Positions 1-64,000 of a DNA stretch of 64,000 bases are shown in pieces. Within the stretch, counting starts at the first letter, position 1, and each line of letters starts with the position of its first letter. Both the position numbers and the translations under genes were made by a program. Source of the DNA: Chryseobacterium sp. CY350 (lineage in GTDB: Bacteria; Bacteroidota; Bacteroidia; Flavobacteriales; Weeksellaceae); assembly GCF_027945075.1 (NCBI RefSeq), contig NZ_CP116034.1:2728001-2792000 (forward strand), in the 5' to 3' direction. Below the pieces are notes generated by a model that saw only the letters and a list, made by a program, of their open reading frames with translations, was not told the DNA's origin and searched no databases.

Positions 1-1392
1 GATCTTGCAGACAGAATTTCATTTTTAAAGCTTTTGAACTCAAAACTTGAGTATTATCAAAAAGATGACGTGCAGTTTTCTAAACTTTCAGTTACTTCTT
101 CGGGCGAATCAAGCGACGAATCGGGAGATTTCTCAACTGCTGTCCTGCAAGAAGAAAATGATCAGAACGATATTTTTGAGAGCCAAAACAATACTCCGGA
201 TAATCAAACTGAGGAAGAAGCAATCTTCAATCATCAGCTTACAGAAATTGAGGAAAATGAGTTCCACGAAAATTTGGTGAGTCTTGCTGCGGAAGAAACA
301 ACTGCTGAAAATTCAGAGTTATCTTCAGAAAATGAGGTTGAGGATAATTTAAGTACAGAAATTGTGAATGATGATAGTTCTTTTGATGATCAACTGGATG
401 AAATCGACGAAGAACAAATTTCTGAGAAAACAGATGGAGTCCTTAGTTTCGTAGATGAGGAAAGAATTTTAGAAAATTCTGTTCCCGAGGAAGATGATCT
501 CGACGAAGAGATATTCGACCAAAAGGTAACTGAAGAAGAAACAATTTTTAGTAATCAGTTAAATGAAATTGAAGAATTTGAAAATGAGATTTCTGAGGAA
601 AGTGCTTCGAACGATTTTGACGAAGAAGAGCAAATTCAGGATAATTTTGAATCTGAAAAAGTAAACGAAGGTTCTACAGAGAAAATTGAGAGTATGTTTG
701 ATTTAGAAAAATCTCATAACGAGGTTTTGATTGAAGATATTAAAGAAGAATCTGTTTCTGAAGAATTTAATTACGAGCAAGACGAAATTATTACTGAAAA
801 TTCTAACGTAGAAAATATTCTTACAGAACTAAAACGCGATACAGAAGATGTTGAAACTAAAGAAAATGCTTTGGAAACTGATGATTCTGACCGAAGAAAA
901 ATAGTTGATATCGACAGACCTTCGTCAGACATCGAAAAAGAAAATCCTGCATCCGATGAAAGTTTCGAAAATCTTGAGGCGTATCAACGGGAGAAAAAGA
1001 TAAGACTGGCGAATATTAAAGGTTTAAAAACGATTCAGACTTTATTTGATGATGATCCGTTAGCTAAGGAAATTTCTCAGGAGAAACCTTCACAGATCGC
1101 AAAAGAGGATAGCGGAAGCATTCTGAAAACAAATATTCCTACTGAATATATGGAGGCAGAAAAACAAAAACCAGAATTCAGGCTAGATCTAAACGACAGA
1201 ATGGCTTTTACAAAACTTCTTTTCGGAGGAAGTCAAACGGATCTTAATCATGCTGTTGCAGAGCTCAACAGATGTCGAAATCTGGAAGAAGCCAAAGAGT
1301 ATTTGAGCGATCTCTATTACGATAGAAAATGGAATAAAGTTGATGAATATGCACAGAGACTTTGGATATTGGTAGAAAATAAATTCTTATAA
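1..1392 (+). CDS. Acidic low-complexity protein, 5'-truncated by window edge
   Basis: The reading frame is open from the first base of the window, so the true start lies upstream. The visible 463 codons encode a strongly acidic protein, rich in Glu, Asp, Ser and Asn, over roughly the first 310 residues. This part holds three diverged copies of a motif F-x-x-Q-L-x-E-I-[ED]-E near nucleotides 220-262, 376-417 and 538-582. The last 65 residues are different: they are compact, with few acidic runs, and contain 'MAFTKLLFGGSQTDLN' and several aromatic residues, so this is probably the folded, conserved end. I do not recognise a family or function. The gene stops 2 bases before rsmI, so the two are probably cotranscribed. 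The acidic part is probably disordered (inference from composition). Confidence 0.8.
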   Translation, partial: DLADRISFLKLLNSKLEYYQKDDVQFSKLSVTSSGESSDESGDFSTAVLQEENDQNDIFESQNNTPDNQTEEEAIFNHQLTEIEENEFHENLVSLAAEETTAENSELSSENEVEDNLSTEIVNDDSSFDDQLDEIDEEQISEKTDGVLSFVDEERILENSVPEEDDLDEEIFDQKVTEEETIFSNQLNEIEEFENEISEESASNDFDEEEQIQDNFESEKVNEGSTEKIESMFDLEKSHNEVLIEDIKEESVSEEFNYEQDEIITENSNVENILTELKRDTEDVETKENALETDDSDRRKIVDIDRPSSDIEKENPASDESFENLEAYQREKKIRLANIKGLKTIQTLFDDDPLAKEISQEKPSQIAKEDSGSILKTNIPTEYMEAEKQKPEFRLDLNDRMAFTKLLFGGSQTDLNHAVAELNRCRNLEEAKEYLSDLYYDRKWNKVDEYAQRLWILVENKFL

Positions 1393-1394
1393 TT

Positions 1395-2072
1395 TTGAGT
1401 GGAATCCTATACTTCGTTCCCACACCCGTCGGGAACCTTGAAGACATGACTTTCAGAGCGATAAAAGTGCTGAAAGAAGTCGATTATATTTTGTGTGAAG
1501 ACACAAGAACTTCCGGAGTGCTGCTGAAGCATTACGAAATTTCAAAACCCTTAAAGTCTTATCATTTACATAACGAGCACACGGCGACAGAAAAGGTGAT
1601 TGCAGATCTTCAAGGCGGTCAGAATATCGCCATCATTACAGATGCCGGAACTCCCGGAATTTCAGATCCTGGCTACTTATTGGCAAAAGCAGGCTCTGAT
1701 AATCATATTGAAATGATTTGCCTTCCGGGTGCAACCGCATTGATTCCGGCTTTGGTGGTCTCAGGTTTACCCAATAACGAATTTCTGTTTGCAGGTTTTC
1801 TCCCTCCAAAAAAAGGAAGACAAACAAAGCTGAAGCAATTGGCTGAAGAAAAAAAGACGATTGTTCTGTATGAGAGTCCGCACAAAATCAATACAACTTT
1901 AGAGCAGATCAAGGAGTTTTTTGGAGAAGATACAAGGGCGAGCCTGAGCCGTGAAATTTCAAAAAAATTCGAAGAAACAAAAAGAGGTACAATCGATGAA
2001 TTAATTGAATTTTCTAAAAGCAAAACTCTAAAAGGAGAGATCGTTTTGATCGTGAATAATTCGGGAAAGTAA
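1395..2072 (+). CDS. rsmI: 16S rRNA (cytidine(1402)-2'-O)-methyltransferase
   Basis: RsmI uses S-adenosylmethionine to methylate the 2'-OH of C1402 in the decoding centre of 16S rRNA. The 225-residue protein shows the tetrapyrrole-methylase-like fold signatures: 'PTPVGNLEDMT' at residues 9-19, 'CEDTRTSG' near residue 34, 'DAGTPGISDPG' near 83-93, and 'PGATALIPALVVSGLP' further on. It is shorter than the E. coli enzyme (about 286 residues) and lacks its C-terminal extension. The start is a TTG two bases after the preceding stop codon. It gives the expected N-terminus 'MSGILYFVPTPVGN', and the next in-frame ATG would cut into the first motif. Tight spacing indicates cotranscription with the upstream acidic protein gene. 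Confidence 0.95.
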   Translation: MSGILYFVPTPVGNLEDMTFRAIKVLKEVDYILCEDTRTSGVLLKHYEISKPLKSYHLHNEHTATEKVIADLQGGQNIAIITDAGTPGISDPGYLLAKAGSDNHIEMICLPGATALIPALVVSGLPNNEFLFAGFLPPKKGRQTKLKQLAEEKKTIVLYESPHKINTTLEQIKEFFGEDTRASLSREISKKFEETKRGTIDELIEFSKSKTLKGEIVLIVNNSGK

Positions 2073-2116
2073 TTCCTGATTGACTTATTTATCCTGAAAT
2101 TATTTAAGATAAATAA

Positions 2117-2124
2117 TATCTTTG
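2117..2124 (+). promoter_or_regulatory. Candidate -7 promoter element for fabG
   Basis: TATCTTTG matches the Bacteroidota -7 consensus TAnnTTTG exactly. It lies 39 bases before the fabG start codon in the 91-base gap after rsmI. I see no clear TTTG at the -33 spacing. It suggests fabG has its own promoter. Confidence 0.5.
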
Positions 2125-2163
2125 CTCATTCAAACTGATTATAAGAGATAAATCATTATATAT

Positions 2164-2907
2164 ATGAAACTATTAGAAGGAAAAGTAGCGCTAATTACCG
2201 GAGCTACAAGAGGGATCGGAAAAGGAATTGCCGAAATTTTTGCTCAACACGGAGCTAAAGTGGCTTTCACATATGCCGGTTCTGTAGAAAAAGCAAAAGA
2301 ATTAGAAACTGCTTTGAGTTCTGTAACGCAGATCAAAGGGTATCAGTCTGACGCGTCAGATTACGATGCAGCGCAAAAATTGGTAGAAGAAGTGATGGCC
2401 GAGTTTGGCAAAATTGATATTTTGATCAATAATGCAGGTATTACAAAAGATAACCTGCTGATGAGAATGTCTAAAGACGATTGGGATACGATCATTAAGG
2501 TTAATTTAGATTCTGTATTCAATCTTACTAAAGCCGTTATCAAGCCGATGATGAAAGCAAAATCCGGCTCTATTATCAACATGACTTCCGTGGTGGGTGT
2601 GAAAGGTAATGCAGGACAGGCAAATTATGCCGCTTCAAAAGCCGGAGTTATTGGTTTTACCAAATCTGTGGCGTTAGAATTAGGTTCAAGAAATATTCGT
2701 TGCAACGCAATTGCGCCAGGATTTATAGAAACTGAAATGACAGCCGCTCTGGATGAAAAAACAGTGCAAAACTGGAGAGACGGAATTCCGTTGAAAAGAG
2801 GCGGACAGCCGGAAGATGTTGCCAACGCGTGTGTTTTCTTCGCAAGCGAAATGTCTTCTTACATTTCCGGGCAGGTTCTGAATGTAGACGGAGGAATGCT
2901 TACTTAA
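2164..2907 (+). CDS. fabG: 3-oxoacyl-[acyl-carrier-protein] reductase
   Basis: FabG reduces 3-ketoacyl-ACP to 3-hydroxyacyl-ACP with NADPH in the type II fatty acid elongation cycle in the cytoplasm. The 247-residue protein is a classical short-chain dehydrogenase: a TGATRGIG nucleotide-binding loop at residues 12-19, NNAG at 89-92, and the catalytic Ser142, Tyr155 and Lys159 (YAASK). The C-terminus 'GQVLNVDGGMLT' is typical of FabG, and the length matches the family. The ATG follows a TAnnTTTG promoter box and a short leader. A strong terminator follows at once, so it looks monocistronic. SDR paralogues are hard to separate by sequence alone, but the overall match to FabG is close. Confidence 0.93.
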   Translation: MKLLEGKVALITGATRGIGKGIAEIFAQHGAKVAFTYAGSVEKAKELETALSSVTQIKGYQSDASDYDAAQKLVEEVMAEFGKIDILINNAGITKDNLLMRMSKDDWDTIIKVNLDSVFNLTKAVIKPMMKAKSGSIINMTSVVGVKGNAGQANYAASKAGVIGFTKSVALELGSRNIRCNAIAPGFIETEMTAALDEKTVQNWRDGIPLKRGGQPEDVANACVFFASEMSSYISGQVLNVDGGMLT

Positions 2908-2927
2908 GATTAAAAATCACCAAATAC

Positions 2928-2961
2928 AATCCCTTTCATGAGTTAATGAAAGGGATTTTTT
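2928..2961 (+). terminator. Rho-independent terminator after fabG
   Basis: A 12-bp perfect inverted repeat (2928-2939 with 2946-2957, stem AATCCCTTTCAT, loop GAGTTA) runs into TTTTTT. It ends 2 bases before the stop codon of the convergent minus-strand gene and separates the two units. Confidence 0.85.
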
Positions 2962-2962
2962 G

Positions 2963-4480
2963 TTATTCAGAATCAATATAATTTCTAAGCCAGATCTGAA
3001 GATCTTTTTCAGGTGATATCTCAAGTTTTTTGCGGAAATTATATCGGTTGTTTTCTATCGTTTTTACCGCTTTATAAGTGTAATCTGCAATTTCTTTTGT
3101 ACTAAATCCTAAATATATATACGAAGCAAAAGTGAGTTCAGACACTTTAAATTTCGGATTGATCGCTAACATTTTTGCTGTAAAATGCGGATAAACTTCC
3201 TGAAATCTTGTAAAAAACACAGGGCTATTTTCTTTGGCAAGTTTTCGCACGTCATCAAAAGCTTCATTTACCTGAAGTTTTAGAAGTCCTTTTTCTTTTT
3301 CCTGTACTGCTTTTTCAGAACGCAACTGTTTTGTGATTTTCAGTGCTTTCTGGTTTTTAGATTTAGATTTTTTTAATAAATAAATAATGAAAAAAGTGAC
3401 CAGAATAAAAAAAGCTACAATCAGAATTGTGAAGATCTGGGTTTCTCTCACCTCTGCATCGTGCTGATCTCTTTCTTCTTTCATCACCTCATTCAGAACA
3501 TAGTCGCGCTCTTTTTTCTTACGGCCATCGAGCTCATTTTGCACTTTGAGGTATAGATCGTTGTATTTTTTTGCTTCTGCCGCGTTACCTTGCGAAATAT
3601 AGAGTTCTGATATCTTCTTAAACAACTCACTCTGTATATCAGGAAAATTATTTTGTTCAAAGCTTTTCAGTGCAGTGTTGTAATATTGATGAGCTTTTTC
3701 ATAATCTTTTTGATAGGTATAAAGATTTCCCAAACCTATAAGAGATTCAATTTTGCACGGATGTTTTTTTCCACTGAAAAATTCTAAAGATTTATTATAG
3801 TAATACAGTGCAGAATCGGTCTTGCTTTGATTGAGGTGGTAATTCCCAAAACCTAGGCAAGAGCACCCGTTTTCGATGTATGCATCTTTAAATTTTATCT
3901 TTTTGAGAATAGATTTTTCTTTTTTAAGATAATAATACATCGAATCCGGCATATTGATATTCTGAAAAAGATAACTTAAATTAGAAAAGGCAGCGCTTTC
4001 CGTCAGAGAATCTGTCGTGTTTTTTTTTGACTTACTATTCAGAATATCAATGCTTTCACGATAGTTTTTAGAGGACAACGTGTATAATTCAAGTAAAAGA
4101 TAGTTTCCTCCCAATAGTGCTGAGATTCTCGCAGAATGGGTTTTGTCGCCAGTAAGATATTTTTTGTATTGCTTAGATTTTTTCGCATTTTGTACGCTCT
4201 CCCGAAACTTTGCATTGTCGTAAAAATAAGATGCCAAATAATAATATCCGTAGGAAAGGCCTTTTTCGTATTTTAATGACTCAGAAAGGGTAATAATTTG
4301 TCTTGATGAGGTTAAGACTTCATCAGTTTTTCCATCAAGATTAAGTCGGTTGGTCTGTGAGATTAACTGATCGATCTTTTTCTGCTCCAAAGAATTATTT
4401 TGTGCAAAAGTGAATGAGCCTGAAAATAAAATAATCAGTAAAAAAACCTTTTGAAATTGATTATAGACAGATCTCTTCAT
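2963..4480 (-). CDS. TPR sensor protein with membrane segment and LuxR-type DNA-binding domain
   Basis: I place the start at the ATG at 4480 (505 residues) because it begins with a signal-peptide-like stretch, 'MKRSVYNQFQKVFLLIILF...FAQ'. A longer frame to 4555 has no such logic. The mature part has tetratricopeptide repeats (for example 'YHLNQSKTDSALYYYNKSLEF' and 'YTYQKDYEKAHQYYNTALKS'), then a transmembrane segment ('IFTILIVAFFILVTFFIIYLL') and a coiled coil. The C-terminus is a LuxR/GerE-like helix-turn-helix ('GFSTKEIADYTYKAVKTIEN'). This layout is common in Bacteroidota: periplasmic TPRs fused across the membrane to a cytoplasmic DNA-binding domain. The ligand and target genes are unknown. 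No partner kinase lies nearby. Confidence 0.8.
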   Translation of the reverse strand: MKRSVYNQFQKVFLLIILFSGSFTFAQNNSLEQKKIDQLISQTNRLNLDGKTDEVLTSSRQIITLSESLKYEKGLSYGYYYLASYFYDNAKFRESVQNAKKSKQYKKYLTGDKTHSARISALLGGNYLLLELYTLSSKNYRESIDILNSKSKKNTTDSLTESAAFSNLSYLFQNINMPDSMYYYLKKEKSILKKIKFKDAYIENGCSCLGFGNYHLNQSKTDSALYYYNKSLEFFSGKKHPCKIESLIGLGNLYTYQKDYEKAHQYYNTALKSFEQNNFPDIQSELFKKISELYISQGNAAEAKKYNDLYLKVQNELDGRKKKERDYVLNEVMKEERDQHDAEVRETQIFTILIVAFFILVTFFIIYLLKKSKSKNQKALKITKQLRSEKAVQEKEKGLLKLQVNEAFDDVRKLAKENSPVFFTRFQEVYPHFTAKMLAINPKFKVSELTFASYIYLGFSTKEIADYTYKAVKTIENNRYNFRKKLEISPEKDLQIWLRNYIDSE

Positions 4481-4864
4481 GCTACTTATTTGCACACAAC
4501 AATTGATTAAAAAATATTCATTTTCATGAGTCATCAAATTAGATTTATTTGACATTTTTCGGCGGCAGCATCTATTTTTAAAGTCATCTGTGTGGTTTTT
4601 TAAAAATCTCTTAGAAGAGATAAATTTAGTTCTAAATTTTATATTATCGATAATATTTTTTCAAACTTAGAAAATCCTAAGTTTAGCAAATTCATCGGCA
4701 GGAATTTTATCGGAAGTAATCAGTTGTTAATCGTTGCAATCATCACATTTAATTAAATAAAATTAAAATATGGTTATGATTTTTTAAATATTCCGAAAAT
4801 AAAAAGATACATGAAAAAGTGGTTTGAGAGTACAGAATAGAAAATCTCGATAGCTAAAAAACCG

Positions 4865-5026
4865 TTAATTTGAGTGATCTGCTGTAGAAAAACAGATAGT
4901 TAAAAAAAACTCCGAATACTTTTTTCCGGAAGGATTAAAATATTCGGAGGAGACTTCTTCCGTCATTTGTGTTTTTTGTGTTTCATTTGAAGTTGCAAAT
5001 AGAAAGAAAATAAAAAAAATCAGCAA
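4865..5026 (-). CDS. Doubtful 53-residue small ORF with hydrophobic N-terminus
   Basis: From a TTG at 5026 the frame reads 'MLIFFIFFLFATSNETQKTQ' and continues to 'ADHSN', then stops. The N-terminus resembles a short signal or membrane segment, followed by a polar stretch. A GAGGGG tract lies upstream of the TTG. Against it: the start is not ATG, the hairpin at 4902-4949 with its T-tract lies inside the frame, and there is no recognisable promoter box. It may equally be the 3' untranslated part of guaC. No family is recognised. Confidence 0.15.
   Translation of the reverse strand: MLIFFIFFLFATSNETQKTQMTEEVSSEYFNPSGKKYSEFFLTICFSTADHSN
4902..4949 (-). terminator. Terminator-like hairpin on the minus strand
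   Basis: CTCCGAATA at 4910-4918 pairs with TATTCGGAG at 4941-4949, with a small TTCCGGAA palindrome in the loop. Read on the minus strand, the stem is followed by eight T residues. It is about 180 bases downstream of the guaC stop and may end the guaC transcript. Confidence 0.55.
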
Positions 5027-5127
5027 ATTCTTTACCCCTCAATAAACCCTCTACTTGTAAAAGACCTTTATTACAGGGACTTTCAACAATTTGAAAATTT
5101 TATTGTTTATTTTTGAAGCATTGAAAA

Positions 5128-6168
5128 TCAGTCATTAAAAACCTGATTTTCCTGTTCCTGAACTCTTATAAAAGTCGTTCTTTTTGATAATTCTTTCAAA
5201 GTGGGTGCGCCTACATAGGTGCAGGTCGACCTCACGCCGCCCAAAATATCCTTTACTGTTTCTGCTACCGAACCTTTATATTTTATTTTTACTGTTTTAC
5301 CTTCTGATGCACGATATTCGGCAACACCTCCGGAATGTTTGTCCATTGCAGTTTTAGAACTCATACCGTAGAATAGTTTAAATTTCTTTCCGTTTTCTTC
5401 AATCATTTCGCCGCCACTTTCGTCATGCCCCGCAAACATTCCGCCGAGCATCACAAAATCTGCCCCGCCGCCAAAAGCTTTAGCAACATCTCCCGGAACT
5501 TTGCAACCGCCATCCGCGATGATGTGACCCTTCAATCCGTGAGCTGCATCAGAACATTCGATGATGGCAGAAAGTTGCGGATAACCAACGCCGGTTTTTA
5601 CTCTCGTTGTGCAGACCGATCCCGGCCCGATCCCCACTTTTATAATATCTGCGCCCACAAGTAGAAGTTCTTCCACCATTTCACCAGTTACCACGTTGCC
5701 TGCAATAATGATTTTATCAGGAAAATCTTCTCTGGCTTTCTTCACAAATTGTACAAAATGTTCGGAATAACCATTTGCCACGTCAATACATAAAAACTGA
5801 ATCTGAGGATGATTGCTCAAAATCGTTTTTATTTTTTCCTCATCTGCCTTTCCCGTTCCCGTACTTAGAGCGATGTACTGATGAATGCTTTCTTCCTGAC
5901 TGTCAAGGAATTCTTTCCATTCTTCAACGGTGTAATGTTTATGAATTGCCGTGATGATTTTATCTTTTGCCAATTCTACGGCCATTTTAAAAGTTCCAAC
6001 GGTATCCATGTTGGCAGCAATAATTGGCGTGCCTTTCCACTTTTTTTTGGTGTGAAGGAATGTAAATTCTCTGTTGAGATCTACTTCGGATCTTGATTTC
6101 AAAGTTGAACGTTTCGGTCTGAACATGACGTCTTTAAAACCCAGTTTTATATCATTTTCTATACGCAT
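5128..6168 (-). CDS. guaC: GMP reductase
   Basis: GuaC deaminates GMP reductively to IMP with NADPH, feeding guanine nucleotides back to the shared purine precursor. The 346-residue protein follows the E. coli enzyme closely along its whole length: '[10 protein letters not shown]' at 51-60, '[15 protein letters not shown]' at 127-141, the catalytic loop '[12 protein letters not shown]' with Cys186, '[25 protein letters not shown]', and the end '[17 protein letters not shown]'. There is no CBS pair, which argues against IMP dehydrogenase. It stands alone, divergent from the Lgt-like gene. Confidence 0.96.
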
Positions 6169-6224
6169 TTTGTGAATGATTTAAGTATTTACAAATTAAA
6201 ATTAATAATTAATCTTAAATATAC

Positions 6225-6232
6225 TACTTTTG
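6225..6232 (+). promoter_or_regulatory. Candidate -7 element for the Lgt-like operon
   Basis: TACTTTTG matches TAnnTTTG and ends only 5 bases before the ATG at 6238. If it is used, the transcript would start at or next to the start codon, giving a leaderless or nearly leaderless mRNA. Confidence 0.45.
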
Positions 6233-6237
6233 AAATC

Positions 6238-7002
6238 ATGGATTTTCCTGTTACATTTCAGATTTTCGGCAAAACTGTTCTCGCACATCCTGTTTTTGAA
6301 ACCTTAGGAATATTTCTAGGGATGCGATATTATTTTTATTTGAAAAGAAAATCACCTGAGAAATTATCATTCAGAATTTCTGCTGCAGTTCTTATTGGTG
6401 CTACAGCTGGCGCATTATTGGGTTCAAAGCTGATCGGAAATCTAGAAAATCCCGCAGTATTATTTGGAGATTTTAGTTTTAAAAGATTCTGGACTAATAA
6501 TACGATTGTTGGTGGTTTAGCTTTTGGATTAATTGGGGTTGAAATTGCAAAAAAGATTGTCGGTCATAAAGAAAGTACAGGCGATTTAATTGTATTTCCT
6601 TTAATTCTAGCCATCATCATTGGCAGAGTCGGTTGTTTTCTCACAGGAGTTCATGAGGAAACGTATGGGTTGCCAACAAATTCGGTCTTCGGAATGCATC
6701 TCGGTGATGAATATTTAAGACATCCTGTTGCACTGTACGAAATCGCTTTTTTAATCTTCATGTGGTTTGAATTAAAAATGATCGGCCGGAAAAACAAATA
6801 CGTATCTGGATTTTTATTTAAACTGTTCATGCTGAGCTACTTTTCATTAAGATTTTTACTTGATTTTATTAAACCTAAAATTGACATCATCGGAAATCTC
6901 GGAACAATTCAAATAGTCTGTCTTTCAATGATTATTTATTATATTTATGTATTAAAAACCGAAAGAAATTTAATTCAACCTAAAAACACAATTACATTAT
7001 GA
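6238..7002 (+). CDS. Prolipoprotein diacylglyceryl transferase (Lgt) paralogue
   Basis: I chose the ATG at 6238 (254 residues) because the preceding bases form a promoter box and the protein then starts with 'MDFPVTFQIFGKTVLAHPVF'. It is a polytopic membrane protein with the Lgt-family layout: a 'TNNTIVGGLAFG' segment, then 'IGRVGCFLTGVHEETYG' in place of the usual GRxGNFxNxExxG signature, and 'HPVALYE'. The canonical Asn of the signature is Cys here, and the His of the HGG motif known from E. coli Lgt is missing. It is therefore a divergent paralogue whose activity may differ from lipoprotein diacylglyceryl transfer. It overlaps the next gene by 4 bases and leads an apparent operon with a radical SAM enzyme. 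Confidence 0.82.
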   Translation: MDFPVTFQIFGKTVLAHPVFETLGIFLGMRYYFYLKRKSPEKLSFRISAAVLIGATAGALLGSKLIGNLENPAVLFGDFSFKRFWTNNTIVGGLAFGLIGVEIAKKIVGHKESTGDLIVFPLILAIIIGRVGCFLTGVHEETYGLPTNSVFGMHLGDEYLRHPVALYEIAFLIFMWFELKMIGRKNKYVSGFLFKLFMLSYFSLRFLLDFIKPKIDIIGNLGTIQIVCLSMIIYYIYVLKTERNLIQPKNTITL

Positions 7003-7232
7003 AAATGCTTACACTTTTGGAAGTTGGCGGATTAGAAGGTCTCGTAGCTATGATTATTCTGATGATTATTGGTGTAGCTGCCGTTGTATCATTAGTGATA
7101 ACCGTTTTTGTAAAGCTGATTTATGAGAGCAAAGATGGACGAAAGTTTTCCAGAGGTCAATTCTGGACGACGATGCTCATATCAATGTTAATCTGCGGAT
7201 TGATAAGCGGAGCCGTTTGCGGGGGAATGTAA
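6999..7232 (+). CDS. Small two-helix membrane protein
   Basis: A 77-residue protein with two predicted membrane helices: residues about 13-40 ('GLVAMIILMIIGVAAVVSLV') and about 57-76 ('TTMLISMLICGLISGAVCGG'). A polar loop, 'YESKDGRKFSRGQ', joins them. No family is recognised. The ATG overlaps the stop of the Lgt-like gene (ATGA), and the radical SAM gene starts 12 bases after its own stop, so it is almost certainly cotranscribed with both. The position suggests a membrane partner in the same, probably lipid-linked, process; that is inference. Confidence 0.75.
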   Translation: MKMLTLLEVGGLEGLVAMIILMIIGVAAVVSLVITVFVKLIYESKDGRKFSRGQFWTTMLISMLICGLISGAVCGGM

Positions 7233-7244
7233 AAAATTGAAAAT

Positions 7245-8648
7245 ATGCCAGTAAGAAATTATACCTATTACGATTATACCATCAGCCTTTGTCCGGAATG
7301 TCTGAAAAGAGTAGGAGCGAAGATTATCATTGAAGACGAAGCGGTTTTTATGACCAAAAGATGTCCGGATCATGGTTTTTTTAAAACGATGATTGCTTCC
7401 GACGTTCAGTATTATAAAAACATCAGAAATTACAATAAAGCTTCAGAAATGCCCGTTCATTTTGGAACTGATGTCGAATATGGCTGTCCTTACGATTGCG
7501 GTCTATGCGTAGATCATGAGCAGCACAGTTGTCTGTCGATTGTTGAGGTTACAGACCGGTGTAATCTGACTTGCCCAACTTGCTATGCGATGTCTTCGCC
7601 ACATTACGGAAGTCACAGAACGTTGGAGCAGATTGAAGCCATGTTTGATACGATTGTTAAAAATGAAGGTCAACCGGATGTTGTTCAAATCAGTGGTGGC
7701 GAACCGACCATTCATCCTGAATTTTTCAAAATTATGGATATTGCCAAGACAAAACCTATAAAACATTTGATGCTCAATACCAACGGAATCCGTATTGCGA
7801 ATGATCCAGGTTTTGCAGAAAGATTGGCTACATATGCTCCGGAATTTGAAATTTATCTTCAGTTTGATTCTTTTAAACCTGAAGTTTTGGAAGATTTCAG
7901 AGGAAAAGATCTTACCAATGTCCGCATGAAAGCTTTGGAAAAATTAAATGAATTAAATCTTTCCACAACATTGGTCATCGTTCTTCAGAAAGGGAAAAAC
8001 ATTGATGAGATAGGTAAGCTGATTGATTTTGCTTTAAAACAGAAATGCGTCCGCGGAATTACTTTTCAGCCTGTAGAAGTTGCAGGAAGAAACAGAGAAG
8101 ATTCTGCACATGAAAAAATTACGTTAACAGAAGTTCGACAGGAAATTTTAAACCAGTTTCCACTTTTGAATGGAGACGATATTATTCCGGTTCCGTGTAA
8201 TCCTGATTCTTTGGCGATGGGTTACATTTTGAAGCTGGAAGGTGAAACAATTCCTTTAACACGATATATTAACCCTGCTGATTTGCTGAATAATGAGACG
8301 AAAAACACGATTGTTTACGAACAGGATGAAGGTTTGCAGATGCAGCTTTTAGATATTTTCAGCACCGGAATTTCTGTAGATCAGGTTCAGCCTAAAGTAA
8401 ATCAGTTATTGTGTTGTCTGCCAGAAGTTTCCGCACCCAATTTAGATTATGATAACTTGTTCAGAATTATCATCATGAATTTTATGGATGCACACGATTT
8501 TGATGTTCGTGCTGTGAAAAAATCATGTGTTCATATTGTGAATAAAGATCTGAAAATGATCCCTTTCGAGACGATGAATTTATTTTACAGAGATGATAAA
8601 ATAAAATATCTTGAGGAATTGAGGAAAGAAGATAAGGTTTTGTTTTAA
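7245..8648 (+). CDS. Radical SAM enzyme resembling MJ0619/Tes-type proteins
   Basis: The 467-residue protein has a cysteine layout unlike a simple radical SAM enzyme. First comes a CPEC...CPDH cluster (Cys16, Cys19, Cys40), like the mononuclear metal site of this group. Next is a CxxxCxxC at Cys81/85/88 with Cys96 just after, then the core radical SAM CxxxCxxC at Cys106/110/113 ('TDRCNLTCPTCYA'). Further conserved parts are 'QISGGEPTIHPEF' and 'LNTNGIRIA'. Two such motifs plus the N-terminal CxxC are known from archaeal MJ0619 and the tetraether lipid synthase Tes, which joins lipid chains by C-C bonds. Whether this bacterial homologue acts on lipids is inference, supported by the adjacent Lgt paralogue. 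It ends in an overlap with the next gene. Confidence 0.82.
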   Translation: MPVRNYTYYDYTISLCPECLKRVGAKIIIEDEAVFMTKRCPDHGFFKTMIASDVQYYKNIRNYNKASEMPVHFGTDVEYGCPYDCGLCVDHEQHSCLSIVEVTDRCNLTCPTCYAMSSPHYGSHRTLEQIEAMFDTIVKNEGQPDVVQISGGEPTIHPEFFKIMDIAKTKPIKHLMLNTNGIRIANDPGFAERLATYAPEFEIYLQFDSFKPEVLEDFRGKDLTNVRMKALEKLNELNLSTTLVIVLQKGKNIDEIGKLIDFALKQKCVRGITFQPVEVAGRNREDSAHEKITLTEVRQEILNQFPLLNGDDIIPVPCNPDSLAMGYILKLEGETIPLTRYINPADLLNNETKNTIVYEQDEGLQMQLLDIFSTGISVDQVQPKVNQLLCCLPEVSAPNLDYDNLFRIIIMNFMDAHDFDVRAVKKSCVHIVNKDLKMIPFETMNLFYRDDKIKYLEELRKEDKVLF

Positions 8649-9085
8649 TGTTAATTAAATTGAAGAATAGCCTTTTTATAGCTTTGATTTTTTTGTGTGT
8701 GATTTCGTGTACAAGTCGTATTGCATTTAAAAATATTGAAAATTCTTGTGGAAGAGATTCGATTAAAATTTTTTATAACGGGAAGAAAAATAACATTAAA
8801 CAGCAGAATTTTTCCTTTGTTTTTCGTTCAGGAATTAAAGATACAATTCAAATAAAATATGAAGATCAAATTGTGAACAAGTTTATAGACAATGAATTAT
8901 ATGATGATCGCAATATTCAGTTTTTTAATTTTAAAATAAATAAAGATTCTTTAGTCAAAGTTTCTATAGGATCTGAAAATTATTGCTTTAAAATTGATAA
9001 TAAGTTTTATTACTATGACTTTATTAAAAGAAAAGGTGTTCTAGAAGTTTATGCAGATGAGTTGAGAAACAGGAAATTCGAATAA
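8648..9085 (+). CDS. Putative lipoprotein, function unknown
   Basis: The ATG overlaps the last base of the radical SAM stop codon, so it is translationally linked to that operon. The 145 residues start with a lipoprotein-type signal: a Lys-rich N-terminus, the hydrophobic run 'SLFIALIFLCVI', and a lipobox ending 'CVISC' with Cys21 as the likely lipidated residue. The mature part is rich in Lys, Asn, Ile and Phe with probable beta strands. No family is recognised. Local AT content is higher than in the upstream genes, which can mark a lineage-specific gene. Confidence 0.7.
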   Translation: MLIKLKNSLFIALIFLCVISCTSRIAFKNIENSCGRDSIKIFYNGKKNNIKQQNFSFVFRSGIKDTIQIKYEDQIVNKFIDNELYDDRNIQFFNFKINKDSLVKVSIGSENYCFKIDNKFYYYDFIKRKGVLEVYADELRNRKFE

Positions 9086-9172
9086 AGTAAATGCAAAATT
9101 CCCACAAATCTCGCAGATTTACACAGATTTTTCAAAAAAGAATTCATGATTTTTTTATTCAATTACGACATA

Positions 9173-9367
9173 GGAATTTGAAGCGTTAAGAAAATTTAAA
9201 AATAATCCGTTAAAAATTCTCACTGTTCGAAGCGCGAAACAAATTCTGAATTGAAAAACTAAACATCAATTCGCGCAAGTTTGGGAATTTTAGGATTATT
9301 TTTAAATTTTTAGCCTTCAAGTTCCAAGTCTTGAACTTTTGGTTCTTTTGTTTCAAGACAAAAGAAC
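9173..9367. repeat. Large inverted-repeat element (MITE-like or repetitive intergenic sequence)
   Basis: Arms at 9173-9208 and 9293-9325 are inverted repeats, with an 18-bp perfect core (9191-9208 with 9293-9310, AAAATTTAAAAATAATCC). Inside, GCGCGAA (9232-9238) pairs with TTCGCGC (9270-9276), so the whole unit can fold into one long imperfect hairpin. Directly after it, GTTCTTTTG (9342-9350) pairs with CAAAAGAAC (9359-9367). No coding potential is seen. The preceding bases, near 9098-9130, are a plain AT-rich stretch. This looks like a dispersed repeat; no second copy lies in this window. Confidence 0.6.
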
Positions 9368-9379
9368 AGAAGCAATAAA

Positions 9380-9409
9380 AAAAGCGTGAGAATAATTTTC
9401 TACGCTTTT
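9380..9409 (-). terminator. Terminator after surE
   Basis: AAAAGCGT (9380-9387) pairs with ACGCTTTT (9402-9409), with further pairing AGAA/TTCT inside. On the minus strand the stem is followed by a run of T residues. It lies 10 bases beyond the surE stop. Confidence 0.75.
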
Positions 9410-9418
9410 CTTCTAGTT

Positions 9419-10189
9419 TTAATCAAACTTCATCACTTCATTCAGCGTATTCATATACTCATATGCCGTCATATCAAATTTAACGGGAACAATAGAAATA
9501 TATCCGTTTGCCAAAGCCGTTTCGTCAGCATCTTCAGACTCATCCATATTGTTGAAATAACCGGTTAACCAGTAATATTTTTTACCATGCGGATTAATTC
9601 TTTCGTCAAAACTTTCTTCCCATTTTGCATTGGCCTGCTTGCAAATCTTAACTCCTTTAATTTCTTCTTTTGAAAGTTTCGGAATATTTACATTGAGAAC
9701 AACACCTTTAGGCATAGGGTTTTCCAGAGTTTTTCTTACAATATTCTGAATATATTCTTTTGCCTGTGTAAAATCTGCTTCCCAACTGAAATCTAAAAGT
9801 GAAAAACCAATGGAAGGAAGACCTTCTACACCGCCTTCCACAGCAGCTGACATTGTTCCTGAATAAATTACATTAATTGAAGAATTCGCACCATGATTAA
9901 TCCCTGAAACCACAATATCTGGTCTTCTCGGAAGAATTTTATCTAAAGCCATTTTTACACAGTCAACAGGAGTTCCGCTGCATGAAAAATCTTTTTGAGG
10001 ACCATCCAAGTGTACTTCTTCAAAGCTTAAAGTAGAGTTGATGGTGATGGCGTGACCTTTTCCGCTTTGGGGCGAGTTGGGAGCTACCACAATTACATCA
10101 CCGATTTCGTTCATAAATTCTACAAGATTTCTGATACCGGGAGCAGTAATTCCATCATCATTGGTTACCAGAATAAGAGGCTTTTCCAT
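9419..10189 (-). CDS. surE: 5'/3'-nucleotidase SurE
   Basis: SurE is a divalent-metal-dependent nucleoside monophosphate phosphatase of the cytoplasm. The 256-residue protein has the metal-binding N-terminus 'LVTNDDGITAPG' (Asp11, Asp12), 'APNSPQSGKGHAIT', the 'GTPVDCVKMAL' segment, and 'PDIVVSGINHGANSS' with its conserved Asn. The start is placed at the ATG at 10189, which gives 'MEKPLILVTNDDG'. An upstream in-frame ATG at 10210 falls in a candidate promoter box. It is divergent from prc and followed by its own terminator. Confidence 0.94.
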   Translation of the reverse strand: MEKPLILVTNDDGITAPGIRNLVEFMNEIGDVIVVAPNSPQSGKGHAITINSTLSFEEVHLDGPQKDFSCSGTPVDCVKMALDKILPRRPDIVVSGINHGANSSINVIYSGTMSAAVEGGVEGLPSIGFSLLDFSWEADFTQAKEYIQNIVRKTLENPMPKGVVLNVNIPKLSKEEIKGVKICKQANAKWEESFDERINPHGKKYYWLTGYFNNMDESEDADETALANGYISIVPVKFDMTAYEYMNTLNEVMKFD

Positions 10190-10207
10190 AAAAAATTTAA
10201 ATTTTAA

Positions 10208-10215
10208 CAAAAATA
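10208..10215 (-). promoter_or_regulatory. Candidate -7 element for surE
   Basis: On the minus strand this reads TATTTTTG (TAnnTTTG), 18 bases before the surE ATG at 10189. It supports that start over the in-frame ATG at 10210, which lies inside the box. Confidence 0.45.
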
Positions 10216-10226
10216 CTTAAAACTAA

Positions 10227-10256
10227 TTGATAATTATAAATAAGGTATTAAATTTG
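10227..10256 (+). promoter_or_regulatory. Promoter of prc
   Basis: TTG at 10227-10229 and TAAATTTG at 10249-10256 are separated by 19 bases, a full match to the Bacteroidota -33/-7 pattern. The predicted leader to the prc ATG is about 75 bases. Confidence 0.6.
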
Positions 10257-10335
10257 ATAGTTTGTAACAGTCATTTAAGAAATGCTACTTATTAAATGAT
10301 TTTTTTAAACTTAATATTATATACAATACAGATTT

Positions 10336-12465
10336 ATGTGGAAAAATTTTAAACTAAATAAATTTCTACTTCTTATTCCATTAACAAGTCTTATGTTTTG
10401 TTTCAACTCGCCAAAGAATGACGATGAGAAAATGCAGACGATAATGGTGAGCGTTAAAAACACTCTTTCATACTTACATTACAGCCCAAAACCTATCAAT
10501 GATGCGTATTCAAAAGATGTTTACAAACATTATTTTGAGATGATCGATCCCGGAAAAAGATATTTCCTGCAGTCGGACATGACAGAATTTGGTAAGCACG
10601 AAACGAAGCTTGATGATTATTTGAACTTGGGCGATCTTTCTTTCTATAAACTTACGGTTGACAGATTGTACCAAAGAGTTGATGAGATTGATAAAATCAC
10701 ACAGGATATTTTCAGCAAACCAATCAATTTGGAAGAAGACGAGACTTTAACTTTAGAAGCCAAACTTAAAAATGTTCCTAAAGACAAGCAGGAACAGTAT
10801 AACGAGTGGAAAAAATTCATCAAATACAATATTCTTCAGGAAATTGAATCGATGAACAGCAAAGAAGAAGCTCAGAAAGAAAAGAAAGATTCTGTTCAGA
10901 AATTTAAACTGAAAGATACGATCAAACTTGAAATGCTTTCTCCTCAGCAAAAAATGACGAAGGCAACGGATGAGGTGAAAGATTTGGTGAAAGAAACTTT
11001 TACCAGATTTAAAAAGAGAAAGAAAATGGATTGGTTTACAGTCTATATGAATGCTTACACAGAAGTTTTTGATCCGCACACGAATTATTATTCACCAAAA
11101 GATAAAGAAGATTTTGATACTCAGTTTAAAGGAAAAGTAATCGGAATCGGTGCAATTATTCAGGAGAAAAAAGGAAATCTATTCTTAGGAGCGTTGACAA
11201 TTGGTGCACCGGCATGGAAATCGAAGAAACTTTCTGAAGGTGATAAAATTCTTAAAGTAAGATCTAAACCTAATGAAGATGCCGTAAATGTAGTTGGAAT
11301 GCTTTCTGACGAAGCGGTAAGACTGATCAGAGGTGAAAAAGGAACTCCGGTTACTTTGACGGTTCAGAAAAAAGATAAAACGATTGTTGAGGTGACAATG
11401 CTTCGTGAAGAAGTGGCAATTGAAGATACTTTCGCAAGAAGTATTATTGTAAATTCTCCAAACGGAAAAAAATACGGATTCATTAATTTACCAAGTTTCA
11501 ATGCAGATTTTGAGGATGAAAAAGGAAGAAATGCTTCTGATGACATCAAAAACGAAATCGTAAAACTGAAAGCTCAGGGAATTGAAGGAATTGTTTTAGA
11601 CCTTAGGAATAATGGTGGTGGTTCATTGACAGAAGTTGGTGATATCATGGGATTGTTTATGAATGCAGGACCTTACGTTCAGGTAAAAGATGGTAACGGA
11701 AAAATACAGACTTTAAAAAACAAGCAGGAAACTCCGGTTTGGACGGGTCCTTTAGTAATTATGCAAAACGAACTTTCGGCTTCAGCTTCAGAGATCTTAG
11801 CCGGTGCAATGCAGGATTACGGAAGAGGAATCATTGTTGGTTCGCCGCAATCTTTCGGAAAAGGAACGGTACAGACTTTTGTGGACTTAAACAGATTTTT
11901 AAATACTGAAGATGATTTCGGATCTTTAAAACTGACGATTCAGAAGTTCTACAGAATAAGTGGTGAGTCAAACCAAAGAAAAGGGATTGTTTCAGATATC
12001 AGAATGGAAGATTTCTTTACTTATGCAGAAGTTGGTGAAAGATATGATGATTTTGCTTTAGCTTGGGACAAAATTCCTAGTTCTAATTATCAGAAATTGA
12101 GTTATTTTGATGTTAAAACTTTAGAGAAATCAAGCAACGACAGAATGGCAAATAATAAAAATTATCAACTATTACTGGAATCAGCAAAATGGAGAGAGCA
12201 ATTGGATAAAGAAGAAACCATCACTTTGAATATCAATAAATTCAATGATTTGATGAAGCAGAGAAAAGCTCAAATTGAGAAATTCAAAGCTTTAACAAAA
12301 TTTGAAAACGGATTGAAATTCTCAATGTATCCGGCAGAAATCGAAAGAGAGAAAAAAGATGAAGCATTCAAGAAAAAATCTGAAATGTGGATCAAAAATT
12401 TAAAGAAAGATACTTACCTTCAGGAAGCGATGAATATCATTGCTGAAATGAAATCTAAAGGATAA
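10336..12465 (+). CDS. prc: Carboxy-terminal processing protease (tail-specific protease), S41 family
   Basis: Prc/Tsp cleaves periplasmic proteins from their C-terminal ends, with a Ser/Lys dyad. The 709-residue protein starts with a signal segment ('KFLLLIPLTSLMFCF', possibly a lipobox Cys at residue 22). An N-terminal helical domain follows, then a PDZ domain around residues 245-345, and the S41 catalytic domain. The SASAS motif at residues 481-485 holds the catalytic Ser, and Lys509 lies in 'FGKGTVQ'. The charged C-terminal domain ends 'IIAEMKSKG'. Length and order fit the long Tsp type of E. coli rather than the short CtpA type. It has its own promoter and a terminator shared with sodC. 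Confidence 0.94.
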   Translation: MWKNFKLNKFLLLIPLTSLMFCFNSPKNDDEKMQTIMVSVKNTLSYLHYSPKPINDAYSKDVYKHYFEMIDPGKRYFLQSDMTEFGKHETKLDDYLNLGDLSFYKLTVDRLYQRVDEIDKITQDIFSKPINLEEDETLTLEAKLKNVPKDKQEQYNEWKKFIKYNILQEIESMNSKEEAQKEKKDSVQKFKLKDTIKLEMLSPQQKMTKATDEVKDLVKETFTRFKKRKKMDWFTVYMNAYTEVFDPHTNYYSPKDKEDFDTQFKGKVIGIGAIIQEKKGNLFLGALTIGAPAWKSKKLSEGDKILKVRSKPNEDAVNVVGMLSDEAVRLIRGEKGTPVTLTVQKKDKTIVEVTMLREEVAIEDTFARSIIVNSPNGKKYGFINLPSFNADFEDEKGRNASDDIKNEIVKLKAQGIEGIVLDLRNNGGGSLTEVGDIMGLFMNAGPYVQVKDGNGKIQTLKNKQETPVWTGPLVIMQNELSASASEILAGAMQDYGRGIIVGSPQSFGKGTVQTFVDLNRFLNTEDDFGSLKLTIQKFYRISGESNQRKGIVSDIRMEDFFTYAEVGERYDDFALAWDKIPSSNYQKLSYFDVKTLEKSSNDRMANNKNYQLLLESAKWREQLDKEETITLNINKFNDLMKQRKAQIEKFKALTKFENGLKFSMYPAEIEREKKDEAFKKKSEMWIKNLKKDTYLQEAMNIIAEMKSKG

Positions 12466-12472
12466 AATTCAC

Positions 12473-12515
12473 TATCAAAAAGCGGCGCTAATCGAAATTA
12501 GCGTCGATTTTTTGA
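12473..12515. terminator. Bidirectional terminator between prc and sodC
   Basis: CGGCGCTAAT (12483-12492) pairs with ATTAGCGTCG (12497-12506) around a CGAA loop. ATCAAAAA and TTTTTTGAT flank it, giving a T-tract on each strand for the two convergent genes. Confidence 0.85.
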
Positions 12516-12530
12516 TTAAGTGAAAATAAA

Positions 12531-13034
12531 TTATTTAATTTCTATACACCCGACTCTTCCTCCGGCATTCCCCGTTGGCTGGGTCATAAAGTCATCTTTT
12601 CCTGCGTGGATCACGATTCCTTTGCCTATAATATTTTTCGACTCTTCTACGCATTCCAGGCACCATTTGTCAGTTTTAAAAGTCAGTTTGGCTTTTCCGT
12701 TTTGATCGGCTTCAAGATTACCGATATCTCCCATATGAAAACTTCCGGTTCCCCATTTTCCATGATCATGCTTTCCCGGATTCCAGTGTCCTCCCGCGGA
12801 AGTTGCGTCAGGAGCAGAGCAATCGCCTTTTTCATGAATGTGAACGGCATGAGTTCCCGGTGTAAGATTCGTAACCTCAAGATCCATTACAACATCATTT
12901 CCTTTTTGCGTAAACTTTGCAGTTCCGCCGGTCTGCGTTCCGCTTTTTGCTAAAATGTTGTACGTTTTACTTGTACTGCAAGACGCAGCAAATAGGGCGC
13001 AACCAGCCAATAATGTTAGTGTTTGGAATTTCAT
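12531..13034 (-). CDS. sodC: Cu/Zn superoxide dismutase, lipoprotein
   Basis: SodC converts superoxide to hydrogen peroxide and oxygen outside the cytoplasm. The 167-residue precursor has a lipoprotein signal with lipobox 'LFAASC' (Cys19). Metal ligands are visible: 'HAVHIHEKGDC', 'GGHWNPGKHDHG', 'GSFHMGD' and 'GIVIHAGKDDF', and the 'GNAGGRVGCIEI' end carries the partner of the structural disulfide. Length is normal for bacterial SodC. It is divergent from the TonB-dependent receptor gene. Its -7 box lies between two LytTR-like repeats in that shared upstream region, so it might be affected by the same regulator. Confidence 0.95.
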   Translation of the reverse strand: MKFQTLTLLAGCALFAASCSTSKTYNILAKSGTQTGGTAKFTQKGNDVVMDLEVTNLTPGTHAVHIHEKGDCSAPDATSAGGHWNPGKHDHGKWGTGSFHMGDIGNLEADQNGKAKLTFKTDKWCLECVEESKNIIGKGIVIHAGKDDFMTQPTGNAGGRVGCIEIK

Positions 13035-13057
13035 AGAATTAAATTTAGTGATTATCC

Positions 13058-13128
13058 TCCATTCAGAGCAAAAATATGACCATTCGGTACAATAAATTAA
13101 GAGATATGATGCATCCTGTCTAATTTTG
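13058..13128 (+). promoter_or_regulatory. LytTR-type operator and promoter of the TonB-dependent receptor operon
   Basis: Two 9-bp direct repeats, TCCATTCAG (13058-13066) and ACCATTCGG (13079-13087), start 21 bp apart, which is the spacing known for LytTR-domain dimers. Exactly 33 bp after the second repeat comes GTC-TAATTTTG, whose TAATTTTG (13121-13128) is a TAnnTTTG box. No TTTG is found at -33, as expected for an activated promoter. The same layout occurs at 16113-16183 and 18526-18597. The box also shows that the ATG at 13145, not the upstream TTG at 13130, is the start. Confidence 0.65.
13069..13076 (-). promoter_or_regulatory. Candidate -7 element for sodC
   Basis: On the minus strand this reads TATTTTTG (TAnnTTTG), 34 bases before the sodC ATG. 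It sits between the two LytTR-like repeats of the divergent promoter. Confidence 0.45.
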
Positions 13129-13144
13129 CTTGAAACTTATAGAA

Positions 13145-15388
13145 ATGAACTCGATTTTTCAAAAAATAATATTTGCTCTATTCCTTTTTTTGTCTGTTTT
13201 GAATTTTGCCCAAGTGAAAATCTCAGGAAAAGTAACTTTTAAAAATAAAGGAATTGCTGAGGTAAATGTAACATTAAAAGACACTTACGACGGCGCAACA
13301 ACCGGTGCAAATGGAAGTTTCTCTTTCGAAACTTCTGAAAAAGGTGCACAAAAGTTAACATTTAGTCATGTAAAATATTATGAAATTGAAAAGGAAATTA
13401 ATATTGATGACAAGGATCAAACGATCAACGCAGAAGTAAAGGAACAGATCAACGAAATCGACGCAGTCGTAGTTTCCGCAGGATCAATCGAAGCTAGTGA
13501 CAAAAAAAGAGCAACGGCTTTGCTGACGCCGATCGACATTTACACTACTGCAGGAGCAAATGGACAGATTTCTTCGGCTTTAAATTTTCTTCCCGGCGTT
13601 CAGAAGGTGGGCGAAACCGAAGGATTATTTGTACGTGGTGGAACCGGAACAGAATCTAAAATTTTTATGGATGGTAGCTTGATCAACAATTATTTCTCCA
13701 GCTCTGTTCCGGGAATTGCGGGACGAGATCGTTTCAATACATCACTTTTTAAAGGAAACATTTTCTCAAGTGGCGGCTATTCTGCCTTGTACGGACAGGC
13801 TTTGTCTGGAGCTTTGATGCTCGAAAGTGTAGATCTTCCGGATCAGAGTTCTTACGATTTTGGTGTTTCTCCTATTTTTTTTAATGGAAGTTTTCAGAAA
13901 TTAAGCAATAACAAAAATTCTTCTTACGGAGCTTCTGTAGGATATTCTAATCTAAATCTGATGAAAGAAATTTTAAACTTCAATACAGATTTTATCAATG
14001 CTCCGCAAGGTTTCAACGGAGATATGAATTTTAGATTAAAGACGAACTCCGGCGGTTTTATCAAATATTACGGAATGTTTGACACCAATACAATGGGCGT
14101 AAAAAACGAAAGTTTAGAGCCAAATTATAATTTTGCTTTGGTAAAACTGAAAGGAAAAACTACCTATCATAACCTTTCTTTCAAACAGAAATTCGGGAAA
14201 TATCTTCTGAATGCGGGAACTTCTTACTCTTACAATCAATCAGATTTAAAATTTTCGACAGAAACAAATAATGCAGAAAGTGGTGAATCACAAATACTGA
14301 ATACCGGAAATTATATCAATCTTAAAGCAGTTGTCGATAGAAAGATCAATAAAATAAGTGCTTTGCGTGGTGGTTTTGAAGTAAATCACGCCAATGAAAA
14401 GCTCAACTTCGGTGAAATCAATAAAAATTATCGTGATCTTATTTCTGCTGCTTTTGTGGAAACAGATTTGGGTTTCAGCAATCATTTGTCAGCAAAAATT
14501 GGAGTGAGAGCAGAAAATTCATCTTATTTAAATAAAACCAACATCGCGCCGCGTTTTGCATTGGCTTATCGTTTGGCAAAAGACTGGACAACTTCTTTCG
14601 CCTACGGTTTGTTCTTTCAAAGCCCTGAAAGTAAATACATTAACTCTTCTGCAAAACTAGATTTTCAACAATCGCAGCACTTTATTTTTCAGGTTCAGCG
14701 ATCAACAGAAGGTAGAAGTTTGAGGTTTGAAGCATTTTACAAGAAATATGACGAACTGATAAAAACACAGAATATTGTTCCCAATGCAGATCAGAATCAG
14801 CAGGTTCAGGCTGCCTTCAACAATAATGGATATGGTTTTGCAAAAGGTCTGGAAGTGTTTTGGAGAGACAAAAAAACATTTGAAAATATTGATTATTGGA
14901 TCAGCTATTCTTTTCTGGATTCCAAACGAGATTTCCTGAATTATCCTTTCAGTTTAAAACCGAATTTTGCTTCCGAACACACCATTTCTGCAGTCGCAAA
15001 AAGATTCATCCCGAAATGGAAAACAGGGATCAACCTTTCATACACTTACGCTAAAGGACGACCTTATTATGATATTATTACGAAAGAAATAAATGATGAA
15101 AACGTAAATTATCCGCGAACGCAAGGAAAATTAAAAGATTACAATGCGTTAAACCTAAGCTTCAATTATCTTCCGAATCTTGGTAAAAAAGACGCGAAAG
15201 CATTTACCATATTTGTGATAAGTATTTCGAATGTTTTAGGAAATAAAAATGTGTATGGCTATAATTTTTCGCAAAACGGAACCCGAAGTTCTGCTGTTGT
15301 TCCGCCGGTCAATACTTTTGTTTTTGTCGGAATGTTCATCAGTTTCGGGGTCGATAGAACGCAGGATGCTATCAATAATAATCTTTAA
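13145..15388 (+). CDS. TonB-dependent outer membrane receptor
   Basis: The 747-residue precursor has a signal peptide ending 'LNFAQ', then a carboxypeptidase-regulatory-like beta domain (residues about 25-100, 'ISGKVTFKNKGIAEVNVTLKD'). A TonB-receptor plug follows ('ALNFLPGVQKVGETEGLFVRGG', near residues 143-164), then a beta barrel of about 500 residues with many alternating aromatic strands and a C-terminal strand 'FVFVGMFISFGVDR'. It should take up an unknown substrate, powered by TonB-ExbBD (a set lies at 41560-43556). No SusD partner is present, which argues against a classical glycan-utilisation pair. It is followed by a small secreted protein gene and preceded by a LytTR-like operator. 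Confidence 0.9.
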   Translation: MNSIFQKIIFALFLFLSVLNFAQVKISGKVTFKNKGIAEVNVTLKDTYDGATTGANGSFSFETSEKGAQKLTFSHVKYYEIEKEINIDDKDQTINAEVKEQINEIDAVVVSAGSIEASDKKRATALLTPIDIYTTAGANGQISSALNFLPGVQKVGETEGLFVRGGTGTESKIFMDGSLINNYFSSSVPGIAGRDRFNTSLFKGNIFSSGGYSALYGQALSGALMLESVDLPDQSSYDFGVSPIFFNGSFQKLSNNKNSSYGASVGYSNLNLMKEILNFNTDFINAPQGFNGDMNFRLKTNSGGFIKYYGMFDTNTMGVKNESLEPNYNFALVKLKGKTTYHNLSFKQKFGKYLLNAGTSYSYNQSDLKFSTETNNAESGESQILNTGNYINLKAVVDRKINKISALRGGFEVNHANEKLNFGEINKNYRDLISAAFVETDLGFSNHLSAKIGVRAENSSYLNKTNIAPRFALAYRLAKDWTTSFAYGLFFQSPESKYINSSAKLDFQQSQHFIFQVQRSTEGRSLRFEAFYKKYDELIKTQNIVPNADQNQQVQAAFNNNGYGFAKGLEVFWRDKKTFENIDYWISYSFLDSKRDFLNYPFSLKPNFASEHTISAVAKRFIPKWKTGINLSYTYAKGRPYYDIITKEINDENVNYPRTQGKLKDYNALNLSFNYLPNLGKKDAKAFTIFVISISNVLGNKNVYGYNFSQNGTRSSAVVPPVNTFVFVGMFISFGVDRTQDAINNNL

Positions 15389-15428
15389 ATTCAATTCAAA
15401 TATAATTTAACCCTTTAATATTAAAACA

Positions 15429-16073
15429 ATGAGAAAACAAATTTTAAGTTTTACTTTAGTTCTGTTCAGTCTACTGTCTTTCGCTCAGAACACTTACGAA
15501 AAAGTAATGAAAGAAAAAATTGCCAAAATCGAAATCTGCAAAACGCCTGAAGATTTTCAGATTTTAGCCAACGATTTTCAGAGAGTTGCCGACAAAGAAA
15601 AAGGAAAATGGCAGCCGAATTATTATGCCGCATTTTCCTATATTCAAAAAGGAAGAATTCTGATGAGAGAAAACAAAGTACAGGGATTAGATGAGGTTGC
15701 AGATCAGGCTCAGAAATATGTAGATGAAGCCAAAACGGTTGATAATAATGCAGAAGTGCAGCTGTTGCAGAAAATGATTTACTCTCTGAAAATGATGGTC
15801 AATCCTATGGAAAGATACATGACTTATGGAATGAAAGCGACAGAGCAACTTGCCGCGGCAGAAAAACTTGATCCGAATAATCCTAGAATTGCCTTAATCA
15901 AAGCTGAAGATGTATACTTCACTCCTGAACAATATGGCGGAAGTCAGAAAAAAGGAATTGAACTTTTTAAATTAGCTCGGGAAAAATTTAATTCTTACAA
16001 AGTAAAAACAGAGATAGATCCGAATTGGGGAAAATCTGAAGCCGAATACTTTTTGAATCAGACTTCAAAATAA
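15429..16073 (+). CDS. Secreted helical protein, possibly TPR-like
   Basis: The 214-residue precursor carries a clear signal peptide (MRKQILSFTL..., ending 'LLSFAQ'). The rest is alpha-helical with TPR-like character, for example 'NYYAAFSYIQKGRILMREN' and 'AEKLDPNNPRIALIKAEDV'. A conserved-looking stretch 'YFTPEQYGGSQKKGIELF' comes before the end. The gene begins 40 bases after the TonB-dependent receptor stop, without a terminator between, so the two are probably cotranscribed. It may be a periplasmic accessory of the receptor; this is inference from position. A strong terminator follows. Confidence 0.82.
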   Translation: MRKQILSFTLVLFSLLSFAQNTYEKVMKEKIAKIEICKTPEDFQILANDFQRVADKEKGKWQPNYYAAFSYIQKGRILMRENKVQGLDEVADQAQKYVDEAKTVDNNAEVQLLQKMIYSLKMMVNPMERYMTYGMKATEQLAAAEKLDPNNPRIALIKAEDVYFTPEQYGGSQKKGIELFKLAREKFNSYKVKTEIDPNWGKSEAEYFLNQTSK

Positions 16074-16083
16074 AGCAATCTGA

Positions 16084-16111
16084 CAAACCTTCTCCGGAAG
16101 GTTTGTTTTTT
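16084..16111 (+). terminator. Terminator of the TonB-dependent receptor operon
   Basis: CAAACCTTC (16084-16092) pairs perfectly with GAAGGTTTG (16097-16105) around a TCCG loop and is followed by six T residues. Confidence 0.9.
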
Positions 16112-16112
16112 C

Positions 16113-16183
16113 ACGGTTGAGTTATGAAAAATGACCATTCGTAAACAAATACTTTCCGCTGAAAATAATTTCGTCTACTTTTG
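16113..16183 (+). promoter_or_regulatory. LytTR-type operator and promoter of the histidine kinase operon
   Basis: ACGGTTGAG (16113-16121) and ACCATTCGT (16134-16142) start 21 bp apart. After a further 33 bp comes GTC-TACTTTTG, with the TAnnTTTG box at 16176-16183. The stretch ATGACCATTCG is identical to that before the TonB-dependent receptor gene, and the spacing to the promoter box is the same to the base. It implies that the LytTR regulator encoded downstream controls its own operon. Confidence 0.65.
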
Positions 16184-16299
16184 AATCATTAAATTTAATC
16201 ATCCTATCGCTAAGATTTTAAGGTATTAATTTCAATAAAGTTCAGCGATTGCAACACTTTTCCCGAATATTGGGATGAATCAAAAATATTTATCTACAG

Positions 16300-17619
16300 A
16301 TGAAACGCAAAGAACTTATCGTATTATTCTGGATCTCGATGGGAACATCGCTTTTCTTCTTTTTCGCTTTTACTGATGAAAAAACGGTTGAGAACTTTAT
16401 GCTCAACATGCTTATATCGTTCATGTATTCTTTCGTTCTGGGAGTAGGAAACGGGTTGATCAACAATTTTCTGAACAAACGGTTTCCATGGTCTGAAGCA
16501 ACGTCAAAGAGAGCTGTAATCAGTATTGTGTCGATACTTATTGCCAATACTATTCTGGTTTATTTCTGTAATTACATGAATTTTGTGGTTTTTCAAAAGG
16601 CCGTTTCTACACCAGAATATTTTTCTGGCAGATATAATTTTATCAATTGGTTTACGATTAATATCGCATTGCTGATTTCTGCTTTTCTTCACGCCAAAGG
16701 TTTCATGGATGAGCTTAAAAAAACTTCCAGAAAAGAGGTCGTGGAGCAGAAACTGATCGCAAAATCTGCCAACGCTCAGTTTGAAAGTCTTAAAAATCAA
16801 CTTGATCCGCATTTTCTTTTTAATTCTTTAAATGTATTAAGCTCATTGATCGATGAAAACCCGAATCAGGCTCAGAAGTTTACAGCCTCAATGTCAAAGA
16901 TTTACCGATATGTTTTGGAGCAGAAGGATAAAGAACTGGTAACGGTGGAAGATGAGATTGAGTTTGCAAAAACTTATTGCCAATTATTAAAAACACGTTT
17001 CGAAGACAGTGTAGATTTTGAATTTAATGTGAAAAATGAAGATATGCGAAGATTTGTAGTTCCGCTTTCCCTTCAGCTACTTTTGGAAAACTGCATCAAG
17101 CATAATTTTGCAACATCTTCAAAACCTTTATTAATTAAAGTTTTTTCTGAAAATGATACGCTATGTATTGAAAACAATCTGCAAATTCGTGAACAGATGA
17201 AAGAAAGTGCAGGAATTGGCTTGGCAAATATCGTTCAACGGTATTCTTTACTAACGAAGAAAAATGTTTTCATTGAAAAATCTGAAGATTATTTTAAAGT
17301 GAAATTACCCATACTTTCTGAAAAACCAAATATTGTAAGCCACACTATTGACACAGAAGATAAAGCATACGAAAGGGCTCAAAAACGGGTAAAAGAGATC
17401 AAAGGTTTCTATGGAAATTTGATTTCTTACTGTATTGTTATTCCGTCTTTGGTGATTTTAAATTTAATTACAAATCCGCATAGCTATTGGTTTTACTGGC
17501 CGATGTTGGGTTGGGGAATGGGCGTTGTAGCGCATGGAGTAAGTGTTTTTACGATCGGAAAAGGTTGGGAAGAAAAGAAAATCAGAGAAATTTTAGAAAA
17601 AGATCACTATGGAAAATAA
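16300..17619 (+). CDS. LytS-type sensor histidine kinase with C-terminal 2TM domain
   Basis: The 439-residue protein has four predicted membrane helices in residues about 7-130, then a His_kinase (LytS/YehU-type) domain. The phospho-acceptor is His171 in 'NQLDPHFLFNSLNVLSSLI'. The N-box 'LQLLLENCIKHN' is at 259-270 and the glycine box 'SAGIGLANIVQRY' at 303-315. Unusually, the kinase continues into a 2TM domain (residues about 355-433: 'AYERAQKRVKEIKGFYGNL', two helices, 'GWEEKKIREIL'), the same family as the three small proteins encoded downstream. It should phosphorylate the LytTR regulator at 19285-20028. The next gene starts inside its 3' end. Confidence 0.93.
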   Translation: MKRKELIVLFWISMGTSLFFFFAFTDEKTVENFMLNMLISFMYSFVLGVGNGLINNFLNKRFPWSEATSKRAVISIVSILIANTILVYFCNYMNFVVFQKAVSTPEYFSGRYNFINWFTINIALLISAFLHAKGFMDELKKTSRKEVVEQKLIAKSANAQFESLKNQLDPHFLFNSLNVLSSLIDENPNQAQKFTASMSKIYRYVLEQKDKELVTVEDEIEFAKTYCQLLKTRFEDSVDFEFNVKNEDMRRFVVPLSLQLLLENCIKHNFATSSKPLLIKVFSENDTLCIENNLQIREQMKESAGIGLANIVQRYSLLTKKNVFIEKSEDYFKVKLPILSEKPNIVSHTIDTEDKAYERAQKRVKEIKGFYGNLISYCIVIPSLVILNLITNPHSYWFYWPMLGWGMGVVAHGVSVFTIGKGWEEKKIREILEKDHYGK

Positions 17620-17908
17620 GAGAGAACAGGAAATCCGTTACAGAGAAGCGGAAAAAAGGATGAAGAAAATCAAAGGATTTTACATTCACGCCATTGTATA
17701 TTTTTGTGTAAACGTCTTTATCGTTGCATCAAAAGCAATAGATCGTGAGCAAGGAGAAAATTTTTGGGATTGGGATTTAATCAGCCTTCCTTTCTTTTGG
17801 GGAATTGGTTTGGCAGCACACGGACTCAGCGTTTTTCTGCCAACTTTTATTCTTGGCAAAGATTGGGAAGAGAAGAAAATTAAAGAACTTATGAATAAAA
17901 ATAAGTAA
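17609..17908 (+). CDS. 2TM domain protein
   Basis: A 99-residue protein of the 2TM family: an N-terminal charged helix with 'YREAEKRMKKIKGFYIHAI', two membrane helices (about residues 27-45 and 58-80), and the closing motif 'GKDWEEKKIKELMNKNK'. It overlaps the 3' end of the kinase gene by 11 bases in another frame, so translation is coupled. The same motifs occur in the kinase C-terminus and in the proteins at 18640-18939 and 18958-19233. Its function is unknown. The context suggests a membrane component of the LytS/LytTR signalling unit. Confidence 0.88.
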   Translation: MENKREQEIRYREAEKRMKKIKGFYIHAIVYFCVNVFIVASKAIDREQGENFWDWDLISLPFFWGIGLAAHGLSVFLPTFILGKDWEEKKIKELMNKNK

Positions 17909-17909
17909 A

Positions 17910-18475
17910 ATGAATGCACTGTATCTGTTGTTTATATCTCTATTGCTGTATGGTTTCTGAGTGAGATTTATTACAAACAAAAATTGAAATCCGGAGAAAA
18001 AGACCAGAAAAAAGATCAGTCGACACTTAATATTTTATGGATCGTGATCCTTCCGTCTGTATTTTTTGCGGTATTAATTTCGAGATTTACGGCTTTTCAG
18101 ATCAAAAACCAGTATTGGATTTTATATTTAGGTGAAGCCTTAATTGTTGCCGGAATATTCTTCCGTTGGATAATTATAAAATCTCTGGGCAAATTTTTCA
18201 CGGTAGACGTTGCTATTAAAGAAGATCATCAGATCAAAAAAGAAGGTTTTTACAAATATGTTAGACATCCTTCTTACTCATTTGCGCTTCTCACTTTTTT
18301 AGGATTAGGATTGTTTCTAAATAATTGGCTTTCTCTATTTGTAGCATTTGTGCCGACATTTTTAGGGTTTTTGTACCGTATCAAAGTTGAGGAACAGGCT
18401 TTACTACAGAAATTCGGAAATGAATATCTGGAATATCAGAAGAAAACAAAAAAGCTGATTCCTTATATATTTTAA
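17910..18475 (+). pseudogene. Isoprenylcysteine carboxyl methyltransferase-like membrane protein, apparent frameshift
   Basis: An ATG at 17910, one base after the previous stop, opens 'MNALYLLFISLLLYGF' and then meets TGA at 17958. The -1 frame carries straight on with 'WFLSEIYYKQKLKSGEKDQ' and is open to 18475, but has no ATG, GTG or TTG of its own before 17984. Joining the frames near 17950-17956 gives a normal N-terminal membrane helix, so one base seems to be missing. The rest is a typical ICMT/PEMT-family protein: several helices, 'YKYVRHPSYSFALLTFLGLG', and 'KVEEQALLQKFGNEYLEYQKKT' near the end. These enzymes methylate with SAM, but the bacterial substrate is unknown. It may be a real mutation, a sequencing error, or translation from the internal TTG at 17984. 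Confidence 0.7.
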
Positions 18476-18497
18476 TTGAAAATAAACTTCTATAAAG

Positions 18498-18525
18498 ATC
18501 CCGATTCGCTTGAATTGGGATTTTT
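18498..18525 (+). terminator. Terminator after the ICMT-like gene
   Basis: ATCCCGATTC (18498-18507) pairs with GAATTGGGAT (18512-18521), one wobble pair, loop GCTT, then TTTTT. It separates the kinase operon from the second 2TM unit. Confidence 0.82.
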
Positions 18526-18597
18526 GCTGTTCAGTCGGCAAAACTGACGGTTCGGTTATATAAAGTTGAAATGAGGTTGTTTTCCGCCATACATTTG
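18526..18597 (+). promoter_or_regulatory. LytTR-type operator and promoter of the second 2TM/LytTR unit
   Basis: GCTGTTCAG (18526-18534) and ACGGTTCGG (18547-18555) start exactly 21 bp apart. TACATTTG (18590-18597, TAnnTTTG) follows 34 bp after the second repeat, and a TTG at 18566-18568 is 21 bp before it. TGAC-x-x-TTCG is shared with the other two operators. The repeat begins right after the T-tract of the preceding terminator. Confidence 0.6.
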
Positions 18598-18639
18598 ACT
18601 CAAGAAAAATGAATAAAATCAAATTTAAAATTGAATATT

Positions 18640-18939
18640 ATGGAAAATTTATCATTCAACAAAGAAAATTTCGCGTACGAGAAAGCAGCAAAAAGAGTAA
18701 AAGAATTAAAAGGATTTTATGGAAATCTTACTTCATACTGTCTTGTAATTCCTTTTTTACTGGTGATTAATCTGTTGACATCTCCAAGCGAATTGTGGTT
18801 TTACTGGCCGATGTTAGGTTGGGGAATCGGGATCGCAGCGCATGCAGCCAACGTTTTCGGAATAGGAAAAGACTGGGAAGAGAAAAAAATACAGCAGTTG
18901 ATGGAAGAGGAGAGAAGAAACAAAAAATCATTTAATTAA
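18640..18939 (+). CDS. 2TM domain protein
   Basis: The start is placed at the ATG at 18640 (99 residues), which follows the promoter box by about 42 bases. An in-frame TTG at 18631 adds nothing conserved. The protein is nearly collinear with the C-terminal domain of the kinase at 16300-17619: 'AYEKAAKRVKELKGFYGNL' matches 'AYERAQKRVKEIKGFYGNL', 'LWFYWPMLGWGIG' matches 'YWFYWPMLGWGMG', and 'GKDWEEKKIQQLM' closes the domain. This points to duplication of the domain within the locus. Its function is unknown. It leads the transcription unit that contains the LytTR gene. Confidence 0.88.
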   Translation: MENLSFNKENFAYEKAAKRVKELKGFYGNLTSYCLVIPFLLVINLLTSPSELWFYWPMLGWGIGIAAHAANVFGIGKDWEEKKIQQLMEEERRNKKSFN

Positions 18940-18957
18940 TATTTAAAAACTTACCAC

Positions 18958-19233
18958 ATGAAATATAATCAGGCTTACGACAGAGCACAACAACTAAAAA
19001 AATTCTACAAAAACCTTCTATGGTTCGGAATTGTTGCTGTAATTATTACGATTAGAAATTTTTACCGAACAGGAGATTTTGAAAGATCAGTTTTTAGCGG
19101 CTCAATCATCCTTACCATTTGGGGAATTATTTTAGCGGTAAAAGCCGTAAAACTATTTGTTTTAAATGATGAATGGGAAAACAAAATCCTGGAAGACGAA
19201 CTTAAGAAGACTAAAAAACCAATTAATTTTTAA
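18958..19233 (+). CDS. Divergent 2TM domain protein
   Basis: A 91-residue protein, the most divergent 2TM member here. It retains the N-terminal 'AYDRAQQLKKFYKNLLWFG', two membrane helices (about residues 20-35 and 48-68) and a closing acidic/basic helix 'NDEWENKILEDELKKTKK' that matches the 'DWEEKKI' ending of its paralogues. It lies 18 bases after the previous gene and 51 before the LytTR gene, with no terminator between, so all three are probably cotranscribed. Its function is unknown. Confidence 0.83.
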   Translation: MKYNQAYDRAQQLKKFYKNLLWFGIVAVIITIRNFYRTGDFERSVFSGSIILTIWGIILAVKAVKLFVLNDEWENKILEDELKKTKKPINF

Positions 19234-19284
19234 AAGCCAAAAGATTTGATTATTTTTATTTCAGATTAAACCAATAAGAACCTC

Positions 19285-20028
19285 ATGATCAGAACGCTCA
19301 TTATAGAAGACGAAAAACCTGCCGCAAGAAAAATTGAAAGAATGCTGAGTTTATTTCCTGAAATTGAGCTTGTTGCAAAGATAGAATCTGTGGAAGAAGG
19401 CGTAGAATGGTTTACACATAATGAACATCCACAACTGATATTTTCAGACATTGTTTTGGGAGACGGTCTATCGTTTGATATTTTTGAAAAGATTCGTACA
19501 AAGGCTTTTATAATTTATACAACTGCTTTTGATCAATATACTTTGAAAGCTTTTAAACTCAACAGTATTGATTATTTATTAAAACCGATTCTGGATGAAG
19601 ATCTTAGCAGCGCGATTGAGAAATACAAATCGTTCCTACCGGATGATAACTCCGGAAATGTGCAGGAAATTAAGCAGTTAATTAAAAAAGAGAAAACTAC
19701 GCTTTCTAGAATTCTGGTGAAAATTGGTTACAATTTAAAGATTGTTCAGACGCATGAGGTCAGTTGTTTTTTTAGTGAAAACAAAATCGTTTATTTACAA
19801 ACCAGCGAGCGAACATATCCGTCAGATTTTACGCTCGATGAGCTTGAAGAAGTTTTAGAAGAAAAGAAATTTTTCCGTGTCAACAGGCAATTTATCATCA
19901 ATTCTGAGTACATCAAAAATATTCATACTTCACCAAATTATAAGGTAGAATTGAATTTTCAGCCTTCCGAAGAAATTACCGTAAGCCGAGATCGGGTAAA
20001 AGATTTTAAAGACTGGCTAGTAGGTTAA
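19285..20028 (+). CDS. LytTR-family response regulator
   Basis: The 247-residue protein has a receiver domain (residues 1-120: acidic pocket Glu8/Asp9/Glu10, phospho-acceptor Asp55 in 'LIFSDIVLGD', Thr79/Thr80, and Lys100 in 'DYLLKP') and a C-terminal LytTR DNA-binding domain ('RILVKIGYNLKIVQTHEVSC', 'FFRVNRQFIINSEYIKNIH', 'EEITVSRDRVKDFKDWL'). It should be the partner of the LytS-type kinase at 16300-17619. LytTR domains bind two 9-bp repeats about 21 bp apart. Such pairs lie at 13058, 16113 and 18526, so this protein probably controls those three promoters. The gene ends 22 bases from a convergent gene. Confidence 0.95.
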   Translation: MIRTLIIEDEKPAARKIERMLSLFPEIELVAKIESVEEGVEWFTHNEHPQLIFSDIVLGDGLSFDIFEKIRTKAFIIYTTAFDQYTLKAFKLNSIDYLLKPILDEDLSSAIEKYKSFLPDDNSGNVQEIKQLIKKEKTTLSRILVKIGYNLKIVQTHEVSCFFSENKIVYLQTSERTYPSDFTLDELEEVLEEKKFFRVNRQFIINSEYIKNIHTSPNYKVELNFQPSEEITVSRDRVKDFKDWLVG

Positions 20029-20050
20029 TTTTAGTAAAAAAATGAGTTAA

Positions 20051-20947
20051 TTATCTGTAATCTATTCTGTTAGAGTCAGTATCTTCAAGTTGCTGTACAA
20101 TAGATTTCGGGATCTCTTGGCTATCGATCGGATAGCTGAATGAGTCTGAAATAAATGTTTTCCGGTCTGCTTTCTGAAAGATTTCAAACAAAGCGATCGG
20201 CTCTTGGTTGAAACTGATACAGGTACTTATAAAATGCAGTTCATGCAGCTTATATTCCGGATTTTTAAGCTTTTCTTTGATATCTTTTATTCTTGAAATA
20301 AAATGTCTTTGACGGATAAACGTATTGCTGTTCATAATAATAAACACATAATCTGAATAAGCTGTTACTTTCCCAAAATATTTGTGACGGTCTCCGCCGC
20401 TGCGTTCAATAAAATATTCCCCTGACGTTTCAGATTTGTAAATTTCTGTTGCCGAACGCCAAATTCGGTCTTCTTTCGCCTGTGATGGGCTTTCCGGAAG
20501 GTTTCGGTTGTAAGAATACCAACATCCGACAAGTTTATTGAGCAATTCTGTATTTTGCTTTACATTATCCATATCAATTCTCAAATCATTAAAATTGAAC
20601 GCTTCTGTATTCGAATTGATAAACTCAATATAACTGGAATATCCTAAAACTTTGACAATCAGACTTAATTTTGCCAAATTGGGTTTAGTGATTACAGCAT
20701 TTTCATTCTGATCATATTTTTTCAGTTTATTGATAATAAGATGCTCGTATAAATAATTTGAACCTAACAATTCAGGTTCTTTTTTTATTCCTTTTTCTGA
20801 ATTACTGTTGGCAATTAAATCATTAATTTCGGCAACAATGTAAGACCATTCCGTTTTAGAAACATCTTTCCAATGGTTTTTCTTTAAGTAATGCATGCTT
20901 AAAAAATTCATTAATTTCTCAAGATGCAGGATGTCTTCTTTTTTCAT
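20051..20947 (-). CDS. Uncharacterised protein
   Basis: A 298-residue soluble protein with no signal peptide or membrane helix. The first 100 residues look helical ('ILHLEKLMNFLSMHYLKKNHW', 'LAKLSLIVKVLGYSSYIEFI'), and the region from about residue 140 is mixed alpha/beta ('LVGCWYSYNRNLPES', 'YFIERSGGDRHKYFGKVTAYS'). No catalytic motif or family is recognised. It is convergent with the LytTR gene and divergent from the next gene, and so stands alone. Codon use looks like its neighbours. Confidence 0.7.
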   Translation of the reverse strand: MKKEDILHLEKLMNFLSMHYLKKNHWKDVSKTEWSYIVAEINDLIANSNSEKGIKKEPELLGSNYLYEHLIINKLKKYDQNENAVITKPNLAKLSLIVKVLGYSSYIEFINSNTEAFNFNDLRIDMDNVKQNTELLNKLVGCWYSYNRNLPESPSQAKEDRIWRSATEIYKSETSGEYFIERSGGDRHKYFGKVTAYSDYVFIIMNSNTFIRQRHFISRIKDIKEKLKNPEYKLHELHFISTCISFNQEPIALFEIFQKADRKTFISDSFSYPIDSQEIPKSIVQQLEDTDSNRIDYR

Positions 20948-21044
20948 AAGACGAATATAATGTTATTTTAAATCCTAAAAAGATTTTTATAAGACTTTTG
21001 TATTTCACTTTAAATCCATATTTGAGTAAAGATAAAATTTAAAT

Positions 21045-21779
21045 ATGAAAGCAAAAATGATTTTACAAGACGAAAACCTTTGGAACCGAATTCAAAGTTT
21101 CTCATTAGATCAACCGAATATTACGTTCCCTTTTTCAAAAAAACTTGCAAAAGAAGAAAACTGGACCGAAGAATTTACAACAAAAGCCATACAGGAATAT
21201 AAAAAATTTATATATCTATGCTGTATACTTCCTAATGGAGCTTCACCAAGTAAATTTGTTGATAAAGTGTGGCATTTGCATCTTGTATATACTGAGAATT
21301 ACTGGGAAGAATTCTGCCCGAATATTTTAAAGCAAAAGCTTCATCATCATCCTTCAGGTGGAGGTATCTGCGAAAGTGAAAAACATGAAATCTGGTTTCA
21401 GGAAACTATAAAAAATTATGAAGAAATTTTTAAAGAAAAGGTTCCAAAGGAGGTTTGGTTTCCAGGAAAAGATTTGCAGAAAAAGAGAAAATCATGGCTT
21501 GAAAGGTTTAAATTTTTCTCAGGATTTTCCGGTATTTTTCTCCTGAACTCGTGTGCAGAAAACGGAAATTCAATCTCACTTCTGCTTTACATTCCTATAT
21601 TATTTTTTATAGTTACATTCTTAGCAAAAATTTTTGGAAACGATGATTCAGACAACAACAGAAAAGGGGGAGATGGCGGTTCTGGAGGAAGTTGCAGCGG
21701 TAATTCATCTGTATGCAGCAGCTCGTGCGGAAGCAGTTGTGGCAGTGGATGCGGAGGTTGTGGCGGAGGTGGAGATTAA
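21045..21779 (+). CDS. Membrane protein with glycine/cysteine-rich tail, possibly GRDP-like
   Basis: The 244-residue protein has a helical N-terminal domain (residues 1-150) with the conserved-looking 'VDKVWHLHLVYTENYWEEF', close to the D-x-x-WHTH motif of glycine-rich-domain proteins; that resemblance is from memory. 'LHHHPSGGG' follows. One membrane segment lies at about residues 177-196 ('LLLYIPILFFIVTFLAKIF'). The last 38 residues are almost all Gly, Ser and Cys, including eight cysteines, in a low-complexity tail. The tail could be a metal-binding or cross-linked surface sequence. The role is unknown. A small membrane protein is encoded 17 bases downstream. Confidence 0.75.
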   Translation: MKAKMILQDENLWNRIQSFSLDQPNITFPFSKKLAKEENWTEEFTTKAIQEYKKFIYLCCILPNGASPSKFVDKVWHLHLVYTENYWEEFCPNILKQKLHHHPSGGGICESEKHEIWFQETIKNYEEIFKEKVPKEVWFPGKDLQKKRKSWLERFKFFSGFSGIFLLNSCAENGNSISLLLYIPILFFIVTFLAKIFGNDDSDNNRKGGDGGSGGSCSGNSSVCSSSCGSSCGSGCGGCGGGGD

Positions 21780-21796
21780 AAAGAAATCTAGAAGTT

Positions 21797-22153
21797 ATGA
21801 AAAAAACGACTTTTTATGTAGTTCCGATGGTATTTAGTTTTTTATGGCTTTTTAAAAAACATAACACTTTTGATCCTATTAGCTTGAAAGGACCATATTT
21901 CCTTCAGTTTTATCTTATTCTTCTGACAGGAATTTATGCATCGATTTTGGTGAGTAAATTTTTTAATAAAGATTGTGCAAATGTTGAATTTTACTTTCTC
22001 ATCAGTATTCTATTTTTAGGAATATTAAAATTCATACGAGGAATATATTTAGGGAAACCAGTTGGCTATTTAGTAATGATCTTAATTGTGGAAATAGTAG
22101 TTCTGATGTTTTTTAAGCCATATTGCATCAAAAATAACAAAAACGACCTTTAA
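21797..22153 (+). CDS. Small integral membrane protein
   Basis: I take the ATG at 21797 (118 residues), 17 bases after the preceding stop. A longer frame back to 21713 would run through the glycine/cysteine-rich tail of that gene and reads as low-complexity Arg/Trp, which marks it as an artefact. The protein has four predicted membrane helices, for example 'FLQFYLILLTGIYASILVS' and 'VGYLVMILIVEIVVLMFF'. No family is recognised. Proximity suggests cotranscription with the glycine-rich protein. Its stop codon lies within the terminator hairpin at 22139-22166. Confidence 0.72.
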   Translation: MKKTTFYVVPMVFSFLWLFKKHNTFDPISLKGPYFLQFYLILLTGIYASILVSKFFNKDCANVEFYFLISILFLGILKFIRGIYLGKPVGYLVMILIVEIVVLMFFKPYCIKNNKNDL

Positions 22154-22166
22154 AAAGGCCGTTTTT
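22139..22166. terminator. Terminator between the membrane protein gene and mnmA
   Basis: AAAAACG-A-CCTTT pairs with AAAGG-C-CGTTTTT (one mismatch), giving a T-tract on the plus strand and an A-tract before it that serves the convergent mnmA. Confidence 0.75.
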
Positions 22167-22172
22167 ATAATA

Positions 22173-23360
22173 TTACGAAATTACTCCGCTTCCTAAAAGT
22201 TCGTCATCAATATACCAGGCTGCAAATTGTCCTTCGGCAATCGCTGATTGTGGATCATTAAATTCTACAAAAAAAGAATTTTCAAACTGATAGATTGTTG
22301 CTTTCTGGAGTTCCTGTCTGTAGCGGAATCTCGCCAAAACTTCCATTGATTCACCATTTTTTAGCCTTAAATCTTCACGCACCCAATGCAATTCCGAATT
22401 TTCAATTTTTAAAGCTTTTTTATGCAAACCCGGAAAACTATGGCTTTCACCAACAAAAATGATATTGTTTTCCATATCTCGGGAGACAATAAAACAGCTT
22501 TCTTTGTGACCGCCAATTCCTAAGCCTTTGCTTTGTCCGATGGTGAAAAACTGAGCGCCTTGGTGTTTTCCTATTACTTTTCCGTCAGATTTTTTATAAT
22601 TAATTTTTCTGCTTAAATATTCCAATTCTCCTTCTTTTGAAGAAAAAGCTGGAGTTTCTACAGAAAATAGTGGCGAATCCTTGAAAATTTCTACAATTTC
22701 GCCCTCTTTTGGAACTAACTGCTGTTGTAAAAACTGTGGTAAACTTACTTTTCCGATAAAACACAAACCTTGTGAATCTTTTTTATCAGCAGTTACCAAA
22801 CCAATCTCTTTTGCGATTTCTCTTACTTGAGGTTTTGTCAGTTCCCCAATCGGAAATAATGCTTTAGAAAGCTGATCCTGATTTAGTTGACAAAGAAAAT
22901 AAGACTGGTCTTTATTGTTGTCTTTTCCGGCTAAAAGATGAAAAATCTCTTTTCCGTTTTCATCAATTGTAGAATCTACTCTAGCGTAATGTCCGGTTGC
23001 CACTTTATCTGCGCCCAAAGACATTGCGGTCTTCATAAACACGTCAAATTTCACCTCTCTGTTGCATAAAACATCAGGATTCGGAGTTCTTCCCTTTTGA
23101 TATTCATCGAACATATAATCAACGATACGTTCTTTATAAAGATCGCTCATATCAATCACCTGAAAAGGAATTCCTAACTTCTGGGCAACCATTAATGCGT
23201 CGTTGCTATCCTCAATCCATGGACATTCGTCTTCCAATGTTACGGAAGCATCGTTCCAGTTTCTCATAAATAAAGCCACGACTTCGTGACCTTGTTGTTG
23301 CAGCAAATACGCTGTCACACTCGAATCTACACCTCCGGAAAGGCCTACTACTACTTTCAT
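22173..23360 (-). CDS. mnmA: tRNA-specific 2-thiouridylase MnmA
   Basis: MnmA transfers sulfur to the wobble uridine 34 of tRNA-Lys, -Glu and -Gln, after ATP activation. The 395-residue protein has the PP-loop '[10 protein letters not shown]' at residues 6-15, the catalytic Cys99 in '[14 protein letters not shown]', and the persulfide Cys200 in '[10 protein letters not shown]'. '[21 protein letters not shown]' begins the second domain, and the C-terminal barrel ends in 'LLGSGVIS'. A -7-like box (TAATTTTG on the minus strand, 23407-23414) lies 47 bases upstream. Confidence 0.96.
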
Positions 23361-23406
23361 TATTTCAATTTTACGAAACTCTTAACGGGAGTTCTTAGTT
23401 GAGCGG

Positions 23407-23414
23407 CAAAATTA
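23407..23414 (-). promoter_or_regulatory. Candidate -7 element for mnmA
   Basis: On the minus strand this reads TAATTTTG (TAnnTTTG), 46 bases upstream of the mnmA ATG. No -33 element is found at the usual spacing. Confidence 0.35.
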
Positions 23415-23510
23415 CAATAATCCTATTCACAAAAAAAGTGATAATTTTAGGCATTGATAAAAACGATAAAATCACGATTTGTTTTAAATTTCACAAAAAA
23501 AATAATTGAT

Positions 23511-24038
23511 ATGAAAAAACTATTTATTTCTTTATTAATCCTCACGACGGGATTGTTGTTTTCTCAAGTATCGGTTGAAACGCCAACTGCTGAAACTAAC
23601 AGATGGACTTTCGGCGGAGGTTTGGGAGTTGGCTTCGGAAGCAATTCTTACTTCAATCTTCAGGTTGCACCAAGAGTGGGATATCGACTTACAGATAACG
23701 TGGAGGCAGGTTTAATGGGCAGTGTCTCGTGGCAAAGTTCAGATTTTTATAAATCGACGATGTTTGGTTTTGGGCCATTTGTCAATTATTATTTCGCAAG
23801 ATCTTTCTTTGTAAGTGGAAACCTGCAGCACTATTTCGTCAATTATGAAGATAAATTTTATGATTTCAAAGATAAACAGCAGGAAACTGCATTGTATCTG
23901 GGAGGTGGTTACATGCAGCAAATCGGAAATAATTCTTTTTTACAGATTGGTTTGATGTACAATGTTTTATATAAAGAAAATAGCAGTTTTTTTTCCGGTG
24001 GATTGATTCCGAGTGTGGGTTTTGTGGTCGGATTATAG
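23511..24038 (+). CDS. Outer membrane beta-barrel protein
   Basis: The start is set at the ATG at 23511 (175 residues), giving a clean signal peptide 'MKKLFISLLILTTGLLFSQ'. The mature part is a small beta barrel with alternating strands, for example 'RWTFGGGLGVGFGSNSYFN', 'VAPRVGYRLTDNVEAGLMG' and 'FGFGPFVNYYFARSFFVSG', ending 'GGLIPSVGFVVGL'. It resembles the OmpW/PorT-like or 'outer membrane protein beta-barrel' group of Bacteroidota; the exact family cannot be fixed by eye. It is monocistronic and ends near a terminator shared with clpC. Confidence 0.82.
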   Translation: MKKLFISLLILTTGLLFSQVSVETPTAETNRWTFGGGLGVGFGSNSYFNLQVAPRVGYRLTDNVEAGLMGSVSWQSSDFYKSTMFGFGPFVNYYFARSFFVSGNLQHYFVNYEDKFYDFKDKQQETALYLGGGYMQQIGNNSFLQIGLMYNVLYKENSSFFSGGLIPSVGFVVGL

Positions 24039-24072
24039 TTTGAAAATTTTCACATAATATTATTAAAACAAA

Positions 24073-24108
24073 AAAGCATCGGAAAATTTCCGATGCTTTC
24101 ATTATTTA
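24073..24108. terminator. Terminator between the beta-barrel gene and clpC
   Basis: AAAGCATCGGAAA (24073-24085) pairs with TTTCCGATGCTTT (24087-24099). On the minus strand, after clpC, it is followed by TTTTTGTTTT; on the plus strand by a broken T-tract. Confidence 0.8.
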
Positions 24109-24127
24109 TTTATTTATTTATTTGATT

Positions 24128-26656
24128 TTAAGAAGATTTCTCAGCAGACTTTTTCGTCTTCTGAGTTTTTCCTTCTAATCCGTCTTTAGCTTCATTTAAA
24201 TCTAAAGTTACTGTCTCTCCTTCAGTTAATTGCTTGTTCACCAACATTTCTGCTAATAGATCTTCAATATACTTCTGAATAGCTCTCTTCAATGGTCTTG
24301 CACCAAAATCTTTGTCCCAACCTTTTTCTGAGATGAAATCTTTAGCTTCTGTAGTTAAATCTACTTTATACCCTAATTTTTCAAGTCTTGAATATAGTTT
24401 ACCTAATTCGATATCGATAATTTTAGAAATATCTGTTCTTTCAAGTGAGTTGAAGATAACGATGTCATCAATTCTATTTAAGAATTCCGGAGCAAATGCT
24501 TTTTTAAGTGCATTTTCAATCGTACTTCTTGTTCTTGAATCTGAATTAGATTTTTTCGCGTTAGTTCCAAATCCTACACCGTCTCCGAAGTCTTTAATAT
24601 CTCTGGTTCCGATGTTTGAAGTTAGAATGATAATTGTATTTCTAAAATCAATTTTTCTACCTAAACTGTCTGTTACGTGACCTTCGTCTAAGATTTGCAA
24701 CAAAATATTGAATACATCAGGATGCGCTTTTTCAATCTCATCCAAAAGAACGACCGCATAAGGTTTTCTTCTTACCGCTTCAGTTAATTGACCACCTTCT
24801 TCGTATCCAACGTATCCCGGAGGCGCACCAACCAATCTGGAAACAGCAAATTTCTCCATGTATTCACTCATGTCAATTCTGATCAATGCTTCATCAGAAT
24901 CGAAAAGCTCTCTAGCCATTACCTTTGCCAGTTCGGTTTTACCAACACCCGTTGTTCCCAAGAAAATGAATGTTCCAATCGGTCTGTTCGGATCTTTCAA
25001 TCCTGCTCTGTTTCTTTGGATCGCTTTTACGACCTTTTTCACAGCATCTTCCTGACCGATTACTTTTCCGTTTAGATTGGTATCCATTCCTGCAAGTTTA
25101 TCCAGTTCATTCTTTCCAACTTTCGTTACAGGAACGCCGCTCATCATCGATACTACTTCAGCAACACTTTCTTCAGATACAGTTTCCTTCTTCTCTTTTA
25201 CATCCTTATCCCATTGATCCTGAGCAGAATTTAATTCCATCTGCAAACGCTCTTCCTCATCCTTCAATTTTCTTGCTTCCAGATAATCCTGAGCTTTTAC
25301 AGCTTTTTGTTTCAAGTCTTTGATGTCTTCAATTTTCTTTTCAAAATCAATGATTTCGGTAGGAACTTTCATGTTTTTAATATAAACACGAGATCCTGCT
25401 TCATCCATTGCATCAATTGCTTTGTCTGGTAAAAAACGGTCTGTAATATATCTTGAAGTTAAATTAACGCAAGCTAAAATTGCTTCGTCAGTATAAACAA
25501 CATTGTGGTGTTCTTCATATTTGTCTTTTATTTGATTCAAAATCTGAATCGTTTCGTCAATAGAAGTCGGCTCCACCATTACTTTCTGGAAACGTCTTTC
25601 TAAAGCACCGTCTTTTTCGATGTATTGACGATATTCGTCTAAAGTTGTAGCACCAATACATTGAATTTCCCCTCTTGCCAAAGCTGGTTTGAACATATTG
25701 GAAGCATCTAAACTTCCTGTAGAACTACCGGCGCCAACAATTGTGTGAAGCTCATCGATGAATAAAATTACGTCACGGTTTTTTTCAAGTTCCGTCATAA
25801 TCGCCTTCATTCTTTCCTCAAACTGACCACGGTATTTTGTTCCGGCAACCAAACTTGCTAAATCTAAAGTAATTACTCTTTTACCAAATAGAACTCTAGA
25901 AACTTTCTTCTGTTGAATTCTTAAAGCAAGACCTTCGGCGATGGCAGATTTACCAACTCCAGGCTCACCGATCAGCAAAGGATTGTTTTTCTTTCTTCTT
26001 GATAAGATCTGAGAAACTCTTTCAATCTCTTTCTCACGACCGATCACAGGATCTAATTTCCCGTCTCTTGCCAAAGAAGTTAAATCTCTACCAAAGTTAT
26101 CCAAAGTTGGAGTTTTACTTTTTGCAGAACCCAAATTTCCTGTAGGCTTTCTCATCTGCTCAAATTCTTCTCTGTCGTCGTCATCGTCGTAAGCCGAATT
26201 TTGTGGTGCCTGACCCGAGTTTTTAAGCATTGTCTGATATTCTCTTGAAACTCCTTCATAATCAATGTCATAAGCTCCTAAAATATTTGAAGTAGGATCC
26301 TCATATTTGTATAAAATGCCCAAAAGCAAGTGAACAGTATTGATCTCGTTGCTCTTATATTGTCTGCATTCTAATTCCGCACGTTTAATGGAATGATCTG
26401 CCATCTTAGTGAAAGAAATATTGGTAACCTCCTCAGAAATAGGATTAAGACTTGCTGTATTTAAAGTTTCAATTTTTCTTCTGATTTGTGTTAAATCGGC
26501 ATTCAGCCCCTGAAGGATTTCTTTTGCAGAGTTTTCTGTTTTTATAATACCTAAAAGTAGATGTTCTGTATTAAGAAATTCACTTTTCAGCCGCTTAGCT
26601 TCATTTTTGCTTTGTTTGAACACTTGGCTCAAACCTTGTGAAAACTTATAATCCAT
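24128..26656 (-). CDS. clpC: ATP-dependent Clp protease ATP-binding subunit ClpC
   Basis: ClpC unfolds proteins and feeds them to ClpP. With the start at the ATG at 26656 ('MDYKFSQGLSQVF') the protein has 842 residues. Domains in order: a double Clp N-domain (about 1-145), AAA+ module 1 with Walker A 'GEPGVGKSA' and Walker B 'ILFIDELHT', a UVR-like middle region ('AQDYLEARKLKDEEERLQ'), AAA+ module 2 with 'GTTGVGKTELAK' and 'VVLLDEIEKAH', and the D2-small domain with 'FAPEFLNRIDDIVIF'. An Asp-rich linker sits at about residues 157-167. The middle UVR motif and the order separate ClpC from ClpB and ClpA. No McsA/McsB genes lie nearby. Confidence 0.96.
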   Translation of the reverse strand: MDYKFSQGLSQVFKQSKNEAKRLKSEFLNTEHLLLGIIKTENSAKEILQGLNADLTQIRRKIETLNTASLNPISEEVTNISFTKMADHSIKRAELECRQYKSNEINTVHLLLGILYKYEDPTSNILGAYDIDYEGVSREYQTMLKNSGQAPQNSAYDDDDDREEFEQMRKPTGNLGSAKSKTPTLDNFGRDLTSLARDGKLDPVIGREKEIERVSQILSRRKKNNPLLIGEPGVGKSAIAEGLALRIQQKKVSRVLFGKRVITLDLASLVAGTKYRGQFEERMKAIMTELEKNRDVILFIDELHTIVGAGSSTGSLDASNMFKPALARGEIQCIGATTLDEYRQYIEKDGALERRFQKVMVEPTSIDETIQILNQIKDKYEEHHNVVYTDEAILACVNLTSRYITDRFLPDKAIDAMDEAGSRVYIKNMKVPTEIIDFEKKIEDIKDLKQKAVKAQDYLEARKLKDEEERLQMELNSAQDQWDKDVKEKKETVSEESVAEVVSMMSGVPVTKVGKNELDKLAGMDTNLNGKVIGQEDAVKKVVKAIQRNRAGLKDPNRPIGTFIFLGTTGVGKTELAKVMARELFDSDEALIRIDMSEYMEKFAVSRLVGAPPGYVGYEEGGQLTEAVRRKPYAVVLLDEIEKAHPDVFNILLQILDEGHVTDSLGRKIDFRNTIIILTSNIGTRDIKDFGDGVGFGTNAKKSNSDSRTRSTIENALKKAFAPEFLNRIDDIVIFNSLERTDISKIIDIELGKLYSRLEKLGYKVDLTTEAKDFISEKGWDKDFGARPLKRAIQKYIEDLLAEMLVNKQLTEGETVTLDLNEAKDGLEGKTQKTKKSAEKSS

Positions 26657-26786
26657 AATATTGTATCTCAAATTGGAATAACGACAACATTTATCGTTTA
26701 TTCTATATCTAAATTACAAATATTTTACCAAAAACCAATTAATGACTTTATGGCAGAAAAAAGTTTTTTATCTTATTGAAAATGAC

Positions 26787-26794
26787 TAAGTTTG
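26787..26794 (+). promoter_or_regulatory. Candidate -7 element before the small membrane protein at 26814
   Basis: TAAGTTTG matches TAnnTTTG and ends 19 bases before the ATG at 26814. Confidence 0.4.
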
Positions 26795-26813
26795 TGATCC
26801 TCAAATTATTCTC

Positions 26814-27038
26814 ATGAGTCCCGAGATTGCATCTTATATCGGTTATGCCGCTTCATTATTCATTGTTTTAAGTTTTGTTCTTAAAGATTTAAGAAAAATA
26901 AGAATTGTCAACATGGTAGGTTGTATTTGCTTTGTTGTATATGGCTTTTTCAGCGGAATGTTGTGGCCGGTTATTATTCCGAACGCGATCATCTGTTTTG
27001 TGCAGATCTATCATTTACTGACTGAAAAGAAAAAGTAA
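26814..27038 (+). CDS. Small YgjV-like inner membrane protein
   Basis: A 74-residue protein with three hydrophobic helices: 'IGYAASLFIVLSFVL', 'IVNMVGCICFVVYGFF' and 'WPVIIPNAIICFVQIYHLL'. The pattern resembles the YgjV family of small inner membrane proteins, whose role is unknown. The ATG follows a promoter box by 19 bases. It overlaps the glycosyltransferase gene by one base (TAATG), which implies translational coupling. Confidence 0.75.
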   Translation: MSPEIASYIGYAASLFIVLSFVLKDLRKIRIVNMVGCICFVVYGFFSGMLWPVIIPNAIICFVQIYHLLTEKKK

Positions 27039-28135
27039 TGAGACGCAAGAAAGTTCTTACCTCTGCATTCAGCAACCTCTACACCGATCAGAGAATTGAG
27101 AAAGTCTGCAAAACTCTACATGAGAATGGGTACGAAATAGAGTTGATCGGCAATAATTGGGGTGGCGAAGAACAGATGACCCGTCCTTATCGGTTTTCAA
27201 GGATAAAACTTGCTTCCAAAACTTTAAAGACAGCTTATTTTGAGTTCAACTGGAAATTATATCGCGAGTTGAGAAAAAAAGCTGACGAAAATACCATTCT
27301 TCACGCAAATGATCTCGATGCATTACTGCCAAATTATCTTGTTTCTAAAAAATTGAATATTCCTCTTGTATTCGACAGCCATGAAATTTTTTCTGAAATG
27401 CCTGCTGTTCAAGGGAAAATGTCACAGAATTTGTGGCGATATCTCCAAAATAAAATCATTCCCAATCTGAAATTTATGATCACCGCAAGTGGAAGTTACG
27501 CAAAATGGTTTCAGAATAAATATGGAATTGATGCTGTTGTAATTCAGAATGCTCCGAGAAAAATTCGTTTTTTAAATGAAATTCCAGTTAATGATCCGAA
27601 AATACTTTTGTATCAGGGAGCGCTTAATCCATATCGCGGGATTGAAAAAGCCATTTTGGCTATGCATCATCTTGAAAATGTTGTTTTTAAAATCGCAGGA
27701 GACGGGCCGAGGAAAAAAGAATTTCAAAATTTAGTTTTGAATGAAAATCTTCAGAATAAAGTTGAGTTTTTAGGCAAATTGCTCCCGGAAGATTTAAGAA
27801 AAATCACTTTAACAGCCGATGTCGGCATGAGTATCGAAGAAAATGCCGGTGAAAGCTATGAATTTTCGCTTCCTAATAAAGTTTTGGACTGTATTCAGGC
27901 AAGAGTTCCTTTAATTTTATCTCCTCTTCCTGAAATGATGAGTATTAAAAATCAATTTGATATTGGGGAAATTATTGAAAATCATCAACCTGAAAATATT
28001 GCTAATTCAATTAATTTAGTTTTAAATAATGGCAGAAAAAATTATCAATCTGAATTAGAAAGAGCTTCAAGTTTTCTCTGCTGGGAAAATGAAGAAGTAA
28101 AATTACTGAAGGTTTTTGAAAAAGCATCAACTTGA
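27038..28135 (+). CDS. Glycosyltransferase, GT-B fold (GT4-like)
   Basis: The 365-residue protein has a Rossmann-like N-terminal half ('ILHANDLDALLPNYLVSKKL', 'LVFDSHEIFSEMP') and a C-terminal nucleotide-sugar domain: 'ILLYQGALNPYRGIEKAILAM', 'FKIAGDGPRKKEFQNL', and an 'SYEFSLPNKVLDCIQARVPL' segment with the donor-binding Glu. This is typical of GT4-family transferases that build cell-surface glycans. Donor and acceptor are unknown. It is coupled to the upstream small membrane gene. No full polysaccharide cluster surrounds it, though two further glycosyltransferase genes follow at 28828-30682. Confidence 0.87.
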   Translation: MRRKKVLTSAFSNLYTDQRIEKVCKTLHENGYEIELIGNNWGGEEQMTRPYRFSRIKLASKTLKTAYFEFNWKLYRELRKKADENTILHANDLDALLPNYLVSKKLNIPLVFDSHEIFSEMPAVQGKMSQNLWRYLQNKIIPNLKFMITASGSYAKWFQNKYGIDAVVIQNAPRKIRFLNEIPVNDPKILLYQGALNPYRGIEKAILAMHHLENVVFKIAGDGPRKKEFQNLVLNENLQNKVEFLGKLLPEDLRKITLTADVGMSIEENAGESYEFSLPNKVLDCIQARVPLILSPLPEMMSIKNQFDIGEIIENHQPENIANSINLVLNNGRKNYQSELERASSFLCWENEEVKLLKVFEKAST

Positions 28136-28379
28136 TTTTAACCATTAAGAGATTTAAAAGGTTAAGTATTATTAAGGATAGCTTTGCTTTAAGTTTTTGC
28201 AGCTAAATCCAAAAAAAGCTTGGAAACTTGTATTTCTAAAGTAAGCGAAGCGGCTTTGTTTAACTTGAAATATTTTCAAAACTTTCAAAAATCTTTGTCT
28301 TTCCTTGTGTAAAAACACTTAAATAACGAATAATGGTTTTTCTGATTTAATCTGTTTAAATTATCTTTTTAAATTTGGT

Positions 28380-28387
28380 TATCTTTG
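28380..28387 (+). promoter_or_regulatory. Candidate -7 element for the sufE-like gene
   Basis: TATCTTTG matches TAnnTTTG and ends 18 bases before the ATG at 28406. It lies after a 240-base AT-rich gap in which I see no gene. It also rules out an alternative start at 28385, inside the box. Confidence 0.5.
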
Positions 28388-28405
28388 CATAAAGAAAGTA
28401 TAGAA

Positions 28406-28825
28406 ATGACGATTAAAGAAAATCAGCAGGAAATAATTGACGAATTTGCCTTTCTTGAAGACTGGGAACAAAAATATGAGTATATCATAGATTTGGGCAA
28501 AGAACTTAAAGGTCTTCCGGATGACAAAAAAACGGATGACAATCTGATAAAAGGTTGCCAGAGTAAAGTGTGGATTGATGCTGAGTTTAAAGATGGAAAA
28601 CTTTTTTTCAACGCCGATTCTGACGGAATTCTTCCGAAAGGGATTGTTTCTTTGCTTGTTAGTATTTACAGCGGCCATTCTACTCAGGAAATTCTGGATT
28701 CCGATTTTGAATTTATTTCAGAAATCGGGTTGCAGGAATTTTTATCACCATCCAGAGCCAACGGTCTGATGGCGATGACGAAGCAAATCAAGTTCTATGC
28801 GGTTGCTTATCAGCTGAAATCATAA
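28406..28825 (+). CDS. sufE: SufE-like Fe-S cluster assembly sulfur acceptor
   Basis: SufE takes persulfide sulfur from the cysteine desulfurase SufS and passes it to the Suf scaffold. The 139-residue protein has the family core: 'EQKYEYIIDLGKELKGLPDD', the catalytic Cys51 in 'LIKGCQSKVWI', and 'FNADSDGILPKGIVSLLVSIYSG', ending 'LSPSRANGLMAMTKQIKFYA'. The length is normal for SufE. The rest of the suf operon is not adjacent. The gene is followed after 2 bases by a GTG-started glycosyltransferase gene, so the two may share a transcript. Confidence 0.93.
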   Translation: MTIKENQQEIIDEFAFLEDWEQKYEYIIDLGKELKGLPDDKKTDDNLIKGCQSKVWIDAEFKDGKLFFNADSDGILPKGIVSLLVSIYSGHSTQEILDSDFEFISEIGLQEFLSPSRANGLMAMTKQIKFYAVAYQLKS

Positions 28826-28827
28826 AA

Positions 28828-29793
28828 GTGATCAGAGTTTTAGCATATCGTTTTTCCGCCTTTGGAGATGTCGCAATGACAGTGCCTGTATTTCGTGAGA
28901 TTCTGGAGCAAAATCCGGAGCTTGAAATTGTAATGGTAACAAGGAAAAATTTTAAAGATCTGTTTGCTGATCTTCCTAGGATGATTTTCAAAGGAATTGA
29001 CCTTGATGACTATAAAGGTTTTTTGGGTCTTAGAAAATTGGCAAAAGAACTTATTGATGAATTTCAGCCAACTTATATTGCTGATCTTCACGATGTTATC
29101 CGTACAAAAATTTTAGATAAGATTTACGTAAGAAAAGGTCTCAAGGTTTTCAAAATTGACAAGGGCAAAGAAGAAAAAGAAGATCTTACGGATGTCTGGA
29201 ATTTAGATAAAATGCAGCTCAAAAAAACTGTAGAAAGATATGCTGATGTTTTTCGTGAAATGGGTTTTACAGTTGAGCTTTCGCATAAACTTAGGTCAAT
29301 CTGTCATGAAAAATCCGGAATTGGGTTTGCTCCGTTTGCACAGCATAAAGGGAAAATGCTTCCTCTGGAAAAATCATATGAACTTGTAAAAATCTTAGCA
29401 AAAAACCACACTATTTACTTTTTCGGCGGAGGCAAGAACGAAACGGAAACTCTGGTAAACTGGGAAAAACAAATCCCAAACACCAAAAGTTTAGCCGGAA
29501 AACTAAACCTTTCAGAGGAGCTTCAGAAGATTTCTCAGCTTGAAGTAATGATTTCGATGGATTCAGCTAATATGCATCTTGCCAGTATCGTAGGGACAAG
29601 ATGTGTTTCAATTTGGGGCTCTACTCATCCGTTCGCAGGCTTTTTAGGCTTCGGGCAAAGTGAAGATGATGTAGTTCAGATCAATGACCTTACGTGTAGA
29701 CCTTGCTCGGTATTTGGCGATAAAGAATGCTACCGAGGAGATTGGGCTTGCCTTGAGGAAATCAATGTTCAGAAAATCATCTACAAAATTTAA
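28828..29793 (+). CDS. Glycosyltransferase family 9 (heptosyltransferase-like)
   Basis: GTG start two bases after the SufE stop; it gives the expected N-terminus 'MIRVLAYRFSAFGDVAMTVP', which carries the GDV...P loop of GT9 enzymes. The 321-residue protein also has 'GIGFAPFAQHKGKMLPLEKS', 'IYFFGGGKNETE', 'MISMDSANMHLASIVGTRCVSIWGST' with the donor-binding region, and a Cys-rich end 'CRPCSVFGDKECYRG'. GT9 members add heptose or a related sugar to the LPS core. The exact donor is unknown. It overlaps no gene, but the next glycosyltransferase starts 4 bases after its stop. Confidence 0.9.
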   Translation: MIRVLAYRFSAFGDVAMTVPVFREILEQNPELEIVMVTRKNFKDLFADLPRMIFKGIDLDDYKGFLGLRKLAKELIDEFQPTYIADLHDVIRTKILDKIYVRKGLKVFKIDKGKEEKEDLTDVWNLDKMQLKKTVERYADVFREMGFTVELSHKLRSICHEKSGIGFAPFAQHKGKMLPLEKSYELVKILAKNHTIYFFGGGKNETETLVNWEKQIPNTKSLAGKLNLSEELQKISQLEVMISMDSANMHLASIVGTRCVSIWGSTHPFAGFLGFGQSEDDVVQINDLTCRPCSVFGDKECYRGDWACLEEINVQKIIYKI

Positions 29794-29797
29794 TTGT

Positions 29798-30682
29798 ATG
29801 AGGCTTTCTGTCTGTATTCCGGTTTTTAATTTTGATGTTCGGGAGCTCGTCTACGATCTCAAAAAAGAAATCGAAAGCAAGGATATAGATGCTGAGATCA
29901 TTTTGATTGACGACGCTTCTGAAGATCAATTTAAGACCATTAACACAGAACTTATAAACAACGTCAGCGATTTCATTTTTCTCAAAAAAAACATCGGAAG
30001 ATCTAAAATAAGGAACATGTTTTTGCAATTTGCAAGAGGCGATTATTTCCTTTTTCTGGATTGTGATGTAAAGATTGATGAGCATAATTTTCTTAGTATT
30101 TATTTAAATGAAATTGAAGAAAATAGTAGAGTAGAGGTAATCTATGGAAACTTTAAAATATCTCCTCTATTTTCGGATACACTGCGGAACAGATACTCTG
30201 TGGAACGGGAAATTTTTGCAGGAAACAGAACTGCAGATTTTTCAGTATTCAAAACAGTCAATTTTGTAATTAAAGCGGATGTTTTCGGGAGATTTTTATT
30301 CGAAGAAGAACTGGTCGATTACGGTTATGAAGATTATGTTTTTGCCAAAAAAATGGAGCTTAGTAAAGTGAACTTTTGTGCTATAAACAATCCTGTCATT
30401 CATATTGATGATACCTCAAATATTGTTTTTCTAAGAAAAACAGATACAGCGATCAATTCTTTACTTCATCTGTACCGAAGACGTGAAAACTATCAGTACA
30501 TAAAAGATATTAAAGTTTTTATGGTTGCGAAAAGACTGAAAAAATTAGGATTAAGTAAGGCCTTTGTTTTCCTGTATAATTTATTTGAAAGAAGAATTGT
30601 TGAAAATCTTCTTTCAGAACACCCAAATCTTAGAAACTTAGATTTGTACAAGCTAGGTTTACTACTTAAAAGAATGCATTAA
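29798..30682 (+). CDS. Glycosyltransferase family 2
   Basis: The start at 29798 gives 294 residues beginning 'MRLSVCIPVFNFDVRELV', the usual GT2 opening. An upstream in-frame start would overlap the previous gene by more than 100 bases. The GT-A fold motifs are visible: 'EIILIDDASED' (first Asp pair), 'NIGRSKIRNMF', the DxD-like 'FLFLDCDVKIDEH', and a late 'VDYGYEDYVFAKKM' with the catalytic-base ED. Probably it makes a surface glycan together with the neighbouring GT9 and GT4 enzymes. The predicted C-terminal helix is amphipathic. It ends 38 bases before the tRNA region. Confidence 0.9.
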   Translation: MRLSVCIPVFNFDVRELVYDLKKEIESKDIDAEIILIDDASEDQFKTINTELINNVSDFIFLKKNIGRSKIRNMFLQFARGDYFLFLDCDVKIDEHNFLSIYLNEIEENSRVEVIYGNFKISPLFSDTLRNRYSVEREIFAGNRTADFSVFKTVNFVIKADVFGRFLFEEELVDYGYEDYVFAKKMELSKVNFCAINNPVIHIDDTSNIVFLRKTDTAINSLLHLYRRRENYQYIKDIKVFMVAKRLKKLGLSKAFVFLYNLFERRIVENLLSEHPNLRNLDLYKLGLLLKRMH

Positions 30683-30748
30683 ATTGTTTAAAAGTGCATT
30701 TTTAATCTTTAATATCTTATAAATTTTAAGACTAAGAATATATAAAAT

Positions 30749-30780
30749 AAAAAACTCTCAGAATAATCTGAGAGTTTTTG
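30749..30780. terminator. Terminator downstream of the tRNA-Val genes
   Basis: AAAACTCTCAGA (30751-30762) pairs perfectly with TCTGAGAGTTTT (30767-30778). The minus strand continues with T residues and the plus strand with TTTTTG, so it can serve the tRNAs and the GT2 gene. Confidence 0.85.
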
Positions 30781-30855
30781 TGGGCCCTGAGGGATTCGAA
30801 CCCCCGACCCTCTGGGTGTAAACCAGATGCTCTGAACCAACTGAGCTAAGAGCCC
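30781..30855 (-). tRNA. tRNA-Val (anticodon TAC)
   Basis: The reverse strand folds into a full cloverleaf of 75 bases: acceptor GGGCTCT/AGGGCCC, D-arm with AGCTCAG, anticodon stem TCTGG/CCAGA enclosing TTTACAC with anticodon TAC, and T-arm GGGGG-TTCGAAT-CCCTC. The discriminator base is A and CCA is not encoded. It is identical to the copy at 30889-30963. Confidence 0.97.
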
Positions 30856-30888
30856 TGAATTTTTTTGAAAGGTTTCAGTAAACCTTTG

Positions 30889-30963
30889 TGGGCCCTGAGG
30901 GATTCGAACCCCCGACCCTCTGGGTGTAAACCAGATGCTCTGAACCAACTGAGCTAAGAGCCC
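30889..30963 (-). tRNA. tRNA-Val (anticodon TAC), upstream copy
   Basis: Identical in all 75 bases to the copy at 30781-30855. It is the first gene of the pair in the direction of transcription. The 33-base spacer holds a short hairpin (AAAGGTTT/AAACCTTT), possibly for processing of the shared precursor. Confidence 0.97.
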
Positions 30964-30989
30964 TAGACGATTTCTCGTTTTGAGTGGTG

Positions 30990-31020
30990 CAAATATACAT
31001 ACTTATTCTTTATCAGTCAA
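30990..31020 (-). promoter_or_regulatory. Promoter of the tRNA-Val pair
   Basis: On the minus strand, TTG (31018-31020) and TATATTTG (30990-30997) are separated by 20 bases, a full -33/-7 match. The -33 element lies inside the last codons of folC. Confidence 0.65.
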
Positions 31021-32247
31021 GTTTTTTTCTAAAAATTCTCCGACAACAAAATTACTTCCGCCAATAAAAACCATTTCTTCTTGCGTAGCTTCTTGTTTTG
31101 CAGAAAGATAGGCTTCTTGTACAGAATCAAAAATTTTATAAATTATTTTTGCATTAAGTAATAGATCTTCGTATTCTTCTGGGTGGCGGCCTCTGTTTAT
31201 AGACGGTTTTGCAAAATAAAACTCAGAATTTTCCGGAAGAAGAGCCATTACGTCATCAATTTTCTTGTCATTAACAAAACCTAAAACAACGTGTTTGTGT
31301 TTAGCAATTAAATTTAATTGTGAAAAAACCTGCTCCAAGCCAGCCTGATTGTGGGCCGTATCACATATCGTCAACGGATTTTGTGAAAACTCGAACCATC
31401 GGCCAATAAAGCCTGTGTTTTTGTGAACACTAGACAAACCTCTTTCTAAATCAGCATCAGAAATTTTTAGATCTAATTGTTTTAGCTCTTCAATTATCGC
31501 CAGAACAACACGAATATTCTTTTTTTGATAATTACCTTTCAGATCAGAATTTAAATCTGATATTATTGGTGTGGCGTCAACAAATTTGGTATTTTCTTTT
31601 TCCGCTTTACGTTTAATAATATTTTTGATCGCTTCATTTTCTTCGCCAGAAATAATCGGAACCTTGTTTTTAATGATTCCTGCTTTTTCGAAAGCTATTT
31701 CTTCAATAGAATTTCCTAAAATATTCTGATGATCAAGCTGCACATTTGTAATTGCAGAAACTAATGGTTTAATGATATTCGTAGAGTCTAATCTTCCACC
31801 CAAACCTACTTCAATAATTGCGAAATCGACATTTTTCTGATGGAAATATTCAAATGCCATAATTGTTGTAAATTCAAAAAAAGAAGGTAAAATATCTTCA
31901 GGAAGAGTCTTAAGCTTTTGAATAAATTGAAAAACAAATTCTTTATCACAATTTTCACCATTAATTTTTATTCTTTCAGTAAAATCAATTAAATGTGGTG
32001 AGTTAAACAAGCCAATTTTATAACCTGATTCCTGAAGAACAGAAGCCAACATATTACTCGTAGAACCTTTCCCGTTCGTTCCGCCGATATGGATGCATTT
32101 TATCTTTTCTTGAGGGTTTCCAAAAAAATCACAAAGTCTGGTAATATTTTCAAGACCGGGTTTGTAGGCTTTTTCGCCATCAATCTGATAATTCGGAGCC
32201 TGAACGAAAAGCCAGTCGACAGCTTCCTGATATTTTTGGTTTGTCAT
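31003..32247 (-). CDS. folC: Bifunctional folylpolyglutamate synthase / dihydrofolate synthase
   Basis: FolC adds glutamate to dihydropteroate and to reduced folates with ATP. The 414-residue protein of the Mur-ligase fold has the P-loop 'GGTNGKGSTSNML' at residues 56-68, 'FNSPHLIDFTERIKING', 'FAIIEVGLGGRLDSTNII' and 'TNVQLDHQNILGNSIEEIA'. The C-terminal domain has 'TICDTAHNQAG' and ends after 'FIGGSNFVVGEFL'. The length is normal. Its last codons overlap the promoter of the downstream tRNA-Val genes. Confidence 0.95.
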   Translation of the reverse strand: MTNQKYQEAVDWLFVQAPNYQIDGEKAYKPGLENITRLCDFFGNPQEKIKCIHIGGTNGKGSTSNMLASVLQESGYKIGLFNSPHLIDFTERIKINGENCDKEFVFQFIQKLKTLPEDILPSFFEFTTIMAFEYFHQKNVDFAIIEVGLGGRLDSTNIIKPLVSAITNVQLDHQNILGNSIEEIAFEKAGIIKNKVPIISGEENEAIKNIIKRKAEKENTKFVDATPIISDLNSDLKGNYQKKNIRVVLAIIEELKQLDLKISDADLERGLSSVHKNTGFIGRWFEFSQNPLTICDTAHNQAGLEQVFSQLNLIAKHKHVVLGFVNDKKIDDVMALLPENSEFYFAKPSINRGRHPEEYEDLLLNAKIIYKIFDSVQEAYLSAKQEATQEEMVFIGGSNFVVGEFLEKNLTDKE

Positions 32248-32344
32248 AATGCAAAATTCTCAAAACTTTTAATAAAATGAAACAATATTTTTTTGAAATT
32301 GTAACTTTTTTGAAATTACTTCGTCTAATGGAGAAAAAGATACA

Positions 32345-33691
32345 ATGAAAAAAGTTTTGATGATAATTTTAGGATTGTCTGGTCTTGGTCTAAGTGCACA
32401 GAAAAAATGGTCTTTGCGTGAATGCGTAGACTATGCAGTTGAGCACAATCTTCAGGTAATTCAAAATCAGTATTCAAAACAAATTCAGGATGTTAATCTT
32501 AAAATTGCACAAAATAACTACTTGCCGTCTGTCTCTGCCAATTTGGGAAACAGTGTAAGTTTTGGGCAGGCTTCGTTGGGAACAGGAAGTATCAGAAACG
32601 ACAGATTCAGCAATAATGCAAATGTTTCTGCAGATATCCTGATCTACAATAACGGAAGGTTAGAAAAAACGGTCAGAAAAACTCAATTTGACGTTGAGGC
32701 AAGTCAGTATGATATCGAAACAATTAAAAACGATATTTCGCTTCAGATTGCTCAGCAATATTTAACCACTTTATTGAATAAAGAAATTGTAAAAATTTCT
32801 CAAAGTGCTACAGAAAATGCCAAAAAACAGTTTGATAGAGCAAAGATTACTACAGAAGTCGGAACCACAGCTCAGACCATTGTTGCAGAAGCTGAAGCGG
32901 CGTGGGCAAGAGAAAAACAAAATCTGAAAACTGCCGAAATTAATGTCGGGAGAAGTCTTTTTGCATTGGCGCAGCTTTTACAATTGGAAGATTATAAAGA
33001 TTTTGATGTTGAAAATGTAGAAATCGGTGAGCAGCTGAGTCCACAATTAATCTCTGTTGATGACGTTTTAAATACCGCTTACGAAAGTCAGCCGCAGATA
33101 AAAGCAGCCGAAAGCAGAATTAAATCTGCTGTTGCACAGACAGAGGTTACAAGAACTGCATTTTGGCCTACGGTTACTGCAAGTGTTGGAGTAGGAAGCT
33201 TTTATAATAATTTGTTAAATACAAGCTTTTCAGGATCCGATCAGTTTGGAAATGCTACAAACGAACCCAATTTTTTCCGTCAGTACAAAGATAATTTTGG
33301 TCAACAAGGCGGTGTATCGGTTAATATTCCGATTTTCAATAAAGGAATTACAAAATTACAGGTAGAGCAGTCAAAAATCAATGAAAGTATTGCCAAGAAT
33401 TCTTTGGATCAGCAGAAACAGGCTGTAAGACAGAACGTTCAGAAAGCTCAGTTTGATGTGGATGCAAATTATGAAATTTATCTTGCTGCAGCACAGGCCG
33501 AAAAAAGTACTAAACTAGCTATGGAATTTGCAGATAAAAGCTATGCAGCAGGAAGAGGAACAATTTATGATCTCAATATTGCCAGAAACAACTATGCAAA
33601 TGCACAAGGTTCTGTAGAGCAGGCAAAATATAATTATCTCTTCAGTCTAAAATTATTAAATTTCTACGCAGGAATTCCACTAAGTTTGTAA
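32345..33691 (+). CDS. TolC-family outer membrane efflux protein
   Basis: The 448-residue precursor has a signal peptide ending 'LGLSAQ' and two outer membrane efflux repeats: 'WSLRECVDYAVEHNLQVIQNQYS' near residue 22 and 'VLNTAYESQPQIKAAESRI' near 240. Both are followed by long heptad-rich helices typical of the TolC periplasmic tunnel. It forms the outer channel of a tripartite exporter or type I system. The pump and adaptor genes are not adjacent, so the substrate is unknown. It starts a run of tightly spaced plus-strand genes. Confidence 0.93.
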   Translation: MKKVLMIILGLSGLGLSAQKKWSLRECVDYAVEHNLQVIQNQYSKQIQDVNLKIAQNNYLPSVSANLGNSVSFGQASLGTGSIRNDRFSNNANVSADILIYNNGRLEKTVRKTQFDVEASQYDIETIKNDISLQIAQQYLTTLLNKEIVKISQSATENAKKQFDRAKITTEVGTTAQTIVAEAEAAWAREKQNLKTAEINVGRSLFALAQLLQLEDYKDFDVENVEIGEQLSPQLISVDDVLNTAYESQPQIKAAESRIKSAVAQTEVTRTAFWPTVTASVGVGSFYNNLLNTSFSGSDQFGNATNEPNFFRQYKDNFGQQGGVSVNIPIFNKGITKLQVEQSKINESIAKNSLDQQKQAVRQNVQKAQFDVDANYEIYLAAAQAEKSTKLAMEFADKSYAAGRGTIYDLNIARNNYANAQGSVEQAKYNYLFSLKLLNFYAGIPLSL

Positions 33692-33692
33692 A

Positions 33693-34283
33693 ATGTCTAT
33701 TCAGTCTTTAGAAAAATATTTGCCTCAAAACACGCTAAGTCACTTAAGGAATTGGTTTTCTGATTATTCTATTCATATAAAAATCACAAGAAACAGAAAT
33801 TCTAAACTTGGAGATTACCGAAAACTGCGTGATCTTTCGCACGAGATTACCATCAACTCGACGTTACAGCCGCAACTTTTTTTCTTCGTACTCACCCACG
33901 AATTGGCGCATCTGATTGCTTTCGAGAAATATGGTCGCAGAATTTCACCTCACGGAAGCGAATGGAAGGAAACTTTCAGAATAATGCTTTTAGAAAGTAT
34001 TGAAGTTTATGAAGATGATTTAAAACCAATTATCGTTAAATTTTCAAAGTCTCCAAAAGCAAACTTTATGTCATCTCCGGATCTGGTGAAATATTTTCAC
34101 ATTGAGAATCATGATGATGGAGAAATTTATATTGAAAGTCTCACAAAAGGAGATCACTTCTTATACCGCAACGAGAAGTATTTGTTGGAAGGTCTTATTA
34201 AAAAAAACTATCTTTGTCTTAATCTGGCTACAGGAAGAAAGTATTCTTTCAAACCTTTGGCAAGAGTGAAAAAATGCAGTTAA
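33693..34283 (+). CDS. SprT-like zinc metalloprotease
   Basis: The 196-residue protein starts one base after the TolC-family stop, so it is cotranscribed with it. The zinc site is clear: HELAH at residues 69-73 (His69, Glu70, His73) and the probable third ligand His87 in 'GRRISPHGSEW'. The C-terminus has 'LYRNEKYLLEGLIKKNYLCL', an SH3-like beta part with no four-cysteine zinc ribbon, unlike E. coli SprT. SprT-like proteins are predicted to cleave proteins, in eukaryotes at DNA-protein crosslinks. The bacterial role is unclear. It overlaps or nearly abuts manC. Confidence 0.85.
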   Translation: MSIQSLEKYLPQNTLSHLRNWFSDYSIHIKITRNRNSKLGDYRKLRDLSHEITINSTLQPQLFFFVLTHELAHLIAFEKYGRRISPHGSEWKETFRIMLLESIEVYEDDLKPIIVKFSKSPKANFMSSPDLVKYFHIENHDDGEIYIESLTKGDHFLYRNEKYLLEGLIKKNYLCLNLATGRKYSFKPLARVKKCS

Positions 34284-34285
34284 AT

Positions 34286-35371
34286 ATGTCAAAATCAGAT
34301 AAATACTGTGTGATTATGGCGGGAGGAATCGGCAGTAGATTCTGGCCTCTCAGCACACAGAAATTCCCAAAACAGTTTCAGGATATATTAGGAACAGGCA
34401 GAACGATGATTCAGCAGACTTATGACAGAATAAGTAAAATGATTCCTGATGCCAATATATTTGTTATCACCAATACAGAATACGTAAGTCTTTCTCACCA
34501 GCAACTGCCGGAAATTCCAAAAGAAAATATTGTTGGGGAGCCTTTAATGAAAAATACCGCTGCCTGTAATCTTTATATGGCAAACAAAATAGCACAGATA
34601 AATCCTAACGCTACATTGGTTGTTTTGCCGGCTGATCATTTAATTCTGAAAGAAGATATTTTTTTAGAAAAGTTAGAACTCGCCTTTCAGCAGGCTTCAA
34701 CTCATGACTATTTAGTGACTTTAGGAATTACGCCAACTCGTCCGGACACGGGTTACGGATATATTCAGTTTGTTGATAAAACGGGTTCAGACTATTTTAA
34801 AGTTAAAACATTTACAGAGAAACCTATTTTAGAATTGGCGAAAAGTTTCCTGGAGAGCGGCGACTTTCTCTGGAATGCCGGAATTTTTATCTGGAGTGTA
34901 AAATCTATTCAGAAAGCATTTGAAATGCATCTTCCTGAGATGACCCAGCAATTTACGGTATGCGAGTACAATGCAGATCACGAAAAAAGCTGCATTGAAC
35001 TTATTTATCCAAAGCTTCAGAAAATTTCTATTGATAATGGAATTTTAGAAAAAGCAAAAAATGTATACGTTATTCCCGCAGATTTGGGATGGAGCGATCT
35101 TGGAACCTGGACTTCTGTTTTTGAGAACAGCGAAAAAGACGAAAATGAAAATTCCATCAATATAAAAACCGCATTGACTTACGATGCTGAAAGAAATATT
35201 ATTCATGTGAAGAATAACAGCAGCAAAGCAATCGTCATCGACGGTTTAAAAGATTTCATCGTTGTAGACACCGAAAAAGTTCTTCTGATCTGCCCTAGAG
35301 AACATGATCAGTTGATTAAAGAATACGTTTTAGACCTGAAAAGTTTGAAAAAGGGAGATCAGTTCATGTAA
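34286..35371 (+). CDS. manC: Mannose-1-phosphate guanylyltransferase
   Basis: It makes GDP-mannose from GTP and mannose-1-phosphate, for glycans and lipopolysaccharide. I chose the ATG at 34286 (361 residues, 'MSKSDKYCVIMAGGIGSRFW'), 2 bases after the preceding stop. An upstream in-frame ATG at 34274 would overlap it. Motifs: 'MAGGIGSRFWPLSTQKFPKQF' with the nucleotide-binding loop, 'NTAACNLYMA', 'LPADHLILKED', 'TRPDTGYGYIQF', 'FTEKP' and 'GDFLWNAGIFIWS'. It lacks the C-terminal phosphomannose isomerase domain of bifunctional ManC/AlgA, as is usual for the short form. Confidence 0.94.
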   Translation: MSKSDKYCVIMAGGIGSRFWPLSTQKFPKQFQDILGTGRTMIQQTYDRISKMIPDANIFVITNTEYVSLSHQQLPEIPKENIVGEPLMKNTAACNLYMANKIAQINPNATLVVLPADHLILKEDIFLEKLELAFQQASTHDYLVTLGITPTRPDTGYGYIQFVDKTGSDYFKVKTFTEKPILELAKSFLESGDFLWNAGIFIWSVKSIQKAFEMHLPEMTQQFTVCEYNADHEKSCIELIYPKLQKISIDNGILEKAKNVYVIPADLGWSDLGTWTSVFENSEKDENENSINIKTALTYDAERNIIHVKNNSSKAIVIDGLKDFIVVDTEKVLLICPREHDQLIKEYVLDLKSLKKGDQFM

Positions 35372-35404
35372 AATCATGGCATAATTTCTGCCGCATTTTG
35401 GGTT

Positions 35405-36076
35405 ATGGTAAAAAGTAAAGAAAAGATCAGCATTATTTTATTCCTGTTTATAGGAACTTTTCTTTTTTCTCAGGAAAAAAAGAAGTTCTTTAATACGCAA
35501 AATGTTCTGGCAAAAATTATTCCTAATGATAAGATTGATTTCTGGGCATTGATTCAGAATAATTACGGTAAAAATGAAGAACTCAAAACTTCAGGAACCA
35601 AGAAAGATTACACGCCTCAGTTTTCAGGTTTTAATATAACTCCCACTGAAGACAGTTTTTATTACATCGTCTATTCTAAAGGTGGAAACACCAGTTATAT
35701 TACCGAAATTTCCGGACTTAGAGATTTTATTGGGAAAGTTGATAATGCTGAAGAGGCTGCACTTTCTGCTGTTTTGGATGGTTATATCATCGACGAGCAG
35801 TTTGTTGACGTGGCAGGAAATTATTATGAGGATAAAACCAATTACTACTTAGACCTGGGAAAAGTAACCTCAAAAGAATGTCCCTATGAAAAAAAACACT
35901 TTACGCTTACCGTAAATAAAGCAACAGCGCAGATTTCTCAGGTTAAAGAAAACGGAACCTATATTGAACTGTACACCAAAAAGTGTCCCAATAATCCTCG
36001 ACTTTTAAAAATCGAAAAGAAAGAAGAAGAACCGAAAGATGAGCCAAAGAAAAAGCCTGTTAAAAAACGACGATAA
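35405..36076 (+). CDS. Secreted protein of unknown function with Lys-rich tail
   Basis: The 223-residue precursor begins with a signal peptide ('ISIILFLFIGTFLFSQ'). The mature part has mixed secondary structure, with an acidic stretch 'AEEAALSAVLDGYIIDEQFV' and two Cys ('SKECPYEK', 'YTKKCPNN') that may form a disulfide. The tail 'KIEKKEEEPKDEPKKKPVKK' is a charged, disordered extension. No family is recognised. It lies 33 bases after manC and its last 38 bases overlap the acetyltransferase gene. Confidence 0.75.
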   Translation: MVKSKEKISIILFLFIGTFLFSQEKKKFFNTQNVLAKIIPNDKIDFWALIQNNYGKNEELKTSGTKKDYTPQFSGFNITPTEDSFYYIVYSKGGNTSYITEISGLRDFIGKVDNAEEAALSAVLDGYIIDEQFVDVAGNYYEDKTNYYLDLGKVTSKECPYEKKHFTLTVNKATAQISQVKENGTYIELYTKKCPNNPRLLKIEKKEEEPKDEPKKKPVKKRR

Positions 36077-36578
36077 TACTTACGAAACTGAGAGACTGAT
36101 CATTCGTCCGATGTCTCTGGATGATGCAGATCTTATTCTTGAGCTTTACAACATGCCAAAATTCATCAGATTTATTGGCGATAGAAATATCAGATCACTT
36201 TCTGATGCAGAAAATTATATTAAAGCTAAATTTCTTCCACAGTTTGAAAAAGTGGGTTTCGGAAACTATCTCATTGTTTTAAAAGAAGGAAATCTAAAAA
36301 TCGGTGGTGTAGGAATTTTTGAGAAAGAAGGTCTGGATATTGTCGACATCGGTTTTTCTGTTTTGGAAAGATTTGAAGGCAAAGGATTGATGTTTGAAGC
36401 CGCAAAGAAAGTAAAATCAATCGGCATGGATGATTTTGGTTTAAAAAAGATTTCAGCAATTACAGTAAAAGACAATTTTTCTTCTCAGAAATTGATCGAA
36501 AGACTAGATTTAAAATTTAAAAAGTACGTCACGCTTCCCAATGAAACGGAGGAGCTGATGTATTATAAAACAGAATAA
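36039..36578 (+). CDS. GNAT-family N-acetyltransferase (RimJ/RimL-like)
   Basis: The 179-residue protein has the GNAT fold typical of ribosomal-protein-type acetyltransferases: 'ETERLIIRPMSLDDADLILELYN' at the N-terminus, 'DIGFSVLERFEGKGLMFEAA' (the acetyl-CoA loop, with the Q/R-x-x-G-x-G/A form changed to RFEGKG), and 'AITVKDNFSSQKLIERLDLKF' near the end. The substrate is unknown. The ATG at 36039 overlaps the preceding gene by 38 bases in another frame. A shorter start would remove part of the first strand, so the overlap seems real. Confidence 0.88.
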   Translation: MSQRKSLLKNDDNTYETERLIIRPMSLDDADLILELYNMPKFIRFIGDRNIRSLSDAENYIKAKFLPQFEKVGFGNYLIVLKEGNLKIGGVGIFEKEGLDIVDIGFSVLERFEGKGLMFEAAKKVKSIGMDDFGLKKISAITVKDNFSSQKLIERLDLKFKKYVTLPNETEELMYYKTE

Positions 36579-36665
36579 CTAACCACTAATAACACAAATA
36601 TTTTCACGAATAGACATTAAAAATTTGTGTCATCTGTGAAATATTAGTGTAATTTGTGTTTAAAA
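36579..36665. repeat. AT-rich intergenic repeat-like sequence
   Basis: Between the acetyltransferase and bcp stops, ACACAAAT (36592-36599) recurs in inverse form as ATTTGTGT (36623-36630 and 36652-36659), with TTTTCAC and GTGAAATA also inverted around the middle. It resembles short dispersed Flavobacteria repeats. I see no coding potential. Confidence 0.35.
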
Positions 36666-37115
36666 CTAACCTTCCAAAATCTGGTCAGCCGCAGTTTTCG
36701 AAGTTACTTTTTCAATTACACGGGTACAGATTCCTTTTTCATCAAAAATAAAAGTAGTTCTTACAATTCCCATATAAGTTTTCCCAAACGTTTTTTTCTC
36801 TTGCCAAACCCCAAATTTCTCAATAATATCACGGTTTTCATCCGCAATGAGATCATAGGGAAATGCAAATTTATAATGAAAATTCTTTTGTTTTTTCACA
36901 GAGTCTCCGCTGATTCCCAAAAGCTGAAATCCATTTTTTTCCAACTGAGAATAATTATCGCTTAGGTTACAAGCTTCTACTGTGCAAGTTGGTGTATTCG
37001 CTTGGGGATAAAAGAAAATAACCAGTTTCTTTCCGATTAATTTTTTCGAACTTACAGTTTCTCCATTTTGATTGATTCCCTCAAAATCAGGTAATTTGTC
37101 TCCTGCTTTCAGCAT
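36666..37115 (-). CDS. bcp: Thioredoxin-dependent peroxiredoxin, Bcp type
   Basis: Bcp/PrxQ reduces hydrogen peroxide and organic hydroperoxides using thioredoxin. The 149-residue protein has 'YPQANTPTCTVEACN' with the peroxidatic Cys44 and the resolving Cys49 five residues on, the PrxQ arrangement. It also has the family segments 'LVIFFYPQA' and 'GISGDSVKKQKNFHYKFAFPYDLIAD', and 'VRTTFIFDEKG'. It is convergent with the acetyltransferase gene and divergent from nth. No clear promoter box is seen in the 34 bases between bcp and nth. Confidence 0.95.
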   Translation of the reverse strand: MLKAGDKLPDFEGINQNGETVSSKKLIGKKLVIFFYPQANTPTCTVEACNLSDNYSQLEKNGFQLLGISGDSVKKQKNFHYKFAFPYDLIADENRDIIEKFGVWQEKKTFGKTYMGIVRTTFIFDEKGICTRVIEKVTSKTAADQILEG

Positions 37116-37149
37116 AATGATTTATTTTTGTTCAAATTTAATGGTTTAA

Positions 37150-37770
37150 ATGACAAAAAAGCAAAGAGCTGAGCTTATTCAGATAGAATTAGAAAAATTA
37201 TATCCTACTGTACCGATTCCGTTGGAGCATACAGATCCTTTTACATTAATGGTTGCAGTGGCACTTTCGGCACAAACAACAGACAAAAAGGTGAATCAGG
37301 TGACGCCGGAACTTTTTGCCGTGGCAGGAACACCCCAAAGAATGGCCAAACTAGAGGAATTTCAGATTAAAGAACTCATCAAAGAAATAGGACTATCCAA
37401 TATCAAGGCAAAAAACCTGAAAAGAATGGCAGAACTTCTTTTGGAAAGACACGATGGAATTGTCCCGCAAACCTACGAAGAACTGGAAGCTTTGCCGGGC
37501 GTTGGTCACAAAACCGCTTCTGTGGTAATGAGTCAAGGGTTCGGATTTCCCGCTTTTCCGGTTGATACACACATTCATAGGCTAATGACGCTCTGGAAAC
37601 TTACTTCCGGTAAAAATGTTGTGGAGACGGAAAGAGATGCCAAAAATCTGTGGAAAGAAGAAGTCTGGAATAAGCTGCATCTTCAGATTATATTCTACGG
37701 ACGAGAATATTCTCCCGCGAGAGGGAAAGGTGAGAAAGATTTTTTAACGAAAATGTTATTCGAAAAATAA
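37150..37770 (+). CDS. nth: Endonuclease III without the [4Fe-4S] cluster cysteines
   Basis: Nth removes oxidised pyrimidines from DNA and nicks the abasic site. The 206-residue protein carries the helix-hairpin-helix 'LEALPGVGHKTASVVMSQG' with the catalytic Lys121, and Asp139 in 'FPVDTHIHRL', matching E. coli Lys120 and Asp138. The C-terminus departs from the family: after 'KLHLQIIFYGREYSPARG' the four-cysteine cluster (C-x6-C-x2-C-x5-C) is absent, replaced by 'KGEKDFLTKMLFEK'. So the enzyme has no cluster, as in some cluster-lacking relatives. Activity is likely kept, since both catalytic residues are present. It has no close operon partner. Confidence 0.92.
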   Translation: MTKKQRAELIQIELEKLYPTVPIPLEHTDPFTLMVAVALSAQTTDKKVNQVTPELFAVAGTPQRMAKLEEFQIKELIKEIGLSNIKAKNLKRMAELLLERHDGIVPQTYEELEALPGVGHKTASVVMSQGFGFPAFPVDTHIHRLMTLWKLTSGKNVVETERDAKNLWKEEVWNKLHLQIIFYGREYSPARGKGEKDFLTKMLFEK

Positions 37771-37790
37771 TAAAATTTTTAGCAGTCACA

Positions 37791-37849
37791 AAATTCCCCT
37801 CATTTGGAGGGGTGGCGAAAATTCAAAGAATTTTTGACGGGGTGGTTTG
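37791..37849. repeat. Short intergenic repeat with CCCCTC/GAGGGG hairpin
   Basis: CCCCTC (37796-37801) pairs with GAGGGG (37807-37812). A second inverted pair (AAAATTC/GAATTTT) follows, then GACGGGGTGG. This resembles a sequence I recall as widely dispersed in Bacteroidota intergenic regions. It sits after nth and may act as a terminator there. Confidence 0.45.
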
Positions 37850-37868
37850 AGAATTAATAATTTAAAAA

Positions 37869-38315
37869 CTACTCCACATCCAACAACCTTCTATGGTAAT
37901 TAATCTGCCCCAAATGATAACTCAAATGCCCAAACAAATGAATCAGAAAATATTCTGTCGTCATTTTGTAACCTAGTGGCTCAATAGGATATTCTTTTGC
38001 TAAATCTTCTTCAGAAAGTTGATCAAGTGTTGAAATAACAACATTTAAAGTTTCTTCAACTTGTTTTATAAGTTCAGTTCTAGAGATATTTTTTAATGAA
38101 AATTCTTCTTCACGATTTCTTATATATCCCGATTTTCCAAGGATTGCTCCGAAGAAATGCTTAAGATTTCCCACTAAATGAAGGCAAAGATTTCCTCCGG
38201 AATTTAAAATGTTTTTATCAATTTTCCAAATTGCTTCTTCGTTTTGGTAGGATTCAATTTCTGTTTTTAACTTGTTTAAATCTCGTGTGTAGAGTGATTT
38301 TAGACTTTGTGTCAT
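37869..38315 (-). CDS. DinB-family protein (DUF1572-like)
   Basis: The 148-residue protein is a four-helix DinB-like protein, a metal-binding fold related to mycothiol- and bacillithiol-dependent enzymes. The candidate metal ligands are His46 in 'LCLHLVGNLKHFFG' and two C-terminal His in 'HLFGHLSYHLGQINYHRR'. The pattern 'GGNLCLHLVGNL' and the 'YHLGQINYHRR' end are typical of the DUF1572 subgroup. The enzymatic role is unknown. It is separated from the downstream genes by 29 bases. Confidence 0.85.
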   Translation of the reverse strand: MTQSLKSLYTRDLNKLKTEIESYQNEEAIWKIDKNILNSGGNLCLHLVGNLKHFFGAILGKSGYIRNREEEFSLKNISRTELIKQVEETLNVVISTLDQLSEEDLAKEYPIEPLGYKMTTEYFLIHLFGHLSYHLGQINYHRRLLDVE

Positions 38316-38344
38316 GATTTTTTAAAATTTTAATTTCGATGTTT

Positions 38345-38896
38345 TTATTTAACAATTGCTTTAAAATATCCTCTGAAATCTTTTGTAAAACCTTCAACTT
38401 TTGTATTGTAATTTATAAGACCATAAACGGTGTCTTTTTTCTGAAAATTATATTTATTTAAAATTAATTTTTGATAAACTGGTTTAGTTTTCATAAATTT
38501 TATTTCGCCATGTAAAGTTTTGGGATCAATATCTTTAATTAAAAAACGACCTCCAAATACCTTAACTAAAATTCCATTTCCGAAAAAGCCATTGTTGTTA
38601 TTAAGTGAAATTTCTAATGTATCATTCTTTAAAGCAGACGAACACTTGTAATTATCCATAGGTAGAAACCCTGCAATTTGAACAATATAAGCAGTTCTTG
38701 TTTTACTTTCTAATTTTTCTTTTTTATAAAGTTTCAGTTCAGGATATTTTGAAAGCAACTTAATGGTATCATTTTGTGGAAGGTGTTGGTCGATGGAGAA
38801 TTTTTCAAAAACCTGTTCGCCTTTCTTGTCTTTCTTACAACTTACAACAAATAAGCAGAAAATAAAAATGAATGAAAAATATAAAGTTTGTTTCAT
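38345..38896 (-). CDS. Putative lipoprotein
   Basis: The start is the ATG at 38896 (183 residues). It gives a lipoprotein signal 'LYFSFIFIFCLFVVSC' with lipobox Cys20, followed by a Lys-rich 'KKDKK' spacer. A -7 box (TATATTTG, minus strand) is at 38910-38917, just upstream. The mature part is mainly beta ('LKNDTLEISLNNNNGFFGNG', 'KVFGGRFLIKDIDPKTLHG'). No family is recognised. Confidence 0.72.
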   Translation of the reverse strand: MKQTLYFSFIFIFCLFVVSCKKDKKGEQVFEKFSIDQHLPQNDTIKLLSKYPELKLYKKEKLESKTRTAYIVQIAGFLPMDNYKCSSALKNDTLEISLNNNNGFFGNGILVKVFGGRFLIKDIDPKTLHGEIKFMKTKPVYQKLILNKYNFQKKDTVYGLINYNTKVEGFTKDFRGYFKAIVK

Positions 38897-38909
38897 GGTT
38901 GAGTCTAAA

Positions 38910-38917
38910 CAAATATA
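38910..38917 (-). promoter_or_regulatory. Candidate -7 element for the lipoprotein gene
   Basis: On the minus strand this reads TATATTTG (TAnnTTTG), 13 bases before the ATG at 38896, and directly follows the terminator hairpin of the DUF885 gene. It argues against the longer frame that would start at 38932. Confidence 0.45.
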
Positions 38918-38923
38918 AAACAG

Positions 38924-38958
38924 ATAAGTCACGAAAAATTATTTCGTGACTTATTTTT
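38924..38958. terminator. Terminator of the DUF885 gene
   Basis: A 13-bp perfect stem, ATAAGTCACGAAA (38924-38936) with TTTCGTGACTTAT (38942-38954), loop AATTA. It lies 6 bases after the DUF885 stop. The minus strand continues CTGTTTTA. Confidence 0.75.
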
Positions 38959-38963
38959 AAAAA

Positions 38964-40760
38964 CTACTTCTGCTTCTTCGCCCAAAGTTCCATCTTCCTG
39001 TTCAGAACATCCAGAGGAAGACAACCCTGGCTTAAAAGTTCATCGTGAAATTTAGCCAGACTGAATTTATTTCCAAGCTGTTTCTGATACTGCTCTCTTA
39101 GTTCACGAATTCTCAACGAACCGATTTTATATCCTAAAGCTTGTCCGGGAATTGCCATATATCTTTCAACTTCCGCTGTTGCGCCGGCTTCATCATAAGC
39201 AATATTGCTTAGAAAATATTTAATAGCTTCTTCTCTGGTCATTTGACCGGTGTGAATTCCTGTGTCCACAACCAAACGGACAGCTCTCAACATCTGATCA
39301 CTCAGATATCCCATTTTCTGGTAAGGATCGGTGTATAAACCGAATTCCGGACCTAAAGTTTCACAATAATGAGCCCAACCTTCACCGTAAGCTCCAAACC
39401 AGCCGAATCTCATAAACTTTGGAAGTTTTGTATTTTCCTGCTGAAGCGAGACCTGATAATGATGCCCAGGAATGGCTTCATGTAAAAAAAGAGATTCCAT
39501 TCCTGAAGTAACGTTGAATTTTGATGGATCAGGAAGTGGCATATAGAAAATTCCCGGTCTTTTTCCGTCCGGCGTTCCCTGGATATATTCTGCACTTGCA
39601 CTTGCTTCTCTGAATTTTTCAGTTTGTCTGATTTCAAATTTAGTTTTCGGTGTTACACTGAACATCGTTTTTAGTTTTGGAGTTATTTTAGCTAAAATTC
39701 CATTAAAACCGTCTAAAACTTCCTTCGATGTTTTGTAAGGCATCGCTTTTTTATCCGTCGTAACAGAAGTGATGAATTGTTCAAGGGTTGCTGTAAAACC
39801 GACTTCCTGTTTTACTTTCTCCATTTCAGCGCGAAGCATAGCAACCTGCTGTTGTCCGATTTTGTTAATTTCTTCAGGTGTTTTGTTGGTGGTTGTCCAG
39901 CTTTTTACATAAAATTTGTAAATGTTGTCTCCCTTTGGTAGACTATTGTAACCGTCTGTTTCTCTGGATTTAGGCAAATATTCTTTCTCTAAAAATTCTC
40001 CCATTTTTGTATAAGCAGGAATGATGTTTTTAGCAACTGCATCTTTATAAAGTTGAGTGAATTTCTCTTTTTGTTCAGCAGTAAAGTCTTTAGGAAAATT
40101 CTTCACAGGTCCGGAGAAGATATTTTTCTCAAAATCTGAAGTGATAATTTCTTCCGCTTTCATCTGTGGAATCATTTTCAGAACTAGTTTTCTCGGAAGA
40201 ACAATTTTATTAGTCATTCCCTCACGGAAGTTTTCTGTAGCAGCAGTCATCCATTCCGGGAATTTCTCCATTCTTTTTAACCAATCTTCGTAATCTTTTT
40301 CGGTATTAAATGGTTGGCTTCCCTGTCCGCTTCCGTACAAAGGAAAACTCAGTGGTAATCCTTCAAACTGAGAAAAAGGAATGTATTCCGGATGGTAGCT
40401 GTATTTTTCGGTTTTATCTTTTAAAGTATAATCCAAAACGTCATAAACCACTTTATCTTCATCTGAAAGTGCTTTATAATCAACGTTTTCTAATTGTTTC
40501 TGAACAGAATTATAAAAAGCAATTTCTCCTGAAATAAAATCTTTATCAATATTGATCGGGAGCTGATCATTGTATCGTAAATCTCCTTGTGATGTTGCCT
40601 CAAGAGGATATAATTTAAGATATTGCTCATAATAATTTGCTGCAATAGAATCTAGATTGGTAGGCGTTACCTTGGTTAAAGGTGAATCTGTCTTTTTGCA
40701 GGAAACGACACAGGCTGCCAAACCTAATCCCAATACAACTTTTGATATGATATTTTTCAT
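38964..40760 (-). CDS. DUF885-family lipoprotein, probable peptidase
   Basis: The 598-residue protein has a lipoprotein signal ('LGLGLAACVVSC', Cys21) and a long helical domain of the DUF885 family. Its metal-site motif HEAIPGHH ('LFLHEAIPGHHYQVSLQ'), with 'GEGWAHYCETLG' and 'EVERYMAIPGQALGYKIG', matches the family. Family members are predicted metallopeptidases, related in fold to M32/M3 enzymes. It should act in the periplasm or on the cell surface. A -7 box (TATTTTTG, minus strand) is at 40778-40785. The substrate is unknown. Confidence 0.87.
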   Translation of the reverse strand: MKNIISKVVLGLGLAACVVSCKKTDSPLTKVTPTNLDSIAANYYEQYLKLYPLEATSQGDLRYNDQLPINIDKDFISGEIAFYNSVQKQLENVDYKALSDEDKVVYDVLDYTLKDKTEKYSYHPEYIPFSQFEGLPLSFPLYGSGQGSQPFNTEKDYEDWLKRMEKFPEWMTAATENFREGMTNKIVLPRKLVLKMIPQMKAEEIITSDFEKNIFSGPVKNFPKDFTAEQKEKFTQLYKDAVAKNIIPAYTKMGEFLEKEYLPKSRETDGYNSLPKGDNIYKFYVKSWTTTNKTPEEINKIGQQQVAMLRAEMEKVKQEVGFTATLEQFITSVTTDKKAMPYKTSKEVLDGFNGILAKITPKLKTMFSVTPKTKFEIRQTEKFREASASAEYIQGTPDGKRPGIFYMPLPDPSKFNVTSGMESLFLHEAIPGHHYQVSLQQENTKLPKFMRFGWFGAYGEGWAHYCETLGPEFGLYTDPYQKMGYLSDQMLRAVRLVVDTGIHTGQMTREEAIKYFLSNIAYDEAGATAEVERYMAIPGQALGYKIGSLRIRELREQYQKQLGNKFSLAKFHDELLSQGCLPLDVLNRKMELWAKKQK

Positions 40761-40777
40761 TTTAAATCTTTAAACAA

Positions 40778-40785
40778 CAAAAATA
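40778..40785 (-). promoter_or_regulatory. Candidate -7 element for the DUF885 gene
   Basis: TATTTTTG on the minus strand (TAnnTTTG), 17 bases before the ATG at 40760. Confidence 0.4.
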
Positions 40786-40871
40786 AAGAATATTACCACA
40801 AGATTGATTTGAAGAATCGCTATTTATAAAAAAATACTTTTGAAAATATTTTAAACATTGGTACAATTTTT

Positions 40872-40879
40872 TATCTTTG
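40872..40879 (+). promoter_or_regulatory. Candidate -7 element before the acidic protein gene at 40928
   Basis: TATCTTTG matches TAnnTTTG. It lies 48 bases before the ATG at 40928. Confidence 0.4.
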
Positions 40880-40927
40880 CCTAAAGCGTTTAACAATCAT
40901 AGTATTACAGTTCTTTTTTAAGAAATA

Positions 40928-41389
40928 ATGAAAGGGATTTTAAAAATTTACCATCCGGACGAAACATTGAAGTACAATATAAAAAGCACTTACTGCAAGG
41001 CTGTTTATAGTAATCAAAAGCATTTTCTAGAAGTAGAAATCATTACGGATGACGGTTTAGATCATGTGGATGATGATTCATTGCAGTATAATTTTCCTCA
41101 GCTTTCTCTGGAGGTCATTGAGTTTCCTATAGAAACTGCTGAGATCGAAGGAAAAACTTTTGAGATCAATGATTCTGATGATGAAGTATATACAGAAGTA
41201 AATTTATTTGATGATGAAGATGCTTTTTTATACGACAACCAGCTTTGTTTTGAAAAAAACGAGCAAGACGAGCTCCAGGTGATCTGGAAGGGAAATATTG
41301 ATGATTTTTATACAGGATCAGATAATCCGCTTCCTTTCAGACTGAAGTGCGAATTTACACCCGATGAAATTATTGTAGACGAAGACTAA
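40928..41389 (+). CDS. Small acidic cytoplasmic protein
   Basis: A 153-residue protein, very acidic (many Asp/Glu, low Arg), without signal or membrane segment. Predicted to be mainly beta ('MKGILKIYHPDETLKYNIKS', 'HFLEVEIITDDGLDHVDDDS'), with a run 'NDSDDEVYTEVNLFDDEDAF' in the middle and 'PLPFRLKCEFTPDEIIVDED' at the end. No family is recognised. It has its own promoter box and is followed by a terminator-like hairpin, so it is probably a single-gene unit. Confidence 0.78.
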   Translation: MKGILKIYHPDETLKYNIKSTYCKAVYSNQKHFLEVEIITDDGLDHVDDDSLQYNFPQLSLEVIEFPIETAEIEGKTFEINDSDDEVYTEVNLFDDEDAFLYDNQLCFEKNEQDELQVIWKGNIDDFYTGSDNPLPFRLKCEFTPDEIIVDED

Positions 41390-41409
41390 AAAGTCTCGTA
41401 ATAAGATCT

Positions 41410-41454
41410 AAATTTCTTTTCAAATTGTTATTTGGAAAGAAATTTGCTGTTTTT
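41410..41454 (+). terminator. Terminator after the small acidic protein gene
   Basis: AAATTTCTTTTCAAAT (41410-41425) pairs with ATTTGGAAAGAAATTT (41430-41445) with one wobble, followed by GCTGTTTTT. Confidence 0.7.
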
Positions 41455-41521
41455 AGGCGAATAATTAATTTACAATCCATATTTTAAGCTTATTTTAAGA
41501 TAAGTATTAATAATAATCCTT

Positions 41522-41529
41522 TATTTTTG
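41522..41529 (+). promoter_or_regulatory. Candidate -7 element for the exbB operon
   Basis: TATTTTTG matches TAnnTTTG, 30 bases before the ATG at 41560. Upstream is AT-rich, without a clear TTTG at -33. Confidence 0.4.
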
Positions 41530-41559
41530 TCGTTGAAACCATTATAAATAAACTAATTG

Positions 41560-42264
41560 ATGCTGCTAACTGAACTTACTCAGATTTTATTTGCACAGGT
41601 TGCTGCGCCAACTGTGGTCGCTGAAAAACTTGAATTTTCATTTTGGGACATTCTGTTTCATGGAGGTGCTTTTGCTAAAATAGTAATGGCAACTGTTTTA
41701 GCACTTGGTGTTTTCTCAGTGTATCTTTTTTTCGAAAGGTTTTTCTATATCAAACGAATGACAGCAAAAACCGATTCTAACTTTATGAATAATATTGAAG
41801 ATTTCATTAGAGACGGGAAAATTGATGCTGCGGCAGATTACTGTAAAACTCAGAACTCTCCTGAATCAAGAATTTTAGAAAAAGGAATTTCGAGATTGGG
41901 AAGACCTGTTTCAGATATCGTAAGCGCAATGGAATCTCAGGCTCAGATCGAGGTTGCCAACATGGAGAAAAACCTGAATCTTTTGGCGGTGGTACCAAGT
42001 ATTGCACCGATGCTCGGGCTTTTGGGAACAGTGATCGGGATGATCATTGCTTTCTTTGATTTGTCTCATGCAGAGGGAGCTTTTTCTCCAAAAACATTGT
42101 CAGAAGGTATTTATACTGCTTTAGGGCAAACTGCTGTCGGTTTGGCAGTAGCAATTCCTGCCAACTTTTTCTACAATATTTTGTTGACGAGAATTGATAA
42201 GTTCGTCCTGAGAACACAGAATGTTTCAGGAGAATTTTTAGATTTAATTAATAAACCTTTGTAA
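41560..42264 (+). CDS. exbB: MotA/TolQ/ExbB proton channel protein
   Basis: ExbB forms the inner-membrane proton channel that drives TonB. The ATG at 41560 follows a TTG-ATG pair (234 residues). There are three membrane segments: an N-terminal helix ('IVMATVLALGVFSVYLFFE') and two near the C-terminus ('LLAVVPSIAPMLGLLGTVIGMIIAFFDLS' region and 'GQTAVGLAVAIPANFFYNIL'). The conserved Pro-rich family core 'APMLGLLGTVIGM' is intact. The spacing to exbD is 9 bases and to tonB 5, so the three form one operon. Confidence 0.94.
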   Translation: MLLTELTQILFAQVAAPTVVAEKLEFSFWDILFHGGAFAKIVMATVLALGVFSVYLFFERFFYIKRMTAKTDSNFMNNIEDFIRDGKIDAAADYCKTQNSPESRILEKGISRLGRPVSDIVSAMESQAQIEVANMEKNLNLLAVVPSIAPMLGLLGTVIGMIIAFFDLSHAEGAFSPKTLSEGIYTALGQTAVGLAVAIPANFFYNILLTRIDKFVLRTQNVSGEFLDLINKPL

Positions 42265-42273
42265 TATTCGAAT

Positions 42274-42669
42274 ATGAAGATTCAAAGAAGAAATAAAGCC
42301 CATCCGGAATTCAGCTTAGCGGCGATGACCGACGTTATTTTGCTGATGCTGATCTTTTTTATGATCACCTCTTCGGCAGCTAATCAAAGCGCGATTGACG
42401 TTAAGCTTCCTCAAACGGGAAGTGTGGAAGATAATATTCCGAATCCGATGACGGTAAGTGTAAAGCCAGACGGTTCATATTTCGTTGATGATAAACCAGT
42501 TGCAAGAGAATTGGTAGAACAGACGATTGTAAATGATCTGAACATTAAATCTGCAAAGTCATTTACCATCAGAGCAGATGAAAGTACGATGCATAAAGAT
42601 GTGGTTTTCTTAATGGAAATTGCAGAGAAGCATAAACTGAATATCGCCATTGCAACGGTAAAAGAATAG
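42274..42669 (+). CDS. exbD: Biopolymer transport protein ExbD
   Basis: The 131-residue protein has one N-terminal membrane helix ('VILLMLIFFMITSSA') preceded by 'FSLAAMTDVIL', with the conserved Asp that carries protons in the ExbD/TolR family, and a periplasmic domain ending 'EKHKLNIAIATVKE'. It works with ExbB to couple the proton gradient to TonB. It lies between exbB and tonB with 5-9 base gaps. Confidence 0.94.
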   Translation: MKIQRRNKAHPEFSLAAMTDVILLMLIFFMITSSAANQSAIDVKLPQTGSVEDNIPNPMTVSVKPDGSYFVDDKPVARELVEQTIVNDLNIKSAKSFTIRADESTMHKDVVFLMEIAEKHKLNIAIATVKE

Positions 42670-42674
42670 AAGAA

Positions 42675-43556
42675 ATGAGAGGTTACACGATTAATAGAGA
42701 AGAAGAAAAAAGAGACAAACTAAAGAGTGCCGTACTTTCTGCATTAATTTGGTCTGCCATTCTGTTGTTCGTTTTCATCTATAAAATGAAACCTACCGAG
42801 CGTCCTAAGGAAACCGAATTGGTAACCACGATGCTCGTAAATTTTGGGGACAACAGAAATGGTGCGGGAGTAGACGAACCAGCCAATCAGGAAGGAAGTT
42901 TGGCCGCAAAAGCAGAAGAAAATGCTCCTGAACCTTTGGAAAATGTAGTTTCTGAACCTAAAACAGTCATTACTCCAGATCCAAAACCTAAAGCGCGAAA
43001 GACTGATATTAAAGATAAAATTATTACAGGAAATAATTCTAAAGTTACGGCGCCGAAAAAGGAAGATTCAAAAACAAATAAAAAATCAACAGCAAGCTCG
43101 ACTACAAAAACGAAAGCTAAAAGTTCTGCAACAACAGCCAATTCAAAAACAGGAAATGGTGACGGAAAAGGAACTGCGGCAATCGGAAATTTAATCAAAG
43201 GTCGTGGAACAAAAGCCGGAAGTCAGGGAACTGGTGACGGAATCGGAAATGATGGTGATCCGTTAGGCGGCGATGGAAACGGTGACAGCAAAGTAGGAAT
43301 CGACAGAAGATTGGTCGGCTACATTCCCGGAACGATGGGTAGAGGTGGTGCGCAGCCAAGTCACAGTTGCTCGGCAGGTGGATCAATTACCATTTCCTAC
43401 ACTGTAGATAAAGCCGGAAATGTGGTTTCTGCAAGACGATCGGGCGGAGTTTCAGATCCATGTGTTGTTTCAACATCGGTTTCCTGGGTTAAGAAATATG
43501 TAAAGGCTGAGAGAGCCAGTGTTTCTTCTACAGGAACTTACAAGATTTCATTCTAA
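42675..43556 (+). CDS. tonB: TonB-like energy transducer
   Basis: The 293-residue protein has an N-terminal membrane helix ('KSAVLSALIWSAILLFVFIY'). A long Lys/Ser/Thr/Pro/Gly-rich periplasmic linker follows ('KKEDSKTNKKSTASSTTKTK', then Gly-Asp repeats), and the C-terminal TonB domain ('SITISYTVDKAGNVVSARRS ... SSTGTYKISF'). Cys pairs in 'HSCSAGG' and 'SDPCVVS' may form a disulfide. It spans the periplasm to energise TonB-dependent receptors such as the one at 13145-15388. The linker is unusually long and low-complexity. It ends the exbB-exbD operon, followed by a terminator. Confidence 0.9.
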   Translation: MRGYTINREEEKRDKLKSAVLSALIWSAILLFVFIYKMKPTERPKETELVTTMLVNFGDNRNGAGVDEPANQEGSLAAKAEENAPEPLENVVSEPKTVITPDPKPKARKTDIKDKIITGNNSKVTAPKKEDSKTNKKSTASSTTKTKAKSSATTANSKTGNGDGKGTAAIGNLIKGRGTKAGSQGTGDGIGNDGDPLGGDGNGDSKVGIDRRLVGYIPGTMGRGGAQPSHSCSAGGSITISYTVDKAGNVVSARRSGGVSDPCVVSTSVSWVKKYVKAERASVSSTGTYKISF

Positions 43557-43562
43557 AAATAC

Positions 43563-43588
43563 AAAAGCACTTTATTCAAGTGCTTTTT
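43563..43588. terminator. Terminator between tonB and the convergent gene
   Basis: AAAAGCACTT (43563-43572) pairs with AAGTGCTTTT (43578-43587), loop TATTC, T-tract on the plus strand. It includes the stop codon of the convergent minus-strand gene. Confidence 0.85.
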
Positions 43589-43964
43589 TTATTTCGTTGA
43601 TCCTATTGATAATAGGAAGGGAGAATATTCCACTGGTCTGGAGATATAATTGATAAAAGACGATGGCTTTTTCTGAAAAATCTTTGTTGTCAGTTTCCTT
43701 TGCTTTGGCATAAAAAAGATGGCCCAAAAGTTCAAAATACGGAATGTGATGATTACTTTCCTTCTCATGAATCGATTGTGTAATTTCTTCAGCTGATTTT
43801 GAAGAAAGTTCATCAAAACTCATCTTAAAAGTATCGTTCATATTGGTGTCGAAAATTCTTTGCTGCTCGGAAATCGTTTCTTCATTTTCACCCAAGATTC
43901 TCTTGTTGAGAAATTCAGAAAATTGCTTCACAATGCGAAGAATGTAGTCTTTATCGTGTATCAT
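43572..43964 (-). CDS. Uncharacterised small helical protein
   Basis: A 130-residue soluble protein, almost entirely helical ('MIHDKDYILRIVKQFSEFLN', 'FELLGHLFYAKAKETDNKDF', 'IINRINEIKKALE'), with a TPR-like stretch in the second half. No family is recognised with certainty. It follows the SpmA/SpmB gene by 17 bases on the same strand and is probably cotranscribed with it. Its stop lies inside the tonB terminator hairpin. Confidence 0.75.
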   Translation of the reverse strand: MIHDKDYILRIVKQFSEFLNKRILGENEETISEQQRIFDTNMNDTFKMSFDELSSKSAEEITQSIHEKESNHHIPYFELLGHLFYAKAKETDNKDFSEKAIVFYQLYLQTSGIFSLPIINRINEIKKALE

Positions 43965-43981
43965 ATTTTTTATTTTTAAAT

Positions 43982-45385
43982 TTATGCAAAAAACAAATAC
44001 GCCAACAAAATTGCAGTAATTACCCCCACCAAATCAGCCAAAAGCATAGCAACAACTGTATATCTCGTATTCTTCACAGCTACAGCTCCGAAGTAAACTG
44101 CAATCACGTAAAATGTCGTATCTGAACTTCCCTGAAGAACTGCCGCCAATTTCCCTTGAAAACTATCTGCTCCAAAAGTTGCCATAGTATCCATCATCAT
44201 TCCTCGTGCTCCGGAACCTGAAAGTGGTTTGATTAAAGCCGTTGGAAGTCCGTCAACAAATCTTGCGTCTAAATTCGCGGCGTTAACCACCCATTTCATT
44301 CCGTCGATAATCACTTCAAAAACTCCTGAAGTTCTTAAAAGCGAAATAGCAATAAGCATTCCCACCAAGTAAGGTATGATTTTTACACTCGTCGTAAAAC
44401 CTTCTTTTGCTCCGTCAACGAATGCTTCAAAGACATTGATTTTTTTATAAAGTGCTCCGAGTACGATGGCTAAGAAGATAAAAAGAATCAATCCGTTACT
44501 TAAAACCTGACTGAAAATATCTAAATTTTCTTTGCTCAATCCTGTCAGATACCAAACAAGCAGTCCAACCAATAGGGAAATTCCGCCGACGTATGCCAAA
44601 AGTACAGGCTGCAAAAGATTTATTTTCTGATAAATTGAAACAATAATCATGGCCGCTAAAGTTGCCGCAAAGGTGGCAATCATGCAGTAAAGAAATATAT
44701 CTGTAGGATTTTTCGAACCTGCAGAAGCTCTTAAAGCAATAATCGACACAGGAATTAAAGTCATTCCGCCTGCGTGAAGACAGAGGAACATAATTTGAGA
44801 ATTGCTCGCCGTGTCTTTATTTGGATTTAAAGTCTGTAAGCTTTCCATTGCTTTCAATCCAAAAGGTGTTGCAGCATTATCCAAACCTAAAAGATTGGCG
44901 CTGAAATTCATCAGCATGTGCCCGAATGCCGGATGATTCTTGGGGATTTCAGGGAAAAGGCGCGAAAAAAATGGTTGAATTAATCTACTTAACAAATTGA
45001 TTCCGCCTGCTTTTTCAGCAATACTCATGAATCCCATGAATAAAGCCATAATTCCAATTAAACCTAAGCAAATTTTCACAGCCGTTTCGGAAGTTCCAAT
45101 GACGCCGTCAGCATCCTGAATACGATAAACATGAACATTTTGTTTCAGAGAATCGGTCTTGTAGTGAATTCTGCTATCTACAAAATCACTGTTTTTTGTT
45201 AAGTTCTCCTGAATCAAAGGTGAGAAAGAACCCATGTTTTGATTGGCAACTTTGATTGTATCACCGCCTTTTCCTACCACCATATCGTTGAAAATGGTTT
45301 TGTAATGGCTGGATGAGATGTATTTTATACTTGCAATTGCGATCGCGATGATGATGAAAGCCGACCAAATTCTGCTGAGAACCAT
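43982..45385 (-). CDS. SpmA-SpmB fusion, nucleoside recognition domain membrane protein
   Basis: The 467-residue membrane protein carries two copies of the nucleoside-recognition/gate domain. The N-terminal half resembles SpmA ('FSANLLGLDNAATPFGLKAM') and the C-terminal half SpmB ('VDGLPTALIKPLSGSGARGMM', 'QGSSDTTFYVIAVYFGAVAV'). SpmA and SpmB are separate proteins in Bacillus, where they act in spore core maturation. Here they are fused in a non-sporulating lineage, so the function is different, probably transport or membrane partitioning. The first 110 residues form a periplasmic insert ('KGGDTIKVANQNMGSFSPL'). Confidence 0.9.
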   Translation of the reverse strand: MVLSRIWSAFIIIAIAIASIKYISSSHYKTIFNDMVVGKGGDTIKVANQNMGSFSPLIQENLTKNSDFVDSRIHYKTDSLKQNVHVYRIQDADGVIGTSETAVKICLGLIGIMALFMGFMSIAEKAGGINLLSRLIQPFFSRLFPEIPKNHPAFGHMLMNFSANLLGLDNAATPFGLKAMESLQTLNPNKDTASNSQIMFLCLHAGGMTLIPVSIIALRASAGSKNPTDIFLYCMIATFAATLAAMIIVSIYQKINLLQPVLLAYVGGISLLVGLLVWYLTGLSKENLDIFSQVLSNGLILFIFLAIVLGALYKKINVFEAFVDGAKEGFTTSVKIIPYLVGMLIAISLLRTSGVFEVIIDGMKWVVNAANLDARFVDGLPTALIKPLSGSGARGMMMDTMATFGADSFQGKLAAVLQGSSDTTFYVIAVYFGAVAVKNTRYTVVAMLLADLVGVITAILLAYLFFA

Positions 45386-45515
45386 TTGATTAAATTAATT
45401 GTTTAAACTTAGTTAAAAAATATTCAGAATACAAAAAGTGATGAAATATAATTTTTGTAGAGGTGAACAAATTTCTAGAATGACAAACTTTGCAGTAATG
45501 TAAGGAATTAAAAAA

Positions 45516-46028
45516 TTACTTTTCATCCAAATAAACCAATTCTCCTTCAAAATCATCATCCAAGTTTTTCAAAACTTTTGCGTTGGCAGTTTTCTTTTTT
45601 AATTCTTCAATAAAAAAGTTCTTTTCAAAAAACTGACGGTGTATTCCGGGTAAAAGTTCCATAAAATAATCCATTCCTATCTTATTATTATGGAGATCCA
45701 TCTTGGTTTCTAAAGGCTGATTTGGAAATAATTCTTCATGTAAATCTGTAATTTTCTTGCAGAAATCTAGCGCTTTTTCGGGAGAAGAAATTTTGCTGCA
45801 ATACATCATAATCAGGCAGCACCACAACGAATGTCTGAAAGCATTTCCTTCGCCGTTTTTAGAAGCCGTTTTAGGATATAATCTTTGTGCAATAGAGAAA
45901 GCTTTTACTGTTGCATAAAAACTCAAAATAGAAAATAGAGGATGAGGTAAAACAGCAGATAAAAGCTTAAGAATTTTCTTAAAACTCATGCTTTTTATGG
46001 TGTTGAAAATCACTTTAAAAGTCCTCAT
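45516..46028 (-). CDS. Conserved protein, possibly DUF6973 domain
   Basis: The 170-residue protein has an N-terminal basic helix, a probable membrane-associated stretch ('LPHPLFSILSFYATVKAF') and a conserved-looking 'GEGNAFRHSLWCCLIMMYC' segment with His, followed by helices. The GNAFRHSLW motif resembles the DUF6973 domain (from memory). No catalytic role is known. It ends in charged, coiled-coil-like residues. It stands between the SpmA/SpmB unit and accD, in its own gap. Confidence 0.65.
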   Translation of the reverse strand: MRTFKVIFNTIKSMSFKKILKLLSAVLPHPLFSILSFYATVKAFSIAQRLYPKTASKNGEGNAFRHSLWCCLIMMYCSKISSPEKALDFCKKITDLHEELFPNQPLETKMDLHNNKIGMDYFMELLPGIHRQFFEKNFFIEELKKKTANAKVLKNLDDDFEGELVYLDEK

Positions 46029-46116
46029 AATTTAGCTGTTGGCAATTGGCTTATTGCTTTAAAATCAAGCCGTTTATATTTTAAAAATAGGTACTTAATT
46101 ATTACCAATACTCAAA

Positions 46117-46144
46117 TAAAAATCTCTCCCAAATTGAGAGAGAT
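46117..46144 (-). terminator. Terminator of accD
   Basis: ATCTCTC (46122-46128) and GAGAGAT (46138-46144) can pair, with a T-tract (AGATTTTTATTTG) on the minus strand, 22 bases after the accD stop. Confidence 0.6.
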
Positions 46145-46166
46145 GATCTATTTTTTAGTTTAAATT

Positions 46167-47021
46167 TTAAGCTTTTGCCGCTAATAAATTCACTGTTTTA
46201 GAAACAACTTCTTTTATTTCTGTTCTTTTTACGATAAAATCTACAAAACCTTTTTCCTGCAAAAATTCTGAAGTCTGGAAACCTTCCGGTAAATCTCTAC
46301 CAATGGTTTCACGGATAACTCTTGGTCCTGCAAACCCGATCAATGCTTTTGGTTCAGCCATAATAATGTCTGCGGTCATTGCAAAAGATGCGGTAATTCC
46401 ACCAAAAGTCGGGTCACAAAGGTATGCGATGTATAAAAGTCCGGCCTCTGAAAGCTGAGCTAGTTTTGACTGTACTTTTGCCAACTGCATCAGAGAATAC
46501 GTTGCTTCCTGCATTCTTGCACCTCCAGACTGACAGATAATCATGTATGGAAGCCTCTTTTCGATACAGTAATCAATCGCTCTTCTGATTTTTTCGCCCA
46601 TTACAGAACCCAAAGATCCTCCGATGAATGCAAAATCCATACAAGAAACTACCATTTCGGTTCCGTTTACAGTTCCAACTCCGTTTCTGATAGAATCTGT
46701 AAGTTTCGTTTTGGCTTTTACTTCTTTCAGACGGTCAGTATAGGATTTAGTATCCTTAAACTGAAGCATGTCGATACTTTCAACATTCGCATCAAGCTCG
46801 GTGAATTTTCCCTCGTCAAAAAGAATACTGAAAAATTCAGCACTGCCTATTCTTACATGAAATCCGTCTTCAGGAGAAACATAATTGTTTCTTTTAAGTT
46901 CATCGTGTTCTACAACTTTTCCTGACGGAGTCTGGTGCCAAAGACCTTTTGGTACATCTTTTTTATCGTCAGTAGAAGTGGTAATATTCTGTGCTTTTCT
47001 TTTAAACCAGTCGAATGCCAT
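46167..47021 (-). CDS. accD: Acetyl-CoA carboxylase carboxyltransferase beta subunit without zinc ribbon
   Basis: AccD, with AccA, transfers the carboxyl group from biotin to acetyl-CoA in the first step of fatty acid synthesis. The 284-residue protein has the crotonase-like core: '[20 protein letters not shown]', '[20 protein letters not shown]', '[20 protein letters not shown]'. The N-terminal zinc ribbon of E. coli AccD (four Cys) is missing: around residues 25-47 the sequence reads '[20 protein letters not shown]...' with no Cys. This seems to be normal in Flavobacteriia (from memory), but it removes a nucleic-acid or subunit contact. A fructose-bisphosphate aldolase gene lies 75 bases upstream. 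Confidence 0.94.
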
Positions 47022-47096
47022 TTATGAAATTTTAGATTTAGATTTCGGATTACAGATTAAAAAATAATTTAAAATCTATAACCCAAAATTTATAAT

Positions 47097-48167
47097 TTAT
47101 TTAAGCGTATTTACGTTATTTAAATCTTCAAATGCTCTTACCAATCTCTTAGAGAAAGTTTCTTCACCTTTTCTTACCCAAACTCTTGGATCATAGAATT
47201 TTTTATTAGGCTTTTCTTCTCCGTCAGGATTTCCGATTTGAGTTCTCAGATATTCTACATTGTCTACCATATAATCTCTGATCCCTTCTGTGTAAGCGAA
47301 CTGAAGATCGGTATCAATATTCATCTTAATTACCCCATAATCAATCGCTTCTCTGATTTCTTCTAAAGTAGAACCTGAACCACCGTGGAATACAAAATTA
47401 ATCGGCTTATCAGCAGTTCCGAATTTCTCCTGAACAAATTTCTGAGAATTGTCTAAGATTTTCGGAGTCAAAACTACGTTTCCTGATTTGTAAACTCCGT
47501 GTACGTTTCCGAAAGCTGCTGCAATGGTGAAGTTGTCAGAAATTGCTTTCAGTTTTTCGTAAGTATAAGCTACATCTTCAGGCTGAGTGTATAATTTAGA
47601 ATTGTCGATATCAGAATTGTCAACTCCATCTTCTTCACCTCCTGTTACTCCGATTTCTACTTCTAAAGTCATCTGCATTTTTGCCATTCTTTCGAAATAT
47701 TCAGCAGAAATCTCAAGGTTTTCTTCCAATGATTCTTCAGAAAGATCAAGCATATGAGAAGAGTAAAGAGATTTTCCGGTCTGCTTGAAGAATTCTTCAT
47801 TCGCTTCCATCAAACCATCGATCCAAGGCAAAAGTTTTTTTGCAGCGTGATCGGTATGTAAAATTACTGTTGCTCCGTAAGCCTCAGCAAGGGTATGAAT
47901 ATGTCTAGCTCCTGCGATACCACCTAGAATAGCTGATTTCTGAGCGTCATTGCTTAGTCCTTTTCCAGCGTTGAAAGATGCTCCACCGTTAGAAAACTGA
48001 ATGATTACAGGTGAGTTTAATTTTGCTGCAGTTTCCATTACTGCATTTACGTTGCTAGAACCGATTACGTTCACTGCAGGCAATGCAAATTTGTTCTCTT
48101 TAGCGTGCTGAAAAATATCTGTAACTAACTGACCTGTGGCAACTCCTGCCGGGAAAATTCTGCTCAT
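47097..48167 (-). CDS. fbaA: Class II fructose-bisphosphate aldolase
   Basis: Cleaves fructose 1,6-bisphosphate in glycolysis and forms it in gluconeogenesis, with zinc. The 356-residue protein is of the long class IIA type: 'FALPAVNVIGSSNVNAVMETA', the metal region 'TVILHTDHAAKKLLPWIDGL' with two His, 'TLEVEIGVTGGEEDGVDNS', 'FGNVHGVYKSGNVVLTPKIL', 'NFVFHGGSGSTLEEIREAID' and 'KMNIDTDLQFAYTEG'. Length and motifs match E. coli FbaA. A near-consensus -7 box (TACCTTTA) may lie upstream. It shares its orientation with accD but not clearly its transcript. Confidence 0.96.
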   Translation of the reverse strand: MSRIFPAGVATGQLVTDIFQHAKENKFALPAVNVIGSSNVNAVMETAAKLNSPVIIQFSNGGASFNAGKGLSNDAQKSAILGGIAGARHIHTLAEAYGATVILHTDHAAKKLLPWIDGLMEANEEFFKQTGKSLYSSHMLDLSEESLEENLEISAEYFERMAKMQMTLEVEIGVTGGEEDGVDNSDIDNSKLYTQPEDVAYTYEKLKAISDNFTIAAAFGNVHGVYKSGNVVLTPKILDNSQKFVQEKFGTADKPINFVFHGGSGSTLEEIREAIDYGVIKMNIDTDLQFAYTEGIRDYMVDNVEYLRTQIGNPDGEEKPNKKFYDPRVWVRKGEETFSKRLVRAFEDLNNVNTLK

Positions 48168-48236
48168 GTTTACTTTATTATAATATTAGGATGTTTTTTG
48201 AAAATTCTTGTAAAGGTAATAATTTTTGAGAAATTA

Positions 48237-49103
48237 CTAATTTCTTTTATCTCGTCCCCAAAGTAGCTTTTGACGGATGGTTTCGTAGAAGCTTAAATTA
48301 TTCGGCTGTACCAGCAATAGCTGAAAACTCGCCTTCCTGATCACAATTTCTTTATCAGTCTCAATGTGAATTAATCTTGAATCTAATGAAAGAGAATATT
48401 GAGGAACTCTGCTTTCTACTTTAAATTTAATTTCTACTTTATCGTTAACAACCAGAGGTCTTACATTTAAATTATGTGGGGCAATCGGAGTGATGACAAA
48501 GTTTTCGTTATTGGGAGAAATAATTGGGCCGCCACAACTTAAAGAATAAGCCGTAGAACCTGTTGGTGTAGAAACAATCACGCCGTCACCCCAGAAAACG
48601 TTTAGAAATTCATTGTTGATATAAGAGTCAACCGTCACCATCGAGGTAGTTTCCTTTCTCGAAATCGTCACGTCATTTAAAGCATACGGAAAAAATTCAT
48701 CTGATTTTGGTGAAACAACTTCAATTACTGATCTTCGGCTGGTTTTTACATCACCTTTTAAAATAGAATCTAATTCTTTGAACGCTTCTTCTTTGGTAAA
48801 ACTTGCCAAAAAGCCAAGTCTTCCGGTATTTACACCAACAACAGGAATTTCGAGATCTTCAATAAAAGTCAACGAATTTACAATCGTTCCATCGCCGCCA
48901 AAAGTGAAGAAAAGATCTATCTCTTTGTCGATAAGATCCTGTTTGTTGCCAAAAGTCTCAAATATTTTTGAAAATTGAAGCGCTTCTGCCATTTCGTCAA
49001 ACAAAACAGATTTTACGCCTCTGCTTTCCAATTCAGAAATAAATTTGCTTAAGTATAAAAAAGTATCAAGATCTTTTTTCTGAGAATATATGGCTGCCTT
49101 CAT
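48237..49103 (-). CDS. nadK: NAD kinase
   Basis: NadK phosphorylates NAD+ to NADP+ with ATP. The 288-residue protein has the signature GGDGT at residues 69-73 ('FFTFGGDGTIVNS'), 'VVGVNTGRLGFLASF', the 'NDVTISRKET' segment, 'GDGVIVSTPTGSTAYSLSCGGPII' and 'ITPIAPHNLNVRPLVV'. The length is normal. It follows the CBS-domain gene by one base, so the two share a transcript; the physiological link is not obvious. Confidence 0.96.
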   Translation of the reverse strand: MKAAIYSQKKDLDTFLYLSKFISELESRGVKSVLFDEMAEALQFSKIFETFGNKQDLIDKEIDLFFTFGGDGTIVNSLTFIEDLEIPVVGVNTGRLGFLASFTKEEAFKELDSILKGDVKTSRRSVIEVVSPKSDEFFPYALNDVTISRKETTSMVTVDSYINNEFLNVFWGDGVIVSTPTGSTAYSLSCGGPIISPNNENFVITPIAPHNLNVRPLVVNDKVEIKFKVESRVPQYSLSLDSRLIHIETDKEIVIRKASFQLLLVQPNNLSFYETIRQKLLWGRDKRN

Positions 49104-49104
49104 A

Positions 49105-49755
49105 TTATATTTCGATAAATTTTTGTAAAAAACCTAAACGGTCTTTGAAGAGGTCTGTTTTCTCATCAGAATAATATTTTTCTACGATTCTGTAATCATA
49201 ACGGTCAAAAGTAGCGTCGATAGAAGCTAAATTTTCGTTGCTGATTTTGATGGTGATGTGAATAAATTCGTCTGACATGAAACTGATAAATCCGCCGTAG
49301 AACTTAGAATTGTTGCTCTCGACGATGTTAGCAATCTCTGTCATAGAGTATTTTCTTGCCGGAGTTTCTACCGTAAGTATCGCACCGGTTTCCGAAAACA
49401 GAGGATATTTAGAAAAGTTTTGAAACACGTCATCACAACAGATGTATCCCAAATATTTTTCGCTCTTATTAATCACAGGAATCACGTTGGCATTGAAGGT
49501 ATAAAACAATCGGATGCTATCCATGATATTATTATCCTCCAAAATTGCAAATCGCTCGATCTGATGTTCGAGGTTTTTCAAAGTTCCTTCTTCTTCATAA
49601 AGAAAGTCTTTGGCAATTGCTCCGTAAAAGTGGTGTGATTTTTTGATAAAAATATGCGTATATCCAAATGCTTCTAGGGTTTCTCTAGCTGATTCGATGG
49701 AGTCAGTCAGATGAAAACACGGAAAATCTTTTGAGATATAGTCCTTGATAAACAT
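49105..49755 (-). CDS. CBS domain-containing protein
   Basis: The 216-residue protein has two CBS-like motifs in the N-terminal 130 residues ('ARETLEAFGYTHIFIKKSHH', 'DSIRLFYTFNANVIPVINKS'), which usually bind adenine nucleotides. An ACT-like region follows ('SMTEIANIVESNNSKFYGGF', 'IHITIKISNENLASIDATFD'). The combination of CBS and ACT-like parts suggests a nucleotide- or amino-acid-sensing regulator. It is directly upstream of and cotranscribed with nadK, so it may report on adenylate or NAD status; this is inference. Confidence 0.82.
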   Translation of the reverse strand: MFIKDYISKDFPCFHLTDSIESARETLEAFGYTHIFIKKSHHFYGAIAKDFLYEEEGTLKNLEHQIERFAILEDNNIMDSIRLFYTFNANVIPVINKSEKYLGYICCDDVFQNFSKYPLFSETGAILTVETPARKYSMTEIANIVESNNSKFYGGFISFMSDEFIHITIKISNENLASIDATFDRYDYRIVEKYYSDEKTDLFKDRLGFLQKFIEI

Positions 49756-49839
49756 TGTGCTAATTTATAAAATTTTAAACGAAACCTTCTTGCTTTATTG
49801 CAGTTTTTTTTATTAAAAATAAAAAATGCGAAAAATTAT

Positions 49840-49870
49840 TTTGTTGGTAAAAGATAAAAAAGTATCTTTG
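49840..49870 (+). promoter_or_regulatory. Orphan plus-strand promoter before the candidate small RNA
   Basis: TTTG (49840-49843) and TATCTTTG (49863-49870) are 19 bases apart, a full match to the Bacteroidota -33/-7 consensus. It points away from both flanking minus-strand genes. Confidence 0.6.
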
Positions 49871-49876
49871 TCGCCT

Positions 49877-49948
49877 TTCATTTTTACTTTTTATTAGATT
49901 TATTTCAAACTGCACTGTCTTTTTAGACAGCCGCAGTTTTTTATTTTT
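49877..49948 (+). ncRNA. Candidate small RNA
   Basis: The predicted transcript starts about 7 bases after the -7 box and ends in a strong terminator about 65-72 bases on. The hairpin is AACTGC (49908-49913), an A bulge, CTGTCT (49915-49920), a TTTT loop, AGACAG (49925-49930), CC, GCAGTT (49933-49938), then TTTTTTATTTTT counted from 49937. There is no ATG within it and no coding frame. I do not recognise an Rfam family. The promoter-plus-terminator arrangement is the only evidence, so expression is not proven. Confidence 0.45.
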
Positions 49949-50103
49949 AGGGTATTTGCAGATTTTAAAAACTATTTTTTCGTTGCAACGTCTAACTTAA
50001 ACGCAAAGTTCGCAAAGATCTTTTTGACTACAAAATGTTTTTAAGATAAACAAAGGCGTTCCACTTAGCAAAGACTTTAAGGACTTAATTTTAAAAATAA
50101 ATA

Positions 50104-50640
50104 TTATTTAATTCCTAAAGCTTTTGCAAACTCCCACATCACAATTCCGCCACAAACACTGACATTTAAAGAGTGTTTTGTTCCGAGTTGTGGAATTTCA
50201 ATAAAAGAGTCAATATTCTGCAATGCTTCATCACTGATTCCTTCTACTTCATTGCCTAAAATGATAGCATATTTTTTTGAATTGTCAATTTTAAAGTCTG
50301 TAATCATCGTGCTGTTGGTCGTTTGCTCGATTCCTACAACGTCGAACCCCTGACTTTTTAAATCATCAATTGTGATATTAATATCAGCTTCATATGACCA
50401 ATCTACACTTTCAGTTGCTCCCAAAGCTGCTTTGTGAATCTCTCGGTGAGGCGGTTGAGGAGTGATTCCACATAAAATAATTTTCTCAACCAAAAATGCA
50501 TCTGCCGTTCTGAAAGTTGCACCCACATTGTGCATACTTCTTATATTGTCCAAAACAACAACCAACGGAATTTTTTCTACTTTTTTAAAAGTTTCTACAT
50601 CAATTCTGTTGAGTTCTTCCAGTTTTAATTTATTTACCAA
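50104..50640 (-). CDS. SPOUT-family RNA 2'-O-methyltransferase (TrmH/SpoU-like)
   Basis: The 178-residue protein has the three SpoU motifs: motif 1 'LVVVLDNIRSMHNVGATFRTA' (with the conserved Asn and Arg), motif 2 'YAIILGNEVEGIS' and motif 3 'IPQLGTKHSLNVSVCGGIVMW'. It methylates the ribose 2'-OH of an RNA nucleotide with SAM, via the trefoil knot. It is short and has no N-terminal RNA-binding domain, so the substrate (tRNA or rRNA position) cannot be fixed. It stands alone. Confidence 0.9.
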   Translation of the reverse strand: MVNKLKLEELNRIDVETFKKVEKIPLVVVLDNIRSMHNVGATFRTADAFLVEKIILCGITPQPPHREIHKAALGATESVDWSYEADINITIDDLKSQGFDVVGIEQTTNSTMITDFKIDNSKKYAIILGNEVEGISDEALQNIDSFIEIPQLGTKHSLNVSVCGGIVMWEFAKALGIK

Positions 50641-50827
50641 AATAATTTATTTATTTCTTATTACAATTTACGAATTCTTAGACATCAACGGATTCTTAAT
50701 TTTATTATTTTCTTACCTTAAATTTTCTAAACCGGAATAAACCTGTTTATTCCTTATTACTGTAAAGAAATTAATTATGAACTACAATTCACTTAAAAGC
50801 TTAATTTTCTTAATGTTTAAAATCTAA

Positions 50828-51709
50828 TTAATTTTTCCCACCCATTATCTGATGTACATTTCTCTCAATATTCTGAGCGATCGTCTCCATCGGAATATCG
50901 TTTTCATCATTATTAAAAGGATCTTCGATTTCTTCAGCAATCAATTCCAGACTCATCAAAACGTAATATACAAAAACCGTCAGCGGAATCATAAATAATC
51001 CGAGACTGATCACGTAAGCAATCGGAAGTGCTACAACGTACAAAATGATAAACTTTTTTATAAATGATGAATAGGAGTACGGAATCGGAGTGTTTTTTAT
51101 TCTTTCACAACCGCCACATACATCCAGAAAACCCGTCAGCTGCGTGTCCAAATAAAGCATTTCAACATCAGAGATTTTCCCTTCTTTTTTTAACTGATAT
51201 AATTTATGGGTCAAAAGAATCACCAAATCAGTCGGGCCGTGATTTTTAAGTGATTTTTCAATTTCAGAATAATCTTCATCCAACGCCAATCTCGTAGATT
51301 CCTCAGAGAGATGTTTGGCTAAAAAATGTGGAAAATATTTAAGATATCGCGAAATCTGATCGGCCGATTTTCTGTCGTCAGCCAAAATAATATTAATCTT
51401 TACGGCAAAATTTCTTGTATCATTCACCAATTTTCCCCAAAGTTTTCTTCCTTCCCACCATCTATCGTAAGCTGTATTGGTTCTGAAAACCAGCAGCAAA
51501 GACAAAACAAATCCCAATAAAGAATGAATCAATCCTACATTACTTATTTTAGATTTTGCTGTCAAATGCAGATATTCAACTTCCAGATACTGAATTCCGT
51601 ACGAATAAATAGCCATCAAAATCATCGTAGGAAACAGGATTTTCATGGTGTCGCTTTTATGCAAGCTGACCAGGATTTTCAGGAAATTTTTGGTATTGTA
51701 AACTCTCAT
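50828..51709 (-). CDS. Bestrophin-like chloride channel family protein (UPF0187)
   Basis: The 293-residue membrane protein has the bestrophin features: an early helix 'ILFPTMILMAIYSYGIQYLE', the 'GFVLSLLLVFRTNTAYDRWWEGRKLWGKLVNDTRN' region (the FRT-x-AYDRWWEGR signature), and 'GFLDVCGGCERIKNTPIPYSY' with the Pro-x-Pro turn. Bacterial members form pentameric ion channels, one of which is cation-selective in Klebsiella. A -7 box TATCTTTG (minus strand, 51727-51734) precedes it by 18 bases. Confidence 0.92.
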   Translation of the reverse strand: MRVYNTKNFLKILVSLHKSDTMKILFPTMILMAIYSYGIQYLEVEYLHLTAKSKISNVGLIHSLLGFVLSLLLVFRTNTAYDRWWEGRKLWGKLVNDTRNFAVKINIILADDRKSADQISRYLKYFPHFLAKHLSEESTRLALDEDYSEIEKSLKNHGPTDLVILLTHKLYQLKKEGKISDVEMLYLDTQLTGFLDVCGGCERIKNTPIPYSYSSFIKKFIILYVVALPIAYVISLGLFMIPLTVFVYYVLMSLELIAEEIEDPFNNDENDIPMETIAQNIERNVHQIMGGKN

Positions 51710-51726
51710 GGTTGATGTGCTTTTTG

Positions 51727-51734
51727 CAAAGATA
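51727..51734 (-). promoter_or_regulatory. Candidate -7 element for the bestrophin-like gene
   Basis: TATCTTTG on the minus strand (TAnnTTTG), 17 bases before the ATG at 51709. Confidence 0.45.
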
Positions 51735-51792
51735 AATTTTTATAAACTTCAAAAAAAACACTAATTTTATTTCGCATTAAATTTATAAACCC

Positions 51793-52677
51793 ATGATTCT
51801 CGAAAACGTAGATGTTGTCAATGATATCAGTAAGGAAGATTTTCAGGAAAATTATTTCAAAAAACAAAAGCCGCTTCTGATAAAAAACTACGCAAGCCGA
51901 TGGGATGCCTTCGACAAATGGAATTTTGATTTTATCAAAGAAAAAGCTGGCGAACAGGAAGTTCCACTTTATGACAATAAACCTGCGGATTCTAAAAAAA
52001 GTTCGGATGCACCCGTTGCAAAGATGAAAATGAAAGATTACATCAACACGATAAAATCTAAACCTTCTGATTTGAGAATTTTCTTTTATATTATCACCGA
52101 CCGTTTGCCTGAACTACTCAAAAATTTTAATTATCCGGATTTGGGAATTAAGTTTTTCAAAAGACTTCCGACATTGTTTTTTGGAGGGAGTGAGGCACAT
52201 GTTCTGATGCATTATGATGTAGATTTGGGTGATTTTATGCACTTTCATTTTGAAGGAAAAAAAAGAATTTTACTGTTTGACCAGAAACAGTCGAAGTTTT
52301 TATATAAAGTTCCGCTGTCGGTTCACACGGTTTATGATATCGATTATGAAAATCCGGATTACGAGAAATTTCCGGCTTTGAAATACGCAAAAGGTATTGA
52401 GATCTTCATGGAACACGGCGATGCACTTTTTATTCCCGGAGCTTTTTGGCATTTCAACAGATATTTGGAACCGGGTTTTTCAATGTCATTGAGAGCTTTA
52501 CCGAATAAACCGAAAATTTTTGCGAATATGCTGTATCATGTTTTCGTGATGAGATATACTGATAAACTAATGCGAAAATTATTTAAAGCCAAATGGGTGG
52601 ATTATAAACAGAAGTGGGCATACGAGAAAGCGACTGAAGCGTTGGAAAAGCATTTAAGTAAAAAAAAGAAGGTTTGA
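51793..52677 (+). CDS. Cupin/JmjC-like 2-oxoglutarate oxygenase family protein
   Basis: The 294-residue protein belongs to the cupin_8/JmjC-like fold. An N-terminal 'FQENYFKKQKPLLIKNYASRW' is typical of the group; iron ligands are in 'HVLMHYDVDLGDFMHFHFEGKK' (HxD-like, His and Asp) and the distal His in 'ALFIPGAFWHFN'. Such enzymes hydroxylate proteins or RNA-linked substrates with Fe(II) and 2-oxoglutarate; the substrate is unknown. The C-terminal helical part is Lys-rich. It is divergent from the bestrophin-like gene. Confidence 0.87.
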   Translation: MILENVDVVNDISKEDFQENYFKKQKPLLIKNYASRWDAFDKWNFDFIKEKAGEQEVPLYDNKPADSKKSSDAPVAKMKMKDYINTIKSKPSDLRIFFYIITDRLPELLKNFNYPDLGIKFFKRLPTLFFGGSEAHVLMHYDVDLGDFMHFHFEGKKRILLFDQKQSKFLYKVPLSVHTVYDIDYENPDYEKFPALKYAKGIEIFMEHGDALFIPGAFWHFNRYLEPGFSMSLRALPNKPKIFANMLYHVFVMRYTDKLMRKLFKAKWVDYKQKWAYEKATEALEKHLSKKKKV

Positions 52678-52705
52678 AATATTGTCTCTAGCTATCACAA
52701 AAAGA

Positions 52706-53014
52706 ATGGATTACAAATTTACTTTTAAGAAACACCTTTTGATTGTTGGAAAAATAGAGGAAGAAAGACATAAAACACTATCCAAAATTCTTGAAAATAA
52801 TAATCTTGAACTTATTAGATTTCCTAAATCGATGAACTTTCAATTTGATTATCTAAATGTAGTGCAAGCTAAAAAACTTTTCTCGCCGTTTTACGAAACA
52901 AAAGGAAAATATAATAATAACCAAATTTTTGATTTTCACATTGATTGGATTGCAGAAAACAACTGCCTTTTTGTTTTTGAAGAATTTCAGCTTGTTGATG
53001 ATAAATTTACTTAG
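52706..53014 (+). CDS. Small uncharacterised protein
   Basis: Taken from the ATG at 52706 (102 residues), since an upstream TTG at 52682 lies just after the previous stop and adds a short tail without features. The sequence is soluble and mixed alpha/beta ('MDYKFTFKKHLLIVGKIEEE', 'FHIDWIAENNCLFVFEEFQL'). No family is recognised. It lies 28 bases after the cupin-like gene. A second, shorter frame follows 5 bases after its stop, which suggests a small operon. Confidence 0.65.
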   Translation: MDYKFTFKKHLLIVGKIEEERHKTLSKILENNNLELIRFPKSMNFQFDYLNVVQAKKLFSPFYETKGKYNNNQIFDFHIDWIAENNCLFVFEEFQLVDDKFT

Positions 53015-53019
53015 AAATA

Positions 53020-53193
53020 ATGCGAATTATGATTAATAATTTGGAAGCCAACCGTCAATCAGCAACTAAAGTAATAATGACTTTAGAAGATGAAGCTTGG
53101 TTGATGAATAGTCTTACCGAAATTGTAAATGAAACTGAATATAAAACAAAAGATCAGGTAATACAAAGCAATTTACAAATTATTGCATTATGA
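53020..53193 (+). CDS. Short ORF of 57 residues following the 52706 gene
   Basis: From the ATG at 53020 the frame reads 'MRIMINNLEANRQSATKVIM' then 'TLEDEAWLMNSLTEIVNETE' and ends 'NLQIIAL' at TGA 53193. It is predicted to be helical and slightly acidic. Only 5 bases separate it from the preceding gene, and codon use is ordinary for the region. A second in-frame ATG, three codons in, is possible. No family is recognised. It could be a small partner of the preceding protein. Confidence 0.45.
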   Translation: MRIMINNLEANRQSATKVIMTLEDEAWLMNSLTEIVNETEYKTKDQVIQSNLQIIAL

Positions 53194-53307
53194 AATTTTT
53201 TTTAAAATTTTTGTACATCAGTAAACCTTCGGGATACTAACAAATAAGCATTTCCCTCCTTCTTTTTTATTTCCTATTTTTACCATCCCAATTTTAAGTA
53301 AATCTCA

Positions 53308-55896
53308 ATGGCAAAGGCGACGAAGAAAGAGACCCCGTTAATGACGCAGTACAACACCATCAAGGCCAAATATCCTGATGCGCTTTTGCTTTTCAGAGTG
53401 GGTGATTTTTACGAAACTTTCGGACAGGATGCCGTGAGAACTTCTCAAATTTTAGGAATTGTTTTGACGAAAAGAGCCAACGGCGACGGTCATATCGAAT
53501 TGGCCGGTTTTCCGCATCATTCGGTGGATTCTTATTTGCCTAAATTGGTCAGAGCAGGAATTCGCGTGGCAATCTGCGACCAATTGGAAGATCCGAAAAC
53601 CGTAAAAGGAATTGTGAAACGTGGCGTAACAGAATTGGTAACGCCCGGAGTGACGTTTAACGATCAGGTTCTGACTTCAAAAAAGAATAATTTCCTGCTT
53701 TCTCTTCACAAAGAAAAAGAAAAATACGGAATCGCTTTGGTCGATGTTTCCACCGGAGAGTTTTTGGTGAGTGAAGGAAATTTAGATAAGATTTTACACA
53801 TCATCAATACATTTGATCCGAGTGAAATCATTTATCAACGAAGCGTACAGATTCCTGAACAATTAAAAAACAGAAATGTTTTTAAATTAGAAGATTGGGC
53901 ATATCAATATAATTTTGCTTACGAAAAACTTACGAATCAATTCAGAACCAATTCGTTAAAAGGTTTTGGAGTTGAAAGTCTGCCGTTAGCAATCACAGCT
54001 GCAGGAGCGATTTTCGCTTATCTGGTTGAAGATACGCATCATAAATTACTGGCGCACATTACCAAAATTCAGATTATTCCGCAGGAAGATTATCTGATGA
54101 TGGATCATTTTACGCTGAGAAATCTGGAAATCGTTTATCCAAGCAATCCGAAAGGAAAATCTTTGCTGGATATTATTGATAAAACTTCCACACCAATGGG
54201 CGGGAGATTATTGAGAAGAAGAATTATTCTGCCTTTAAAATCTGTTGAAGAAATTGGCCGTCGACTTTCGTTGATTGATTTTTTAAACGAAAATGATCAA
54301 CTGAAATATGAAATTTCAGAATTATTAAAAGCGATCTCAGATTTAGACCGCTTGATGGGAAAACTGGCAGCAGAAAAGATCTGCCCAAAAGAGATGGGCT
54401 ACCTGCGTCAGAGTTTAATTAATATCCAGAAAATCAAAGGATTGCTTCATCCTCACGCAGATGTTTTGGCTTGGTTGGAACCTTTAAATTCTCTGGATGA
54501 ATTGATTCAATTGCTTGAAAATTATCTGAATGAAGAACTTCCTGTAAATCTCGCCAAAGGAAATGTAATTAAACAAAATATTTCCGAAGAACTGGACCAT
54601 TTAAGAGGTTTACAGAATAAAGGACGAGGTTTTCTGGATGAAATGTGTCACCGCGAAGTAGAGCGAACAGGAATTACTAGCCTAAAAATTGATTTTAATA
54701 ATGTTTTCGGATATTTTATTGAAGTTAGAAATACGCATAAAGACAAGGTTCCAAGTGAATGGATCCGAAAGCAAACGCTTGTTAACGCTGAAAGATACAT
54801 TACAGAAGAACTGAAAGAATACGAAAGTCAGATTCTTGGTGCTGAAGAAAAAATCAGTGTTTTGGAAAATCAACTGTACCGAAAAGTCTGTTCGGATACG
54901 ATGATTTATATGGATAGAATTCAGGAAAATTCAAATATTATTGCCCAACTTGATGTGGCGGTTGGTCTCTCGGAACTTGCGGTTTCTGAAAGTTATACCA
55001 AACCTGTTTTAAACAATAGTTTTGCCATCGATTTAAAAGAAGCGAGGCATCCGATCATTGAAAATGCGCTTCCTTTAGGCGAAAAATACATTCCGAATGA
55101 CATCTTTTTAGATAAAGATTCTCAGCAGATTATTATGGTGACCGGTCCCAACATGGCGGGTAAATCTGCAATTCTCCGTCAGACCGCAATCGTTTGTCTA
55201 ATGGCACAAATCGGGAGTTTTGTTCCGGCGAAATATGCGGAGATCGGAGTTTTAGATAAAATTTTTACAAGAGTTGGAGCCAGTGATAATATTTCTGCCG
55301 GAGAGTCAACTTTTATGGTGGAAATGAATGAAGCAGCTTATATTTTAAATAATATTTCAGACCGCAGTTTGATTTTATTAGACGAAATCGGTCGTGGAAC
55401 TTCAACGTATGATGGTGTTTCCATTGCGTGGGCGATTGCCGAATATCTACATCAACATCCAACTCAGGCAAAGACTTTATTTGCAACGCATTATCACGAG
55501 CTGAATGAAATGACCGTGAATTTTGACCGTATTAAAAACTTCCACGTTTCGATTCAGGAAAATAAAGGAAATATCATCTTTTTAAGAAAACTGATTCCTG
55601 GTGGAAGTGAGCACAGTTTCGGTATTCACGTGGCGAAACTCGCAGGAATGCCTTCAAAAGTTGTCAACAGAGCCAACGATATTTTGAAAACTCTGGAAGC
55701 CAGCCGTTCTCAAAGCAGTTCTTCCGAAAGTATCAAAAGAGTGACCGAGGAAAATATGCAGCTTTCTTTTTTCCAGTTGGATGATCCGGTTTTGGAAAAC
55801 ATCAGAGAAGAATTAACGAAAATTGATATTAACACACTTACGCCGATTGAAGCTTTAATGAAACTGAATTCCATTAAAAAGATGATTGGAAAGTAA
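53308..55896 (+). CDS. mutS: DNA mismatch repair protein MutS
   Basis: MutS recognises mismatches and recruits MutL. The 862-residue protein has the mismatch-binding domain with the 'DALLFRVGDFYETFGQDA' Phe-x-Glu region, the connector and clamp domains, and the ATPase with Walker A 'GPNMAGKSA' (residues 613-621), 'LILLDEIGRGTSTYDGVS' (Walker B) and 'TLFATHYHELNEMT'. The C-terminal helix-turn-helix ends in 'ALMKLNSIKKMIGK'. The length is normal for MutS1. The start ATG gives 'MAKATKKETPLMTQYN'. Its stop abuts the convergent TonB-like gene with no gap. Confidence 0.97.
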   Translation: MAKATKKETPLMTQYNTIKAKYPDALLLFRVGDFYETFGQDAVRTSQILGIVLTKRANGDGHIELAGFPHHSVDSYLPKLVRAGIRVAICDQLEDPKTVKGIVKRGVTELVTPGVTFNDQVLTSKKNNFLLSLHKEKEKYGIALVDVSTGEFLVSEGNLDKILHIINTFDPSEIIYQRSVQIPEQLKNRNVFKLEDWAYQYNFAYEKLTNQFRTNSLKGFGVESLPLAITAAGAIFAYLVEDTHHKLLAHITKIQIIPQEDYLMMDHFTLRNLEIVYPSNPKGKSLLDIIDKTSTPMGGRLLRRRIILPLKSVEEIGRRLSLIDFLNENDQLKYEISELLKAISDLDRLMGKLAAEKICPKEMGYLRQSLINIQKIKGLLHPHADVLAWLEPLNSLDELIQLLENYLNEELPVNLAKGNVIKQNISEELDHLRGLQNKGRGFLDEMCHREVERTGITSLKIDFNNVFGYFIEVRNTHKDKVPSEWIRKQTLVNAERYITEELKEYESQILGAEEKISVLENQLYRKVCSDTMIYMDRIQENSNIIAQLDVAVGLSELAVSESYTKPVLNNSFAIDLKEARHPIIENALPLGEKYIPNDIFLDKDSQQIIMVTGPNMAGKSAILRQTAIVCLMAQIGSFVPAKYAEIGVLDKIFTRVGASDNISAGESTFMVEMNEAAYILNNISDRSLILLDEIGRGTSTYDGVSIAWAIAEYLHQHPTQAKTLFATHYHELNEMTVNFDRIKNFHVSIQENKGNIIFLRKLIPGGSEHSFGIHVAKLAGMPSKVVNRANDILKTLEASRSQSSSSESIKRVTEENMQLSFFQLDDPVLENIREELTKIDINTLTPIEALMKLNSIKKMIGK

Positions 55897-56346
55897 TTAA
55901 AATTCTTTACTCGTCAAAGGAAAATACATTAAATAACGAACAGGTTCTCCATTAATAGTAGCCGGTTTCCAGCGGGCAAAAATTCTTCGCAGACCAACCT
56001 CAGCCGCTTCGACATGTTTTTTGTTGGTGCCAACTGCTGTTACATTTCTTACATAGCCATTTTTTTCGACGATAAAATATAATCGGGTGTCTACTTTTTC
56101 TTTGATCTTTACATCTAAAGTTTCGATACTTTCAAAATATTTTCTTTTAAAAACTTTCAGTCCGCCAGGAAATTCGGGTGCAGTGTCAGCCTTTGTCACA
56201 ACATCTTTCAAATTCATTTTTGTCTTTATAAAAGAATAATCCGGGTAAGGTGATGTGCTTTTCTGAACTGTCGTTTTAGTTCCCGAAGTTTGACAATACA
56301 GGAATGGAGTGAAAAATAAGCCAAGTAATAAAACTGCTTTTTTCAT
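55897..56346 (-). CDS. Secreted protein with TonB C-terminal-like domain
   Basis: The 149-residue precursor has a signal peptide ending 'FLYCQ' and the small 'energy transducer TonB' C-terminal fold common in Bacteroidota: 'APEFPGGLKVFKRKYFESIE', 'RLYFIVEKNGYVRNVTAVGT' and 'FARWKPATINGEPVRYLMYF'. It has no N-terminal membrane anchor, so it is not a true TonB; more likely a periplasmic protein using the same fold. Its stop codon starts one base after the mutS stop codon. Confidence 0.8.
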   Translation of the reverse strand: MKKAVLLLGLFFTPFLYCQTSGTKTTVQKSTSPYPDYSFIKTKMNLKDVVTKADTAPEFPGGLKVFKRKYFESIETLDVKIKEKVDTRLYFIVEKNGYVRNVTAVGTNKKHVEAAEVGLRRIFARWKPATINGEPVRYLMYFPLTSKEF

Positions 56347-56623
56347 GGAAATTTATTTTAATAATACTGATACTGAAAAAGATTTCAGTTGTATACTTAA
56401 TTTTGTAATTCAGCAAAAAAGATACCATAATCATCTAAATTTCGTTAAAAAATTTCTTTATTTAACTGAATGATACAAATGATAGTGCATTAAAACGCTT
56501 CTGGTACTCAATCAAATCAAAAATCATCTTGAATATTTAAAGAAAATTCAGATATTGGTAAAACTTTAATCTGATCTTCTTTTAAAGATAGAAGATCGAC
56601 GAGAAAGCCAAAAATTAATCACG

Positions 56624-56998
56624 ATGAAATTTAAATTTAACCTGAAATATCTACTGTTAACGATCTTTATTTTCCTTGTTGAAGTTTTTATTGCAACGGT
56701 TTTAAAAGATCAATTCTTCATCCGAGCTTATTTGGGAGATGTTATTGTTGTAATGTTGCTGTATACTTTCGTAAAAAGTTTTTTGACGGTAAACAATACA
56801 CAATTGATTGTTGGGATTTTTGTGTTTTCCTGTGTGATAGAATTCGCACAATTTTTCAATATTGCCGAAAAATTAGGCTTCCAACGAGGAAGCCTAATGT
56901 TTATTGTGATCGTAAATTCTTTTTCGTGGATTGATATTATATGTTACGCAGTTGGATGTTTTCTTCTTTTTATTTTTACGAATTTAAAATTTAATTAG
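56624..56998 (+). CDS. DUF2809-family small membrane protein
   Basis: The 124-residue protein has four hydrophobic helices ('YLLLTIFIFLVEVFIATVL', 'LGDVIVVMLLYTFVKSFLT', 'LIVGIFVFSCVIEFAQFF', 'WIDIICYAVGCFLLFIF'). It matches the DUF2809 pattern (FIRAYLGDVIVVMLLYTFVK, FSWIDIICYAVG). Its function is unknown. An 11-bp perfect inverted repeat (56872-56882 with 56888-56898) lies within the coding region. No operon partner is seen; a 277-base gap precedes it. Confidence 0.85.
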   Translation: MKFKFNLKYLLLTIFIFLVEVFIATVLKDQFFIRAYLGDVIVVMLLYTFVKSFLTVNNTQLIVGIFVFSCVIEFAQFFNIAEKLGFQRGSLMFIVIVNSFSWIDIICYAVGCFLLFIFTNLKFN

Positions 56999-57035
56999 AG
57001 AAAATAATCTGCATAACTTCAGAATTTTAAAGAAT

Positions 57036-57956
57036 TTATCTTCCAAAAGAGTCATATTTGTCTTCAGCATATTTGATGAAACGATTCAGCAAAGCCACAT
57101 TTTCTTTTTCCATTGTAGAAAGTTCGCTATCTACATTATTAGAAACCGGAATGTACCAATCGGTCTGCTCAAAAAAGTTTCTGTAGGTTTGTTTTTTAAA
57201 AGAATATCCGTGTCTTGCAAAAACAGAATTTTTGATGATTTCCATATCCAGTTTTCGCAGGTTTTTCAAATCTTTTTCGGTTAATTTCTGTTTTGACGCA
57301 TTGATCTTAAAAACGGCATCAGAAGCGACTCTGTTTTTAGATTGTGTGTAAGTTTCTGTTTTACCTGTTTCTTCGTCGGTATATTTTTCTTTAAAATCTT
57401 TTGGATTTTCCCAGTCAATTAATTCAGAATTTTCATCGACCATAAAATTGGGATTATAAACGAACTCTTTTTTAATCAGCTTTAAATTTTTCGTAGCAGC
57501 TTTTACAGCAGATTTATTAAAAGCAGTCCATTTTCCGGTGAGACTGTCGTTGTTTAATTTGATTTCAAATCTTCCGTCAGTCTTGTCATTTCCGGGTTCA
57601 TCAAGCGTAAAAGAATTTGAATTCTGATTAAAAATTCCGCGGAAAGGTCTCTGATTTCCGTTTACAATGCTTTGTCCGTAGACGCTGTCTTTGGTTATTC
57701 TGTTGATTTTCAGAGAAAGTCTTTTGGTGTTGATGCCTTCATAATCTTCATCTACTTCGCTGTCGTGCATCATTTCTTTTCCCGAAAATTCACCGGTATA
57801 AATTCCGTAAAATTCTTTATGAACCTCAGGAATGACGACGGAATCTTTTTTTGAAGTTAAACTATCTTTAGACTTTTCTTCTGTTGTAGCGTCTTTTTTA
57901 CAGCTTGTCAAACCAACTGTAAACAGAGCAATTAAAGTAAATTTTAAAATTTTCAT
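57036..57956 (-). CDS. YARHG-domain lipoprotein
   Basis: I place the start at the ATG at 57956 (306 residues), because it gives a lipoprotein signal 'FTLIALFTVGLTSC' with the lipidated Cys at residue 19. A longer frame up to 58139 would run through the upstream gene. The mature part holds beta repeats in the middle ('EFYGIYTGEFSGKEMMHDSE') and a C-terminal YARHG domain ('NSVFARHGYSFKKQTYRNFF', 'DWYIPVSNN'), a Bacteroidota-rich extracellular domain of unknown function. It follows the DUF2306 gene by 5 bases, in the same operon. Confidence 0.85.
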   Translation of the reverse strand: MKILKFTLIALFTVGLTSCKKDATTEEKSKDSLTSKKDSVVIPEVHKEFYGIYTGEFSGKEMMHDSEVDEDYEGINTKRLSLKINRITKDSVYGQSIVNGNQRPFRGIFNQNSNSFTLDEPGNDKTDGRFEIKLNNDSLTGKWTAFNKSAVKAATKNLKLIKKEFVYNPNFMVDENSELIDWENPKDFKEKYTDEETGKTETYTQSKNRVASDAVFKINASKQKLTEKDLKNLRKLDMEIIKNSVFARHGYSFKKQTYRNFFEQTDWYIPVSNNVDSELSTMEKENVALLNRFIKYAEDKYDSFGR

Positions 57957-57961
57957 ATTGA

Positions 57962-58600
57962 TTAAATGTGCTTTTTTGTGATTAAATATTCTATTAAAAT
58001 AATATTGGGAATCCAACCCAACCAAGCGATGATCTGATAAACATCCATCGGATTCGGGTGGAATAAATATACGATAAAAACTTTCCACATTCTCAAAGTG
58101 ATTGCAGAAACTGTGAGTGCAAAACTTCGCCACATCCATTGTTTATGTTTATTAAATTTTTTCTGTCGTGCAAATTGGTAAGCTTTAAAAGTAGAAAGCC
58201 ACCATACACAGCCTAAAATGACAAAAGAAATTTTTGAGAGAATATTTCCATTTGCAAATACTCCCATGTAAATTCCTGACGGCGCGGCCAGAAATAGAAT
58301 GAGAAAAATATAAATTTTCCCTAAGCTTTTGTGAAAGTTTTTGATACCAAAATCTTTTCGTAGAATAGCTAAAAACCCGGCCAATAAAACAAAAATACTT
58401 GTGTAAACGTGAGTATAAAAAAAGTAAAGATATTCTGGTCTTTCAGCAACTTCTGTCTGTTTGATCATTAAAAAACTGACGTTAGTGTCTAAAGGAATGT
58501 ATTCTAAGGTGATCTTCAGCATTAACCAAAAGAAATATGCAAACCCGATAATAAGAAGGATTTTAATTGTGTTCGAAATATTTTTATTAATGGAAAGCAT
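57962..58600 (-). CDS. DUF2306-family membrane protein
   Basis: The 212-residue protein has seven hydrophobic helices with the DUF2306 pattern: 'FFYTHVYTSIFVLLAGFLAIL' (His in the second or third helix), 'FHKSLGKIYIFLILFLAAPSG', 'KHKQWMWRSFALTVSAITLRMW' with conserved His/Trp/Arg. The His pairs suggest a heme-binding cytochrome-b-like membrane protein; this is inference. It is cotranscribed with the YARHG lipoprotein gene. Confidence 0.85.
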   Translation of the reverse strand: MLSINKNISNTIKILLIIGFAYFFWLMLKITLEYIPLDTNVSFLMIKQTEVAERPEYLYFFYTHVYTSIFVLLAGFLAILRKDFGIKNFHKSLGKIYIFLILFLAAPSGIYMGVFANGNILSKISFVILGCVWWLSTFKAYQFARQKKFNKHKQWMWRSFALTVSAITLRMWKVFIVYLFHPNPMDVYQIIAWLGWIPNIILIEYLITKKHI

Positions 58601-58634
58601 TTTATAATTTGGTTAAAAATCTGCAGTCAGTTTA

Positions 58635-58709
58635 TCATTCTGACGAAAGAAGAATCTAAGCAATTATATTAGAGATTCTTCATTTCATTTTGTTTCATTC
58701 AGAATGACA
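58635..58709. repeat. Intergenic inverted repeat of the TCATTCTGA family
   Basis: TCATTCTGA (58635-58643) pairs with TCAGAATGA (58699-58707), and GAAGAATCT (58649-58657) with AGATTCTTC (58673-58681). I recall sequences like this being widely dispersed in Bacteroidota intergenic regions. It lies between the convergent-end side of the FAD enzyme gene and the DUF2306 start. Confidence 0.5.
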
Positions 58710-58725
58710 GACTCTGTACTTAAGT

Positions 58726-59928
58726 CTATTTCAAATTCAAATCCTGCGCAATCAGCCAAGCCTCACTCCAGCAAGCTTGAAAATTAAATCCGCCGGTCAC
58801 CGCATCAATATTTAAAACTTCTCCGGCAACGTAAAAGTTAGGTAAAATTTTCGAGGACATATTTTTAAAATTAATTTCTTTTAAATCTACTCCTCCTGCG
58901 GTTACAAATTCATCTTTGAAAGTCGATTTTCCTGTTACCTGAAATTTCTTTTTGCATAAATTTTCTAAAATTGTCTGTATTTCCTTGCCTGAAATATTCG
59001 CAATCTGTTTATTTAAATCAACTTTTGAAACTTCCAGAATTCTTTGCCAAAAACGGTTTGTTACATCAAATATTTTACATGATCCAATCAACTTTTTAGG
59101 ATTTGACTGTTTGAAATTCTGAAATATTTCTTCGGCATCATCAATATCTTTAGAAATGAAATTTACCTCAATCTCGAAATTGTATTTTACTTTCGCCAAA
59201 TTAATCGCTTCCCAAGCCGAAATTTTCAGAATTGCCGGTCCGGAAAGTCCCCAATGAGTAATTAATAGCGGTCCGCTTTCTTCAGTTTTCAATTTCGGAA
59301 TCGATGTTTCTGCCATTTCAAAACTTGTTCCTAAAAGATCTTTCAGCAAATCATCTTTAATATTAAATGTAAAAAGCGACGGAACCAAATCAATAATCTT
59401 ATGGCCAAGATTTTCGATCATTTTCAAAGATTTCGGTGAACTTCCGGTTGCATAAACTACATAGTCTGCCGAAAAATCTCCTAAACTCGTTTTTACAATA
59501 TATTTTTGATCCTGCTTTTCAACTTCTTTTACAGAACATTTGGTTTTTACTTCAACATTTTTCTGCTGAATTTCGTTCATAAAAGTGTTGATTATCGTTT
59601 GCGAAGAATTGCTTTCAGGGAAAACTCTGTTATCTTTTTCTGTCTTCAACGAAACTTTTCGTTTTTCAAACCATTCCATGGTATCTCCCGACTGAAACTT
59701 TGTAAAAATACTCAATAGCTCTTTATTGCCACGGGGATAAAACTGAACCAATTCTCTGGGATCAAAGCACGCATGTGTGACATTGCAACGCCCGCCTCCG
59801 GAAATTTTTACCTTCTGAAGTACGTCTGAATTTTGTTCCAGAATTGTAATTTTGTATTTCTTTTCGTCAAGATTTGCTGCACAGAAAAATCCTGCCGCAC
59901 CGCCTCCGATAATAATAATTTGTTTCAT
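58726..59928 (-). CDS. HI0933-like FAD-dependent oxidoreductase (BaiN/YhiN family)
   Basis: The 400-residue flavoprotein has the Rossmann FAD-binding start 'MKQIIIIGGGAAGFFCAANL', then 'VKISGGGRCNVTHACFDPRE', 'SADYVVYATGSSPKSLKMI', and the C-terminal family block 'DEFVTAGGVDLKEINFKNMSSKI...FYVAGEVLNIDAVTGGFNFQACWSEAWL'. It fits the HI0933/YhiN/BaiN group; substrates are unknown in most species. The insert with beta strands between residues about 190 and 330 is normal. Confidence 0.93.
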   Translation of the reverse strand: MKQIIIIGGGAAGFFCAANLDEKKYKITILEQNSDVLQKVKISGGGRCNVTHACFDPRELVQFYPRGNKELLSIFTKFQSGDTMEWFEKRKVSLKTEKDNRVFPESNSSQTIINTFMNEIQQKNVEVKTKCSVKEVEKQDQKYIVKTSLGDFSADYVVYATGSSPKSLKMIENLGHKIIDLVPSLFTFNIKDDLLKDLLGTSFEMAETSIPKLKTEESGPLLITHWGLSGPAILKISAWEAINLAKVKYNFEIEVNFISKDIDDAEEIFQNFKQSNPKKLIGSCKIFDVTNRFWQRILEVSKVDLNKQIANISGKEIQTILENLCKKKFQVTGKSTFKDEFVTAGGVDLKEINFKNMSSKILPNFYVAGEVLNIDAVTGGFNFQACWSEAWLIAQDLNLK

Positions 59929-60260
59929 AATTATGTAATCTTATGCCGAAGATTATTTTTACAAAACTACAATTTTTATAAACCATCTTATTTGAGTAAT
60001 TTTGAAGATTATAATTTTTGAACTTTCAACCTAAAATTATAACTACAAATAGAAGATTACATGGAGTAAAAAGTCAAAAAAGCTTATGAAACACATTAGT
60101 TTATTTAAGTTCCTTTCAACAATTTATAGAAGAACACATTAGTTTTTAAAAAATCGTTGATTTTTGCTTATGTGGATCTTAAATTTATTTAGACTTTTAA
60201 AAACTTAAATATTTCTTTTGTGATTAAGTAACAAGTTCAATTTTAAAACTATTATTAAAA
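59929..60260. other. 332-base AT-rich intergenic region
   Basis: Between the divergent FAD enzyme and thioesterase genes. A 12-base direct repeat, ACACATTAGTTT, occurs at 60091-60102 and 60134-60145. I see no clear promoter box of full consensus, tRNA or coding frame. Its composition resembles other dispersed AT-rich spacers of this lineage. Confidence 0.5.
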
Positions 60261-60755
60261 ATGATTTTTCACCATACATTTGAAGTTCGCTGGAGTGATC
60301 TTGACGCGAATAAACATCTTGCCAATTCTTCTTACGTACAATACTGTGCACAAACAAGAATGGCTTTCATGAAGCAGGAAAAAATGGGTGTTACCCAAAT
60401 GAGCCGCTGGGGAATTGGTCCGGTGATTATGCATGAAAGATTTTCTTTTTTTAAAGAAATATTTGCAGATCAGAAAGTCATCGTAAGCCTTGAAATCGAC
60501 GGTTGCGCAGAAGATGCGTCAATTTATCGTTTTGTTCATAAATTTTATCTTCCTGATGGTTCACACTGTGCTACATCAGAAGCTACAGGTGTTTGGATTG
60601 ACACGATGCTGAGAAAAATGACTTCTCCACCGGATGACGTTGTGGAAGCAATGAATAAATACAAAACATCTGAAACCACGCTCATGACAAGAGAAGATTT
60701 TATAAAACTTCCTTTCCGACCGGAAAATATTGATCCGGCGATTTTTAATAAATAA
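60261..60755 (+). CDS. Acyl-CoA thioesterase, hotdog fold (4-hydroxybenzoyl-CoA thioesterase-like)
   Basis: The 164-residue protein has the hotdog-fold pattern: 'FEVRWSDLDANKHLANSSYVQYCAQ' with the catalytic-type Asp and the H-x-x-N-S-x-Y segment, then 'PVIMHERFSFFKEIFADQKV', 'SIYRFVHKFYLPDGSHCATSEATGVWI'. It hydrolyses an acyl-CoA or acyl-ACP; the chain length is unknown. The length is normal, with a C-terminal extension that ends 'ENIDPAIFNK'. thiL begins 69 bases downstream. Confidence 0.9.
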   Translation: MIFHHTFEVRWSDLDANKHLANSSYVQYCAQTRMAFMKQEKMGVTQMSRWGIGPVIMHERFSFFKEIFADQKVIVSLEIDGCAEDASIYRFVHKFYLPDGSHCATSEATGVWIDTMLRKMTSPPDDVVEAMNKYKTSETTLMTREDFIKLPFRPENIDPAIFNK

Positions 60756-60824
60756 AGACTCAATGATAAACGATGATTAATTTTAGCCATCATTTATCAA
60801 TGATCAACCATCAATAATAAAGAT

Positions 60825-61889
60825 ATGTTTGAAGATAAAGAACCGGAATTGACGCCGATCTCAAAATTAGGAGAATTCGGGCTTATTAAACACCTGACAG
60901 AATTTTTCCCACTTACCAACGAATCTTCGGAAGTTGGCGTAGGAGACGACGCTGCAGTAATTAATCCTGGAAACAAAAGAGTTGTTTTAACAACCGATGT
61001 TTTGGCAGAGGGAGTTCATTTTAATTTAGGCTATGTTCCATTGAAGCATTTAGGTTACAAAGCGGTTGTGGTAAATTTAAGTGATATTGCAGCGATGAAT
61101 GCAACACCAACGCAAATTTTAGTGTCTTTGGCTGTTTCAAACCGTTTTCCGGTGGAAGCTTTAGAAGAATTATATTCCGGAATTCAGGCCGCTTGCGGCA
61201 GATATAAAGTTGATCTAATTGGCGGAGATACAACGAGTTCCAACGCAGGTTTGGTGATGAGCATTACCGCAGTGGGAATTGAAGACCAAGAAAATCTTGT
61301 AAAAAGAAATGGTGCAAAACCAAATGATTTGCTAGTTGTTTCAGGAGATTTGGGCGGTGCTTATATGGGACTTCAGATTTTGGAAAGGGAACACGCTGTT
61401 TTCTTAGCTGATCCCAATATGCAACCAGAAATGCAAGGTTTCGACTATATTTTGGAAAGGCAATTGAAGCCGGAAGCAAGAACAGATGTAAAAGGAATTT
61501 TAGAGCATTTGGATATCAAACCAACTTCGATGATTGATATTTCAGACGGTTTGGCTTCGGAAATTCTGCATCTTTCTGACCAGTCTAAAGTTGGTTTCAG
61601 ATTGTACGAAGAGAAAATTCCGATGGATAATCTGACGATTACAACGGCGGACGATTTGAATTTAAATCCTGTCATGACGGCATTAAGCGGTGGTGAAGAT
61701 TACGAATTACTGTTCACTATTTCTCCGAATGATTTTGATAAAATGAAAAATCACCCAGATTTTACGATTATCGGTCATGCCGTTGAAAAAGAAGAAGGGA
61801 ATTTTATGGTTGCAAGAGGTTCTAACCAGTTGGTTGCTTTGACGGCACAAGGTTGGGATGCTTTTTTAGGAAATCAACAGAATGATTAA
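60825..61889 (+). CDS. thiL: Thiamine-monophosphate kinase
   Basis: ThiL phosphorylates thiamine monophosphate to the diphosphate cofactor. The 354-residue protein of the PurM-like fold has 'VGVGDDAAVINPGNKRVVLTTD', 'NLSDIAAMNATPTQILVSLAV', 'LIGGDTTSSNAGLVMSITAVG', 'DLLVVSGDLGGAYMGLQIL', 'MIDISDGLASEILHLS' and 'ALSGGEDYELLFTISP'. The order and length match ThiL. The rest of the thiamine pathway is not in the window. A terminator follows. Confidence 0.96.
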   Translation: MFEDKEPELTPISKLGEFGLIKHLTEFFPLTNESSEVGVGDDAAVINPGNKRVVLTTDVLAEGVHFNLGYVPLKHLGYKAVVVNLSDIAAMNATPTQILVSLAVSNRFPVEALEELYSGIQAACGRYKVDLIGGDTTSSNAGLVMSITAVGIEDQENLVKRNGAKPNDLLVVSGDLGGAYMGLQILEREHAVFLADPNMQPEMQGFDYILERQLKPEARTDVKGILEHLDIKPTSMIDISDGLASEILHLSDQSKVGFRLYEEKIPMDNLTITTADDLNLNPVMTALSGGEDYELLFTISPNDFDKMKNHPDFTIIGHAVEKEEGNFMVARGSNQLVALTAQGWDAFLGNQQND

Positions 61890-61911
61890 AATTTAATTTT
61901 AAATATTGTGA

Positions 61912-61940
61912 AGCCACTGCATTTTTTGTAGTGGTTTTTT
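61912..61940 (+). terminator. Terminator after thiL
   Basis: CCACTGCA (61914-61921) pairs with TGTAGTGG (61928-61935), one wobble, then TTTTTT. Confidence 0.85.
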
Positions 61941-61970
61941 GTTTAATTTTAAATTGCAGAAAAACGATTT

Positions 61971-62420
61971 ATGAAAAATTGGATCAGATTTCCTATCTTA
62001 ATTTGTTTATTTATTGTAATGATCATTTATAGTAATAAAATTGAAGCAGAAAATACTGAAAAAAGAGACCGCGTTTTAAATAATGACGTCCAATTTAAAG
62101 GTTATGTAGTTGATTTTAGAACTTCAAACAATCATGCTTTTGGGCTTATCAGATTAAAATTAACAGAAAGTTCTGTAAACACATTTAATGATAGTCTTAC
62201 AACAGGTATTTATCCATACAGAATTAATGGCGATATTGCAGAAATATACACTACAATATCAGATGGTCTTGACTATAATGATACTATAAGCGTGAATTCA
62301 AAATCTCATGAAATTGAATTTAATGAAACAAAAAATCATAAAAAGTTTGTTTCTGAGCTATATGTAATCGAAGACTTTGACAATATAAAATTTGTAAAGA
62401 AGAAAACTGAATTTCAATAA
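61971..62420 (+). CDS. Membrane-anchored protein of unknown function
   Basis: The 149-residue protein has an N-terminal membrane helix ('FPILICLFIVMIIYSNKIEA') that may be an uncleaved signal anchor. A beta-rich domain follows ('DRVLNNDVQFKGYVVDFRTS', 'GLIRLKLTESSVNTFNDSLT'). No family is recognised. It stands alone between thiL and pepT, with its own terminator. AT content is slightly higher than in thiL. Confidence 0.72.
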   Translation: MKNWIRFPILICLFIVMIIYSNKIEAENTEKRDRVLNNDVQFKGYVVDFRTSNNHAFGLIRLKLTESSVNTFNDSLTTGIYPYRINGDIAEIYTTISDGLDYNDTISVNSKSHEIEFNETKNHKKFVSELYVIEDFDNIKFVKKKTEFQ

Positions 62421-62457
62421 AAAAATCCAGCTCATTTTTTGAGCTGGATTCAATTTT
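62421..62457. terminator. Bidirectional terminator between 61971 and pepT
   Basis: ATCCAGCTCA (62426-62435) pairs perfectly with TGAGCTGGAT (62441-62450), preceded by A and followed by TCAATTTT. A-tracts and T-tracts serve the convergent genes. Confidence 0.85.
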
Positions 62458-62470
62458 ATATGAAAAACTA

Positions 62471-63718
62471 TTAAGCTTTCACAATATTCACAATCACTTC
62501 CAAAGCCTTTTCCATACTTTCCAAAGCAACATATTCGTAAGGTCCATGGAAGTTCATTCCGCCGGCAAAAATATTCGGACAAGGTAATCCCATATAAGAC
62601 AATTGCGCTCCGTCTGTTCCGCCTCTGATGGCTTTGATTTTTGGCTCTATTCCTGCTTGTTTCATGGCTTTTGCAGCAAGATCAATGATGTGCATTTTGC
62701 CTTCAAACTGCTGTTTCATGTTGCGGTATTGTTCTTTAATCTCCACTTCAGCGGTTTTTTCTCCGTGTTTTTGATTAAATTCAGCTACTTTTTCTTCCAT
62801 GAATTTTTTTCGTGCCTCAAATTTCTCTTCGTCATGATCACGGATAATGTATTGAAGTTTAGCCTCAGAAATATCAGCAGTAATATCCATTAAATGATAA
62901 AATCCGTCAAAACCTTTTGTGGTAGAGGGGGTTTCGTTAGCTGGTAAAGACTGAATAAATTCTGCAGCCAGAAGACTTGCATTCACCATTTTTCCGAAAG
63001 CATAACCGGGATGTACACTCAATCCGTGGATTTTTACCACGGCTCCTGCTGCGTTGAAGTTTTCGTATTCCAATTCACCGACTTCACTTCCGTCCATTGT
63101 GTAAGCGAATTCAGCCCCGAATTTAGCAACGTCAAATTTGTGCGCACCTCTTCCGATTTCTTCATCCGGAGTGAAACCAAGTGCCATTCTTCCGTGTTTG
63201 ATTTCAGGATGAGCAATTAAGTATTCTGCTGCGGTTACAATTTCGGCACAACCGGATTTATCATCAGCTCCGAGAAGGGTATTTCCGTCAGTTGTAATTA
63301 AGGTCTGACCGATATGTTTTTTTAAGCTTTCAAATTTTGAAGGAGAAAGTGTAAAGTTTGTTTCTTTATTTAAAATTAAATCTTCTCCCTGATAATTTTC
63401 CCAAACCTGAGGTTTTACATTTTCACCGCTGAAATCCGGCGAAGTGTCGTAATGAGAAATAAATCCGATTGTTGGCTGACTGTCGTTTTCCAGATTTGAC
63501 GGAACGTAAGCCATGATGTAACCGTGTTCATCGATCGAGACATCTTCCAGACCAATCGTTTTCAGCTCTTCCACAATATAATTGGCAATGTCCCACTGTC
63601 TTTCTGTAGAAGGTGTCGACTCGCTCTCTGCGTCACTTGTTGAATATATTTTTACATAGCTGAGAAAGCGGTTCAGTAATTTTTCTCTCCACATTTCGTT
63701 GAATTCAATTGTACTCAT
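62471..63718 (-). CDS. pepT: Peptidase T (tripeptide aminopeptidase)
   Basis: PepT removes the N-terminal residue of tripeptides; a cytoplasmic zinc enzyme of family M20B. The 415-residue protein has the metal ligands in 'IGFISHYDTSPDFSGENV' (His), 'NTLLGADDKSGCAEIVTAAEYL' (bridging Asp), the catalytic 'GFTPDEEIGRGAHKFDV' Glu pair, 'EFAYTMDGSEVGELEYENF' (Asp) and the final 'FAGGMNFHGPYEYV' (His). The dimerisation domain lies between. The length is normal. A -7 box TAACTTTG (minus strand) is at 63738-63745. Confidence 0.96.
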   Translation of the reverse strand: MSTIEFNEMWREKLLNRFLSYVKIYSTSDAESESTPSTERQWDIANYIVEELKTIGLEDVSIDEHGYIMAYVPSNLENDSQPTIGFISHYDTSPDFSGENVKPQVWENYQGEDLILNKETNFTLSPSKFESLKKHIGQTLITTDGNTLLGADDKSGCAEIVTAAEYLIAHPEIKHGRMALGFTPDEEIGRGAHKFDVAKFGAEFAYTMDGSEVGELEYENFNAAGAVVKIHGLSVHPGYAFGKMVNASLLAAEFIQSLPANETPSTTKGFDGFYHLMDITADISEAKLQYIIRDHDEEKFEARKKFMEEKVAEFNQKHGEKTAEVEIKEQYRNMKQQFEGKMHIIDLAAKAMKQAGIEPKIKAIRGGTDGAQLSYMGLPCPNIFAGGMNFHGPYEYVALESMEKALEVIVNIVKA

Positions 63719-63737
63719 TAGATGTATAAAATTTTAA

Positions 63738-63745
63738 CAAAGTTA
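63738..63745 (-). promoter_or_regulatory. Candidate -7 element for pepT
   Basis: TAACTTTG on the minus strand (TAnnTTTG), 19 bases before the ATG at 63718. Confidence 0.4.
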
Positions 63746-63879
63746 GCAAATTTGATGCTGTGAATAGGTTTTTTGTAATTGAATATGAGGTATTGAATTT
63801 ATAAATCAAATATAAATTATTGGTTATCAAAAGAATCTTAGCTTTGTTTTGTACAAAGAACTAATTGTTTTAGTTTTAT

Positions 63880-63887
63880 TATATTTG
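63880..63887 (+). promoter_or_regulatory. Candidate -7 element for the HMG-CoA lyase gene
   Basis: TATATTTG matches TAnnTTTG, 18 bases before the ATG at 63906. Confidence 0.4.
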
Positions 63888-63905
63888 AGAAAATCAAAAG
63901 TGAAA

Positions 63906-64000
63906 ATGTTTCTTACAGAATGTCCTAGAGATGCCATGCAAGGTTGGGGAGAATTTATCCCGACTGCCAAAAAAATCGATTATATCAATTCGCTCATGGA
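63906..64000 (+). CDS. Hydroxymethylglutaryl-CoA lyase, N-terminal part (cut by window end)
   Basis: From the ATG at 63906 the frame reads 'MFLTECPRDAMQGWGEFIPT' and 'KKIDYINSLM', matching the N-terminus of HMG-CoA lyases, which split 3-hydroxy-3-methylglutaryl-CoA into acetoacetate and acetyl-CoA in leucine breakdown. Only 31 codons are visible, so the rest cannot be judged. The Arg of 'CPRDAMQ' is the conserved active-site Arg of the DRE-TIM lyases. A related enzyme such as a citramalate or isopropylmalate synthase is less likely. Confidence 0.75.
   Translation, partial: MFLTECPRDAMQGWGEFIPTAKKIDYINSLM

Follow-up and report, generated by a model that had tools for sequence, protein, structure and literature searches.

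The locus analyzed here raises the question of whether three promoters that carry the same arrangement of direct repeats are controlled by the LytTR response regulator encoded beside them. In the window, the whole 64,000-nucleotide stretch of the Chryseobacterium sp. CY350 genome that was analyzed, the genes of this locus all lie on the plus strand. The first of them encodes a TonB-dependent receptor-like protein (13145–15388) with a CarbopepD_reg_2 domain and a Plug match slightly under the Pfam cut-off. In this genome it shares its operon with the gene for a TPR-like secreted protein (15429–16073), for which there was no Pfam match; a distant relative of the latter protein at locus L152 matched TPR_14. 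Farther downstream are genes for a LytS-type histidine kinase (16300–17619) with a His_kinase domain (PF06580) and a C-terminal 2TM domain, a 2TM protein (17609–17908), an ICMT/PEMT-family methyltransferase (17984–18475; start codon tentative), two more 2TM proteins (18640–18939 and 18958–19233), and a response regulator (19285–20028). Both the receiver domain (PF00072) and the DNA-binding domain (PF04397) of the response regulator scored over the cut-off, which identified it as a LytTR response regulator; it is the proposed binder of operators 1–3 described below.

Operator 1, in the receptor promoter (13058–13087, plus strand), consisted of two 9-bp repeats with a period of 21 bp, and its arrangement with the predicted −7 box was TCCATTCAG-12-ACCATTCGG-33-TAATTTTG (gaps in bp). 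The corresponding arrangements were ACGGTTGAG-12-ACCATTCGT-33-TACTTTTG for operator 2 in the kinase promoter (16113–16142, plus strand), which had two mismatches to the pattern of the relatives, and GCTGTTCAG-12-ACGGTTCGG-34-TACATTTG for the repeat pair of operator 3 in the promoter of the 2TM-2TM-regulator unit (18526–18555, plus strand). The predicted −7 boxes, all of the form TAnnTTTG, were located on the same strand at 13121–13128, 16176–16183, and 18590–18597, respectively. GTC stood directly before the box at operators 1 and 2, and TGACnnTTCG was common to operators 1–3. On re-reading, the letters, the repeat period, the distances to the box, and both of these shared motifs were exactly as the first-pass annotation had given them. 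The LytTR consensus quoted in that annotation is [TA][AC][CA]GTTN[AG][TG], with repeats about 21 bp apart. In the accessible text of PMC11347149, a LytTR-type operator is a pair of 9-bp direct repeats with 10–13 bp between them; the separation was 12 bp at all three sites and at most orthologous promoters. A possible minus-strand box was also seen within operator 1, and the divergent superoxide dismutase was considered as a target on that ground alone.

To what extent these sites stood out in their own genome depended on the pattern searched. The half-site ACSRTTCG was found three times in the window against 4.4 expected, all three being the inner repeats, and as it was not enriched, the half-site alone was dropped as a signal. 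Exact matches to RTTNRG-N10-TGACSRTTCG in the 4.09-Mb genome numbered three, all at this locus. At up to two mismatches there were 65 matches versus 40 for the reversed pattern, a background-like result for which the two-repeat pattern with two mismatches was dropped as a regulon finder. When the pattern was extended by the promoter box and up to three mismatches were allowed, four matches were obtained with the 33-bp spacing (control, 0) and five with the 34-bp spacing (control, 1). Operators 1 and 3 had no mismatches to this extended pattern and operator 2 had two; since an unrelated genomic match at 2132228 likewise had two, the letters of operator 2 alone would not single it out. Judged by sequence match, the five hits outside the window, one at two and four at three mismatches, yielded no convincing further regulon members in this genome.

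Conservation upstream of orthologues confirmed the observation. In relatives, period-21 repeat pairs preceded 52 of 53 receptor matches, 48 of 72 kinase matches, and 45 of 76 2TM matches; shuffled upstream regions gave 1.6, 2.2, and 2.0, respectively, and six neighboring genes gave 0 to 6. The 2TM value is an undercount, because many best tblastn matches hit the kinase's own C-terminal 2TM domain, so that the matched upstream regions were often kinase coding sequence; all rows were kept. Not every Chryseobacterium locus had an intact kinase site: at L007, L008, L012, L013, L021, L033, and L058 it was absent or degenerate. The distance from the inner repeat to TAnnTTTG was 33 or 34 bp at 47 of 52 receptor, 48 of 50 kinase, and 45 of 47 2TM sites. 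The sequence surrounding 80 regulator orthologues (1.55 Mb), searched with up to two mismatches, contained 163 matches, of which 162 were on the coding strand, and none for the reversed pattern; at up to one mismatch, all 145 matches had a distance of 33 or 34 bp when 32–35 bp was permitted. The scan that the first-pass annotation had proposed, for repeats 21 bp apart with 33 or 34 bp to TAnnTTTG, detected this full architecture at up to one mismatch in 118 of 118 sampled genomes of the genus and the reversed pattern in none, although these counts are partly in-sample because the search pattern and E-value cut were fixed after part of the data was known. Across orthologues, the half-site letters were near invariant and the spacer largely variable, a contrast to which site selection itself contributes by favoring those letters. 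The genome-wide spread of the pattern was thus not random, and the pattern was conserved upstream of orthologues, both of which support the suggestion of an autoregulated LytTR regulon.

In the order sample, 39 genomes encoded a close LytTR-regulator orthologue, and 38 of these had the operator, versus 4 of the 109 genomes lacking the orthologue (the first order-wide scan covered the 33-bp distance only, and the genomes without the regulator were often smaller); the reversed pattern occurred in 1 of the 39 and 6 of the 109, respectively. Outside the taxonomic family of the window genome, 18 of 19 genomes with the orthologue had the operator versus the same 4 of 109 without. In one genome that has the regulator (G213), a search for the operator detected none. 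In another (G220), where 48 kb separate the receptor locus from the kinase-regulator locus, the sites are still kept. The operator was also found ahead of an unlinked gene for a secreted alpha/beta-hydrolase in relatives, at 27 of 30 loci with up to two mismatches, whereas the reversed pattern never reached better than seven mismatches at these 30 loci; at locus L144, the hydrolase downstream of the operator was identified by tblastn (63% identity). In a few relative genomes, other genes were preceded by the operator as well. The Chryseobacterium sp. CY350 genome had no close copy of the hydrolase, the best match showing 26% identity over residues 57–169. The three promoters of the proposed regulon were the only ones found in this genome; in relatives it extends to the unlinked hydrolase and, rarely, to others. 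At a single locus, L155, a link to envelope stress through DUF2807/Toastrack, as treated in the accessible part of PMC11237479, was suggestive only.

The same arrangement recurs in relatives possessing the LytTR regulator and is therefore very probably a control site on which this regulator itself acts. Another, unlinked transcription factor might bind the repeats, the LytTR gene being merely a neighbor or a target, and a regulator encoded elsewhere could follow the same phylogenetic distribution. We regard this as quite improbable, since operator presence tracked the LytTR orthologue itself and the half-site fits the LytTR consensus quoted in the first-pass annotation. A second LytTR system encoded in this genome also argues against it: a 21-bp direct repeat with a different sequence was present at 30 of 30 loci examined, although that sequence at one mismatch was background-like in the own genome (18 matches versus 18 reversed). 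In addition, repeat length and spacing are those published for LytTR proteins in the available text of PMC6193735 and PMC11347149. That the sites arose by chance, or are functionless remnants of promoter duplication, would agree with the lack of enrichment of the inner half-site in the window, but this has a negligible probability given near-invariant half-sites beside a drifting spacer, recurrence at unlinked, unrelated genes, and an empty reversed control both around the 80 regulator orthologues and in the genus genomes.

The position of the operators relative to the promoter elements bears on whether the bound regulator activates or represses. Bacteroidota-type promoters have a TAnnTTTG −7 box with a TTG or TTTG −33 element, and the box was found at all three window sites. 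A probable −33 element, TTG, lies at 18566–18568 (plus strand), 10 bp past operator 3 and 21 bp ahead of the box. In orthologues, TTG was 21 bp ahead of the box in 43 of 45 2TM promoters, in which the inner repeat ends 10 bp before it, and in just 5 of 47 receptor promoters; among 48 kinase promoters it was at 17 bp in 18, at 20 bp in 11, and at 19 bp in 1. Such a scarcity at receptor promoters is expected if they are activator-dependent, and the tandem repeats, ending 33–34 bp before the −7 box and thus upstream of −33, have the position of a LytTR activator. It is therefore unlikely that the same regulator mainly represses, or toggles between repression and activation, even though repressing LytTR proteins exist, such as CoxC, the operator of which overlaps the −35 element (PMC11347149, accessible text), and in 14 of 52 receptor promoters (0.4 expected) the inner half-site recurs in inverted orientation (at least 7 bp) between operator and box, which could add a repressing contact.

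We consider it highly probable, as a prediction from sequence comparison, that the three sites are operators through which the LytTR response regulator activates its own locus by positive feedback. Its partner is most likely the LytS-type kinase. The active regulator, presumably in a phosphorylation-dependent manner, would bind the two direct repeats (relatives' consensus approximately ACCRTTCRG) two helical turns apart. The bound repeats would sit just upstream of the −33 region, centered near −60 from the predicted transcription start and 10 bp from the TTG at the 2TM promoter, and the regulator would recruit RNA polymerase to the TAnnTTTG promoter. Judged from operator position alone, its effect would be activation rather than repression. 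The receptor, kinase, and 2TM-regulator operons would thereby be under positive feedback, with autoregulation of the locus, and the same regulator would drive the unlinked secreted hydrolase in relatives. The signal is probably an envelope or outer-membrane cue.

LytS/LytR and BtsS/BtsR have the same pairing of a PF06580-type kinase with a receiver-LytTR regulator, and LytR and BtsR were the best NCBIfam models for the present regulator, although its 113 bits were far below their cut-offs of 375 and 246. What sets the present system apart from those is the 2TM domain of its kinase and a locus that also encodes 2TM proteins, the receptor-like protein, and the methyltransferase. LytTR Regulatory Systems (LRS) are not known to have a histidine kinase as a partner. 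With its receiver domain and the PF06580 kinase in the cluster, the Chryseobacterium system probably does not belong to this class, in which a LytTR regulator is combined with an inhibitory membrane protein; it has LRS-type direct repeats shortly before the operon promoter and probably autoregulation, and, unlike LRS, three operators per locus and unlinked targets in relatives. AgrA of Staphylococcus aureus differs in its promoter elements, its Gram-positive host, and its signal and kinase type. AgrA, likewise a LytTR response regulator, binds a pair of direct repeats that are centered near −60 ahead of its own promoters (PMC4227749, accessible text). The LRS HdrRM and BrsRM, as described in the available text of PMC6193735, pair the LytTR protein with a membrane protein, whereas a histidine kinase and a receiver-bearing regulator are present here; they too are autoregulatory, and their direct repeats are mostly separated by 12 bp and located about 10 bp ahead of −35. 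The same text gives 'LRS-like' operons of Bacteroides with 11-bp repeats 11 bp apart, located 11 bp before TGTA-19 bp-TATCTTTG; 11 + 4 + 19 places the box 34 bp past the repeat, in line with the 33 or 34 bp here. Repeat length, spacing, and position thus agree with the LytTR sites in the accessible parts of PMC6193735, PMC4227749, and PMC11347149; PMC6222199 was dropped as a precedent, since it concerns an OmpR-family regulator. LytTR genes in Flavobacterium are mentioned in PMC10197871, PMC10057207, and PMC5395568, the available text of which contains no operator, and no description of an operator of LytTR regulators in Flavobacteriales or Flavobacteriia was found in searches of open-licence papers. 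The view that this operator form is little described in Bacteroidota agrees with these searches for Flavobacteriales but is too broad for the phylum: LytTR sites are known for this geometry, which had also been predicted in Bacteroides (PMC6193735), and what appears new is a well-defined Flavobacteriales member.

A wider proposal, to which we give an even chance, is that a single rigid ruler (direct repeats at 21 bp and approximately 31–34 bp to the −7 box) is common to the LytTR systems of Flavobacteriia, each of which has its own repeat sequence: ACCRTTCRG for the kinase-2TM-receptor system, ACTTGGTGAA for the second kinase-regulator pair, and perhaps a third at efflux operons. A shared ruler with differing repeat sequences would insulate paralogous systems in one cell from each other, each acting as a positive-feedback switch. 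If so, the first system would be an uncharacterized envelope-response circuit, in which the 2TM proteins would be built-in modulators and the secreted hydrolase an accessory output. What the finding provides for LytTR regulators of Flavobacteriia is an operator-promoter rule precise enough to be tested. It also defines a conserved regulon of uncharacterized genes, for 2TM proteins, a TonB-dependent receptor-like protein, and a secreted hydrolase, and thereby a route to finding the signal, and the second system, with an equal ruler but another sequence, allows a test of whether paralogous LytTR regulators are insulated from each other.

The genome of Chryseobacterium sp. CY350 consists of one contig of 4,090,637 bases, and the regulator, a receiver-LytTR response regulator (19285..20028, plus strand), showed 96% identity with its Chryseobacterium edaphi counterpart. 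The locus begins with a Cu/Zn superoxide dismutase gene on the minus strand, followed by genes for a TonB-dependent receptor-like protein, a TPR-like protein, a LytS-type kinase that ends in a 2TM domain, a 2TM protein, an ICMT/PEMT-family methyltransferase, two 2TM proteins, and the regulator. Three operators, pairs of 9-bp direct repeats with a period of 21 bp starting at 13058, 16113, and 18526, were located upstream of the receptor gene, the kinase gene, and the final 2TM-2TM-regulator group, respectively, and their letters and spacings in the first-pass annotation agreed with the sequence at all three sites. The methyltransferase ORF is listed from TTG 17984; there was no in-frame ATG at the expected start (17910–17990), and the upstream ATG at 17910 reached a stop after 16 codons, which may reflect a frame change or another start. 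The spacer of operator 1 contains CAAAAATA (13069–13076); read on the opposite (minus) strand as TATTTTTG, it could serve the divergent superoxide dismutase gene as a -7 box, and bound regulator might then block that promoter. The CAAAAATA letters were also present in one relative's locus (L001), and not in most other listed receptor-site spacers.

Within the window itself, the inner half-site showed no excess (3 found, 4.4 expected), and across the whole genome the paired pattern at 2 mismatches resembled background (65 matches versus 40 for the reversed pattern). The three exact matches to the paired pattern in the genome were all at this locus. When the pair was combined with the predicted -7 promoter box TAnnTTTG at up to 3 mismatches, the genome gave 4 matches for the 33-bp distance and 5 for the 34-bp distance, with 0 and 1 in the respective controls. 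The mismatches at sites 1, 2, and 3 were 0, 2, and 0, respectively, and one unrelated genomic match also had 2.

Conservation upstream of orthologues, named as a test by the first-pass annotation, was found in 80 fetched loci carrying regulator relatives, in which cluster genes were placed by tblastn. Period-21 repeat pairs lay upstream of 52/53 receptor, 48/72 kinase, and 45/76 2TM matches. Shuffling left 1.6, 2.2, and 2.0 such regions, respectively, and six neighbouring genes had between 0 and 6. The distance from the inner repeat to TAnnTTTG was 33 or 34 bp at 47/52 receptor, 48/50 kinase, and 45/47 2TM sites found. C2, T6, C23, and T27 were conserved at 97–100% per promoter class, a figure biased because site selection rewards these letters, and several spacer positions were variable. 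In 1,552,524 scanned bases, the pattern occurred 163 times with no more than 2 mismatches (162 on the coding strand), and the reversed pattern was absent even when 3 were allowed. The 145 occurrences with no more than 1 mismatch all had the box at 33 or 34 bp, with 32 to 35 permitted. Coding-strand sites were present in 51, 65, 73, and 77 of the 80 loci at up to 0, 1, 2, and 3 mismatches, respectively, and the three loci without a site had only 129, 319, and 628 bases available before the regulator. The kinase site was absent or degraded in L007, L008, L012, L013, L021, L033, and L058. Several other genera have another gene ahead of the kinase, and there the site precedes whichever gene comes first.

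With no more than 1 mismatch, the architecture was present with the 33-bp distance in 111 and with the 34-bp distance in 112 of 118 genus genomes; each genome had at least one of the two, and the reversed pattern was found in 0/118. When 2 mismatches were allowed, 42 of 148 order-level genomes matched at the 33-bp distance, and seven matched the reversed pattern. Close regulator orthologues were defined by E below 1e-59, a cut set at a gap in the list (next match 4e-54, 41% identity), and occurred in 39 of the 148. The operator was present in 38/39 genomes with the orthologue versus 4/109 without it, the latter often being smaller genomes, and the reversed control (1/39 and 6/109) lacked the same contrast. 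Outside the own family, the figures were 18/19 versus 4/109. In the sole exception of the 39 (G213, locus L160), the kinase, 2TM, and regulator genes look complete, and the repeat was not detected.

The operator also occurred away from the regulator. Genus g3, which belongs to the same family, has one at each of the receptor gene, TPR gene, kinase operon, and hydrolase gene; in genome G220, 48 kb separate the receptor site from the kinase site, where the regulator gene is located, and 157 kb separate the receptor and hydrolase sites. Of 20 further Chryseobacterium sites fetched for apparent lack of linkage, 16 preceded a secreted alpha/beta-hydrolase and 3 a presumably ChaN/TraB-like protein, named from its letters and without a Pfam match; one turned out to be the 2TM-regulator operon. 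The hydrolase, which matches Hydrolase_4, was found at E ≤1e-60 in 38/118 genus genomes and was absent at that threshold from the window's genome. When 30 of the 38 loci were fetched, the operator was present with no more than 2 mismatches in 27 and with 4 in one other, and no reversed match had fewer than 7. Thirteen were already known through operator listings; among the remaining 17, the operator was within 2 mismatches in 14. Three hydrolase genes (G058, L177; G062, L193; G105, L180) had one internal stop, although their operators remained within 2 mismatches. In the Flavobacteriaceae loci examined, sites also lay ahead of receptor, TPR, 2TM, DUF2141, and DUF2807 genes. An operator upstream of a DUF2807 gene was seen in L155 (G199, Flavobacteriales; site 1644, minus strand); in PMC11237479, DUF2807 and the envelope-stress 'Toastrack' domain are grouped together. 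The strongest argument for what would be a diffusible regulator is that one site recurs at genes that are neither related nor linked.

The operator centre here was 48–49 bp upstream of the -7 box and would be near -60 if transcription starts 5–7 bp downstream of the box; the AgrA repeats are likewise centred near -60 (PMC4227749). In 2TM promoters, TTG was 21 bp before the box in 43/45, 10 bp after the inner repeat, a layout like that of LytTR autoregulated operons, whose repeats mostly have 12 bp between them and lie 10 bp from -35 (PMC6193735). TTG had this position in 5/47 receptor promoters, and in the 48 kinase promoters it was elsewhere, 17 bp (18), 20 bp (11), or 19 bp (1) before the box. 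According to PMC11347149, the majority of LytTR regulators are activators with sites upstream of -35, whereas the CoxC site overlaps -35 and CoxC represses. Because the operators here lie upstream of the -35 equivalent, as in activators and unlike CoxC, we infer by analogy that the regulator would activate, with positive feedback on its own locus.

The inner half-site recurred as an inverted copy of at least 7 bp between operator and -7 box in 14/52 receptor promoters (L010, L011, L017, L020, L024, L026, L027, L030, L034, L036, L037, L052, L053, and L065), versus 0.4 expected from shuffles, and its arms covaried (GCC/GGC, ACC/GGT). No such copy was found in kinase or 2TM promoters or in the window.

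The LytTR tandem operator with autoregulation is already known as a kind. The claim that this operator form is little described in Bacteroidota held in part: in the open-licence literature we found no description of this operator, its regulon, or the shared spacing for Flavobacteriia, but PMC6193735 gives Bacteroides examples in which the spacings between repeat and TATCTTTG sum to 34 bp.

The window's genome encodes three LytTR proteins, and a second kinase-regulator pair lies near 3.79 Mb (L242, 3790883; also L151). Across 60 genomes, the window's among them, 58 matches were found, and 30 of their loci were fetched; the direct repeat ACTTGGTGAA, or a close form, with period 21 was present in 30/30, and TAnnTTTG followed ACTTGG by 31 or 32 bp in 28/30. 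The next commonest spacing was 10 bp (24/30), perhaps the TATATATA run there. The exact ACTTGG pair occurred twice in the own genome, both times near this locus; at one mismatch there were 18 pairs versus 18 reversed, one of the 18 being at the locus. Copies at 3789211 and 3790261 had no box at 31–32 bp, and only the copy before the kinase had one at the expected distance. In G108 and G102 (L162, 13766, minus strand; L163, 2438, plus strand), a LytTR regulator 40% identical to the window's is last in an operon that we take, from its letters, to be of RND efflux type, with a weak period-21 repeat pair upstream, about 32–33 bp before TTTACTTTTG-type boxes. That two regulators of the window's genome share one spacing but differ in repeat sequence supports the LytTR assignment. 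For the window, sequence comparisons strongly support a predicted LytTR tandem operator with its regulon. The differing repeats suggest that paralogous LytTR systems may be insulated from each other by repeat sequence.
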